40,087 bases of DNA from Acidobacteriota bacterium (GTDB taxonomy: Bacteria; Acidobacteriota; Vicinamibacteria; Fen-336), in assembly GCA_003223555.1 (NCBI GenBank), contig QHVM01000056.1:24477-64563 (forward strand). The letters run 5' to 3'. Position numbers and translations under genes: made by a program. The notes under the pieces were generated by a model. That model searched no databases and was not told where the DNA came from. It saw only the letters and a list, made by a program, of their open reading frames with translations. Of this stretch, positions 1 to 40,087 are shown one piece after another. Positions within the stretch are counted from its first letter, which is position 1; every line of letters starts with the position of its first letter.

Positions 1-677
1 CGCTCCATCGAAGCCGCGAAGGCCGGAGGCGAGGGAAAACGGTCGACCGACGCGGGCAGGTACGCGTAGGCGCCGGCGTCCCCGCTGACGAGCGCGCCGA
101 TCCGGGGCAGCACGCCCCGGAAGTAGCGCCGGTACAGGCCGCCCAGCCATCCCCGGGGCGAGGAGAACTCGAGCACCACGAGGCGGCCGCCCGGGCGCAG
201 GACGCGGCGGATCTCGGCCAGCGCCGCGGCGGGATCGCCGACGTTGCGGATGCCGAAGGCGACCGCGGCCGCGTCGAAGCAGGAGGAGGCGAAGGGAAGC
301 GCCTCGGCATCCCCCGCCGCCAGCACGGCCCGCTCCGCCAGCCGCCGCCGGACGAGCTTCACCGACCCCCGCCGGAGCATCGCTTCCGACAGATCCACGC
401 CCACGCCGCGGCGGTCCCCGCCGCGCCGCAGCGCCTCGGCGAGCAGGTCGGCGGTGCCGGTGCAGACGTCGAGGATGCGCGCGGGGCCCTCGAGCCCGAG
501 CATGTCCACGCAGGCGCGCCGCCAGCGGACGTCCGTCCCCGCGGAGAGCAGCCGGTTCAGCAGGTCGTAGCGGGGAGCGATGCGGTCGAACATCGAGCGC
601 ACCGCGGCCTTTTCCGGCGAGCCGGGAGTCGGTGGGGCGGCCTGCGGCGGCGCGGGCAGGCGCGAGGCGGGCAGCAT
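1..677 (-). CDS. menG: Demethylmenaquinone methyltransferase MenG/UbiE (C-terminus off the left edge)
   Basis: Class I SAM-dependent C-methyltransferase that would methylate demethylmenaquinone, the last step of menaquinone synthesis. I translated it from the minus strand: an ATG at 677 opens a 225-codon frame with no stop before the edge. It carries the UbiE signature MFDRIAPRYDLLN near residue 36, the SAM-binding stretch LDVCTGTADL, and a conserved late segment YAYLPASVDRFP. UbiE proteins are usually 230-250 residues, so only about 20 are missing. It lies 26 bases after the ubiA stop, with GGAG just before the ATG. The neighbouring prenyltransferase and futalosine genes argue for menaquinone rather than ubiquinone. 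A TATAAT between the two genes could give it its own promoter. Confidence 0.93.
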   Translation of the reverse strand, partial: MLPASRLPAPPQAAPPTPGSPEKAAVRSMFDRIAPRYDLLNRLLSAGTDVRWRRACVDMLGLEGPARILDVCTGTADLLAEALRRGGDRRGVGVDLSEAMLRRGSVKLVRRRLAERAVLAAGDAEALPFASSCFDAAAVAFGIRNVGDPAAALAEIRRVLRPGGRLVVLEFSSPRGWLGGLYRRYFRGVLPRIGALVSGDAGAYAYLPASVDRFPSPPAFAASME

Positions 678-694
678 CGGGCTCCGAGGCGCCG

Positions 695-700
695 ATTATA
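695..700 (-). promoter_or_regulatory. Possible -10 box for menG
   Basis: The minus strand reads CTATAATCGGCGC between the ubiA stop and the menG ATG, a perfect TATAAT 17 bases before the start. The sequence after it resembles that at other promoters in the window. No convincing -35 was identified, so an internal promoter is only possible. Confidence 0.4.
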
Positions 701-703
701 GCG

Positions 704-1567
704 TCAGGCCATCAGGCGCGCGGCGAGGGTGATCGCGAAGTACCCGACGCTGATCCAGCCGTTCACGGTGAAGAAGGCGGCGTCGACGCGCGAGAGGTCG
801 TCGGCCCGGACCAGCGAGTGCTCGTAGACGAGCAGGCCGGCCACCGCCGCCAGCCCGGCGAGGTACACCGGATGCAGCGGCGCGAGCACGTAGACGGCGG
901 CCAGCATCGCCACCGCGATGACGTGGAAGACGCGGGCCAGGAGGAGGGCGCGGGGAATGCCGATGCGGGCGGGCAGCGAGTGCAGCCCGGCCCCGCGGTC
1001 GAAGGCCTCGTCCTGGCAGGCGTAGATCGTGTCGAACCCGGCCACCCAGAAGAGGACGGCCAGCCCGAGCGCTTCCGCGGCGAGGTCGAAGTCGCCCCGG
1101 ATGGCCAGCCACGCCCCCACCGGGGCCATGGCCAGGGCGAAGCCCAGCACCACGTGCGACAGCGCGGTGAAGCGCTTGGTGTACGAGTAGCAGAAGATGA
1201 TGAGCAGCGCCGCCGGAGAGAAGGCCAGGCAAAGGGGGTTCAGCATGGCCGACGCGACCACGAGGGTCGCCGCCGAGGCGGCGACGAGCACCCAGACCTC
1301 GAGGCGCGAGATCGCGCCGCGGGGCAGCTCGCGACCGGCGGTGCGCGGGTTGCGCGCGTCGAGGCGCTCGTCGACCAGCCGGTTGAAGCCCATCGCCGCG
1401 CTCCGCGCCCCCACCATGGCGACCAGTATCCAGGCCACCTGCCGCCACGAGACGCCGTCCCCGGCGGCCAGCGCGGCGGAGGCGAGGGCGAACGGCAGGG
1501 CGAACACGGAGTGGGAGAACTTGATCATCCGCCCGTAGAGGGCGATCCGGCCCAGCAGGGCGCTCAC
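704..1567 (-). CDS. mqnP: UbiA-family polyprenyltransferase (probable MqnP of the futalosine pathway)
   Basis: Integral-membrane prenyltransferase of 287 residues, expected to attach the polyprenyl tail to the dihydroxynaphthoate ring. Both aspartate motifs that bind Mg-diphosphate are visible: FNRLVDERLDARNPRT early and YACQDEAFDRGAGLHS in the middle. Several hydrophobic helices surround them. The GTG start at 1567 is chosen because it overlaps the mqnX stop in a GTGA quartet; a longer open frame upstream is only a shadow. It sits between a deaminase-type amidohydrolase and menG, which supports a menaquinone role. UbiA for 4-hydroxybenzoate is the alternative by sequence alone, but no ubiquinone genes are nearby. 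Confidence 0.9.
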   Translation of the reverse strand: MSALLGRIALYGRMIKFSHSVFALPFALASAALAAGDGVSWRQVAWILVAMVGARSAAMGFNRLVDERLDARNPRTAGRELPRGAISRLEVWVLVAASAATLVVASAMLNPLCLAFSPAALLIIFCYSYTKRFTALSHVVLGFALAMAPVGAWLAIRGDFDLAAEALGLAVLFWVAGFDTIYACQDEAFDRGAGLHSLPARIGIPRALLLARVFHVIAVAMLAAVYVLAPLHPVYLAGLAAVAGLLVYEHSLVRADDLSRVDAAFFTVNGWISVGYFAITLAARLMA

Positions 1568-2748
1568 GTCTCGACCGGCCGCGCTCGCGCCGCGCCCGAC
1601 ACGAGGAACGTCAGGGGATCGTCGGGGACCCGGGGGGCGGGAGAGAAAGCGAGGGCCGCGCGCTGGCCCGGAGCGAGCGTGCCCAGGTCGGGGAGACCGA
1701 GGGCGCGAGCTCCGGTAGCCGTCGCCATGTGGACGATGGCCGAGGGCTCGAGGGCGGGGAACTCCCGGTGAAGGGCCGCCGCATCGGCGAGCAGGTCGAG
1801 GCTGTCGACGCTGGCCAGGCTGTCGGTGCCCAGGCAGACGGCGATCCCGGAGGCGAGCAGGTCGGGCACGGGCGGGATCCCGACCCCCAGGTTGCGGTTG
1901 CTGCGCGGGCAGACGGCCACGAACACCCCGCGCCGGCCGAGCAGCTCGCGGTCGCGCGCGTCGACCCGGATGCAGTGGGCGGCGACGAGGCCGGGATGGA
2001 GCACGCCCAGGCCGTCGAGATAGCGCGCCGGCGTCTGCCGGGGCGGAGCGAAGCGCACGTGGCCGAGGCCGCGCCGAGCCAGGAACGCGCTCCAATCCGG
2101 ATCGCCGCCGTCGAGGAAGCGCGACTCCGCCTCCGATTCCGCGAGGTGGATGGCGGCCGGCCCTCCCTCCGCGGCCAGGGCGCGCAGCAGCGGCGGCGAG
2201 ACCGAGTGCGGCGCGTGCGCGGCGAGCCGGACCCGCACCCCGCGGCCGGCGCTCGCGGCCAGGCGGCGGCGCGCCTGGTCGAGCACGCTCTCGGCCCGCG
2301 CCGGGTCCCACGCCAGCAGCTCGTGGAAGACGACCGCCTCCAGCCCGGACGTCTCCAGCAGGTCGAGGTGGTCGAGCGCGTTGGACACGTCGCCGACCGC
2401 GATGGTTCCCGTCGCCTTCACCTCGTCCAGGGCCGCCCGGACAGCCGCCCGGCCGCGCGCCGGATCGGCATGCGCCCGGCGTTCCACGAGCGCCTCCACC
2501 CAGGCCACGAAGCCGCGACCACCCTCCGGGCGGACGTCGGCCAGGTGAGACAGCTCGAGGTGGCAGTGGGCGTTGACGAGTCCGGGGAGCAGCACCCCCG
2601 GCCCGAGGTCACGCACCGGCCCCCGGGGCCGGCCCGGGTCGGTCCCCGCGCCCATCCACGCGATGCGACCGTCCTCGACGCCGACCAGGCCGTCCCGCAT
2701 CGGGGGGCCGTCCACCGGCACGACCCAGGACGCGGCCAGCAGCTGCAC
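1564..2748 (-). CDS. mqnX: Amidohydrolase, probable aminodeoxyfutalosine deaminase MqnX
   Basis: Cytosolic metal-dependent deaminase of the amidohydrolase superfamily, 394 residues. In the futalosine pathway MqnX converts 6-amino-6-deoxyfutalosine to futalosine. Visible metal and catalytic motifs are NAHCHLELS (H61, H63), IHLAESEAE near 195, a VAAHC histidine near 258, and CLGTDSLASVDSL near 309, the typical layout of the MqnX/SsnA/TrzN group. The GTG start at 2748 has no Shine-Dalgarno, but TAGAAC ends seven bases before it, so the message may be leaderless. Its end overlaps ubiA by four bases. The exact substrate is inferred from linkage to mqnA, mqnC and mqnE; other amine-heterocycle deaminases share the fold. 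Confidence 0.85.
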   Translation of the reverse strand: MQLLAASWVVPVDGPPMRDGLVGVEDGRIAWMGAGTDPGRPRGPVRDLGPGVLLPGLVNAHCHLELSHLADVRPEGGRGFVAWVEALVERRAHADPARGRAAVRAALDEVKATGTIAVGDVSNALDHLDLLETSGLEAVVFHELLAWDPARAESVLDQARRRLAASAGRGVRVRLAAHAPHSVSPPLLRALAAEGGPAAIHLAESEAESRFLDGGDPDWSAFLARRGLGHVRFAPPRQTPARYLDGLGVLHPGLVAAHCIRVDARDRELLGRRGVFVAVCPRSNRNLGVGIPPVPDLLASGIAVCLGTDSLASVDSLDLLADAAALHREFPALEPSAIVHMATATGARALGLPDLGTLAPGQRAALAFSPAPRVPDDPLTFLVSGAARARPVET

Positions 2749-2755
2749 AGCAGCC

Positions 2756-2761
2756 GTTCTA
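2756..2761 (-). promoter_or_regulatory. -10 box for mqnX with a near-leaderless layout
   Basis: The minus strand reads TAGAAC seven bases before the GTG of mqnX. Transcription would begin at or next to the start codon. A TTGCGC about 18 bases further upstream, inside the palindrome at 2781-2792, could be the -35. Confidence 0.45.
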
Positions 2762-2780
2762 ACCCGGTCCGGCCGGCCGG

Positions 2781-2792
2781 CGCAACGTTGCG
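2781..2792. promoter_or_regulatory. Palindrome in the divergent mqnX / TPR promoter region
   Basis: CGCAACGTTGCG is a perfect 12-base palindrome between the two divergent -10 boxes. It covers the expected -35 region of both genes. The position suits an operator for a dimeric regulator, but no family can be named. Confidence 0.35.
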
Positions 2793-2803
2793 GCGGGCTC
2801 CGC

Positions 2804-2809
2804 TATAAT
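2804..2809 (+). promoter_or_regulatory. TATAAT -10 box of the TPR gene
   Basis: A perfect TATAAT lies 25 bases before the ATG at 2835. The implied leader of about 19 bases holds a GGGGA Shine-Dalgarno. The context CTATAATCCGGG matches other promoters here. The -35 is poor. Confidence 0.55.
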
Positions 2810-2834
2810 CCGGGACAGGTTGGGGAGTCATCGA

Positions 2835-3764
2835 ATGAACCTGAAGATGTCCGCTCCCGGCTGCCTGGTCGCCGCCGCCGCGCTGGCCGTGGCCGCGCCC
2901 GCCCGGGCCCAGGACTGGAAGGGCCTGGGCCGGCTGGAGGGCCGGGTCCTCGACCCGGACGGCAAGCCGCTGTCCGACGTGTCGGTCAAGATGAACCTGC
3001 CGCCGCGCGGCGGCACGACGCTCAAGACCGACAAGAAGGGGCGCTGGGCCATCGCGGGCCTCGCATCCGGCAAGTGGGAGTTCGACTTCGAAGCTCCGGG
3101 CTACGCGGTCAAGAAGGTCACCGTCACCCTGGCCACCGAAGAGACCCGGCTCCCGCCCGTCGAGGTCAAGCTGGAGAAGGCCGCCCCGGCCGGCCCGCCC
3201 TCCGAGGTCCGGGCCGCGCTCGAGAAGGGCGACGAGGCCTTCAAGGCGGGCCGCTTCGCCGAAGCCCGCGCGGAGTACGAGAAGCTGCTCGCCCTCCGGC
3301 CGGAGCTGGCCGATACGCTCCACCGGCAGATCGCCTACACCTACAGCCGGGAAGGCAACTACGCGAAGGCCGTCGAGTACCTGGAGAAGGCGCTCCAGAC
3401 CGACCCCGCGGACAACAGCCTGAAGCTCATCGCGGCCCAGGAGGCGTTACGGGGCGGGATGCTCGACAAGGGCCTGGAGATGCTGAAGGGTGTCGACGAC
3501 TCGACGATCAAGGACCCGGACGTCTTCTACAACGTGGCGGTGCTGCTTCGCAACGCGCAGCGTCCCGAGGAAGCCGTCGTCTACCTGACCAAGGCGGTCA
3601 CGGTCGACCCGTCCTACGTGGACGGGTACTTCCAGCGCGGCCTCACCTACCTCGGCCAGCAGAAGACCGCGGAGGCCAAGGCCGACTTCAAGAAGGTCGT
3701 CGAGCTGGCTCCCACCGGCCCCCAGGCCGACACGGCCAGGAAGGCCCTCGAGCAGATCAAGTAG
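2835..3764 (+). CDS. Secreted carboxypeptidase-regulatory-like / TPR protein
   Basis: Protein of 309 residues with a signal peptide ending near AAPARAQ (about residue 26). It is followed by a small beta-sandwich of the carboxypeptidase regulatory-like type (about 33-115; GRVLDPDGKPLSDVSV and an APGY turn). Residues 125-309 hold tetratricopeptide repeats (FKAGRFAEARAEYEKLL, YAKAVEYLEKALQTDP, PEEAVVYLTKAVTVDP). It is probably a periplasmic or surface scaffold with no catalytic motif. The ATG at 2835 is preferred over a TTG at 2820 because GGGGA is well spaced and the signal peptide starts cleanly. It is transcribed away from mqnX and converges on mqnC. Such domain pairs are common in Acidobacteriota; the role is unknown. 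Confidence 0.85.
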   Translation: MNLKMSAPGCLVAAAALAVAAPARAQDWKGLGRLEGRVLDPDGKPLSDVSVKMNLPPRGGTTLKTDKKGRWAIAGLASGKWEFDFEAPGYAVKKVTVTLATEETRLPPVEVKLEKAAPAGPPSEVRAALEKGDEAFKAGRFAEARAEYEKLLALRPELADTLHRQIAYTYSREGNYAKAVEYLEKALQTDPADNSLKLIAAQEALRGGMLDKGLEMLKGVDDSTIKDPDVFYNVAVLLRNAQRPEEAVVYLTKAVTVDPSYVDGYFQRGLTYLGQQKTAEAKADFKKVVELAPTGPQADTARKALEQIK

Positions 3765-3787
3765 CGGGCTCGCCGTCCAGACCGGCC

Positions 3788-4921
3788 TCAGCTCGCCAGC
3801 GACGTGGCGGGAGCCTTCTCGGCGGGCATCGGCGGGACGTCGTGCGTCCAGCAGTAGGGGTCGCCCACGATCTCGTAGTGCATGGTGCGGCGCTTGGGGA
3901 CGAAGCCCGCGTCCTGGATGGCGCGCGCGATCTCGGCCTCGGTGAGGCGGAAGTGCGCGCCGGCGGCGGAGACGACGTTCTCCTCGATCATCAGGCTGCC
4001 GAAGTCGTTGGCCCCGAAGCGCAGCGACACCTGGCCGATCTTCCCTCCCTGGGTGACCCACGACGCCTGGACGCTCGGGAAGTTGTCGAGCATCACCCGG
4101 GCCACGGCCAGCGTGCGCAGGTACTGGAAGGAGGTCAGCTCGTCGCCCGCCATCGCGGTGTGGGCGGGCTGGAAAGTCCAGGCGATGAAGGCGGTGAAGC
4201 CGCCCGTGCGGTCCTGCAGCTCGCGCAGGTGCAGCAGGTGGTCGATCCTCTCTTCCAGCGTCTCCACGTGGCCGAACATCATCGTCGCGGTCGTCCGCAG
4301 GCCCAGCCGGTGAGCGGTCTCCATCACGTCCAGCCAGTCGCCGGTGCTGCCCTTGGCGATGCCGATGATCTGCCGCACGCGATCGGACAGCACCTCCGCC
4401 CCGCCGCCGGGGATCGAGTCGAGCCCGGCCGCCACCAGCCGGCGCAGGGTCTCCTCGGTCGTGAGGCCCGAGACGCGGTCGATGTGCTTGATCTCGGCCG
4501 GCGAGAGCCCGTGGATCCAGATCGGGTAGCTGGCCTTGATCCAGCGGAACAGCTCCTCGTAGAACTCGATGCCCAGGTCGGGGTGGAGCCCGCCCTGCAG
4601 GAGGATCTGGTTGCCGCCGAGGGCCAGCGTCTCCTCGATCTTCTGGGCCAGCTGCTCCTTGCTGAGCAGGTAGCCCTCCCGGGACGGGAGGTCGCGGTAG
4701 AAGGCGCAGAAGGCGCACTGCGCGACGCACACGTTCGTGTAGTTGATGTTGCGGTCGATGATGTAGGTGACGACGCCCTCCGGGTGGAGCCGCTGCCGGA
4801 CCGCGTCGGCGAGCATGCCCAGCTCGAGGAAGTCGCCGTCGCGCAGGAGCGCCACGCCTTCCTGGCGGCTCAGCCGCTCCCCGGCCAGGACCTTCTTCGC
4901 GACCGCTTCAGCGACGGGCAT
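3788..4921 (-). CDS. mqnC: Cyclic dehypoxanthine futalosine synthase MqnC (radical SAM)
   Basis: Radical SAM enzyme of 377 residues that cyclises dehypoxanthine futalosine during menaquinone synthesis. The cluster-binding CX3CX2C motif is NVCVAQCAFCAF (C65, C69, C72), followed by ILLQGGLHPDLGIEFY, HGLSPAEI, AGLDSIPGGGAEV and TTATMMFGHVET. The NQILLQGG and GLSPAEI stretches separate it from MqnE, which has VHIVGG and AFTAVE at these places. Its ATG lies inside the end of mqnA (14-base overlap), so translation is probably coupled. It is the last gene of mqnE-mqnA-mqnC and converges on the TPR gene with a 23-base gap. Confidence 0.96.
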   Translation of the reverse strand: MPVAEAVAKKVLAGERLSRQEGVALLRDGDFLELGMLADAVRQRLHPEGVVTYIIDRNINYTNVCVAQCAFCAFYRDLPSREGYLLSKEQLAQKIEETLALGGNQILLQGGLHPDLGIEFYEELFRWIKASYPIWIHGLSPAEIKHIDRVSGLTTEETLRRLVAAGLDSIPGGGAEVLSDRVRQIIGIAKGSTGDWLDVMETAHRLGLRTTATMMFGHVETLEERIDHLLHLRELQDRTGGFTAFIAWTFQPAHTAMAGDELTSFQYLRTLAVARVMLDNFPSVQASWVTQGGKIGQVSLRFGANDFGSLMIEENVVSAAGAHFRLTEAEIARAIQDAGFVPKRRTMHYEIVGDPYCWTHDVPPMPAEKAPATSLAS

Positions 4922-5702
4922 GGAACCTCAGCTCGGGGACCCGCGGGATGAGCCCGAGGCCGTGGGCGCGGCGGTAGAACTCCCGCAGCCCCCGCAGCTC
5001 CGGCTCGCCCAGCTCGTAGACGATGTTCCGGCGCAGGTACGCTTCGCTCTCCGGCCCCCGTCCGGCGCCGAGCCCATTGTACTGCGCGGCGATCTGCGAG
5101 AACGCGGCCTGGCCGGCCCGCAGCGCCTGCTGGAGCCGCGCCACGCCCGCTTCGTCCACCGCGCCCGGCCGGCCGGCCCAGAACGCGAACACGAAGGGCA
5201 GGCCCGTCCGCGAGGCCCACTCCTCGCCGAGGTCGAGCCGCTCGGCGTCGCCGCGGAAGTAGAGGGCGGGATCGCCGATGACCAGGGCCGCGTCGGCGGC
5301 GGCCAGCATGTCCTCCACCGGGGGGCCCATCGTCGCGTAATCGGGATCGCGGCCCAGCCGCTCGCGGAGCAGGATCTTCGCCAGGGCCACGCTGGTGCGC
5401 GAGGACGCATCGAGGACGACGCGGCGCGCCTGCGCGAGCGGACGGCGGTGGAAGAGGTTCACGGAGCGCACGGGGCCGCGGCTGGCGATCGCGATGCCGG
5501 GGACGATCGCGTAGTCCCCCGCCGCGTACTCCACCGACGGGATCATGCCGAGGTCGATCTCGCCCGCGTGGAGCCGCTCGGCGATGCGGGACGGCACGTC
5601 GCGGACAAGCGTGAACCGCGGATCGCCCTCCAGCCCGTGCACGAGCGGCACCGCGTTGAGGTACGACACGACGCCCAGACGCAACGGCCGTTCGTTCACC
5701 AT
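4908..5702 (-). CDS. mqnA: Chorismate dehydratase MqnA
   Basis: Protein of 264 residues with the periplasmic-binding-protein fold, cytosolic here, that dehydrates chorismate to 3-enolpyruvylbenzoate, the entry step of the futalosine pathway. Family landmarks are LRLGVVSYLNAVPLVHGL at the N-terminus, IDLGMIPSVEYA, the VNLFHRRPL strand, ASSRTSVALAKILL and ALVIGDPAL. The ATG at 5702 is chosen because it sits in ATGGTGA, overlapping the mqnE stop by seven bases, and gives normal family length. The open frame continuing further upstream is a shadow of mqnE. It lies between mqnE and mqnC in one operon. Confidence 0.96.
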   Translation of the reverse strand: MVNERPLRLGVVSYLNAVPLVHGLEGDPRFTLVRDVPSRIAERLHAGEIDLGMIPSVEYAAGDYAIVPGIAIASRGPVRSVNLFHRRPLAQARRVVLDASSRTSVALAKILLRERLGRDPDYATMGPPVEDMLAAADAALVIGDPALYFRGDAERLDLGEEWASRTGLPFVFAFWAGRPGAVDEAGVARLQQALRAGQAAFSQIAAQYNGLGAGRGPESEAYLRRNIVYELGEPELRGLREFYRRAHGLGLIPRVPELRFHARR

Positions 5703-6802
5703 TCGCGCACCACGTTGAAGATCGTGTCGCGCTCGACCGGCCGCCGGCCGGCCTCGCGGATGAGCCGCACCAGCTCGGGGACGGTCAGCGCCTGCGGCGT
5801 CTTCGCCCCCGCGTCGTGGGCGATCTTCTCCTCGGTCACGGTGCCGTCGATGTCGTCCGCTCCGAAGGACAGCCCCACCTGGGCCAGGCGGGGGCCGATC
5901 ATGATCCAGTACGACTTGATGTGCGGGAAGTTGTCCAGCATCAGCCGCCCGACCGCGATCGCCTTCAGGTCCTCGAAGGCGGTCGTCTCGGGGCAGTCCA
6001 TGGCCGGGGCTTCCCAGGGCTGGAAGGCGAGCGGGATGTAGGTCACGAAGCCGGCCGTCTCGTCCTGCAGCTCGCGCAGGCGGACGAGGTGGTCGACGCG
6101 GTCCTCCACCGACTCGATGTGGCCGTACAGCATCGTGGCGTTGGTGGGGATGCCGAGCCGATGGGCCTGCCGCATCACGTCCAGCCACTGGTCCGCGTCG
6201 GCCTTGCCCCGCACGATCTTGTCGCGGGTCTCCGCGGCGAAGATCTCCGCCCCCCCTCCGGGCATGGAGTCGAGGCCCGCCTCCTTCAGCTCGGCGAGCA
6301 CCTTCTCCACGCTCATGCGATAGAGCCGGTGGAAGAAGAAGACCTCCACCGCGGTGAACGCCTTGACGTGGATCTCGGGCCGGACCCGCTTGATCCCCCG
6401 CATCATGTCGGTGAAGTAGCTCCAGGGCAGGTCGGGGTGCAGGCCGCCGACGATGTGCACCTCGCGCACCGCCTCGGGCAGGCCGCCCACCGTGCGGAGG
6501 ATCTCGTCCAGTCCCATCGTGTAGGCCCGCGGCTCCCCTTTCCTGGCCGCGAAGGCGCAGAAGTCGCAGGTCGCCGCGCAGACGTTGGTGTGGTTGAGGT
6601 GGGTGTTCCGCACGAAGTACGCGACGTCGCCGTGGCGGCGCTCCCGGACGAGGTTGGCCAGGTGCCCGATGGCGAGCAGGTCGTGGCTGCGGTAGAGCGC
6701 GACGCCGTCGGCGAAGGACAGGCGCTCGCCGGCCATCACCTTTGCGCGGATGGGATCGAGCGCGTTGTCGCGGGCTCTGGTCTCGACGAGGGCGGTCGCC
6801 AC
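5696..6802 (-). CDS. mqnE: Aminofutalosine synthase MqnE (radical SAM)
   Basis: Radical SAM enzyme of 368 residues that joins 3-enolpyruvylbenzoate to the adenosyl moiety of SAM to form 6-amino-6-deoxyfutalosine. The cluster motif is NVCAATCDFCAF (C75, C79, C82). MqnE-type stretches EVHIVGGLHPDLPWSYF, HVKAFTAVEV, AGLDSMPGGGAEIF and PTNATMLYGHIES are all present. Its product is the MqnX substrate, so mqnE and mqnX together imply the aminodeoxyfutalosine branch. The GTG start at 6802 has no Shine-Dalgarno and lies nine bases after TAACCT. It is first in an operon with mqnA and mqnC. Confidence 0.96.
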   Translation of the reverse strand: MATALVETRARDNALDPIRAKVMAGERLSFADGVALYRSHDLLAIGHLANLVRERRHGDVAYFVRNTHLNHTNVCAATCDFCAFAARKGEPRAYTMGLDEILRTVGGLPEAVREVHIVGGLHPDLPWSYFTDMMRGIKRVRPEIHVKAFTAVEVFFFHRLYRMSVEKVLAELKEAGLDSMPGGGAEIFAAETRDKIVRGKADADQWLDVMRQAHRLGIPTNATMLYGHIESVEDRVDHLVRLRELQDETAGFVTYIPLAFQPWEAPAMDCPETTAFEDLKAIAVGRLMLDNFPHIKSYWIMIGPRLAQVGLSFGADDIDGTVTEEKIAHDAGAKTPQALTVPELVRLIREAGRRPVERDTIFNVVREW

Positions 6803-6811
6803 CGAAAGCCT

Positions 6812-6841
6812 AGGTTAGCACCCGCCCGAGGCGGCCGGCAA
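6812..6841 (-). promoter_or_regulatory. Promoter of mqnE-mqnA-mqnC, near-leaderless
   Basis: The minus strand has TTGCCG (6841-6836), an 18-base spacer and TAACCT (6817-6812). The GTG of mqnE follows after nine bases, leaving a leader of only two or three bases. No ribosome-binding site is visible. Confidence 0.45.
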
Positions 6842-6849
6842 ACCTCTCG

Positions 6850-8502
6850 TCAGTCCCTGCGCGCGAGGTAGGCCTGACTCGATGCCAGCTCGGGACGCCC
6901 GCCGTCGGCGTGAGCGGCCAGGGACTGCAGCTCGGCGTAACGCTCGCGGGCGCGGTCGCGCTCGCCGGCCAGCTCGGCCGCCCGGGCGGCGCCGTAGACG
7001 CTGCGGAACCGTCCCGGGGCGACGGCGAGGCAGGCTTCGTACGCTTCCCGGGCCTCCCCCGGCCGCCCCAGCTCGAGCCGCAGGTCGCCCAGCATCTCGC
7101 GAGCGGGCAGCACCGCCCCCGGCGTGACCGGGCTCTTGTCGGTCGCGTCCTCCATCTCGGCCGCCGAGCGCATCAGCCGCTCGGCCTCTTCCGGCCGCCC
7201 TTCGGCATGGGCGATCCAGGCCGCGGCCGAGAGGCGCTGGATCTCCACCTGCTGCGCCCAGTAGGCGTCCTTGCCCTGGACGAGCGCGTCGTGGATCGCC
7301 TGGAGATGGGCGAGCGCCGCCCGTGCGGTGGCGACGTCCCCGCCCCGGGCCCCGCCGATCGCGCGGGCGAAGTGCGTGATCGCCTCCGCGTACGGGAAGC
7401 TGGCCCACGGGAACGAGGCCGGGCGCACCCCGAGCGCGGCGGCCTCCCCCCACTGCCGGCGCTCGAGCGCGTCACGCGCGGGGACGGCGGCGAGGGCGTA
7501 GGCCGCGGCGAACTGCTCCACGTCGAGCTTGTCCACCGCCGCCACCCGCTGCGCGACGGCGTGCGCCTTCGCGTCCTGGCCTTCCTGGAGGTACGCGTAC
7601 GCGAGGTAGTCGAGGGCGTGTAGCTCGTCGAAGGACGTGGCGCCGGGGTGGGTCCGGGCCATGTGCTCGCGGGCGCAAGCGGCGGAGGCGAGGTTCGACT
7701 GGATGGACTCGTCCCACAGGCCGAGCCGCGTGAAGATGTGCGACGGCATGTGGAGAGCATGGGGGGCCGAAGGCGCGATCTTCGAGTAGGCGCGAGCCGC
7801 CGGCAGGGCCAGGCTGGCCAGCGGCGGGTAGTCGAAGCTGTGGATGAGATAGTGGGCGACGCCGGGATGGTCGGGCGCTTGAGGGAGGACGCGGTTCAGG
7901 ATCACCGCCGCCTGCTTCTGCCGGGCAAAGGTCTTGTCGGAGGGCGGACTGTTGCCGAGGAGAGCGAGGGCGTAGAAGACCTGCGCCTCCTGGTCCGCGG
8001 GATGGCGCCGCGCCACCTGCTCCATCGCCTTTTCGAAGGCCAGCGAGCGGGCGGCGTGGTCCAGCCGCTCGGAGTCCTGGTAGTACGCCGCCACCGCCGC
8101 GACGTAGTCCTGCTCCCGCTCGGTGCGCGCGCGCGCCGCCCCCGCCTTCTCCACTGCCTCGCGGCCCCGGGCGAGCTCGGCCGGCCCCGGCGCGGCCGCC
8201 GGGTTGCCGGCGGCCCACACCGGATGGAAGAGGCTCATGGCGACGCCCCACCACGCCATCGCGCACGACGGGTCGGCGGCCGCCGCCTCCCGGAAGGTCC
8301 GCTCGGCCTCCTCGTAACCGAAGGAGTGCAGCAACGCGACACCGCGCGTGAACGTCCGCTGCGCCCCGGGTGAGCAGGACACCTGGAAGTCCACCTTCCC
8401 CAGCTTCTCTCCCGCGGGATGTCGATGGCCTTCATCGGCCGGCACGACGGCGGCGACTCCGAGAGCAGAGAGCAGGACGATCGATCCACGGACGAGGCTC
8501 AT
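6850..8502 (-). CDS. Secreted TPR-repeat protein
   Basis: Large helical-repeat protein of 550 residues. The N-terminus MSLVRGSIVLLSALGVAAVVPA is a signal peptide, followed by a His-rich mature start (DEGHRH). TPR-like units run through the chain: early HSFGYEEAERTFREAAAADP, middle ARRHPADQEAQVFYALALLG, and late PGEAREAYEACLAVAP near the C-terminus. The conserved patch PHALHMPSHIFTRLGLWDESI is typical of a family of uncharacterised bacterial TPR proteins. The ATG at 8502 is chosen because AAGGAGA precedes it and it begins the signal peptide; the frame is open 41 codons further upstream. It is divergent from ubiD and ends close behind the mqnE promoter. Function unknown. Confidence 0.85.
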   Translation of the reverse strand: MSLVRGSIVLLSALGVAAVVPADEGHRHPAGEKLGKVDFQVSCSPGAQRTFTRGVALLHSFGYEEAERTFREAAAADPSCAMAWWGVAMSLFHPVWAAGNPAAAPGPAELARGREAVEKAGAARARTEREQDYVAAVAAYYQDSERLDHAARSLAFEKAMEQVARRHPADQEAQVFYALALLGNSPPSDKTFARQKQAAVILNRVLPQAPDHPGVAHYLIHSFDYPPLASLALPAARAYSKIAPSAPHALHMPSHIFTRLGLWDESIQSNLASAACAREHMARTHPGATSFDELHALDYLAYAYLQEGQDAKAHAVAQRVAAVDKLDVEQFAAAYALAAVPARDALERRQWGEAAALGVRPASFPWASFPYAEAITHFARAIGGARGGDVATARAALAHLQAIHDALVQGKDAYWAQQVEIQRLSAAAWIAHAEGRPEEAERLMRSAAEMEDATDKSPVTPGAVLPAREMLGDLRLELGRPGEAREAYEACLAVAPGRFRSVYGAARAAELAGERDRARERYAELQSLAAHADGGRPELASSQAYLARRD

Positions 8503-8545
8503 GCCGGTCTCCTTCGCGACGCTCCGGTCGGCTTCGGGGCTGAAG

Positions 8546-8551
8546 ATTCTA
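8546..8551 (-). promoter_or_regulatory. -10 box for the secreted TPR gene
   Basis: The minus strand reads GTAGAATCTTC. TAGAAT lies 43 bases before the ATG, giving a leader of about 37 bases that contains AAGGAGA. No clear -35 was found. Confidence 0.45.
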
Positions 8552-8612
8552 CACCCCGGTTGCGGCGCAGCGGATCCGCGCCGAGAATGCAGCCCTTGCC
8601 AGCAGGGATGCC

Positions 8613-10427
8613 GTGACCGAGCCACGCTTCCCGGACCTGCGAGCCTTTCTCGACCAGCTCCGGCGCGAGGGCGACCTGGCCACGATCTCGGTCCCCGTCG
8701 ACCCCCGGCTGGAGGCGGCCGAGATCCACCGGCGCGTCATCGCCGCCGGCGGTCCGGCGCTGCTCTTCGCGAACCCGGTGGGCGCGGAGACGCCGCTCGT
8801 CACCAACCTCTTCGGCACCCGTCGCCGGGCCGAGATGGCCTTCGGCACGCGCCCGCTGCGCCTGGTGCGGCGCATCGCGGAGCTGGCCGAAAGCCTCCTG
8901 CCGCCGACCCCGGGCAAGCTCTGGCGGGCGCGCGACCTCGGCCGCGAGCTGCTGCGCGTGGGCACCCGGCGCCGGCGCTCGGGCCCGGTGACCGAGCAGG
9001 TCAGCTCGGACGTGCGGCTCGACCGCCTGCCCGTGCTCACCTGCTGGCCGGAGGACGGCGGCCCGTTCATCACCCTGGCCCTCGTCTACACGGAGCATCC
9101 GGAGGGCCGCGGCTCCAACCTCGGCGTCTATCGCCTCCAGGTCTACGACGAGCGGCGCACGGGCATGCATTGGCAGATCGGCAAGGGCGGCGGGTTCCAT
9201 TACGCGCTGGCCGAGGCGCGGCGCGAGAGCCTGGCCGTGACCGCGTTCCTCGGCGGCCCGCCCGCCCTGGCGCTGGCCGCGGTGGCGCCGCTGCCCGAGA
9301 ACGTGCCCGAGCTGATGCTGGCCAGCCTCATCGCCGGGCAGAAGCTCGACGTCGTGCGCGGACCGGGTCCCCATCCGCTGGTGGCGGAGTGCGAGATCGC
9401 TCTCGTGGGCGCGGTCCCTCCGGGCGTGCGCAGGGCGGAGGGTCCCTTCGGCGACCACTACGGCTACTACTCGCTCCGCCATGACTTCCCGGTCTTCGAG
9501 GTCCGGCACCTCGCGCGCCGCCGCGACGCGATCTACCCGGCCACCGTCGTCGGCAAGCCGCGGCAGGAGGACTTCTACATCGGCGACCTGCTGCAGGAGC
9601 TGCTCTCCCCCTTGTTCCCGCTCGCCATGCCCGGCATCGAGTCGGTGTGGGCCTACGGCGAGACCGGCTACCACTCGCTGGCGGCGGCGGTCGTGCGCCA
9701 GCGCTACGCGCGGGAGGCCCTGCGCGGGGCGTTCCGCATCCTCGGCGAAGGGCAGCTCTCGCTCACCAAGTTCCTCCTCCTGGCCGACCGGCCGGTGGAC
9801 CTCCGCGACTTCCCGGCCACGCTCCAGCACGTGCTGGAGCGGACCGATCCCCGCACCGACCTCTACGTCTTCGCCAACACCTCGATGGACACGCTCGACT
9901 ACACCGGCCCCCGCGTGAACGAGGGCTCGAAGGGAGTGTGGATGGGGCTCGGCGACCCGGTGCGGGAGCTGCCGCGGGAGTTCCGTCCCCGCCCCGGGCT
10001 TCCCGAAGGCGCGGGCGACGCGATCGTCTTCTGCCCCGGGTGCCTGGTGGTGGGCGGCCCGGCCTTCCCGAGCGAGCCGGGCGCGGCGGCCCGCTTCGCG
10101 CGCCACCCCGCCTTCGCGGGCTGGCCGCTCCTCGTGCTCACCGACGAGCCCCGGCGCGCCGCGCGCAGCGTGATCAACTTCCTCTGGACGACCTTCACCC
10201 GCTTCGAGCCCGCGGCCGACCTCCACGCCGCGGCCGAGCACACCGTGCGGCATCACGTGGCCTATATGCCGCCCATCCTGATCGACGCTCGCCTCAAGCC
10301 GGGCTTCCCGAAGGAGCTGGGCTGCGATCCCGACACGGCCGCGCGGGTCGGCCGCCGCTGGAAGGAATACTTTGATCGGCCCGTCGAGATGGGCGACGCG
10401 GAGTCAGCCGGCTTGGACAAAGCCTGA
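8613..10427 (+). CDS. mqnL: UbiD-family prenylated-FMN decarboxylase (probable MqnL)
   Basis: Decarboxylase of 604 residues using prenylated FMN. In the futalosine route MqnL removes the carboxylate of prenylated dihydroxynaphthoate after MqnP has acted. UbiD hallmarks are clear: PALLFANPVG, the cofactor-binding segment GSNLGVYRLQVYDERRTGMHW, the catalytic acidic motif RRAEGPFGDHYGYYS (Glu about 276), and late PGIESVWAYGETGYHSL. Length exceeds E. coli UbiD (about 500) by an extended C-terminal part. The GTG start at 8613 follows GCAGGGATGCC; the ATG there is out of frame. Linkage to seven menaquinone-related genes supports MqnL. The UbiX-type flavin prenyltransferase it needs is not in the window. 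Confidence 0.88.
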   Translation: MTEPRFPDLRAFLDQLRREGDLATISVPVDPRLEAAEIHRRVIAAGGPALLFANPVGAETPLVTNLFGTRRRAEMAFGTRPLRLVRRIAELAESLLPPTPGKLWRARDLGRELLRVGTRRRRSGPVTEQVSSDVRLDRLPVLTCWPEDGGPFITLALVYTEHPEGRGSNLGVYRLQVYDERRTGMHWQIGKGGGFHYALAEARRESLAVTAFLGGPPALALAAVAPLPENVPELMLASLIAGQKLDVVRGPGPHPLVAECEIALVGAVPPGVRRAEGPFGDHYGYYSLRHDFPVFEVRHLARRRDAIYPATVVGKPRQEDFYIGDLLQELLSPLFPLAMPGIESVWAYGETGYHSLAAAVVRQRYAREALRGAFRILGEGQLSLTKFLLLADRPVDLRDFPATLQHVLERTDPRTDLYVFANTSMDTLDYTGPRVNEGSKGVWMGLGDPVRELPREFRPRPGLPEGAGDAIVFCPGCLVVGGPAFPSEPGAAARFARHPAFAGWPLLVLTDEPRRAARSVINFLWTTFTRFEPAADLHAAAEHTVRHHVAYMPPILIDARLKPGFPKELGCDPDTAARVGRRWKEYFDRPVEMGDAESAGLDKA

Positions 10428-10497
10428 GGAAGAACACCCGACCCATTCATTTTTGTCAGATTCTCGGCAGGATCGACTATCCAAGCTCAAGGAGCAC

Positions 10498-10525
10498 TTG
10501 ACGTCTGAGCCGCCACCCGTATACT
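10498..10525 (+). promoter_or_regulatory. Sigma-70-type promoter of the M23 peptidase gene
   Basis: TTGACG (10498-10503), 16 bases, TATACT (10520-10525) is the closest match to a consensus promoter in the window. It sits in an AT-richer gap of about 140 bases. A purine run GAGGGGG at 10556-10562 serves as Shine-Dalgarno for the GTG at 10571. Confidence 0.65.
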
Positions 10526-10570
10526 ACGCGGCAATTTATTCGGGGGCCGTATCCCGAGGGGGTTGTGGCC

Positions 10571-11815
10571 GTGAGACGACTGCGCCTGCTCGCCGCCCTC
10601 GCCCTGCTCCTGCTGCCGATCCGTCTCCCCCTCAAGATGGAGTACCAGGCCGCGTCGATCCTCCCGCTGCCCATCCTTCCGCCGCTGCCGCCCGCGCGCA
10701 CCGTGGAGCGTTCCCTGCGGGTCGTCAGCGGCACGATCGCGCGCAACACCACCCTGGAAAGGGCCCTCGGCGCGAGCCTCGATGCGACCAACATCCACTA
10801 CCTCGTCCTGACCGCGCGGCCGCTCTACGACCTGGCCCGGCTCTCGGTCGGCCATCCCTTCGACGTCAGCCTCGATACGGACGGCCTGCTCGCCGCCTTC
10901 TCGTACGGCATCGACGAGCTGCGGACGCTGCGGGTCAAGCGCAACGGCGACGGCCTCGAAGCGCAGGTCGAGACGCGCCGCTACGACACGCGGGCCGAGG
11001 CGATCGCCGGCCGGATCAGCTCCAGCCTGTTCGGCGCGGTCGAGGAGGCCGGTGAGAGCGACCAGCTCGCCCTCGACCTGGCCGCGATCTTCGAGTGGGA
11101 CGTCGACTTCAACACCGAGCTGCAGCCCGGCGACTCGTTCCGGGTGGCGGTGGAGAAGATGTACCTGGAGGGCCGCTTCGCGCGTTACGGCCGCATCCTC
11201 TCCGCCCAGCTCGTGCGGGGCAGCCGCACGCTGCGCGCGGTGCGCTTCGACGGCCCGCGCGGTCCCGAGTACTACACCCCCGGCGGTGTGCCCCTGCGCA
11301 AGACCTTCCTCCGCTCGCCGCTCAAGTTCTCGCGCATCAGCTCGCGGTTCACCCACGCCCGGCTGCATCCCATCCTCAACGTCGTCCGCCCCCACCTCGG
11401 CGTGGACTTCGCCGCTCCCATCGGCACGCCGGTGCGGGCGGCCGCGGACGGCGTGGTGCTCGCCGCCGGGTGGTCGGGCGGCTATGGGCGGGTCGTCCGG
11501 CTGCGGCACATCCGGGGCCTGGAGACGCTCTACGGCCACCTCTCCCGCATCGACGTCCGGCGCGGCCAGCGGGTGGTCCAGGGGGATCGCATCGGCGCGG
11601 TCGGCATGACGGGGCTGGCCACCGGTCCCCACCTCGACTACCGGACGATCCGCAACGGCACGTTCGTGAACCCGCTCACGATCCAGCCCCCGCCCCCCCA
11701 GCCGGTGCCCGCCTCGGCCCGGACGGCCTTCGAGGCCGAGCGCGACCATGAGCTGGCCCTGCTCGAGCCCGCCGGCGCGATCGTGGCCGACGATACACCG
11801 GGCCCCCGCCGCTAG
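10571..11815 (+). CDS. M23-family murein endopeptidase (MepM/Csd3-like)
   Basis: Periplasmic zinc peptidase of 414 residues that would cut peptidoglycan crosslinks. A hydrophobic N-terminal segment (RLRLLAALALLLLPIRLPL) is a signal or anchor. Residues about 40-230 resemble the prodomain region of MepM/Csd3 proteins (TLERALGASL, FEWDVDFNTELQPGDSFRV). The LytM core follows: RPHLGVDFAAPIGTPV carries the HxxxD zinc pair, then YGHLSRID and GPHLDYR. The last motif has Asp where HxH has its second His, a variant I have seen in other M23 proteins. GTG at 10571 is preferred over GTG at 10565, which is only two bases from the Shine-Dalgarno. A murein hydrolase beside a secretin operon could help assembly; that link is inference. 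Confidence 0.88.
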   Translation: MRRLRLLAALALLLLPIRLPLKMEYQAASILPLPILPPLPPARTVERSLRVVSGTIARNTTLERALGASLDATNIHYLVLTARPLYDLARLSVGHPFDVSLDTDGLLAAFSYGIDELRTLRVKRNGDGLEAQVETRRYDTRAEAIAGRISSSLFGAVEEAGESDQLALDLAAIFEWDVDFNTELQPGDSFRVAVEKMYLEGRFARYGRILSAQLVRGSRTLRAVRFDGPRGPEYYTPGGVPLRKTFLRSPLKFSRISSRFTHARLHPILNVVRPHLGVDFAAPIGTPVRAAADGVVLAAGWSGGYGRVVRLRHIRGLETLYGHLSRIDVRRGQRVVQGDRIGAVGMTGLATGPHLDYRTIRNGTFVNPLTIQPPPPQPVPASARTAFEAERDHELALLEPAGAIVADDTPGPRR

Positions 11816-11858
11816 CTTCGAGACTGGACGGCCCCGGGGCCCCGCCGTACACTGGGGC

Positions 11859-12458
11859 ATGCGGGCTTTCGTGCTCCCGGCCCTCCTCGCCGCCACCGTC
11901 TTCGCGGGTGAGGTCGACGTGCGGAACACCGCCGCGGGGCGCATCAGCTTGCGCGTCAGCTCCGCGCCCCTGTCGGACGTGCTCGACCGCATCGCCCGCC
12001 AGACCGGGATGAAGGTGATCTACGACGGCCCGCCGCCCCGCGCGCTGGTGCGAGAACGGCAGTTCGACGACGCCACGCCGGCCGACGCGGTCACGAACGT
12101 CCTCGAGGGACTGGGCGTGAGCTATGCCCTGCGTCTCGACGCCACCGGGTCCCGGGTCGACACGCTTCTCGTCCTCGGCGCCACGGGCGCTCCGGCCCCG
12201 CCCGCCGTTCCCGCGGCGCCGCGCGCGCTCGTCCCGCGCCTGCCCGGCATGAGGAACCCTCCGCCCGCCGACGACGGCGACGACGAAGCTTCCCCGGAAC
12301 GGCTGCCGGAGGAGCAGCGGCCGCGGGAGAACAAGGAAGAGCCGGCGCGACCAGCGCCGCTCGGCATGCCCGCCTTCCCGCCGCCGGTCGGCCCGATCAA
12401 CCCGCTCACGATGCCGACGCCGGTCCCCGCCCCGTCTCCGACGCCGCCGCCGCAGTAG
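11859..12458 (+). CDS. Free-standing secretin/TonB short N-terminal (STN) domain protein
   Basis: Small exported protein of 199 residues. The signal peptide MRAFVLPALLAATVFAGEV is followed by one STN domain (about 27-92: RISLRVSSAPLSDVLDRIAR, TGMKVIYDG, ATPADAVTNVLEGLGVSYAL). The rest is low-complexity Pro/Ala with acidic stretches, ending PTPVPAPSPTPPPQ. STN domains normally form the periplasmic entry of secretins or TonB receptors; here the barrel is absent. The gene follows the M23 peptidase by 43 bases and converges on the secretin operon. It may be an accessory ring or pilotin-like factor for that secretin, which is inference. A truncated secretin is less likely because the frame has its own signal peptide and a clean tail. 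Confidence 0.75.
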   Translation: MRAFVLPALLAATVFAGEVDVRNTAAGRISLRVSSAPLSDVLDRIARQTGMKVIYDGPPPRALVRERQFDDATPADAVTNVLEGLGVSYALRLDATGSRVDTLLVLGATGAPAPPAVPAAPRALVPRLPGMRNPPPADDGDDEASPERLPEEQRPRENKEEPARPAPLGMPAFPPPVGPINPLTMPTPVPAPSPTPPPQ

Positions 12459-12483
12459 TCCGTTCGCGCCCGAGCGAGCGGAC
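12458..12483. terminator. Hairpin between convergent STN gene and pseudopilin gene
   Basis: GTCCGTTCGC pairs with GCGAGCGGAC across a six-base loop, with one G-T wobble. It fills the whole 27-base gap between two stop codons. No T-run follows on either strand, so termination efficiency is uncertain. Confidence 0.5.
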
Positions 12484-12485
12484 GC

Positions 12486-13118
12486 TCAGGGACGCGGCAG
12501 GGCGGAGGGCGACGGGCTCACGCCGATTCCGCCTGGTAGCGGCCGCACGCCCTGGTCGCGGCCGAGCAGCCGCGGCTGGCCGGCGAGGAAGAGCCACTGG
12601 TCATAGCGTGTGCGGCCGTTGAAGAGCCGCAGGCTCTTGTCCTTCTTGGTGCTGGCCACCCCCAGGATCGCACCCTGCGTCTGTCCGGGCGCTCCCGGCC
12701 CCGCCGCGAGCCCGCCCGCGCCCGGCACGCTCCCCGCCGCGCCGGCGGAGACCGAGGACCCCGGCCCGGCCGACGCTCCGGCGCCGGGAGCCCCGGCCGG
12801 GCCGGCGGCCAGCACCGCTTCCCCCGGATGGATGACGCGCCACTTGCCGTTCTCGCTCATCGGGTCGACGTACGCCTTCCGGAGGTAGTGGCCCTTGACG
12901 AGCGCCTCCATCGAGACCGGCAGCGCGTTGCCGTTCTTGCGCTGGTAGCGCTCGATGGCGCGGGCGATCTGGTCGCCGCGGAAGTACAGCTCCTCCTCCC
13001 GGTCGTTCTTCATGATGTAACGCCAGGTGGGCACGGCCGCCCCCATGAGGATGAGCATCACCGTGATGGCCGCGACGAGGACGACGAGGGAGAAGCCGGA
13101 GTCGTTTCGCGGTCTCAC
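12486..13118 (-). CDS. Atypical type II secretion pseudopilin without Glu5
   Basis: Protein of 210 residues with a class III signal. The prepilin peptidase site is SG/FSLVVLVAAITVMLILMG, so mature residue 5 is Val instead of the usual Glu. After the helix comes the pseudopilin signature DREEELYFRGDQIARAIERYQ and PVSMEALVKGHYLRKAYVDP. A low-complexity Gly/Ala/Ser/Pro insert of about 45 residues follows (around 120-165), then a C-terminal segment ending PSPSALPRP. The GTG start at 13118 gives a short positive leader VRPRNDSG, as expected for a prepilin; the upstream frame is a shadow of the transglycosylase gene. Last gene of the secretion operon. Lack of Glu5 recalls GspK, the tip pseudopilin, but the protein is much shorter. 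Confidence 0.75.
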   Translation of the reverse strand: MRPRNDSGFSLVVLVAAITVMLILMGAAVPTWRYIMKNDREEELYFRGDQIARAIERYQRKNGNALPVSMEALVKGHYLRKAYVDPMSENGKWRVIHPGEAVLAAGPAGAPGAGASAGPGSSVSAGAAGSVPGAGGLAAGPGAPGQTQGAILGVASTKKDKSLRLFNGRTRYDQWLFLAGQPRLLGRDQGVRPLPGGIGVSPSPSALPRP

Positions 13119-13128
13119 CGACCCGGCT

Positions 13129-13752
13129 TCACTGGGTCGCCTGGTACCGGCCCAGCACGTTCTGCACGTACCGGCGCGTCTCGGCGTAGGGAGGCACGCC
13201 GCCGTGGCGAGCGACCGCCCCCATGCCCGCGTTGTAGGCGGCCAGGGCCTTGCCCAGGTCCCCATCATAGCGGGCGACGAGCGAGCGCAGGTATCGCGAG
13301 CCGCCGTCGAGGTTGGCGGCGGGGTCGAACGGGTCGGCGACGCCCAGCTCGCGGGCGGTGGCGGGCATGAGCTGCATGAGGCCTTGCGCGCCCCTGGGCG
13401 AGACGGCCTGCGGCTGGAAGCCCGACTCCACCGCGACCACGGCCCGCACCAGAGCCGGGTCCAGCCCGTGCCGCCGGGCGGCCTCGGCGGCCAGCCGCTC
13501 CAGGTCGATCGGCGTCGACGCGGCGGCCGGCCGGATCTCTTCGATGATCTCGTCGGGCACGATCCCCCGCACCATTGCCGCCGGCAGGCCCACCTCGCCC
13601 CCCTCCTTCAAGACCAGCACGACGGTGTCGCCTTCCACGCGGCGGGCGCTGACCTTGAGTGTCGTCCCATTGACGAGGAGCGCGATGTCGGCCCGGACGG
13701 CGGCGGGCACCCCGAGCAGGAAGGCGGCGGCGAGGATCGGGGCCGTCTTCAT
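13129..13752 (-). CDS. Lytic transglycosylase, SLT family, dedicated to the secretion operon
   Basis: Periplasmic muramidase-like enzyme of 207 residues. The signal peptide ends near PAAVRA (residue 21). A short N-terminal domain (22-75) has a beta pattern, DIALLVNGTTLKV. The catalytic domain from about 83 has Glu109 in VVAVESGFQPQAVSPRGAQG, then LMQLMPATARELG, FDPAANLDGGSRYL, ALAAYNAG and the C-terminal TRRYVQNVLGRY. All family motifs are intact. The ATG at 13752 lies one base after the upstream lipoprotein's stop, so the genes are coupled. Its likely task is opening the murein for the trans-envelope machine. Confidence 0.93.
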   Translation of the reverse strand: MKTAPILAAAFLLGVPAAVRADIALLVNGTTLKVSARRVEGDTVVLVLKEGGEVGLPAAMVRGIVPDEIIEEIRPAAASTPIDLERLAAEAARRHGLDPALVRAVVAVESGFQPQAVSPRGAQGLMQLMPATARELGVADPFDPAANLDGGSRYLRSLVARYDGDLGKALAAYNAGMGAVARHGGVPPYAETRRYVQNVLGRYQATQ

Positions 13753-13753
13753 C

Positions 13754-14536
13754 TCAGTTGATCGTGACCAGCGCGGTGGCGGTAATGCCGTTGGCGGTGG
13801 TGGCGCGGACGGTCACCGTCTTCGGAGCCAGGGCGGGGTCGTAGCTCGTGCGCAGCACGTCCTCGGCTCGCCCGTCGTTGTCGGTAAACACCGGCTGACC
13901 TCCGCTCAGGAACCGCTCGGTGGAGGGGTTGCCCTCTATTGTAAAGATCACGGGGACGTTCGCAACCGGGTTGCCGTTGGCGTCGAAAACCTCGGCGAGG
14001 ACGGTCGTGCTGCGGCTGCCCGTGATCCGCGGCGGGTTGGCGCTCAGGAACAGGCGCGTGGGCCGGGCGCTGCCGATCGTCACCGTGACCGTGGCCGACG
14101 CCTCGGTCGCCGTCACCGCGGAGGCGCCCGTCGGCGACGTCACGGAGAACCCGACCACGCCCGGGCGCTCGGAGGTGGTGCTCGGGGAAGGCGTGGGCGT
14201 GGTGCTGCTGCCGCCGCCGGAGACCGCGGTCACCGTTGCCGTTCCCGACCGGCTGTCGGAGACGAGGTTGACCCGCACGACGCCGTCGTTGGTTTTGCCC
14301 TGCTCGTCGATCCGCCCCAGGTTCGTGAAGAACTGCACGACGGTCCCGTCGACGACCGGCTGGCCATCCGGCTCGATGAGGAGCCCGGAGATGATGGACA
14401 CGTCGCCGTGGGCGGCGATGAACTCGGGGTTGGCGTGGAGCTCCATCGTCGAGCCCGGCGGCGCCACCCTGATCGCCTGGTTGCACGTGCCCAGGGCCAC
14501 CGCGAGCAGGATCAGGGCCGCTTTCCTGAGGTTCAT
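13754..14536 (-). CDS. Lipoprotein with two invasin-type Ig (Big) domains
   Basis: Protein of 260 residues with a lipoprotein signal, MNLRKAALILLAVALGTC, lipobox LGTC at 15-18. Two bacterial Ig-like domains follow. The first spans about 28-105 (GLLIEPDGQPVVDGTVVQFF, GRIDEQGKTNDGVVRVNLVS). A Ser/Thr/Pro-rich linker comes next. The second spans about 155-260 (VFDANGNPVANVPVIF, VFTDNDGRAEDVLRTSYDP). These resemble Big_1 invasin/intimin domains. It sits between the secretin and the transglycosylase in the operon, so it may bind the machine or be displayed by it. The ATG at 14536 is inside a much longer open frame whose upstream part is a shadow of the secretin. Confidence 0.82.
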   Translation of the reverse strand: MNLRKAALILLAVALGTCNQAIRVAPPGSTMELHANPEFIAAHGDVSIISGLLIEPDGQPVVDGTVVQFFTNLGRIDEQGKTNDGVVRVNLVSDSRSGTATVTAVSGGGSSTTPTPSPSTTSERPGVVGFSVTSPTGASAVTATEASATVTVTIGSARPTRLFLSANPPRITGSRSTTVLAEVFDANGNPVANVPVIFTIEGNPSTERFLSGGQPVFTDNDGRAEDVLRTSYDPALAPKTVTVRATTANGITATALVTIN

Positions 14537-14562
14537 GAGGCACCTTCCGTCGATTCGAAGCT

Positions 14563-16911
14563 TCACGGCGACACCACCACGCGCACGGGCGCGCTGACCC
14601 CGACCTGCTGGCTGCCGGTGACGGTGGTCATCGTCAGCGATTCCATGGTCACGGCCCCGGCTCCCTGCCGCAGCGCGCGGAACGTGACGGTGGCGACCAT
14701 GCCCGAGCCCGACGCCCCGGTTGCCCGCGTGAACTTGGCCCTCGCCCGTCCCGGCTCCAGGCCGCGCTCGACACCGACCGCCGCCCCGTCGAGGGTCAGC
14801 AGCGGGCCGGGTCCCACGTCGGCGGCCTCGAGCAGCGCCGGATCGTAGGCGACCACCATCTCCATCCCGACCACCTCCTGCGCGTTCAGCAGCACGACGG
14901 AGATGTTGGCCGTCTCTCCGACCCTCAGCGTGGCCTCGGCGGGGCTCATGGCCGCCGTCGGCCCCCGCTTCTCCCCGGCGGGCACGGACGGCGCGCCCGA
15001 AGGCTCCATCACGGTCCCCGGGGGCACGGACCGGGCGGGCGGCGCGGCGGCGGACGGCGGCGGGACGGCTTCCGTTGGCGGCGGAACGGCCGGCGTCGGG
15101 GTGGGGGCGGGCGTCGGGCCCGGGATCGGGACCGGGGGGAGCGGGGCCTCCTCGGGCTGGCCGAAGAGCGGCGGCCGGGCGCTCGGCACGCGCACCTGCT
15201 CGGCCGAGCCGACGTAGAGCGAGGCCAGGTCCTCCTCGACCAGCCGCGGCGCGCGGAGCAGGTGGGGGGTGAGGGAGATGATGATCTCGCTGTCGTCCCT
15301 GGTGTTGCCGGGGCTGTTGGAGGTGAGGATCTTGTTCAGGATGGGAATGCTCCGGACGCCGAGGATCCCCTTGAAGTTCTCTGTCTCGCGCGACTGGACG
15401 AGGCCGCCGAGGAGGTTCGTCTCCCCGTCGTGGACCCGCAGCACGCCCTCCAGCTTGCGGCTCAGGAAGGTCGGGACGTTGATGGGGTTCTGGCCCGTTC
15501 CGACGTTCTGGAGCCCTCCCACCTGGCTGAACTCGGTCGACAGCTCGAGCGTGATCTCCCCGCTGGCGTTCACCCGGGGCGTGATCTGGAGGTTCACGCC
15601 CACGTTGCGGTAGTTGAACGAGGTGGCGGGGGCGAACGTCGTCACGCCGGGCTGGGTGGCCGTGAACGTCGTCACCGGCACCGGCACCTCCTGGCCGATG
15701 TTGAGCTTGGTCGGCTTGCCCTCCGCGGCCCGCAGCCGGGGCGCGGCCAGGATGCGGACGGTGTTGTCGGTCTGCAGGAAGTTCGCGAAGAGCGTCGAGG
15801 GGATGCTGACGACGAAGTCGGCCAGGTTCAGCGAGGACAGCAGGTGCGCGCGGAGGCTCGTGAAGCCACCCGAGACCTCGTTGGCGGCGCCGGTGGGCGA
15901 GAAGGTTTCCGACACCGAGTAGTTGGACAGCTCTATGCCGTATTGCTTCAGCCGGTTCCGGCTGACCTCCAGGATCTCCACGTCGACGATGACCTCGCCC
16001 CGCGCCTTGTCGTTGGCGTCGATCACCCGCTCGGCCAGCGCGAGCTGGTCGACCGTGCCGATGACCGTGATCGATCCCAGGGTGGGGTTGGACGCCACCT
16101 TGGCCGCCGTCCCGAGCATCTGCTTGAGCACGACCTCCACGTCCTTCACGTCGGCGTTCTGCAGGTAGAAGGTGCGCAGCAGCACCTCGTCGTAGGTGCG
16201 GTGCTTGGCCGGGCTCTCGGGCACGATGATGATCGTGTTCTGGTCGAGCACCTTGTAGAAGAGCCGGTTGCTGAAGGTCAGCCGGTCGAGCGCCTCCTCG
16301 AAGCTGAGGCCCGAGAGGTCCACGTCCACCCGCTTGTCGCGGTAGTCGAAGTCGAACAGCACGTTCACCCCGGCCAGCTTGCCCAGCGTCTCCAGGACCT
16401 TCTGGAGCGACGTGTCCGGGAAGTGGAGCCGGATGGGCGACGTGCTCCGCGGAGACAGCACCGGCACCCCCGGCCGGGAGGCCTGCACGCGCGCCTTCAT
16501 CGTCTCGAACTCCGACAGCCGCCGCTTCTCCTCGTCGCGCTTGCGGATCCGGTCCTGGATCTCGATCCGCTGGTCGGCGGCCGCCTTGTTGCTGGGGTCG
16601 TAGTCGGTCGCGATCTTCAGCTCGTCGGAGGCCTTGTCGAGGTCGCCGGCCGAGAGCGCCTTGCGGGCCTGGTCCTGGTGATAGCGGCTGGCCTGGATGC
16701 GGGCGTTCTCCAGGGTGATCTTGTAGCCGATGTTGTCCGGGTCCTTCCGCAGCGCTTTCGTGAGCCGGGCCACCGCGAGGTCCCAGTTGCCCTTCTTGGC
16801 CTCGTTCTGCCCCTGGCGGTAGGCCCACTTCGCGGCGCAACCCGCCGAGGCCAGCCCGGCCCCGATGACGACCAGCAGCACGGCCGCCACGCGCCCCGGC
16901 CTCGGCTTCAC
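14563..16911 (-). CDS. Outer-membrane secretin (PilQ/GspD type) with C-terminal cohesin-like domain
   Basis: Outer-membrane channel of 782 residues. Lipoprotein signal with LASAGC (Cys25), then a TPR-like region 28-110, a charged coiled-coil stretch about 110-145, and an STN/N0-type domain about 158-232 (FPDTSLQKVLETLGKLAGVN). Residues 245-580 hold N1/N3 and secretin core (FYLQNADVKDVEVVLKQML, VIVDVEILEVSRNRLKQYGI, VGVNLQITPRV, SEIIISLTPHLL). A Pro-rich linker follows (590-655). The last 120 residues are a beta-rich cohesin-like domain (LRVGETANISVVLLNAQEVV, GMEMVVAYDPALLEA, GSGMVATVTFRAL). The GTG at 16911 overlaps the PilP-like stop in a GTGA quartet. The tail is the unusual feature. Confidence 0.92.
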   Translation of the reverse strand: MKPRPGRVAAVLLVVIGAGLASAGCAAKWAYRQGQNEAKKGNWDLAVARLTKALRKDPDNIGYKITLENARIQASRYHQDQARKALSAGDLDKASDELKIATDYDPSNKAAADQRIEIQDRIRKRDEEKRRLSEFETMKARVQASRPGVPVLSPRSTSPIRLHFPDTSLQKVLETLGKLAGVNVLFDFDYRDKRVDVDLSGLSFEEALDRLTFSNRLFYKVLDQNTIIIVPESPAKHRTYDEVLLRTFYLQNADVKDVEVVLKQMLGTAAKVASNPTLGSITVIGTVDQLALAERVIDANDKARGEVIVDVEILEVSRNRLKQYGIELSNYSVSETFSPTGAANEVSGGFTSLRAHLLSSLNLADFVVSIPSTLFANFLQTDNTVRILAAPRLRAAEGKPTKLNIGQEVPVPVTTFTATQPGVTTFAPATSFNYRNVGVNLQITPRVNASGEITLELSTEFSQVGGLQNVGTGQNPINVPTFLSRKLEGVLRVHDGETNLLGGLVQSRETENFKGILGVRSIPILNKILTSNSPGNTRDDSEIIISLTPHLLRAPRLVEEDLASLYVGSAEQVRVPSARPPLFGQPEEAPLPPVPIPGPTPAPTPTPAVPPPTEAVPPPSAAAPPARSVPPGTVMEPSGAPSVPAGEKRGPTAAMSPAEATLRVGETANISVVLLNAQEVVGMEMVVAYDPALLEAADVGPGPLLTLDGAAVGVERGLEPGRARAKFTRATGASGSGMVATVTFRALRQGAGAVTMESLTMTTVTGSQQVGVSAPVRVVVSP

Positions 16912-17474
16912 TTGCCCCCCAGGGGGATGCGGCGGGTCTGTTCGGAGCCCACCTCCTGGATGTCGACCGACTCCAGGCCGATGCGGACGATGCGGAAACG
17001 GTTGCCCACGAGCTGTCCCGCCTGCCCGGTCAGGACCTCCTCCCGGTCGGTCAGGAAGACGGCCACCTTCAGGCCCCGCTTGTCCTCGATCGCGCCGACA
17101 TAGCGGATGTTCAGCGGAGGGAGAGGGGTCGGGGTGGGTGGCGGGGTGGGAGCCGCCGGTCCCACGAAAGGAGGCGGGGTGGCCACCGTGACGGGGGGCG
17201 GGGTCGGCGGCGGGGTGGGGGGCACGCCGAAATCGAACAGGTCGCGGCGGCCCATCCCGGGCTCGGTCACCTTCCGCGCGTCGAGCCGGGCGAGGTCGAT
17301 GCGCGGCACCTCGGGCTCGGCTCCCACCGGTCCCGCTCCCCCGCCCCCCCCGGCGGCGGCGCCGTCGGCCGACGCGGTCGAAGGCGGACCGCTGCGCGCC
17401 CAGAAGTACAGGGCCACGGCGAGCCCGACGACCAGCACCGCGCCCGCCGCCCCTTGCTGAGCCCGGGTCACCAT
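16908..17474 (-). CDS. PilP-like inner-membrane/periplasmic pilotin-type protein
   Basis: Protein of 188 residues with one N-terminal transmembrane helix (GAAGAVLVVGLAVALYFWA), a Gly/Ala linker, and a GRRDLFDFG segment where secretin-side PilP proteins have RxPF. A Thr/Pro repeat linker follows. The C-terminal beta-domain of about 70 residues reads IRYVGAIEDKRGLKVAVFL, VLTGQAGQLVGNRFRIVRIG and VDIQEVGSEQTRRIPL. PilP/GspC proteins link the PilNO platform to the secretin, and this gene lies directly before the secretin. The ATG at 17474 overlaps the pseudopilin stop in ATGGTGA. Sequence match to PilP is weak, so the call rests on fold pattern and gene order. Confidence 0.78.
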   Translation of the reverse strand: MVTRAQQGAAGAVLVVGLAVALYFWARSGPPSTASADGAAAGGGGGAGPVGAEPEVPRIDLARLDARKVTEPGMGRRDLFDFGVPPTPPPTPPPVTVATPPPFVGPAAPTPPPTPTPLPPLNIRYVGAIEDKRGLKVAVFLTDREEVLTGQAGQLVGNRFRIVRIGLESVDIQEVGSEQTRRIPLGGK

Positions 17475-17869
17475 TCGTTGTACGGCGTCCCTGCCGCGGA
17501 GGCGGACGTGGAGGCGCTCTTGACGTCGAAGACTCCCGGGGTCTCGGCCGGGTTGTCGGGGCTCTGCTCGGCGTACACGACCTCCCAGTCCGCGGCGCCG
17601 GTGATCGGGTCGGCCGGGACCTTGCGGAGGTAGCCCTCTTCGACGAGCGCGTCGAGCGAGGCCGGGTACTTCCCCTTGTCGGCGTAGTACTGGTCGATGA
17701 CGTCGCGGAAGCGGAAGAGGTCCTCCTTGAGCACCGCCTCGCGGGACTGGATGATGGCGGACTTGTAGTTCGGCAGCGCGATGCCGACCAGGATCCCGAT
17801 GATCGCGACCACCGTGATCAGCTCGAGGAGGGTGAATCCCCCGTCCCGCCGCACGCCATTGTTTACCAT
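17468..17869 (-). CDS. Major-type pseudopilin (GspG-like)
   Basis: Protein of 133 residues with a textbook prepilin N-terminus: leader ending RRDGG/FTLLELITVVAIIGILVGIALP with Glu5 present. The C-terminal domain has the GspG pattern DVIDQYYADKGKYPASLDALVEEGYLRKVPADPITG and a terminal TPYNEW. It would be processed by a prepilin peptidase, which is not encoded here, and assemble into the periplasmic fibre. The ATG at 17869 gives a normal short leader; a TTG at 17893 is possible but less likely. A 110-base gap with a GC-rich repeat separates it from the upstream pseudopilin. Confidence 0.93.
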   Translation of the reverse strand: MVNNGVRRDGGFTLLELITVVAIIGILVGIALPNYKSAIIQSREAVLKEDLFRFRDVIDQYYADKGKYPASLDALVEEGYLRKVPADPITGAADWEVVYAEQSPDNPAETPGVFDVKSASTSASAAGTPYNEW

Positions 17870-17880
17870 ATTCGTCAGTT

Positions 17881-17970
17881 CGGGGGGGTACAAGCCAACG
17901 AGCGCACCCCCCCGCGCGCATTCGCGCTCCCCCCCCAGTCGCTCGCTCGCGAGTCAATCGCTCGCTCGCT
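17881..17970. repeat. GC-rich hairpin repeat inside the pseudopilin intergenic gap
   Basis: CGGGGGGGT (17881-17889) pairs perfectly with ACCCCCCCG (17906-17914). A second run of C residues follows, then GCTCGCTCGCGAGTCAATCG and further GCTCGCT units. The same order of parts occurs at 30407-30477. It interrupts an otherwise overlapping operon and could be a processing or attenuation site, or a dispersed repeat. Confidence 0.6.
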
Positions 17971-17979
17971 GCTCACGGC

Positions 17980-18453
17980 TCACCACTCCTTGTAATGCGA
18001 GCCGTCGAGGCCCTTGGATTCGCTCTTGGAGTAGACGTCCCACACGTTCTCGCCGCACCAGCTCGTGCTGTCCGGGTCGTCCTGGTAGCACCGCTGTCCC
18101 CATTCGGTCTTGCCGGTCATGGGGTCGGAAGGGATCCGGCGGAGGAACTTCAGCTTCACGTCGGTCTTGCCGACCTGGTTCACGCCTTTGACGAGGGTGT
18201 CGAGGTCGGGCGGGTAGCCTTCGCTCCCCACCTTGACGTCGGTGCCGCCGATCTTGCCCGTGTCGACCGCCTTCTTGTAGTCGTCGAGCGCGGTGCGGAT
18301 GATGCGCAGCGCGCGGCGCAGCTCCAGCTCCTTCTGCCGGGTGCGCACGACGCGCGTCATGGGCAGCACGGCCGACGCGAGGATCATGAGGATCGCCGCG
18401 GTGGCGACCATCTCCAGGTACGTGAAACCGCCCTCGGTGGGCCTAGCGCCCAT
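17980..18453 (-). CDS. Pseudopilin (prepilin-type, GspG/H-like)
   Basis: Protein of 157 residues. The leader MGARPTEGG precedes the cleavage site and FTYLEMVATAAILMILASAVLP, with Glu5 present. The body has TRQKELELRRALRIIRTALDDYKKAVD and the C-terminal RIPSDPMTGKTEWGQRCYQD. Two cysteines (QRCYQD and SWCGEN) could form a disulfide, and the end GSHYKEW resembles that of the next pseudopilin. The ATG overlaps the end of pilO by eleven bases. It is one of three pseudopilins in the operon, so the fibre is probably mixed. Confidence 0.9.
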   Translation of the reverse strand: MGARPTEGGFTYLEMVATAAILMILASAVLPMTRVVRTRQKELELRRALRIIRTALDDYKKAVDTGKIGGTDVKVGSEGYPPDLDTLVKGVNQVGKTDVKLKFLRRIPSDPMTGKTEWGQRCYQDDPDSTSWCGENVWDVYSKSESKGLDGSHYKEW

Positions 18454-19003
18454 GGCCGTCCCCCTTGCCCTCCGCCCGTACGTAGGCGCTCAGGACGACG
18501 TCCAGCTCGGCCTCCCCACCCGTCCCCCGCTTCCGCAGGTTCACCTGGTCCACGGTCATGAAGTGCGGCGAGCGCTCCATGCGGTCGAGGAAGGCGGTGA
18601 GCTGCCGGTAGGTTCCGGAGACAGGCATCGTGATCGTGTAGCGCGTGAGGGGCAGGCCCCTGACCGGCTCGGGCTCATAGGAGCGCTGGCTCACCTTGAG
18701 CCGCAGCTCGCGGGGCACCCGCTGCAGCTCTTCGAGCACCGACAGCAGCGAGCTCCGGCTGCCCAGGCCGCCGTAGAACCGCCCCGCGTCGGCGGCGTTG
18801 GCCTGCAGCGCGTCGGTCCGCCGCCGCAGGCGCGCCACCGTCGACCGCTCGCTCTCAACCTCAGAACGCAGCGAGGCCACCCGCTCGGCCAGGCTGCGCT
18901 CCTCCATGCGCCTGGGCAGCGTGTAGACGAAGAACACGACTGCGTTGAGCGCGGCCAGCGCTCCCACCGCGATCCACGCCTGCCGGCGCCGGCGCGGGTT
19001 CAC
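18443..19003 (-). CDS. pilO: PilO-like inner-membrane assembly protein
   Basis: Bitopic protein of 186 residues: cytoplasmic Arg-rich start, transmembrane helix (AWIAVGALAALNAVVFFVYTL), periplasmic coiled coil (SLAERVASLRSEVESERSTV) and a ferredoxin-like domain (LRLKVSQRSYEPEP, YTITMPVSGTYRQLTAFLDRMERSPHFMTVDQV). PilO pairs with PilN in the alignment complex between the cytoplasmic ring and the secretin. The GTG start at 19003 overlaps the pilN stop in a GTGA quartet. Confidence 0.88.
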   Translation of the reverse strand: MNPRRRRQAWIAVGALAALNAVVFFVYTLPRRMEERSLAERVASLRSEVESERSTVARLRRRTDALQANAADAGRFYGGLGSRSSLLSVLEELQRVPRELRLKVSQRSYEPEPVRGLPLTRYTITMPVSGTYRQLTAFLDRMERSPHFMTVDQVNLRKRGTGGEAELDVVLSAYVRAEGKGDGHGR

Positions 19004-19614
19004 GGCAGGGTCCCCCCGGGGCCGGCGCCCGCCGCCGAAGCCGCCTGGGCCGGCGGGAGGCTGGGGGGCTGGCTGCCCGGGGACGCCGCCCGATACTTCA
19101 TCGTGAAGCGCACCTCTCCCGCCTCCCCCTCCCCCCTCAGATAGACGTCGTCGAACTCCCGGCGGCCTTCGAGCCGGCGTACAAATTCCCGGGCCTCCTC
19201 GGGAGTCCGGGCCACGGCGCCGACGTCCAGGAGGACCTCACCCTTCCGGACGGTGGGGGCGACGGTGACCAGCCTGACCCCGTCGGGAAGCACGGCCTCG
19301 AAATGCGAGAAGAGGAGGGTCCAGGAGAAGGCCCGCCGGTCGACCAGGTCCTTGATGAGCGCCCACTCGGTCATCCCCGCCGGATCGGGCCGGTTGGACC
19401 TCTGGGAGCGCGTCTCGGCGCGCAGGCGGGCGGACTCGGCTTCGAGCGCGGCCGCCTCCTGCCGCACACCGGAGGTTCGCCCGGGAAGCAGTTGGCGCAG
19501 GAGGAGCGCGTGCTCGGCGGTCAGGGCCAGCACGCCGAGCGCGGCCACCCCGAGCAGCAGGGCGGGCAGCCGCTCGTTGCGAAAGGGCTGACTGGCGAGG
19601 TTCAGCGGCCTCAC
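19000..19614 (-). CDS. pilN: PilN-like inner-membrane assembly protein
   Basis: Protein of 204 residues that begins with the PilN signature VRPLNLASQPFRNER, the short cytoplasmic peptide that docks onto PilM. A transmembrane helix (ALLLGVAALGVLALTAEHALLL), a coiled coil and a periplasmic domain follow (WTLLFSHFEAVLPDGVRLVTV, VGAVARTPEEAREFVRRLEG). The C-terminus is a Pro/Ala-rich tail. The GTG start at 19614 overlaps the pilM stop (GTGA) and puts the docking peptide at the extreme N-terminus, as in the family. The frame is open further upstream, but that part is a shadow. Confidence 0.9.
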   Translation of the reverse strand: MRPLNLASQPFRNERLPALLLGVAALGVLALTAEHALLLRQLLPGRTSGVRQEAAALEAESARLRAETRSQRSNRPDPAGMTEWALIKDLVDRRAFSWTLLFSHFEAVLPDGVRLVTVAPTVRKGEVLLDVGAVARTPEEAREFVRRLEGRREFDDVYLRGEGEAGEVRFTMKYRAASPGSQPPSLPPAQAASAAGAGPGGTLP

Positions 19615-20615
19615 GGCCGGCTCCGCGCCAGGCAGGCGGCCGCGCCCGCCAGGGCCTGGCTCACCGCGCGCCCGGGGGCGGCGGCCCGCAGGTCGGGCCA
19701 CGGCTCCAGGACCTCCGGCCGCACCTCCAGCGGCGGCTCCAGCAGAGCCACCGCCTGCTCGGGCGGAAGTAGGGCGGAGCGGACGACGGCCTGGGCAAGG
19801 CTCTTTCCCCCCAGCCGCTCGCGGTAGTAGATCAGCGTATTGGCCGCTTCCCGGGCCACGTCCGCCGGCGATGCCGCGGCTTCCCCGGCCAGGGTCCGGA
19901 CGAGGATCGGCCATTCGCCGCGAGCCAGCAGCAGGGTCACGTAACCCTCGTCCCAGTTCACGAGCAGCCGGTCTCCCGCGGGCAGCGCGTCGAAGGCGGA
20001 GCGGAGCAGGGCCAGGCCTGAAAGCTCCACCAGGCCGGGGTGCACCCCGACCGCGCGGCAGGCCTGCTCGTACCCCTCCAACACCGGCCGGTACACGGCG
20101 GCCACCAGCACGGAGTCGGAGGCCGGAGGGCCGCCGCTGGCGATGGCGATCCCGGCTTCGCGGATGTCGAAGGGCACGGCCTTGCGGAGCCGGAACCGGA
20201 TCATCTCCTCCCGCTGCTTGTCGCCCTGGCCCCCGGCCTCGGCGGCCGAGAGCAGCGCCACCCGCGCCACCGGGTCGGGCAGCACGAGGGCCACGCGTCC
20301 GACGTGGAGGGCGCCTGCGCGCTCCAGCACGGACCGCAGGGTCTCCTGGAAGGCGCGGGGATCGGCGAGGTTGGGCTGGGTCATGGAGAGCCGGACGGCG
20401 CCTGGCGGCAGGTCGAGGGAGGCGGCCGCGGCCAGGCTGACGCGGCGGCCGTCCCGGGCCAGCCGCACGACGCCCAGCGAGCGGGCCCGCACCTCGACGG
20501 CTGCCATGGGGAGAGCAGGGTCCAGCAGGTAGCGGCGGAGCGACCGCCGGCCCCGGCCGGTGGCCCGGGCCAGTGCGTGAAGAGCATCCCGCGGCGCGGC
20601 CGCGGGAGAGGTCAA
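19611..20615 (-). CDS. pilM: PilM-like actin-fold assembly protein
   Basis: Cytoplasmic actin/FtsA-like protein of 334 residues. Visible family stretches are VEVRARSLGVVRLARDG, a FQETLRSVLERAG helix, RVALVLPDPVARVALL, REEMIRFRLRKAVPFDI, SDSVLVAAVYRPVLEGYEQA and LLVNWDEGYVTLLLARGEWP, matching the PilM/GspL ATPase-fold pattern. It binds the PilN N-terminal peptide. The TTG at 20615 overlaps the gspE stop in TTGA. ATG codons occur only about 36 codons later and would cut into the fold, so TTG is preferred. Divergent relative to canonical PilM, hence the call leans on order and motifs. Confidence 0.83.
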   Translation of the reverse strand: MTSPAAAPRDALHALARATGRGRRSLRRYLLDPALPMAAVEVRARSLGVVRLARDGRRVSLAAAASLDLPPGAVRLSMTQPNLADPRAFQETLRSVLERAGALHVGRVALVLPDPVARVALLSAAEAGGQGDKQREEMIRFRLRKAVPFDIREAGIAIASGGPPASDSVLVAAVYRPVLEGYEQACRAVGVHPGLVELSGLALLRSAFDALPAGDRLLVNWDEGYVTLLLARGEWPILVRTLAGEAAASPADVAREAANTLIYYRERLGGKSLAQAVVRSALLPPEQAVALLEPPLEVRPEVLEPWPDLRAAAPGRAVSQALAGAAACLARSRP

Positions 20616-22249
20616 GCGACCTCCACGAAGGTGACCTTGTTGATCTCGTGCAGCGTCGTGTGGCCAGCCAGCGCCTTGGCCACGGCCGAGTCGCGCAGGA
20701 ACACCATCCCCTCGTCCCGAGCCGCGCGCTTGATGTCGGCGCTGCTGTGCCGGGCGAGAATCAGCTCTCGCACGTGGTCCGACACGTCGAGCAGCTCACA
20801 GATGGCCGTCCGGCCGACGTACCCGGTGCCGCCGCACTCCAGGCATCCGGCCCCCTCGTAGAACCACATCTCGCCGTACGTCCCGGCGTCGAGGCCCGAC
20901 TCCGCCAGCAGCTCGGGCGAGGCCTTCACCCGTCGCTTGCAGTGGAGGCAGATCTTGCGGACGAGCCGCTGGGCGAGCACGCAGTTGAGGGCGGATACGA
21001 AGTTGTAGGGTTCTATCTTCATGTTCAAGAAGCGGCCGAGCACGTCGATCACGTTGTTCGCGTGGACGGTGGTGAAGACGAGGTGGCCGGTGAGCGCGGA
21101 CTGGATCGCGATGTCGGCCGTCTCCGCGTCGCGGATCTCGCCCACCATGATCTTGTCGGGGTCGTGGCGGAGGATCGACCGCAGGCCGCGGGCGAACGTG
21201 AGGCCCTTCTTCTCGTTGACCGGGATCTGGGTGACGCCCTTGAGCTGGTACTCGACGGGGTCCTCGATGGTGATGATCTTGTCTTCCTCGGTCTTGATCT
21301 CGGAGAGCGCGGCGTAGAGGGTGGTGGTCTTGCCGCTGCCGGTGGGGCCGGTGACGAGGACCATCCCGTACGGCTCCCGGATGAAGCGCCGGAAGCGGGC
21401 CAGCTCCTTGTCGTCGTGTCCCAGGACGTCCAGGCGCAGCGAGGAGAACGTCTTGGAGAGGCTCTCCTTGTCCAGGATCCGGATGACGGCGTCCTCGCCG
21501 TGGACCGACGGCATCACCGAGACGCGGAAGTCGATGGAGCGGCCGCCGATCTTCACGCGGAAGCGGCCGTCCTGGGGCACCCGCTTCTCGGCGATGTCCA
21601 GCTCGGACATGACCTTGATGCGGCTGATGAGGGCGGAGTGGTGCTCCTTGGCGATCGGCTTCATGGCCGGCTGGAGCACGCCGTCGATGCGGTACTTGAT
21701 GACCACCTCGGAGTCGCGCGTCTCGATGTGGATGTCGGAGGCGCGGCGGTTCAAGGCGTCGAAGATGGCCGAGTCCACGAGCTTGACGAGGGGTGAGGCG
21801 TCGGCCTGGATCTTGTCGATCGAGAGGACCTCGTCGCCGTTCTCGTCTCCCCGCAGGATCTGGATCTTGAAGGACTCGCCGGCCTCTTCGAGCACGCGGG
21901 CCGTGCCCTGGCCGCGCTTGAGGGCCTCCTGGATCGCCGACGGCGTGCCCACCGCCGGCTGGATGGGGGTCTGCAGGAGCAGGCTCAGCTCGTCCACCAC
22001 GGGGATATCGGTCGGGTCGGCCATCACCAGCACCAGCCGGCCGGCCTCCCGCCGGTAGGGCAGGAAGTTGTAGCGGAACATCAGTTCCACGGGCACCGAC
22101 TTCAGGATCTCGGGGTCCGGAGCGAAGGAGCCGACGTCCACGTACTCGAGGCGGTAGCGCTCCGCCAGCGCTCGGGCGGCCGACTCCTCTGCCGGCAGGT
22201 CCGGCGCCTCCGGGCGCGCGACGAGCGGCGGTCTCAGCTCCTCGGCCAC
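20612..22249 (-). CDS. gspE: Assembly ATPase GspE/PilB
   Basis: Hexameric cytoplasmic ATPase of 545 residues driving fibre assembly. The N-terminal MshEN-type domain spans about 20-115. The core has Walker A GPTGSGKTT (301-309), an Asp-box segment IITIEDPVEYQL, Walker B KIMVGEIRDAETA and the His-box LTGHLVFTTVHANN. A zinc-binding tetracysteine is present as CLHCKRR and CLECGGTGYVGR. All key residues are intact. The GTG start at 22249 is 16 bases after the gspF stop. Only one such ATPase is present, and no PilT retraction ATPase is seen, which favours a secretion system or non-retracting pilus. Confidence 0.96.
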   Translation of the reverse strand: MAEELRPPLVARPEAPDLPAEESAARALAERYRLEYVDVGSFAPDPEILKSVPVELMFRYNFLPYRREAGRLVLVMADPTDIPVVDELSLLLQTPIQPAVGTPSAIQEALKRGQGTARVLEEAGESFKIQILRGDENGDEVLSIDKIQADASPLVKLVDSAIFDALNRRASDIHIETRDSEVVIKYRIDGVLQPAMKPIAKEHHSALISRIKVMSELDIAEKRVPQDGRFRVKIGGRSIDFRVSVMPSVHGEDAVIRILDKESLSKTFSSLRLDVLGHDDKELARFRRFIREPYGMVLVTGPTGSGKTTTLYAALSEIKTEEDKIITIEDPVEYQLKGVTQIPVNEKKGLTFARGLRSILRHDPDKIMVGEIRDAETADIAIQSALTGHLVFTTVHANNVIDVLGRFLNMKIEPYNFVSALNCVLAQRLVRKICLHCKRRVKASPELLAESGLDAGTYGEMWFYEGAGCLECGGTGYVGRTAICELLDVSDHVRELILARHSSADIKRAARDEGMVFLRDSAVAKALAGHTTLHEINKVTFVEVA

Positions 22250-22265
22250 GTTCGCTCCTGCTGGC

Positions 22266-23435
22266 TCATCGCTGGATGGCGGAGATCGCCTCGAAGAGGG
22301 GCAGGTAGAAGGAGAGCAGCATGCCGGCCACGATCACGGCCATGCACACGAGCATCACCGGCTCGACGAGCGCCAGCACGGCGGCCATGCGGGTCTCGAT
22401 CTCCTCGTCGTAGAAATCGGCCACCGCGTTGAGCATGTCGGCCAGCGCGCCCGTCTGCTCGCCCACCTTGACCATCTCCAGGGCCAGGTTGTCGAGCATC
22501 CGGGTCGACTCCAGCGCGGTCGTGAGGCTGCGTCCTTCCCGGATCTGGGGCGTAGCGGAGCCCACCGCCGCCGCCATGGCCCGATTGCCCACGGAAGCGG
22601 AGGCCACCTCCATGGCGTTCACGAGGGGCAGGCCGCCCGACAGCAGCGCCGACAGCGTCCGGGCGAGCTGGCTCGTGGCGTACATCCGCATCAGCGACCC
22701 CAGATAGGGCAAGCGGAGGAGGAAGCGGTCGACCGTCACGCCCGAGCCCTCCCGGCGGAGCCAGACGAGCGCGGCCATCACCGCCCCGGCGAGGGCCAGA
22801 AGGATCCAGACGATGTTGTGGGCGAGGGTGGTGGACACGCTCATGAGCAGGCGCGTGATGAAGGGCAACTCGACGTCGAAGTCCTTGTAGAAGTCCTGGA
22901 ACTGCGGGATGACCTTCAGAACCAGGATGGAGACGAGGACGAGCATCATCATGAAGAGCAGGATCGGGTAAACGGAGGCCGAGACGGCCTTCTTCTTCAG
23001 CGACAGGTTGAGGCGCAGGTACTGGGCCAGGCGCCGCAGCACGCCCTCGAGGTTGCCGCTGCGCTCGCCGGCCACGAGGCTGGCGGAAAGCATCGGCGGG
23101 TAGAGGTCGCGCTCGGCCCGGAATGCGTCCGAGAGCGCGGTGCCCGACCTCACGCGCTCGCGGACCGCCTCCTCCAGCATGACGTCGAGCGACTGCACCA
23201 GGGGCAGCCCGGCCTTGAGCAGGGCGGCCAGCTCCTGGCAGAAGACGAGGAGCAGATCGGTGGGGACGCGGGGGCGGGCCAGCCCCAACTCCTTGAGCAC
23301 CAGGCCTCGGCGCACCGAGAAGAGGTAATAGCCCTTCTGCTCGAGCTCCGAGCGCAGGGCGACCTCGTCGGAGGCCACGAAGGTGCGCTCCAACACCTCT
23401 CCCGCGGGCGTGCCGACCTTGCAGACGTACTCCAT
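22266..23435 (-). CDS. gspF: Inner-membrane platform protein GspF/PilC
   Basis: Polytopic platform protein of 389 residues with two GspF domains. Visible motifs are ELAALLKAGLPLVQSLDVM, MLSASLVAGERSGNLEGVLRRLA, the paired domain SQLARTLSALLSGGLPLVNAMEVA, and ALEMVKVGEQTGALADMLNAVADFYDEEIE. Three transmembrane helices lie near 155-180, 205-225 and 360-382. In the first domain the stretch between QSLDVM and EEAVRERVRSGTALSDAF is about 12 residues shorter than usual. ATG at 23435. It follows the PP2C phosphatase gene by 59 bases. Confidence 0.95.
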   Translation of the reverse strand: MEYVCKVGTPAGEVLERTFVASDEVALRSELEQKGYYLFSVRRGLVLKELGLARPRVPTDLLLVFCQELAALLKAGLPLVQSLDVMLEEAVRERVRSGTALSDAFRAERDLYPPMLSASLVAGERSGNLEGVLRRLAQYLRLNLSLKKKAVSASVYPILLFMMMLVLVSILVLKVIPQFQDFYKDFDVELPFITRLLMSVSTTLAHNIVWILLALAGAVMAALVWLRREGSGVTVDRFLLRLPYLGSLMRMYATSQLARTLSALLSGGLPLVNAMEVASASVGNRAMAAAVGSATPQIREGRSLTTALESTRMLDNLALEMVKVGEQTGALADMLNAVADFYDEEIETRMAAVLALVEPVMLVCMAVIVAGMLLSFYLPLFEAISAIQR

Positions 23436-23494
23436 GCCTCACCGGGCGCCCCGCCGGAGGGACGCCGAAGGCTCAATGTAGCAGGGGCGAAGGC

Positions 23495-24697
23495 TCAGCG
23501 CACCTTGGCCACGACCAGGGTGGCATCGTCCTCGGCGGGCAGGCCGCCCGACCACCCCTGGACCTCGCCCAGGATCGAGTAGAGGGCGATCCGGGCCGCG
23601 TCCTTGCGGTTGCGCACCGCGGCGTCCTTGAGACGGTCCACTCCGTACATGTCCCCTTCCCGGCTGCTGCGGTCGGTGACCCCGTCGGTATAGAAGACGA
23701 GGACGTCGTCCGGATGGACTTGGACGCGACCGGAAACGTAGGCGGATTCTTCCACCAGGCCCAGGAGGGTTCCCCCCTCGGTCAGGACCTCCACGCCACC
23801 GTCGGCCCGGACGAGGAAGGGGTAGTGGTGGCCCGCGTTGACGTAATCGACCGTCCCCGCCTCGAGGTCGAAGACGGCGAAGAAGAGGCTCGCGAACAGG
23901 CCGTTCGGAGTGAGGTCCCAGAAGAGCCGGTTCACCCGGAAGACGAGGTCCGCCGGAGAGACCTCACCGCCCTGGAGCTGCGCCCGGACCGAGGCCTTCA
24001 GGTTGGCCGCCAGCAGGGCGGCCGGCACACCCTTGCCCATGACGTCCCCGATGGCCAGCGCCATCCGGTGGGGACCGAGGGGCAGGAAGTCGTAATAGTC
24101 GCCGCCGATCTCGCGAAACGGGATGAACTCCCGAGCCAGCTCCAGCCGGGCGTGCTGTACGGGAGCAGGAAGCAGGCTGCGCTGGACATTGCTGGCCAGC
24201 CGCAGCTCCTCCGCCATCCGCCCGGCGAGTGTCTCCAGCCGCTGATAGAGGACCTGCAGCTCGGTGTTCTTGCGCGACAGCTCCTCGACGCACTCGCGGT
24301 AGCGCAAGGCCCGCCGCAGCCGGGAGACGAGCTCCTCCTCGCAGGGGGCCGCGGAGAGCACGTCGTCGGCGGCCTCGAGCAGCGCCGCGGCCGGGCGGGG
24401 CCGGCCCTCCTGGGGAGCGAAGAGCAGCATCGCCGGGCGCGACGCCTCGTCGAGCGCGCCCAGCACGCGCACCATCGGCTCCACGCGCTCCCACTCGACC
24501 GAGGCGTCGAGCAGCACGGCGTCCGGTGGCATCGTGGGCAGCAGCCGGACCACGTCTTCCGGGCTGCCGGTCGTGGTATCGACGGTGGCCCGGAGCTGGC
24601 GGCCGGCGGGCAGGCCCGGCAACGGACCGACGAGCATCAGATGCGGGCGGGCGGCCGCCGCGTCCTTCGACGGAACCGCCGCTCGGGGTTCGGGCAT
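23495..24697 (-). CDS. PP2C-type phosphatase (SpoIIE/RsbU) with degenerate receiver domain
   Basis: Cytoplasmic signalling phosphatase of 400 residues. Residues 18-130 look like a response-regulator receiver that has lost the N-terminal acidic pair and the conserved Lys but keeps an Asp in AVLLDASVEWERV. A coiled coil (about 135-165, ECVEELSRKNTELQVLYQRLETL) leads to the SpoIIE domain: IPFREIGGDYYDFL, LAIGDVMGKGVPAALLAA, VDYVNAGHHYPFLV, LVFYTDGVTDRSS and AEDDATLVVAKV. The Asp residues that bind Mn/Mg are present. Such proteins dephosphorylate anti-sigma-factor antagonists, but none is nearby. It lies 13 bases after the response regulator and 59 before gspF. Confidence 0.9.
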   Translation of the reverse strand: MPEPRAAVPSKDAAAARPHLMLVGPLPGLPAGRQLRATVDTTTGSPEDVVRLLPTMPPDAVLLDASVEWERVEPMVRVLGALDEASRPAMLLFAPQEGRPRPAAALLEAADDVLSAAPCEEELVSRLRRALRYRECVEELSRKNTELQVLYQRLETLAGRMAEELRLASNVQRSLLPAPVQHARLELAREFIPFREIGGDYYDFLPLGPHRMALAIGDVMGKGVPAALLAANLKASVRAQLQGGEVSPADLVFRVNRLFWDLTPNGLFASLFFAVFDLEAGTVDYVNAGHHYPFLVRADGGVEVLTEGGTLLGLVEESAYVSGRVQVHPDDVLVFYTDGVTDRSSREGDMYGVDRLKDAAVRNRKDAARIALYSILGEVQGWSGGLPAEDDATLVVAKVR

Positions 24698-24710
24698 GGC
24701 CAGCTCCTTC

Positions 24711-25409
24711 CTATTCGCTGCGCTGATCCGGGTCCACGAACTTGTAGCCGACGCCGTGGATGGTCAGGATGTATCGCGGCTCCGAGCCGCTGTCGCCGAT
24801 CTTGGCCCGCAGCTTCGCGATGTGGGTGTCGACGGTACGGGTGGAAGGATAGCTCTCGTAGCCCCAGACGTCCTCGAGGAGGCGCTCGCGGGAGACCGTC
24901 TCTCCCTTGCGCTCGATCAGGTAGCGGAGCAGCTCGAGCTCGCGGGGCGACATGTCGAGCGCCTGGCCGCCCTTTTTGGCCCGGTACGTCTCGAAGTCCA
25001 ACTCCACGTCGGAGAACTTGTAGCGGGAAAGCTTCCGCTTGGTGCCGTCGGTCCGGCGCAGGATCGCCCGGACCCGCGCGAGCAACTCGCGGATGGAGAA
25101 GGGCTTGGTGACGTAGTCGTCCGCCCCCAGCTCGAGGCCAACCACCTTGTCGATCTCCTGGCCGCGGGCGGTGAGCATGATGATGGGCTTGTCGAAGCCT
25201 TCGCCGCGCAGCATCTTGCAGACCTCGAGGCCGGAGAGCTTGGGGAGCATGATGTCCAGGATCACGAGGTCGGGCTTCTGGGTGCGGGCGCGCTCGAGAC
25301 CGGTGGCGCCGTCCGCGGCGGTCAGGACCTCGTAGCCCTCGAACTCGAAGTTGTCCTTTAGCCCCAGCACCATGTCCGGCTCGTCTTCAACGAGTAGTAT
25401 CTTTGTCAA
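24711..25409 (-). CDS. OmpR/PhoB-family response regulator
   Basis: Response regulator of 232 residues. The receiver (3-118) has the acidic pocket (E8, D9), phospho-acceptor Asp52 in VILDIMLPKLSG, Thr80 and Lys102 in DDYVTKPFS. The winged-helix DNA-binding domain (135-228) shows MSPRELELLRYLIERKGETVSRERLLEDVWGY, STRTVDTHIAKLRAKIG and ILTIHGVGYKF. The TTG start at 25409 begins exactly at LTKILLVEDE, as family members do; no in-frame ATG fits. It follows the histidine kinase stop by 37 bases, so the two form a pair. Its targets cannot be read from sequence, but the downstream secretion operon is an obvious candidate. Confidence 0.93.
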   Translation of the reverse strand: MTKILLVEDEPDMVLGLKDNFEFEGYEVLTAADGATGLERARTQKPDLVILDIMLPKLSGLEVCKMLRGEGFDKPIIMLTARGQEIDKVVGLELGADDYVTKPFSIRELLARVRAILRRTDGTKRKLSRYKFSDVELDFETYRAKKGGQALDMSPRELELLRYLIERKGETVSRERLLEDVWGYESYPSTRTVDTHIAKLRAKIGDSGSEPRYILTIHGVGYKFVDPDQRSE

Positions 25410-25446
25410 CTTCGTCCTCGCCGGAAAGGCTTTTCCTCGATTGCGG

Positions 25447-27006
25447 TCATGACCTCGCGTTCCTGACGGGCAGCACGAGCGTGAAGGTGCTGCCCTTGCC
25501 GGGGGCGCTCTCCACCTCGACCGAGCCCCCGTGGGCCTGCATGATGTGCTGGACGAGGGCGAGCCCGAGCCCGCTTCCCTTGGTCTCGTGGACGAGGCTG
25601 TCCTCGGCCCGGTAGAACTTCTCGAAGATCTTCTTCTGCTCGCCCTTGGCCACCCCGATCCCGCGGTCGGTGACCGACAACAGCACCTTGTCGCCCTCGC
25701 GGTGAAGGTCCAGCCGGAGGTATTTCTCGTCCCGGCTGTACTTGATCGCATTGTTGACGAGGTTGAGGACGGCCTGCGCGAGGGCCTCCTTGTCCGCCTC
25801 CACCTCGGGCAGGTCGTCGGCCACCCGGACCTCGAGGACGAAGCCCTGCTGCTCGATCTGGAAGCGGTAGGCCTCCAGCACGTCGCTCACGATCCGGCCC
25901 ACGTCCGTGGGAGCGAAGCGGTATTCCTTGCGGCCGGCCTCGATGCGCGAGAAGTCCAGGATGTTGTTGATGAGCTGGGTGAGCCGCTGGCTCTCCTTGT
26001 TGATGACCTGGTAGTACTGCCGCGCCTTGTCCTCGCTCGGCACCCGGCCGAGCTCCAGCGTCTCGGCGAACAGGCGGATGAGGGCGAGGGGAGTCTTCAG
26101 CTCGTGGCTGACGTTGGCCACGAAGTCGCTCTTGAGCCGCGAGAGGTGCAGCTCGCGCCGGACGTTGCTGTACACGAGGTAGAGGCCCGCCCCGAGCATG
26201 ATGTCGATGAAGCCGATGAGGATCAACGTCCAGTGCTGCCAGCGCCGGACGCCCTGCTCGATGGAGAGGTCCCGGTAGCGCATGGCGAGCTTGAGACCGC
26301 GGAACGACGGGGTCTCCATCTCGCGGGAGACCTCGAAGTTCACGTCGGAGCGGGTGGGGGCCGTCTCGTAGACGACCTCGCCGCTCGGCTCGCTCACCCG
26401 CACCACCAGGGCCTGGTCGCGGTACTGGCCCTTGAACTCGTTCTCGAAGTACTCCCGGATCAGCTTGTGGTGCGCATACTCGCAGGTGAACTTGAAGCGC
26501 AGGACCCCCCCCGTCTGCCCCTCGCGAGCCGGCCATGGCACCGAGTCCTCGCCCGACCCGTCCGCGAAGGAGCCGATGGCCGCCAGCACCTCGGGCGAGA
26601 CCTGGATCTCCCGGCGGCTGCCCATGCGGAGCGTCCGTACGATCATGCGAGGGGACGAGGTCTCGAGGCGCAGCGTCTCGAAGACCCCCGCCCCGACCCC
26701 CTGCTTCCGCAAGGCGGCGTCGATCACCGCCGGACGGCCCTCCAGCAGGACTTCGGGCTCCAGCGTCCGCGCGGCTTCGACGGCCTTGTTCTGGGCGGTC
26801 TGGGTCAGCTCCTTCTCGATGTAGTACAGGATGCCGGGCGCCTGCATGATCGCGATCGCCTTCCTGGCGCTGGCCAGCTTGTGCACGAAGTCCATGGCCA
26901 CCCAGGACAGGGCGAGCGAGGGCAGTAGCACCGCTCCCACGAAGATGGAGATGATGCGTCCCTTCGGCTCGTCGGCCGGAGAAACGAGCTTCTTCACGTC
27001 CGCCAT
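25447..27006 (-). CDS. Membrane sensor histidine kinase
   Basis: Sensor kinase of 519 residues. Transmembrane helix 1 (about 17-38) and helix 2 (259-280) enclose a periplasmic sensor domain of about 220 residues that I do not recognise. The cytoplasmic part has the HisKA H-box DFVANVSHELKTPLALI (His301), an N-box NLVNNAIKYS, a G1 box SVTDRGIGVAKGEQKKIFEKFYRAEDS and a G2 box KGSGLGLALVQHIM. All catalytic features are intact. There is no HAMP domain; helix 2 runs almost directly into HisKA. First gene of a co-directional run through the response regulator, phosphatase and gspF onward. The ATG lies ten bases after TAGAGT, so the message may be leaderless. Confidence 0.94.
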   Translation of the reverse strand: MADVKKLVSPADEPKGRIISIFVGAVLLPSLALSWVAMDFVHKLASARKAIAIMQAPGILYYIEKELTQTAQNKAVEAARTLEPEVLLEGRPAVIDAALRKQGVGAGVFETLRLETSSPRMIVRTLRMGSRREIQVSPEVLAAIGSFADGSGEDSVPWPAREGQTGGVLRFKFTCEYAHHKLIREYFENEFKGQYRDQALVVRVSEPSGEVVYETAPTRSDVNFEVSREMETPSFRGLKLAMRYRDLSIEQGVRRWQHWTLILIGFIDIMLGAGLYLVYSNVRRELHLSRLKSDFVANVSHELKTPLALIRLFAETLELGRVPSEDKARQYYQVINKESQRLTQLINNILDFSRIEAGRKEYRFAPTDVGRIVSDVLEAYRFQIEQQGFVLEVRVADDLPEVEADKEALAQAVLNLVNNAIKYSRDEKYLRLDLHREGDKVLLSVTDRGIGVAKGEQKKIFEKFYRAEDSLVHETKGSGLGLALVQHIMQAHGGSVEVESAPGKGSTFTLVLPVRNARS

Positions 27007-27016
27007 GTGTCCGAGG

Positions 27017-27022
27017 ACTCTA
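27017..27022 (-). promoter_or_regulatory. -10 box for the histidine kinase operon, near-leaderless
   Basis: The minus strand reads GGTGCTAGAGTCC, with TAGAGT ending ten bases before the ATG. Predicted transcription would start only about four bases before the ATG. No -35 at standard distance is clear. Confidence 0.4.
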
Positions 27023-27083
27023 GCACCGGTCGCGCGCCGCCGATGTCAGACGTGGGCAACGACCGCAAATAGATGTTAAACGG

Positions 27084-28874
27084 CTAGGGCCGGTAGCGCA
27101 CGGCCACCGCCTCGACCAGGCTGCGCAGGCCGAGGGCGGCTTGGAGCGCCAGCAGCAGCCACGCGGCGAGCGCGCCGGCCCGGCCCCTGCCGCGCAGGAG
27201 GACGAGTCCCGCTCCCCCGGCGGCGGCCAGGGGGACGGTCAGCGCGTAGAGGAACCTCACGTCGAGGGGAGAGAAGATGGCCGGCACGGCCAGCACGGCG
27301 CCGGCGGCCCAATACGCCGCCAGGTCGCGGTCGAGGGCACTGCGCCCGGGCCGGGGCCGTCCGAGCGCGGCGAGGACGAGCGCCGGCGCGCCCCACCGCC
27401 CGAGAACGCCCAGGACCAGGAGCTTCAAGGCGTCGACGGGTCCCCGCGAGGCTCCCCGTCCCTGCCCTCCCCCCTCGGCCAGCCGCGGTAGCTGCGACAG
27501 GACAAGCGGCACGAAGCGGAGGTAATAGAGCCCCGCCAGGCCCAGGCCGACGCCCAGGGCAGCCAGCCTTGTCCGACCGGGGCCCTCTCCACCTCGAGCG
27601 ACGAGCAGCGCCCCGGCGAGGACCCCGAGCACCATGAGGCTCGAGAAGTGTCCCAGGCATCCGAGCGCGAGGAGCGCCGCACCCGCCGGCCATCCGCCCG
27701 GAGTCTTCCCCGCCCACCAACAGAAGAACAGCGTGGTCAGCGACTGGCCGAACACGTTGGAGAGGTTGCCGAAGGAGTACGGGTCGAACGTCCAGGGCAG
27801 GAGCTGGAGCAGCAGGACGGCCAGGCCGGCCCGGGCGGCCCCGCCCGGCGCCAGCAGCCCGAACAGCCCGAGCGAGGCGGCGAGCCCCGCCGCCGCCGCG
27901 CCGGTCCTCACCAGGATCACGGCGTCGACCCCGAGGCGCAGCAGCGGAACGAGCAGAACGTAGAAGGAAACTCCGTACGGGAAGCGAAAGGGACGGGCGT
28001 GTTGGGTCAGGCTGGTGAGGAACCACTCGCCGCCGGCCACGCGGGCGAGGTTGTTGGCGTGGAACACCTCGTCGCTGACCACCATCAACGGCGACGTGCC
28101 GGCCATGACCTGGACCAGGAAGGCGGTCACGAAGGCGGCGAAGGCCCACGGGCCGGCGCCCGGCATGCGCCTCTCCCGCCACCGGGCGAAGCCCAGCGCA
28201 CCCGCGGCTCCGGCCGCGACGAGGCCGGCCAGCAAGGTCGCATAGGAAGAGCGCGCGAGGCCTTGTGGCCAGAGCAAGAGGGCCTGGGCGAGCGACGCCT
28301 CGGCGGCGGTGGCGAGGGCCGCGGTCGCCGGCAACCCCGCCCCGAGAGCCGCGGCAGCCATGAGCGCCGCCGGGACCGCGAAGAGCAGCGCCAGTCGCGG
28401 GGAAGGGCCTCCCCGCCTGGCCGGATGCAGGGTCGCCGAATCGAGGAGCGCGCCGAGCCGCCGGCCGTCTCCAGCGTCGAAACCATCGCTGCGCAGCTCG
28501 ACGACGTGGTCCCCCCCTCCCGACGACCGCAGGGGGGCGACGAGCGAGGTGCGCCCCGGCTCCACCACGCCGGCGTTGACGCCGTCGACCGCCACCAAGA
28601 CCGGCGTCCGCTGACCGCGCAGGCGAAGATCGAGCCGGGCCGGACCGGGCGGCAAGTCGCGGAAGACGAAGCGCACCAGGGGCGACGTCCAACGCTGGGG
28701 ACCGCGGCCGGGCACCATCTCGCGGCGCTCCAGGCCGTGCGCAAAGGCCGTTTCCCCGCCCCGCCTCACGTCGGCCGAAGGATCAGGACCGTATCGCGCC
28801 AGCGCTGCCGCGAGGGGCAGGGCAAAAGCCGCAGCCGCCCCTATGGTGGCCAGCCGCTGTGCCCGGAGAGACAT
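27084..28874 (-). CDS. Multi-pass membrane protein, GT-C glycosyltransferase-like
   Basis: Protein of 596 residues. After one N-terminal helix comes a soluble beta-rich domain (about 40-150, FVFRDLPPGPARLDLRLRG and VLVAVDGVNAGVV) that resembles a carbohydrate-binding sandwich. From about 155 onward there are at least ten hydrophobic helices. The loop MVVSDEVFHANNLARVAGGE carries the acidic residue and His expected in the first lumenal loop of GT-C enzymes (dolichyl or polyprenyl phosphate sugar transferases). The activity and substrate are not provable here. TAGACT lies nine bases before the ATG, another near-leaderless arrangement. It stands alone after the histidine kinase gene by 77 bases. 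Confidence 0.75.
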   Translation of the reverse strand: MSLRAQRLATIGAAAAFALPLAAALARYGPDPSADVRRGGETAFAHGLERREMVPGRGPQRWTSPLVRFVFRDLPPGPARLDLRLRGQRTPVLVAVDGVNAGVVEPGRTSLVAPLRSSGGGDHVVELRSDGFDAGDGRRLGALLDSATLHPARRGGPSPRLALLFAVPAALMAAAALGAGLPATAALATAAEASLAQALLLWPQGLARSSYATLLAGLVAAGAAGALGFARWRERRMPGAGPWAFAAFVTAFLVQVMAGTSPLMVVSDEVFHANNLARVAGGEWFLTSLTQHARPFRFPYGVSFYVLLVPLLRLGVDAVILVRTGAAAAGLAASLGLFGLLAPGGAARAGLAVLLLQLLPWTFDPYSFGNLSNVFGQSLTTLFFCWWAGKTPGGWPAGAALLALGCLGHFSSLMVLGVLAGALLVARGGEGPGRTRLAALGVGLGLAGLYYLRFVPLVLSQLPRLAEGGGQGRGASRGPVDALKLLVLGVLGRWGAPALVLAALGRPRPGRSALDRDLAAYWAAGAVLAVPAIFSPLDVRFLYALTVPLAAAGGAGLVLLRGRGRAGALAAWLLLALQAALGLRSLVEAVAVRYRP

Positions 28875-28883
28875 CGAGCGCAG

Positions 28884-28889
28884 AGTCTA
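28884..28889 (-). promoter_or_regulatory. -10 box for the GT-C-like gene, near-leaderless
   Basis: The minus strand reads GGCTTAGACTCTG, TAGACT ending nine bases before the ATG at 28874. No Shine-Dalgarno intervenes. The -35 is weak. Confidence 0.4.
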
Positions 28890-28919
28890 AGCCAACGGCT
28901 CGACCCGGCGCGAACCTCG

Positions 28920-29225
28920 CTACTTATGGCGTCGCTTGGGGGGAATATCGCAGTGGCAGCGCAGGACGCCGCTTTCCTCGAGGAGCTGCTGGAGCGGCTT
29001 CATGCCGGACTTGTGGCCGTGCTCGCGGATGACGATAGCGTGATCGTTCTTGACCTGCAGGTCATGGAGGTAGCGGCCAAGCTCCTCGACGGTACGGAAG
29101 TCTTCCTTGACGATCGTCCAATCGCCGTCTTCTTCGCGGGTCCACATGGCGAAACGCGCCGGAGCCTGATCGATCAGGAGGGCTGGGAGTTGCTCGATGC
29201 TCACCTCGACGATCTTTTTGGCCAC
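28920..29225 (-). CDS. Small protein of unknown function
   Basis: I do not recognise this 101-residue protein. It reads like a compact alpha/beta cytoplasmic protein with no signal peptide or membrane segment. A GTG start at 29225 gives MAKKIVEVSIEQLPALLID, then an aromatic patch FAMWTREEDGDWTIVKED, and helix TVEELGRYLHDLQ. The C-terminus has two close cysteines in LRCHCDIPPKRRHK with a basic tail, which could hold metal or touch nucleic acid. AGAGGA lies upstream of the start. It is divergent from the dehydrogenase gene across an unusually AT-rich gap. Reading-frame quality and a ribosome-binding site support it as real. Confidence 0.7.
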   Translation of the reverse strand: MAKKIVEVSIEQLPALLIDQAPARFAMWTREEDGDWTIVKEDFRTVEELGRYLHDLQVKNDHAIVIREHGHKSGMKPLQQLLEESGVLRCHCDIPPKRRHK

Positions 29226-29337
29226 CGTTGTCCTCTTCCCCGCTGACCTCTGCTAACTAAATGTAAGCATCCTTCGTGCCACTCTCCGTGAGATCCTGGC
29301 TTGAGGTTGTTCTCACAAGATACTACAAGTCAGTTAA
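29226..29337. promoter_or_regulatory. AT-rich divergent intergenic region
   Basis: This 112-base gap is markedly AT-richer than the rest of the window (CTAACTAAATGTAAG, AAGTCAGTTAAATG). It must hold promoters for both the 101-aa gene and the dehydrogenase. GATACT at 29319-29324 is a possible plus-strand -10 box with TGGCTT 16 bases upstream; TACATT on the minus strand is a candidate for the other gene. Confidence 0.4.
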
Positions 29338-30420
29338 ATGCGTGCGGTGACGATCGTACCTCGGGAGGCGGACAGCCTGCGGGTCCAGGAAGTGCCCGAT
29401 CCCGCTCCCGCGGCCGGCGAAGCCCTCGTGCGCGTGCTCGAGTCGGGGTTGTGCGGCACGGACGCGGAGATCACGGCCGGCCTCTATGGCGCTGCGCCGC
29501 CGGACAGTCCCTATCTCATCCTCGGGCACGAGAACCTCGGCATCGTGGAATCCGCCCCGACCGGGTCCGCCGTCACGCCCGGCGACCTCGTGGTTTCCAC
29601 GGTGCGGCGGCCGTGTCCGGAGGGATGCCTGCCGTGTCGCTCGGGGCAGAACGACATGTGCCTGACCGGCCATTATCGGGAACGGGGCATCCAGGAGCTT
29701 CCCGGCTTCATGTCCGAACGGTACGCCGAAGATCCGGCCTACATGGTGCGGGTACCGCGCCACCTGCGACCTGTCGCCGTGCTCGTCGAGCCCATGACCG
29801 TCGCCCAGAAGGGGCTGGAGCAGGCCTTCCGCATCCAGCAGCGCATGCCATGGGAGCCTCGGCACGCGCTGGTCCTGGGGGCCGGCCCGGTGGGGTTGCT
29901 CGCCGCCGCCGCGATGCGCCTCCGGGGCCTGGAGGTCACCGTGGCCTCCCGCGAGGCTCCCGGCTCGCCGCGCGACGAGCTGCTGGGGCAGGCGGGGATC
30001 CGCTACCTCAGCACGGAGACGATCCCGGCCGAGGAGCTTCGCCAGCGGCTCGATCGCCTCGACATCGTCTTCGAGGCCACCGGCGCCGCCGCGCTCATCG
30101 GGCCTGCGGTCAGCGCGGTGGGGACCGACGGCGTGTGCATCCTGGCCAGCGTGACCGAGGCCGGCCGCAAGACGACGCTGGACCTCGGGGCGTGGAACCG
30201 GCAGATGGTCCTCGGCAACTGCGTGGTATTCGGGACGGTGAACGCCAACCGGCGCCACTTCGAGGCCGCCGTCCGCGACCTGGAGACAGCCGAGGAACGG
30301 CAGCCGGGATGGATGGGCCGCCTCATCACCCGTCGCCTCCCGTTCACTGACGCGGCCCGCGCGCTCGTGCGCGAGCCCTCCGACATCAAGACCGTCCTCG
30401 TGTTTGCTGGGGGGTGCTAG
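29338..30420 (+). CDS. Zinc-dependent alcohol/glucose dehydrogenase (glucose 1-dehydrogenase-like)
   Basis: Medium-chain dehydrogenase of 360 residues. The catalytic zinc site is Cys39 (GLCGTD) with His64-Glu65 (GHENLG). The structural zinc lobe is intact with Cys93, Cys97, Cys100 and Cys108 (RPCPEGCLPCRSGQNDMC). The Rossmann motif is ALVLGAGPVGLLAAAA. Features such as CGTDAEI, RYAEDPAYMVRVP, VLVEPMTVAQKGLEQA and VNANRRHFEAAVRDL match archaeal-type glucose 1-dehydrogenases, which oxidise glucose to gluconolactone with NAD(P). Substrate is by resemblance. ATG at 29338 has no strong Shine-Dalgarno. The stop codon lies in the loop of a strong hairpin. Confidence 0.85.
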   Translation: MRAVTIVPREADSLRVQEVPDPAPAAGEALVRVLESGLCGTDAEITAGLYGAAPPDSPYLILGHENLGIVESAPTGSAVTPGDLVVSTVRRPCPEGCLPCRSGQNDMCLTGHYRERGIQELPGFMSERYAEDPAYMVRVPRHLRPVAVLVEPMTVAQKGLEQAFRIQQRMPWEPRHALVLGAGPVGLLAAAAMRLRGLEVTVASREAPGSPRDELLGQAGIRYLSTETIPAEELRQRLDRLDIVFEATGAAALIGPAVSAVGTDGVCILASVTEAGRKTTLDLGAWNRQMVLGNCVVFGTVNANRRHFEAAVRDLETAEERQPGWMGRLITRRLPFTDAARALVREPSDIKTVLVFAGGC

Positions 30421-30435
30421 CGGCGCACCCCCCAG
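30407..30435 (+). terminator. Hairpin overlapping the dehydrogenase stop codon
   Basis: CTGGGGGGTGC pairs perfectly with GCACCCCCCAG (11 bp), and the stop TAG is in the seven-base loop. There is no T-run, so it could be a terminator or an mRNA-stabilising structure. It is also the left end of a repeat seen at 17881. Confidence 0.55.
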
Positions 30436-30478
30436 ACCCCCCGCTCGCTACGCGCGAGTGAATCGCGCTCCGCTCGCA
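30436..30478. repeat. Second copy of the C-run / GCTCGCT repeat
   Basis: After the hairpin, ACCCCCC is followed by GCTCGCTACGCGCGAGTGAA and TCGCGCTCCGCTCGC. The order matches 17941-17970 (GCTCGCT, CGCGAGT, AATCGC, GCTCGC). Short internal complementarity is present (CTCGC with GCGAG). Confidence 0.55.
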
Positions 30479-30499
30479 GCCTCTGGCTCGTTTCCCGTG

Positions 30500-30527
30500 T
30501 TGGCGGCGCGGCCAGGGCGGCTAGAAT
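30500..30527 (+). promoter_or_regulatory. Promoter of smpB, leaderless layout
   Basis: TTGGCG (30500-30505), 16 bases, TAGAAT (30522-30527). The GTG of smpB begins after CGGCGA, seven bases past the box, exactly where transcription should start. No Shine-Dalgarno exists. Confidence 0.55.
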
Positions 30528-30533
30528 CGGCGA

Positions 30534-30998
30534 GTGGAGCCGGCGGCCGAGAAGACGATCGCCACCAACCGCAAGGCCTTCTTCAACTATGAGGTCCTGG
30601 AACGGGCCGAGGCGGGGGTCGCGCTCCTCGGCTCGGAGGTGAAGTCGATCCGCGAAGGCGGCCTCAACTTCCGCGACTCCTTCGTCGAGTTCCGCGGCGG
30701 CGAGCTGTTCCTCATCGGCTGCCGGATCGGCCCCTACTCGCACGCCAACATCCAGAACCACGCCGAGGAGCGCGATCGCAAGCTGCTTCTCCACAAGCGC
30801 GAGATCCTCAAGCTCGGCGGCCGGGCCACCGAGAAGGGCCTGACCATCGTGCCGCTGAAGGCCTACTTCAAGAAGGGCCGGGTGAAGCTCGAGATCGGCC
30901 TCGCGCGCGGCAAGCAGGCCCACGACAAGCGAGCCGCGCTCCGGCGCAAGGACCTGGAGCGGGAGACCCGCCAGGCCATCAAGGACCGCCGCGGCTAG
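30534..30998 (+). CDS. smpB: SsrA-binding protein SmpB
   Basis: tmRNA partner in trans-translation, 154 residues, the usual size. It has the OB-fold signature YEVLERAEAGVALLGSEVKSI, GLNFRDSFVEF, GPYSHANIQNH and DRKLLLHKREILKL, then LTIVPLKAYFKKGRVKLEIGLARGKQAHDKR and the basic C-terminal tail. The tail that folds in the ribosomal mRNA channel is intact. The GTG start at 30534 is set by the family N-terminus (IATNRKAFFNYEV) and by the promoter position. I looked for tmRNA next to it and saw none. Confidence 0.97.
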   Translation: MEPAAEKTIATNRKAFFNYEVLERAEAGVALLGSEVKSIREGGLNFRDSFVEFRGGELFLIGCRIGPYSHANIQNHAEERDRKLLLHKREILKLGGRATEKGLTIVPLKAYFKKGRVKLEIGLARGKQAHDKRAALRRKDLERETRQAIKDRRG

Positions 30999-31008
30999 CC
31001 CGGCTCTT

Positions 31009-31111
31009 AACGCAGAGGTCGCAGAGATAGGCAAGCGTTGCCCGAGGACGCGGAGACAGAATATGTATGTTTCTCTGCGTCCTCTCCGTTCTCCTCTGCG
31101 TCCTCTGCGTT
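31009..31111. repeat. CTCTGCGT-type inverted repeat between convergent smpB and pdxA
   Basis: The left arm AACGCAGAGGTCGCAGAGA (31009-31027) is nearly complementary to TCCTCTGCGTCCTCTGCGTT (31092-31111). The right side consists of four tandem CTCTGCGT-like units starting at 31072. Similar GCAGAG repeats occur in intergenic regions of many unrelated bacteria. Here it may serve as a bidirectional terminator. Confidence 0.65.
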
Positions 31112-31122
31112 CCGAAGAAGCG

Positions 31123-32082
31123 CTAGCCGACGCGGACCAGGTCGGCGGCGACTTTCATGGCTTCGACCATGCTGGTGGGGTCGGCGATGCCCTTCTCGAC
31201 GATGTCGAAGCCGGTCCCGTGATCGACCGACGTCCGCACGAAGGGCAGACCCAGCGTCACGTTGACGGCGTGGCCGAAGGCGGCCAGCTTCACCGGGATG
31301 AGCCCCTGGTCGTGGTAGCCGGCGATGACCGCGTCGAATTCGCCTCGCCTCGCGCGCACGAACAGGCTGTCGGCCGGGAGGGGACCCGAGAGGTCGATGC
31401 CCTCCCGCCGGAGCGCCTCGACGGCCGGCGTCAGCACCTCCTGCTCCTCGCGGCCGAGGATGCCATGCTCCCCGGCATGGGGGTTGAGGCCGCAGAGGGC
31501 GATGCGCGGGCGGGCCACCCCGAAGCGCGGCAGCTCGCGGTGGACGAGCCGCGCCACCCTGCGCAGCTCGCCGCCGGTGACGGCGTCCGGCACCGTCCGC
31601 AGGGGCCGGTGAATCGTCACGAGCGCCACCCGGAGGCCTCCGCCCACGAACATCATGGCCACGTCCGGGGTGCCCGCCGCCTCGGCCAGCATCTCGGTGT
31701 GGCCCGGCCACGGATGGCCGGCGGCGTGGAGCGACTCCTTGTTGAGGGGGGCGGTCACCAGCCCCTGCACGTGGCCCGCTCGCGCGTCGGCGACCCCCCG
31801 CAGCACCGACCGGGCCGCGGCGCGTCCGGCGGCGGCCGAGGTGCGGCCCAGCTCGACCGGGCCGTCCAGGGGCACGTCGACGAGGCGTGCGTCGAGGTCC
31901 TGCGGCAGGGCCAGCCCGAACCGGCGAGCGCGATCGGCGAGCACGGCCATGGCGCCGTAGACCACGACCGGGCCGGCCGGACGCTCCGGCGAGGCGAGGG
32001 CCTTCAGCACCACTTCCGGGCCGATCCCCGCCGGGTCTCCGGCAGTCAGGCCCAGCCGCGGCGCTCGAGTCTCGGCGCTCAC
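31123..32082 (-). CDS. pdxA: 4-hydroxythreonine-4-phosphate dehydrogenase PdxA
   Basis: Metal- and NAD-dependent dehydrogenase of 319 residues in pyridoxal phosphate synthesis. Family motifs are GLTAGDPAGIGPEVVLKAL, VTAPLNKESLHAAG, GHTEMLAEAAG, CGLNPHAGEHG, IAGYHDQGLIPVKL and VRTSVDHGTGFDI. Metal-binding histidines are in the GHTE, HREL and YHDQG regions. The GTG start at 32082 directly precedes the conserved strand by few residues and lies six bases after TATCCT. Some PdxA paralogues (PdxA2, DenD-type) act on other hydroxy-acid phosphates, so the physiological substrate is likely but not certain. Confidence 0.93.
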   Translation of the reverse strand: MSAETRAPRLGLTAGDPAGIGPEVVLKALASPERPAGPVVVYGAMAVLADRARRFGLALPQDLDARLVDVPLDGPVELGRTSAAAGRAAARSVLRGVADARAGHVQGLVTAPLNKESLHAAGHPWPGHTEMLAEAAGTPDVAMMFVGGGLRVALVTIHRPLRTVPDAVTGGELRRVARLVHRELPRFGVARPRIALCGLNPHAGEHGILGREEQEVLTPAVEALRREGIDLSGPLPADSLFVRARRGEFDAVIAGYHDQGLIPVKLAAFGHAVNVTLGLPFVRTSVDHGTGFDIVEKGIADPTSMVEAMKVAADLVRVG

Positions 32083-32088
32083 GCGCCG

Positions 32089-32094
32089 AGGATA
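32089..32094 (-). promoter_or_regulatory. -10 box for pdxA, leaderless layout
   Basis: The minus strand reads TATCCTCGGCGCGTG, i.e. TATCCT, CGGCGC, then the GTG start. The CGGCGN-GTG arrangement is identical to that at smpB. Confidence 0.45.
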
Positions 32095-32106
32095 ACCCGG
32101 AGACGC

Positions 32107-32352
32107 TCAGGCCTGGCGGCCGGCGAACACGCGATAGAGCGCGAGGAGCGCCACCGCCCCCAGGATCGACATGATCCAGCCCGCGGCGTAGCCGGGTCCC
32201 CACAGGGCCCGGCCGGCGAAGGTGCCCACGAGCGCGCCGGCCATCCCGATGAGCGCGGTGACGATGATGCCGCCAGGGTCGCGCCCCGGCATCACGAGCT
32301 TGGCGAGGATCCCCACGACGAGCCCGAAGATGATTTGTCCAATGAGATGCAT
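32107..32352 (-). CDS. GlsB/YeaQ/YmgE-family small membrane protein
   Basis: Membrane protein of 81 residues with three hydrophobic helices (MHLIGQIIFGLVVGILAKLV, GGIIVTALIGMAGALVGTFA, GWIMSILGAVALLALYRVF). The spacing GLVVGILAKLVMPGRDPGG is the family hallmark of these stress-associated proteins. GAAGGAGG precedes the ATG at 32352, which rejects an upstream start. No catalytic role is established for the family. It is 24 bases before pdxA on the same strand. Confidence 0.92.
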   Translation of the reverse strand: MHLIGQIIFGLVVGILAKLVMPGRDPGGIIVTALIGMAGALVGTFAGRALWGPGYAAGWIMSILGAVALLALYRVFAGRQA

Positions 32353-32425
32353 GCGCCTCCTTCGTCGAGTCCGGTAGCTCGAATCCGGTGGAAGCAAGTT
32401 CCCTGCCAGTGGGTCATCACTTTGG

Positions 32426-32431
32426 TAGAAT
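32426..32431 (+). promoter_or_regulatory. -10 box for the HEAT/HD/GYD genes
   Basis: GGTAGAATCAGC contains TAGAAT 51 bases before the ATG at 32483. The downstream context resembles that of other promoters in the window. A -35 is not obvious. Confidence 0.4.
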
Positions 32432-32482
32432 CAGCACGCCATCGGCCGTCGTTCCCGCGGCCGAGAACGGCAGGCGCGCGCC

Positions 32483-34240
32483 ATGAGCGACGGGGCGGAC
32501 GGGACCGTCGAGCCCAGGACGCCGTTCCCCACCGGAGCCGAAGCCGAGCCGGGCGAGGGTGGCGAGCAGAAGCCGCAGGGCCTGGGCCCTCGCTATCAGC
32601 GCGCGTCCACGCTCCTGACCCGCCTCGCCAGCACCGCCCGCTCCTTCCTCCTGTACGACGCCGGCAACGAGGCCATCAACCGCTCCTTGTCCGCCCTGCT
32701 CGACAGCGCCCTGTCGACCCTGCAGGTAGAGGGCCAGATCGCCCTCACGGTCCAGCCCTACGAGCTGAAGTTCGAGGACCAGACCGTATACCTGAACCGC
32801 GACCGCGAGCGCAGCCTGGCCTTCCGGCTCTACCGCGACGGCGTCCGCGGGCTGACCTTCCGCAAGGGGTTCCAGGCCGAAGAGCTGACGCGGCTGCTGG
32901 AGATCCTCTCCATCCGGTACACGGGGGTGAACCAGCGCGAAGACGACATGGTGACCCTGCTATGGAAGGCGCGCTTCGAGCACCTCGACGTCACCACGGT
33001 CGAGGGCATCGTGCCCGAGGAAACCGACGCCGGCGATGAGGAGACGGCCTCCTCGCGCCGCCTCGTCCTTCCCGACGACGTGGACCTGCCGCGGCCGACC
33101 CTGCCGCCCCCCAAGGGCCCGACGTGGATCGACGTGCCGCCCGAGCGGCTGCGCGCGCTCCGGGAGGAGGCCGGCGAAGCGGCGTTGCCGGACGATTGTC
33201 TGGCCCTGTTGGGCCGGCTCCGGCGGGCCCTGTCCGATTCCAAGGAGCAGCTGCCCTTCGGCGAAGTCGCCCACCTCTTCGGCGAGGTGCGCGACTACCT
33301 CCTGAGCGTCGACCGCCTGCCGGCGCTGAAGCGCTTCGGCGCGCTGCTGTGGGAGATGGCCGGCGAGGAGACGCCGGAATGGGATCCGCAGCGCCACGCC
33401 GCCGTCTACGACCTGCTGGACTCCTGCGGCCACCGCCGCGCGGTCCGCAGGCTGCTACGGTCGGTGCCGGCCGAGGAGCGCAAGCTGCGTCCCGAGCTGA
33501 TCGAGGTGCTGGACCGCGTCTGCCCGGACCCGCTGGTCGCGGTGATGGAGACCCTGGACGAGGAGGAAGGCCTGGCCACGCGCGCGGTGGCGCGGCAGGC
33601 GCTCGAGCACTACTCGCGCCGCAAGCCGGGGCTCCTGGAGCAGCGTTTCCTGCTCTCCCGCGGCCGCATGGCTTCCGATCTCCTGCGCGTGATGGCCCAC
33701 GTCGGGGGCGAGGCCTCCGTCGCCTTCGTGGCCCAGCAGTGCCTCCATCCCGACGCCGCCGTGCAGGACGAGGCGCTATGGCATATCGCCCGAACGCCGT
33801 ATTCGGGGGTGCTCGGCCGAAGCCTCTTCGAGGCCTTCCGCCGGGCCGACCCCGACCGTCGCTCTCGCATCCTGGAGATCGTCGCCCGCAGCGGCGACGC
33901 GCGATTCCTCGAGCCGCTCACCCGCTACGTCGAGGAGCGCGGCGACGGCCTGGGCACCGACGAGGCGTCGCGCGTCGGACGGGTGCTCGGCATCCTGGGG
34001 GGTCCGGAGAGCATCGCCCGCTGGAAAGCGTGGCTGCAGCCCGCCGGCGGGCGGCGCAAGGGTTTCGAGGCGCCGCTGCCCCGCATCGTGGCCGCGGCCA
34101 CCGCCCTCGCTTTCATCCGGGCCGAGGCGGCGGCCGAGGCCCTGGGCGCGGCCTTCGACGAAGCCGACGAGACGTCGCAGCCCTGGATCCTGGGCGCGCT
34201 CGCGCAACGACAGCGCCAGGCGTGGGAGGCAGCGCGTTGA
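32483..34240 (+). CDS. HEAT-repeat-type protein with a domain shared with its neighbour
   Basis: Soluble protein of 585 residues without signal or membrane segments. After an acidic, probably disordered start (1-35), an N-terminal domain (about 40-150) reads LLTRLASTARSFLLYDAGNEAIN, YELKFEDQTVYLNRDRERSLAFRLYRDG and GLTFRKGFQAEELTRLLEIL. It resembles the start of the next gene product. The remainder (about 230-585) is alpha-helical and reads as HEAT-like repeats (RPELIEVLDRVCPDPLVAVMETL, FVAQQCLHPDAAVQDEALWHIA, RSRILEIVARSGDARFLEPL). This suggests a scaffold or regulator. The ATG has only a weak GGCAGG upstream. Its stop overlaps the HD gene's TTG by four bases. Confidence 0.82.
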   Translation: MSDGADGTVEPRTPFPTGAEAEPGEGGEQKPQGLGPRYQRASTLLTRLASTARSFLLYDAGNEAINRSLSALLDSALSTLQVEGQIALTVQPYELKFEDQTVYLNRDRERSLAFRLYRDGVRGLTFRKGFQAEELTRLLEILSIRYTGVNQREDDMVTLLWKARFEHLDVTTVEGIVPEETDAGDEETASSRRLVLPDDVDLPRPTLPPPKGPTWIDVPPERLRALREEAGEAALPDDCLALLGRLRRALSDSKEQLPFGEVAHLFGEVRDYLLSVDRLPALKRFGALLWEMAGEETPEWDPQRHAAVYDLLDSCGHRRAVRRLLRSVPAEERKLRPELIEVLDRVCPDPLVAVMETLDEEEGLATRAVARQALEHYSRRKPGLLEQRFLLSRGRMASDLLRVMAHVGGEASVAFVAQQCLHPDAAVQDEALWHIARTPYSGVLGRSLFEAFRRADPDRRSRILEIVARSGDARFLEPLTRYVEERGDGLGTDEASRVGRVLGILGGPESIARWKAWLQPAGGRRKGFEAPLPRIVAAATALAFIRAEAAAEALGAAFDEADETSQPWILGALAQRQRQAWEAAR

Positions 34241-35643
34241 GCGTCGGCGCCATGCAGCGCAGCCTGCAGCGGGCGGTGGCCCGGGCCAGCCTGGCCGACG
34301 ACCGGGACCTCGCCGGCCGCATCCGCGACGACGGCCAGCGGCTCGTCTTCCTGCTGAACGGCCTCGTGCGCAGCAGCCGGCTCTATCAGGCTGGCAACGC
34401 GGCGGTCGACGCGCTGGCCGCCGAGGCGGCCCAGATGCTGGGGCGGCTCGTCGGCCTCCTCGGCGCCGCGCACGTCGTCGCGGTCGAGGACCAGATCTAC
34501 GTCAACGAAATCCGGGTCCGGATGAAGAAACTGGAGCAGGAGCTGCTCGACCAGCTCGTGGCCGAGCTGGGGCGGCACGAGGCCGGCGGGCTCTCCTTCC
34601 ACGCACCGCTCGAGCCCGAGGACCTCAAGGCGCTGGCGCGGGCCTTGGCCGGGCCCGCGGGCGAGGCCGGTCACGGGCGGTCGGCCCTGGCCGCGCGCCT
34701 GGCCGGCCTCCCCGGGGTCGAGGTGGGCGGCAAGTACCGGTTTCGACTCAAGGGAGAGAAGCCGTCCACGCGGCAGGACGCCGCGGAAGTGTTGCGCCGC
34801 GGGGCCTCCGTCGTCGAGGACACGCTCGCGCGGCTCGCCGCGGGCCGGCTTCCCCACCCGCTCCTCGTCCGGCGGGTGGTCATCGACCTCGTCGACGCCC
34901 TCGACGCCGACTCTCGACGCGCGGCCACCGTCGCCCTGCGCCAGGGTGAGACGGGCCCGGGCACGCAGCACCTGCTCGCGGTGTCCCGCCTCGCCCTGCG
35001 GCTCGGCCGGGCGCTGGAGCTTCCGGACGCCGCGCTCAGCGACCTCGGTGTGGCGGCCATGCTGCACGACGTCGGCTATGCGCGGGGCTCCGACCGCGAC
35101 GCCCACGCGATGGCCGGGGCGAGGATGCTCCTCCGCCAGCGCGGGTTCCACGAAGGGAAGATCCGGCGGCTGCAGGCCACGATCGAGCACCATTCGAGCG
35201 CGGACAGGAGTCCCTGCCTCTTCGCGCGCATCCTGCGCATCGCCGACGACTACGACGTCCTGACTGCCTCCCGACCCGGCGCCCCGCCGCTGCCTCCGGC
35301 CACCGCGCAGGCCGCGATGTGGGCCGCGCGGGGGACGGTCTACGATCCCGACCTTCTGGCGCTCTTCGTCCAGGCGATGGGTCTCTACCCGCCGGGAAGC
35401 CTCCTCGAGCTGAGTGACGGGCGCTGGGTCGTGAGCGTGTCGGGGGGGCGCGATGCCGAGCGCTTCGCGTGGCCGCTGGCGCGGGTCGTCCGCGACAAGG
35501 AAGGCCGGGTCCGCGACGGGGCCGAGGAGATGGACCTCTTCGTGCTTCGCGAGTTCGTGCGGCCGAAGCGGGTGCTGAACCCGGCCTCCCACGGCGTCGA
35601 CGTCGGCGCCGCCCTGGAGGCCGTGCAGCGGGGAACGCCGTGA
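34237..35643 (+). CDS. HD-domain phosphohydrolase with the shared N-terminal domain
   Basis: Cytoplasmic protein of 468 residues. Residues 30-145 match the neighbouring HEAT protein's N-terminal domain (FLLNGLVRSSRLYQAGNAAVD, VEDQIYVNEIRVRMKKLEQELLDQL, GGLSFHAPLEPEDLKALARAL). The HD-GYP-like region (about 240-370) has a first His in TQHLLAVSRLALRLG, the HD pair in MLHDVGYARG, DAHAMAGARML, IEHHSSADRSP and ARILRIADDYDVLTA. The GYP loop is absent, so cyclic-di-GMP hydrolysis is unsure. A C-terminal domain resembles the part after HD-GYP domains (LYPPGSLLELSDGRWVVSVS). TTG 34237 (TTGA overlap) is preferred; ATG 34252 is possible. Confidence 0.82.
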   Translation: MSVGAMQRSLQRAVARASLADDRDLAGRIRDDGQRLVFLLNGLVRSSRLYQAGNAAVDALAAEAAQMLGRLVGLLGAAHVVAVEDQIYVNEIRVRMKKLEQELLDQLVAELGRHEAGGLSFHAPLEPEDLKALARALAGPAGEAGHGRSALAARLAGLPGVEVGGKYRFRLKGEKPSTRQDAAEVLRRGASVVEDTLARLAAGRLPHPLLVRRVVIDLVDALDADSRRAATVALRQGETGPGTQHLLAVSRLALRLGRALELPDAALSDLGVAAMLHDVGYARGSDRDAHAMAGARMLLRQRGFHEGKIRRLQATIEHHSSADRSPCLFARILRIADDYDVLTASRPGAPPLPPATAQAAMWAARGTVYDPDLLALFVQAMGLYPPGSLLELSDGRWVVSVSGGRDAERFAWPLARVVRDKEGRVRDGAEEMDLFVLREFVRPKRVLNPASHGVDVGAALEAVQRGTP

Positions 35644-35662
35644 ACGCGAAAGGAGTGGAATC

Positions 35663-35989
35663 ATGCCCTTGTACATGACGCAGTTCGCCTATACGGCCGA
35701 GGCATGGACGACCCTGGCCAAGAACCCCCAGGACCGTACCGAGGCCGTGTCCGGCCTGGCCAAGAAGATGGGCGGCCGCCTGGTGAGCCTGCACTACTGC
35801 TTCGGCGAGTATGACGGCGTGCTCGTCACCGAGGTGCCCGACGACGTCAGCGCGACGGCGCTGGCGATCGCCGCGGTGACCGGGGGGCACGTCCGGGCCA
35901 CCCGGACGACGCGCCTCATGACCGCGGCCGAGGCCATGGAGGCGATGCGCAAGGCGGGAGGAGCCGGGTACCAGGGACCGAAGAAGTAG
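35663..35989 (+). CDS. GYD-domain protein
   Basis: Small ferredoxin-fold protein of 108 residues. It begins MPLYMTQFAYTAEAW and contains the GYD-type pattern LHYCFGEYDGVLVTEVPDD and a C-terminal GHVRATRTTRLMT. The family forms oligomers and has no established activity. AAAGGAG precedes the ATG, one of the clearer ribosome-binding sites in the window. It follows the HD gene by 19 bases and may be co-transcribed, although its stronger translation signal suggests different abundance. Confidence 0.92.
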   Translation: MPLYMTQFAYTAEAWTTLAKNPQDRTEAVSGLAKKMGGRLVSLHYCFGEYDGVLVTEVPDDVSATALAIAAVTGGHVRATRTTRLMTAAEAMEAMRKAGGAGYQGPKK

Positions 35990-36020
35990 CGCGGCCTCTC
36001 TCTCAGGCCGGAGGCCGCGC
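35989..36020. terminator. Bidirectional hairpin between GYD gene and TIM-barrel gene
   Basis: GCGCGGCCTC and GAGGCCGCGC form a perfect 10-bp stem around a 12-base loop. The stop codons of the two convergent genes lie at the stem base and in the loop. There is no T-run. Confidence 0.55.
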
Positions 36021-37475
36021 CCTCAGCGCCTCTCCGGCGGCGCGGAGGTTGGCCAGCCTCATCTCGGAGTACTTCCGGGAGAGGATGATGCCGTGAGCGC
36101 CGCCTTCGAAGGCTGCCTTCACCGCCTCGCGGACGTCCTCCGGCTGCGTCTTCTTCTCGTCGGCGCCCGTGGGGACGTCCACGTCGATGCCGGGCCAGAT
36201 CCGCATCCCGGCGGGAGCCCCGGCGACGGCGCGCCGGGTCTCCCGCCGGACGTAATCGGCGGAGAGGCCCTCGATCCGGATGCGGTCGAGCGGCTTCTCG
36301 TTCGGGTACTGCTGCAGCCGGTACAGGAGCTGGAGCGTTTCCTCCGGGGTGAGGTCGGCGAAAAGCGTGGCGTTCACGTTCCGGGCATAGCGGGCCATCC
36401 GCGGCCCGGCGCAGTTGTTGTACCCGACGACCTTCAGGAAGTCGGAGTAATCAGCGAAGGCGACGTAGTCCTGCTCGGCGCGATAGAAGGGGGAGAACGA
36501 GTTGTTGTGCCAGATGTGCCACCCGATCGGCTTGTCCGGCGCGACCGCGCGCGCCCGCGCGTGCATCTCCCGGTAGGTATCGCGCAGCCCCTCCGTCCAC
36601 AGCCGCTCCCAGGCCAGCACCTCCGGATGCTCGACCAGGATGCGCCAGAACGTGACGAACGCGCCGTCGGCGGGACGCCGGCCCTCGCGTAGCTCGCCCA
36701 CCCAGCGCTCCAGGGCCAGGAAGCCGCGGCGGGCCCGTTCGGCGTCGAGGCCCTGGGCGCGGGCCGCGGCCACGCAGTGCGGGCAGAAGCAGCCTGCCTC
36801 GGCCGGACGCGCCGCTCCCCCGTGGCTGGCGCCCAGCGCCTCGCCGAGCGGCCCCTGCCGCTCGCTTCCCCACATGAGGCCGTCCACGTCGTAGTGGCGG
36901 AGGTAGTCCTCGACCAGGGCGAGCCAGAACTCCCGCGTGCTGGGGTTGCGCAGGCAGGCGCGCGCGGTGGGACGGCCGTGGAGGTCGGCCTCCACGGCCC
37001 GATCGAACCCCGGCACGTCCAGCCGGAAGACGTCCTCGAACCACGCGATGACCTTGACGCGGCGCCGGTGCGCGGCCGGGATGACGTCGGCCAGGACGTC
37101 GTAACCGGGATGGTCGGGCGCCTTCTCGGGCGCGATCGTCGTGCGCCGGTACAGCTGGGGGTGCGGGGTGGCGAAGTTGCCTCCGCGGAACGCGTCGTCG
37201 TACTCCTGGACCCCGTGGTCGGGCAGCGGGCTGCCGCGGGGCTGCCGTCCGGCGATGCCGCGTCCGTAGGTGAAGCTGGCCACGAACAGGGTGTTCACGC
37301 CCGCCGACTCGGCGAGCAGATCGATGACCTTCTCCGTGCCCTCGTCCACGAAGGAGACCGCCCCGACCTGGATGCCGATGGTCGGCCCGGCGGCGCCGGA
37401 GGGGAGGGGCATCCGGCCAAAGGCGGCCCCGGTGGCAAGGGCGGCGGTCTCGAGGAACGTCCGGCGCTTGACCAT
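36003..37475 (-). CDS. Tat-exported TIM-barrel protein, glycoside hydrolase-like
   Basis: Protein of 490 residues. The twin-arginine signal is KRRTFLETAALATGAAFG at the start. The mature part reads as a (beta/alpha)8 barrel: GVNTLFVASFTYG, RRVKVIAWFEDVFR, a family-like YDVDGLMWGSERQGP strand, PIGWHIWHNN, FLKVVGYNNCAGP and a late GAHGIILSRKYSEM. Around residue 225 a CFCPHCVAAAR segment has a pair of CxxC-like cysteines, which may bind metal. The acidic residues in WFED and WGSE are plausible catalytic candidates. I recognise the type (putative sugar-acting barrel) but no defined family or substrate. AGGAGGAG precedes the ATG at 37475. Confidence 0.72.
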   Translation of the reverse strand: MVKRRTFLETAALATGAAFGRMPLPSGAAGPTIGIQVGAVSFVDEGTEKVIDLLAESAGVNTLFVASFTYGRGIAGRQPRGSPLPDHGVQEYDDAFRGGNFATPHPQLYRRTTIAPEKAPDHPGYDVLADVIPAAHRRRVKVIAWFEDVFRLDVPGFDRAVEADLHGRPTARACLRNPSTREFWLALVEDYLRHYDVDGLMWGSERQGPLGEALGASHGGAARPAEAGCFCPHCVAAARAQGLDAERARRGFLALERWVGELREGRRPADGAFVTFWRILVEHPEVLAWERLWTEGLRDTYREMHARARAVAPDKPIGWHIWHNNSFSPFYRAEQDYVAFADYSDFLKVVGYNNCAGPRMARYARNVNATLFADLTPEETLQLLYRLQQYPNEKPLDRIRIEGLSADYVRRETRRAVAGAPAGMRIWPGIDVDVPTGADEKKTQPEDVREAVKAAFEGGAHGIILSRKYSEMRLANLRAAGEALRARPPA

Positions 37476-37504
37476 GCGGCTCCTCCTGGAGTGGGCGGAG
37501 TTTG

Positions 37505-37514
37505 AGGGTAACAT
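37505..37514. promoter_or_regulatory. Overlapping divergent -10 boxes
   Basis: TAACAT (37509-37514, plus) serves the two-TM gene with its GTG eight bases later. TACCCT (37510-37505, minus) serves the Tat-protein gene with a leader of about 23 bases containing AGGAGGAG. The two boxes share two bases, so the promoters should compete. Confidence 0.4.
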
Positions 37515-37522
37515 CGCGGCGC

Positions 37523-38252
<730 letters not shown>

Positions 38253-38254
<2 letters not shown>

Positions 38255-38292
38255 CCGGGCTCTCTGAACCCGGCTGGCCGCGCACGCTTTTT
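38253..38292 (+). terminator. Hairpin with T-run after the two-helix membrane protein gene
   Basis: AGCCGGG (38253-38259) pairs with CCCGGCT (38269-38275), loop nine bases. A run of five T residues occurs at 38288-38292, some 12 bases after the stem, which is further than in a standard intrinsic terminator. Confidence 0.45.
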
Positions 38293-38306
38293 GCAAAGCA
38301 GCGGAC

Positions 38307-38867
38307 GTGGCTCCCCGGCGCCTGTCTTATGTGCTTCTGAGCGGCCTGGCCGCGTCGATTCCGGACGCGCTCTACCCAGCCGAGCCGCCGGTGATGGGCC
38401 CGCCGGGCGCGCCGGTGGCGGTCGAGGTCTACTGCGACTTCCTCTGCCCCATCTGCGCCGACTCCCGGCCCGCCCTGCGGAGACTGCTCCAGGCCCATCC
38501 TGGCCAGGTCCGCTTCGTGATGCGCTACTTCCCGGTCCACGCGCAGTCCGGCCGCGTCGCCGAAGCGGCGGCCTGCGCGGCCGACCAGGGGAAGTTCTGG
38601 GAGATGCGGGAGTACCTCTTCGACCGTCAACGGACCCTGAGTGAGATGGCGGTCCTCCAGGAGGCGCGCCTCCTCGGGATGGACGGCGCCCGCTTCGAGC
38701 GCTGCGTCATGTCGGGGGTCCACGCCGCGGAGTGGCAGCGCGACCGGGCGCGCGGCCGCGCGCTGGGCGTGTCGGGCACGCCTTCCTTCGTCGTGGGCAA
38801 GCAGATGTTCGAAGGCCTGAACGAGGCCGCGCTGGACCGGGCTATCCGCCGCGAGCTACGCCGGTAG
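38307..38867 (+). CDS. DsbA-like thioredoxin-fold oxidoreductase
   Basis: Protein of 186 residues with the thioredoxin fold and DsbA-type helical insertion. The active site is YCDFLCPICADS, CPIC at 47-50, with an additional Cys43. The cis-proline loop is LGVSGTPSFVVGKQMFEG. FVMRYFPVHAQSGRVAEAAACAADQGKFWEM matches the BdbD/ScoA-like group. The N-terminus (RRLSYVLLSGLAASIPDALY) could be an uncleaved anchor or weak signal peptide, so a periplasmic thiol role is likely. GTG at 38307 is the first in-frame start; there is no strong Shine-Dalgarno. Confidence 0.87.
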   Translation: MAPRRLSYVLLSGLAASIPDALYPAEPPVMGPPGAPVAVEVYCDFLCPICADSRPALRRLLQAHPGQVRFVMRYFPVHAQSGRVAEAAACAADQGKFWEMREYLFDRQRTLSEMAVLQEARLLGMDGARFERCVMSGVHAAEWQRDRARGRALGVSGTPSFVVGKQMFEGLNEAALDRAIRRELRR

Positions 38868-38942
38868 CCGGAAGAGCCCGGCGCGCCCTTCGGATTCGCG
38901 CCACGCGGCCGCCTGGTGAAGGCGGAATCGGCTGAGCCGCCA

Positions 38943-39572
38943 TCACCCTCCCCGGCCGATACCAAGGATCGCGGCCATCTGGTCGATCAGCCCCTTGAAC
39001 CTCCGGCTGGGCTCATCCAGGATCGCGTACATCAGGCGCACCTCGTCCGTGAACAGCTCGGAGCGGAGTGGCTCGAGTCCGGGCACGGGGCGCAGCCCGA
39101 TCCTGGCCAGGATCCGGTCCTGCCCGTCCGAGGTGCCCGCTGGCGCGAGGGCGGTGCCGCAACCGAGGTGTCGCCCCTGCGCGCGGCGGTCGGGATGAAC
39201 GCCCCACCGTCCGGCCTCTGCCGTATGGCGCGACGACGCGCCGATCTCCTGCAGCATCCGCTCGAACCGCTGGTGGCCGAGGAGCGATTCCGTCAGCCCG
39301 GGGGGCGCGCTCGAGAGCGGAAGGACGCGGACGCAGCCCACCACCCCGCGGGGGCCATGGGCCAGAACGTGGTATGAGTAGAGGTCGAGGGGATCAGGGT
39401 CCAGCCACCTCCCCGACAAGTCGAACCCGGGCCGGCGGCCTTCGTCGTAGAAGATCTCGCCCCTCAGGGCCCACACCTCCGCGAACCATGGGCCCAGGCC
39501 CGAGAACTCGCCGGCATCGATGACCCGGCTGGGCGGTGCCTCGAGCCGCCACCCGTATGACGCCTCGGTCAA
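38943..39572 (-). CDS. GNAT-fold acyltransferase, FeeM/exosortase-associated type
   Basis: Protein of 209 residues with an acyl-homoserine-lactone-synthase-like or N-acyl-amino-acid-synthase-like GNAT fold. Visible parts are WFAEVWALRGEIFYDEG, YSYHVLAHGPRGVVGCVRVLPL, the acyl-CoA loop GRWGVHPDRRAQGRHLGCGTAL, and DGQDRILARIGLRPVPGLEP. Between GCGTAL and APAGTSDG the chain seems 15-18 residues shorter than related proteins, as if an in-frame deletion removed a helix. TTG at 39572 overlaps the upstream stop in TTGA; an earlier TTG at 39611 would overlap more. Substrate unknown. It may modify a small molecule made with the adjacent diiron protein. Confidence 0.72.
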   Translation of the reverse strand: MTEASYGWRLEAPPSRVIDAGEFSGLGPWFAEVWALRGEIFYDEGRRPGFDLSGRWLDPDPLDLYSYHVLAHGPRGVVGCVRVLPLSSAPPGLTESLLGHQRFERMLQEIGASSRHTAEAGRWGVHPDRRAQGRHLGCGTALAPAGTSDGQDRILARIGLRPVPGLEPLRSELFTDEVRLMYAILDEPSRRFKGLIDQMAAILGIGRGG

Positions 39573-40087
39573 GCCGGCCCCTGGGTCCTCTCGCGTGCCC
39601 GGACCCCGCAATCAGCGAGAAACTGCGCATAGGCCTGCAGGGCCGCCGACCCGGCCGCGGCCAGCGCTTCCAGGAACCCCGGATGGGCCTGGAGCAGCTT
39701 TCCGAGCTCTCGGGCGTTGAACTTCGTGTGGCCGACGTCGAGGGCCACGTGCTCTTCCAAGAAGCTCAGCCCGGCGACCACGTCCCCGCCCAGCCGCCGG
39801 GCGCAGTGCTGGAGGAACCGCGCGCCGTGAACGACGGACAGGTTCTCGATCTCGAACTCGATGGCGAGCTGGCCGAAGGGCGACTCTCCACCGACGACGT
39901 CCTCGTGGAGCTCTCGATACCGCAGGACGCCGGGGGAGAGCGGCTGGCCGAGCAGCTCCTCGGCATCGAGGGAAGGACTCCGCCGGGCGTTCCAGCGCGC
40001 GACAAGCTTCTTCGTGTCCTCGATCATCATCAGGTGGTGGCCCGCTTCGTGAGCCGCGTGCTGCTTCAGGGAGCGGCCGAGGTCCCG
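39569..40087 (-). CDS. Heme-oxygenase-like diiron protein (N-terminus off the right edge)
   Basis: C-terminal 172 residues of a helical protein of the iron-containing redox enzyme / TenA-like fold; the frame is open to the edge. The visible segment starts with LGRSLKQHAAHEAGHHLMMIEDTKK, with the His/Glu cluster HEAGH and a Met/Asp helix typical of heme-oxygenase-like oxidases. Then come a helix FGQLAIEFEIENLSVVHGARFL, and EHVALDVGHTKFNARELGKLL with a further His, Asp and Glu. The pattern would supply Glu/His ligands for two irons. It overlaps the acyltransferase in TTGA, so the two are translationally coupled. Substrate is unknown. Confidence 0.8.
   Translation of the reverse strand, partial: RDLGRSLKQHAAHEAGHHLMMIEDTKKLVARWNARRSPSLDAEELLGQPLSPGVLRYRELHEDVVGGESPFGQLAIEFEIENLSVVHGARFLQHCARRLGGDVVAGLSFLEEHVALDVGHTKFNARELGKLLQAHPGFLEALAAAGSAALQAYAQFLADCGVRARERTQGPA

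Follow-up and report, generated by a model that had tools for sequence, protein, structure and literature searches.

The window analyzed here, a 40,087-nucleotide stretch of contig QHVM01000056.1 (assembly GCA_003223555.1) from an Acidobacteriota bacterium, contains two adjacent genes whose products begin with the same domain (the N-domain). In the first product (N-HEAT), this domain precedes a helical repeat solenoid, and in the second (N-HD) it precedes a domain of HD-GYP descent (Table 1). An in-frame ATG at position 34252, giving a protein of 463 residues, is an alternative to the TTG start of N-HD. The TTGA overlap of the two genes, noticed in the initial annotation, is borne out by the positions of the stop and start codons, and from it we infer translational coupling. 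Purifying selection acts on both genes: against the relatives at locus L002, dN/dS is ∼0.15 for N-HEAT (0.106/0.701) and ∼0.25 for N-HD (0.159/0.643). The pair is flanked upstream, on the reverse strand, by genes for PdxA (31123-32082) and a small membrane protein with a Transgly_assoc domain (32107-32337). A GYD-domain protein (35663-35989, forward strand) lies directly downstream, followed by a GHL10-type glycosyl hydrolase (36003-37514, reverse strand). No link between these four neighbors and the pair was found.

Table 1. Features of the window gene pair, with the HD phosphohydrolases found before N-HEAT in family f34.
Feature	Position	Strand	Description and evidence
N-HEAT gene	32483..34240	+	ORF, ATG start, 585 aa; shared N-domain, linker, HEAT-repeat solenoid
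N-domain, HEAT-side copy	32564..33049	+	~residues 28-189; predicted structure spans 36-172; HMM, hhalign, AF2
α-helical HEAT/ARM-like solenoid	33140..34237	+	residues 220-584; AF2 helices, Foldseek
TTGA start/stop overlap	34237..34240	+	N-HEAT stop TGA 34238-34240; N-HD start TTG 34237-34239
N-HD gene	34237..35643	+	ORF, 468 aa from TTG; N-domain, HD-GYP-derived domain, short β tail
N-domain, HD-side copy	34294..34809	+	predicted structure spans residues 18-159 from ATG; HMM, hhalign, AF2
HD-GYP-derived domain	34957..35391	+	45-member alignment, family profile, Foldseek
C-terminal β segment	35401..35577	+	P.G.L..LSDGR.VV conserved in HD family; AF2 strands 384-442
f34 HD phosphohydrolase	L158:7902-8606	-	YedJ-like
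f34 HD phosphohydrolase	L160:7854-8552	-	YedJ-like
f34 HD phosphohydrolase	L162:7623-8354	-	YedJ-like
f34 HD phosphohydrolase	L157:5551-6708	+	YedJ-like
f34 HD phosphohydrolase	L163:7590-8732	-	YedJ-like

The proposal that both proteins start with a shared domain came originally from short blocks matched by eye. Taken alone, the similarity between the two window proteins is not significant, since BLASTP gives 28 % over 116 residues with an E-value of 0.077. Comparison of ten HEAT N-termini with ten HD N-termini using hhalign yielded 87.9 % (P=3.2e-6), and comparison of the HEAT-side with the HD-side N-termini from all opened loci yielded 99.7 % (E=5.7e-27). Controls reached at most 0.4 % for 20 column-shuffled alignments and at most 0.9 % against C-terminal halves. 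Used as a plain query, the window HEAT protein matches through its N-terminus the N-termini of HD proteins elsewhere (E=2e-8 in genome G051), with hits of the same kind to HD proteins in three further genomes (G052, G033 and G028). HMMs grown separately from HEAT-side and HD-side seeds retrieved an identical set of 91 ORFs out of ∼4,300. AlphaFold2 (AF2) models of both proteins, each made with sequences of the respective family alone (pLDDT 88.0 for the HEAT and 87.9 for the HD model), have a common order of elements in the N-domain, H-H-E-E-(E)-H-E-H-H-E. The profile comparison, on which the proposal could have failed, thus finds significant similarity, and together with the shared ORF set and the matching order of elements it confirms a domain of ∼150 residues (helix-helix-β hairpin-helix-strand-helix) common to both proteins.

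Two of the three blocks on which the proposal had rested, LYDAGN/LYQAGN and GLTFRKGF.../GLSFHAPL..., are equivalent in the two proteins. The third, EDQ/EDQ, is shifted by one strand and was discarded as evidence: EDQ follows strand 2 (ELKF) in the HEAT protein, whereas it precedes strand 2 (QIYV) in the HD protein, and the family alignment places VEDQIYVNE of the HD protein opposite PYELKFEDQ of the HEAT protein. Conservation stays below 90 % in every column of the N-domain alignment, and a strongly conserved polar pocket is not apparent. Searches of Pfam, NCBIfam and PDB sequences with the N-domain gave no believable match; the PDB hits were weak single segments in repetitive or designed proteins and were rejected.

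The remainder of the window N-HEAT protein is modeled as tandem antiparallel helix pairs and matches ARM/HEAT structures in the PDB, as in a solenoid. The Pfam HEAT_2 family is sub-threshold in the window protein (E=0.0036) and strong in its relatives, with matches in 39 of the 45 members of N-HEAT family A2.

The phosphohydrolase recognized in the other partner is indeed an HD hydrolase, of a type that had gone unremarked, as had the loss of its catalytic features in this lineage and the GGDEF fusion of N-HEAT described below. By descent, the HD half is an HD-GYP domain, the class of c-di-GMP phosphodiesterases. The window protein matches Pfam HD (4e-11) and HD_5 (1e-10), and the top Foldseek match of its model is Bd1817, with PmGH and PA4781 also found. 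Among solved structures, the family profile scores best against V-cGAP3 (E=2.3e-48), a 3'3'-cGAMP phosphodiesterase, and next against PmGH (E=3.5e-44). Most relatives contain HDIGK and EHHxxxDGTGYP together with the triplet Y-T-F or Y-T-L, a subfamily expected to be binuclear (PMC4159591). Judged by these motifs, the HD-GYP part of most relatives looks catalytically complete, of the Y-T-F/L type, and is probably binuclear.

The lineage of the window (families f1 and f18) has lost several catalytic features. All seven metal ligands (H189, H221, D222, H250, H276, H277 and D305 in PmGH numbering) are present in the window protein, as they are in nearly all relatives in a 45-member alignment, and all seven are conserved in the related loci L002, L003, L066 and L067. 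The catalytic D183 and K225, which are D and K in L070 and similar relatives, are replaced by T and Y, and the L7/8 and GYP loops are gone. The GYP motif (HHExxDGxGYP) is found neither in the window protein nor in its f1/f18 relatives; most other relatives have it. Of these losses, those of D183 and K225 carry the most weight, because the D183A and K225A changes abolish the activity of PmGH while changes in GYP do not (PMC4159591). With the residues for c-di-GMP hydrolysis missing and the metal site kept, the HD part in this lineage is more likely a regulatory subunit, predicted to depend on a nucleotide or metal.

Two variations elsewhere in the HD family may be mentioned. One N-HD relative (L081:6805-8235, reverse strand) lacks the HD motif itself, with LFQCLGEQ in its place, a case in which the active site was lost independently. 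A DUF4388 domain occurs in two of the 45 HD-family members, the better match (E=2e-13) being at the C-terminus (residues 511-656) of L064:7704-9914; we take the second to be L065:6209-8101, which also has a long C-terminal tail.

The N-domain was found in 147 of 396 sampled Acidobacteriota genomes; the genome search covered this phylum, and a phylum limit of the domain is therefore not claimed. The 80 loci that were opened contain it in 84 HEAT proteins, 55 HD proteins and three truncated frames; no other kind of protein there carries it. A search for the domain on plasmids was empty, HD-GYP proteins from viral contigs do not carry it, and a scan of one genome collection returned close relatives and no others. 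Recurrence of the pair, which the initial annotation had proposed to check by an HMM search across genomes, is clear: 53 adjacent same-strand N-HEAT to N-HD pairs are present at 48 opened Acidobacteriota loci, and 18 HEAT-HD junctions, including that of the window, have a four-nucleotide overlap. No intact N-HD gene without an upstream N-HEAT was seen at the opened Acidobacteriota loci. An upstream partner was not scored at two N-HD loci: L063 lies at a contig edge, with the HEAT part present, and L076 has a disrupted HEAT frame. N-HEAT can do without the HD-GYP partner, since ∼30 of the opened loci have N-HEAT and no N-HD.

The history of the two copies can be read from several comparisons. 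On the N-domain tree, the HEAT-side and HD-side labels require two changes, compared with 44 in shuffles. The AU test is compatible with one clade of HD-side copies (p-AU 0.745), and the likelihood of this constrained tree exceeds that of the unconstrained one. Tandem HEAT-HD-HEAT-HD quartets occur at five loci, and in all 10 comparisons their HEAT and HD paralogues agree in slot. Distances among the HEAT and among the HD proteins are correlated (Mantel r=0.87, reached in 0 of 2000 permutations), as in co-evolving partners, although this correlation and the congruence of the trees are also expected from simple co-inheritance. The tree split, the pairing and the slot match suggest that the N-domain was duplicated early, that as far as the data show it joined the HEAT and HD partners once each, and that the pair traveled together; at the level of sequence comparison, the pair was inherited and duplicated as a unit across Acidobacteriota. 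Broken pair members, whose HD or HEAT gene has changes of frame, are seen at L065:9761-12133, L068:9035-10760 and L076:11991-13211 and may reflect decay or assembly error. The genomic neighbors of the pair are not conserved across classes. At L069-L078, L091, L095, L097 and L099, the upstream genes are divergent and encode a nucleoside transporter, a purine nucleoside phosphorylase and a cytidine deaminase. These neighbors were dismissed as a functional clue: their frequent association with the pair is confined to the window's class, and the window itself lacks them.

N-HEAT is also found in other company. In family f65, it is part of single proteins of ∼1,400 residues (GGDEF-AAA-N(-N)-HEAT), in which a GGDEF cyclase at the N-terminus is followed by an AAA ATPase (AAA_16), the N-domain, often as two tandem copies, and the HEAT region; members are L170:579-4859 (reverse strand), L195, L196, L197 and L198. 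The tandem N-domains were considered as a direct mimic of a heterodimer and rejected, since both copies look HEAT-type. The guanine-contacting aspartate of c-di-GMP cyclases, for which GGDEF enzymes known to make cGAMP have a serine, is kept in the f65 GGDEF domain (GHxxGD). The L170 gene is adjoined by a weak GGDEF frame (4860-5372) and, on the other strand, by a gene for a cNMP_binding-GGDEF protein (5595-6590). The genome of the window itself has 25 GGDEF matches, which, together with the selection on both genes, indicates that parts for c-di-GMP signaling are present there.

Family f34 has a different HD partner. A single-domain HD phosphohydrolase (Table 1) directly precedes N-HEAT, with an ATGA overlap at all five such loci. 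It is YedJ-like and non-GYP (PRK10119 E=1e-6, below the PRK10119 cut-off) and has no N-domain. A search of this family found no N-HD, and no such HD neighbor for the second N-HEAT copies in two of these genomes (L159 and one in L163). From gene order and domain content, f34 is a second, independent pairing of HD and HEAT proteins, and since its partner is not an HD-GYP protein, the nucleotide may not be c-di-GMP. In family f20, sub-threshold PilZ matches (E=0.008 and 0.003) are located at the C-terminus of N-HEAT (L165:4759-7536, reverse strand; L209:6631-9378, forward strand). The observations on f65, f34, f20 and DUF4388 provide independent indications that N-HEAT is associated with cyclic dinucleotides and HD hydrolases. 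A link of the module to c-di-GMP may be regarded as strongly supported by the HD-GYP homology, the GGDEF fusion in f65 and the GGDEF matches in the genome of the window.

We propose, with the odds about evenly balanced, that the pair is a translationally coupled two-protein module for cyclic-dinucleotide signaling in which the HD-GYP protein is docked on its HEAT partner through the N-domains. Of the initial interpretation, the fusion of a shared domain to a scaffold and to an HD hydrolase is supported, as is the recurrent pairing; the hetero-oligomerization or common ligand suggested there would be further properties of the pair. One domain of ∼150 residues would have been duplicated once, before the divergence of the relatives studied, with one copy coming to carry the HEAT solenoid and the other the HD-GYP domain. 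Pairing of the two N-domains would then dock the HD-GYP protein on its scaffold, and binding or hydrolysis of a cyclic dinucleotide by the HD-GYP part could control what the HEAT arm binds; alternatively, the scaffold might place the phosphodiesterase at a target. In the lineage of the window, the HD part would bind or signal instead of cleaving.

The nucleotide in this scheme might be another one. A substrate other than c-di-GMP (such as 3'3'-cGAMP, some further nucleotide or an oligonucleotide), with the HD part as half of a nucleotide-processing pair, is somewhat doubtful, but this reading has the rank of V-cGAP3 above PmGH among solved structures in its favor, as well as the coupling of N-HEAT to a YedJ-like, non-GYP hydrolase in f34 and the loss of D183, K225 and the GYP loop from the window copy. 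The V-cGAP3 and PmGH scores are, however, too close for a substrate assignment, and the f65 cyclase has the aspartate of the c-di-GMP type. The N-domains might also be ligand-sensing inputs that form separate homodimers, so that the two proteins answer a common signal without forming a complex. HD-GYP proteins can dimerize with an N-terminal sensory domain, as does the GAF-HD-GYP protein PmGH (PMC4159591), and the solo N-HEAT genes indicate that the N-domain works without an N-HD partner. The strict order of HEAT before HD, the four-nucleotide overlaps and the duplication as a unit instead suggest stoichiometric co-production, which is no proof of contact, and the lack of a conserved polar pocket or of any strongly conserved column also speaks against sensing; we regard separate sensors as unlikely.

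Less probable still is a mere operon of paralogous proteins with unrelated jobs, its adjacency a relic of duplication. The two N-domains are ancient paralogues, whose adjacency could be inherited, but adjacency and overlap persist across many families, whole pairs are duplicated at five loci, N-HD was not seen without an upstream N-HEAT, and N-HEAT of f34 has an independent, overlapping HD partner, which together make this quite unlikely. It is very unlikely that the window HD protein is a functionless pseudo-enzyme in decay, as the loss of D183, K225 and the L7/8 and GYP loops might suggest, given its dN/dS and a metal site conserved in all seven ligands in four related loci. We retain the docked signaling module as our working model. 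More tentatively, and with slightly less than even confidence, it may be extended to a phylum-wide module in which two ancient N-domain paralogues heterodimerize and fix a phosphodiesterase, or its dead descendant, on a HEAT scaffold as a device for local c-di-GMP output, fused to its own cyclase in one lineage.

If correct, the model describes a new two-protein signaling module and a new domain family; the N-domain merits a family entry. Partners and outputs are unknown for most HD-GYP proteins, and Acidobacteriota, although abundant in soil, are little studied. With a homologous candidate docking domain and a co-inherited partner, the local target of a phosphodiesterase becomes directly testable, and a degenerate active site beside complete ones across lineages provides a natural test of the conversion of an enzyme to a receptor.

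The initial annotation knew no named system of this design, and we agree: neither the N-domain nor the pair has a family in Pfam, NCBIfam or PADLOC, and no publication on either was found among the open-licence papers searched, so that, within the libraries searched, both the domain and the pairing appear undescribed. An anti-phage defense system was considered and set aside, as PADLOC matched no system and gave weak repeat-level or HD-level matches only. Bacterial HEAT/ARM scaffolds (HEAT_2; PADLOC HEAT-ARM_XIII) share with N-HEAT the helical solenoid, a general protein-binding scaffold, but the likeness is at the level of the repeats only, and N-HEAT differs in its N-terminus and its partner. 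The HD-GYP phosphodiesterases PmGH, PA4781 and RpfG (Pfam HD_5/HD) have the same domain as N-HD, with HDxGK and HHxxxDGxGYP in most N-HD relatives. N-HD differs from them in its N-terminal domain, which is outside Pfam, and in its constant N-HEAT neighbor, and the window copy also lacks D183, K225 and GYP.

Bd1817 of Bdellovibrio (3tm8), an inactive HD-GYP protein whose regulatory role is unknown, resembles the window HD protein in that the metal site is kept and the features required for activity are lost. Its N-terminal part has no sequence match to the N-domain profile, and we know of no HEAT partner for it. Some degenerate EAL and HD-GYP enzymes of c-di-GMP metabolism act as receptors or through protein contact (PMC4159591). 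By analogy, the compromised yet selected domain of the window protein may likewise have exchanged catalysis for binding or contact; unlike those enzymes, it has a partner with a homologous domain and a HEAT solenoid.
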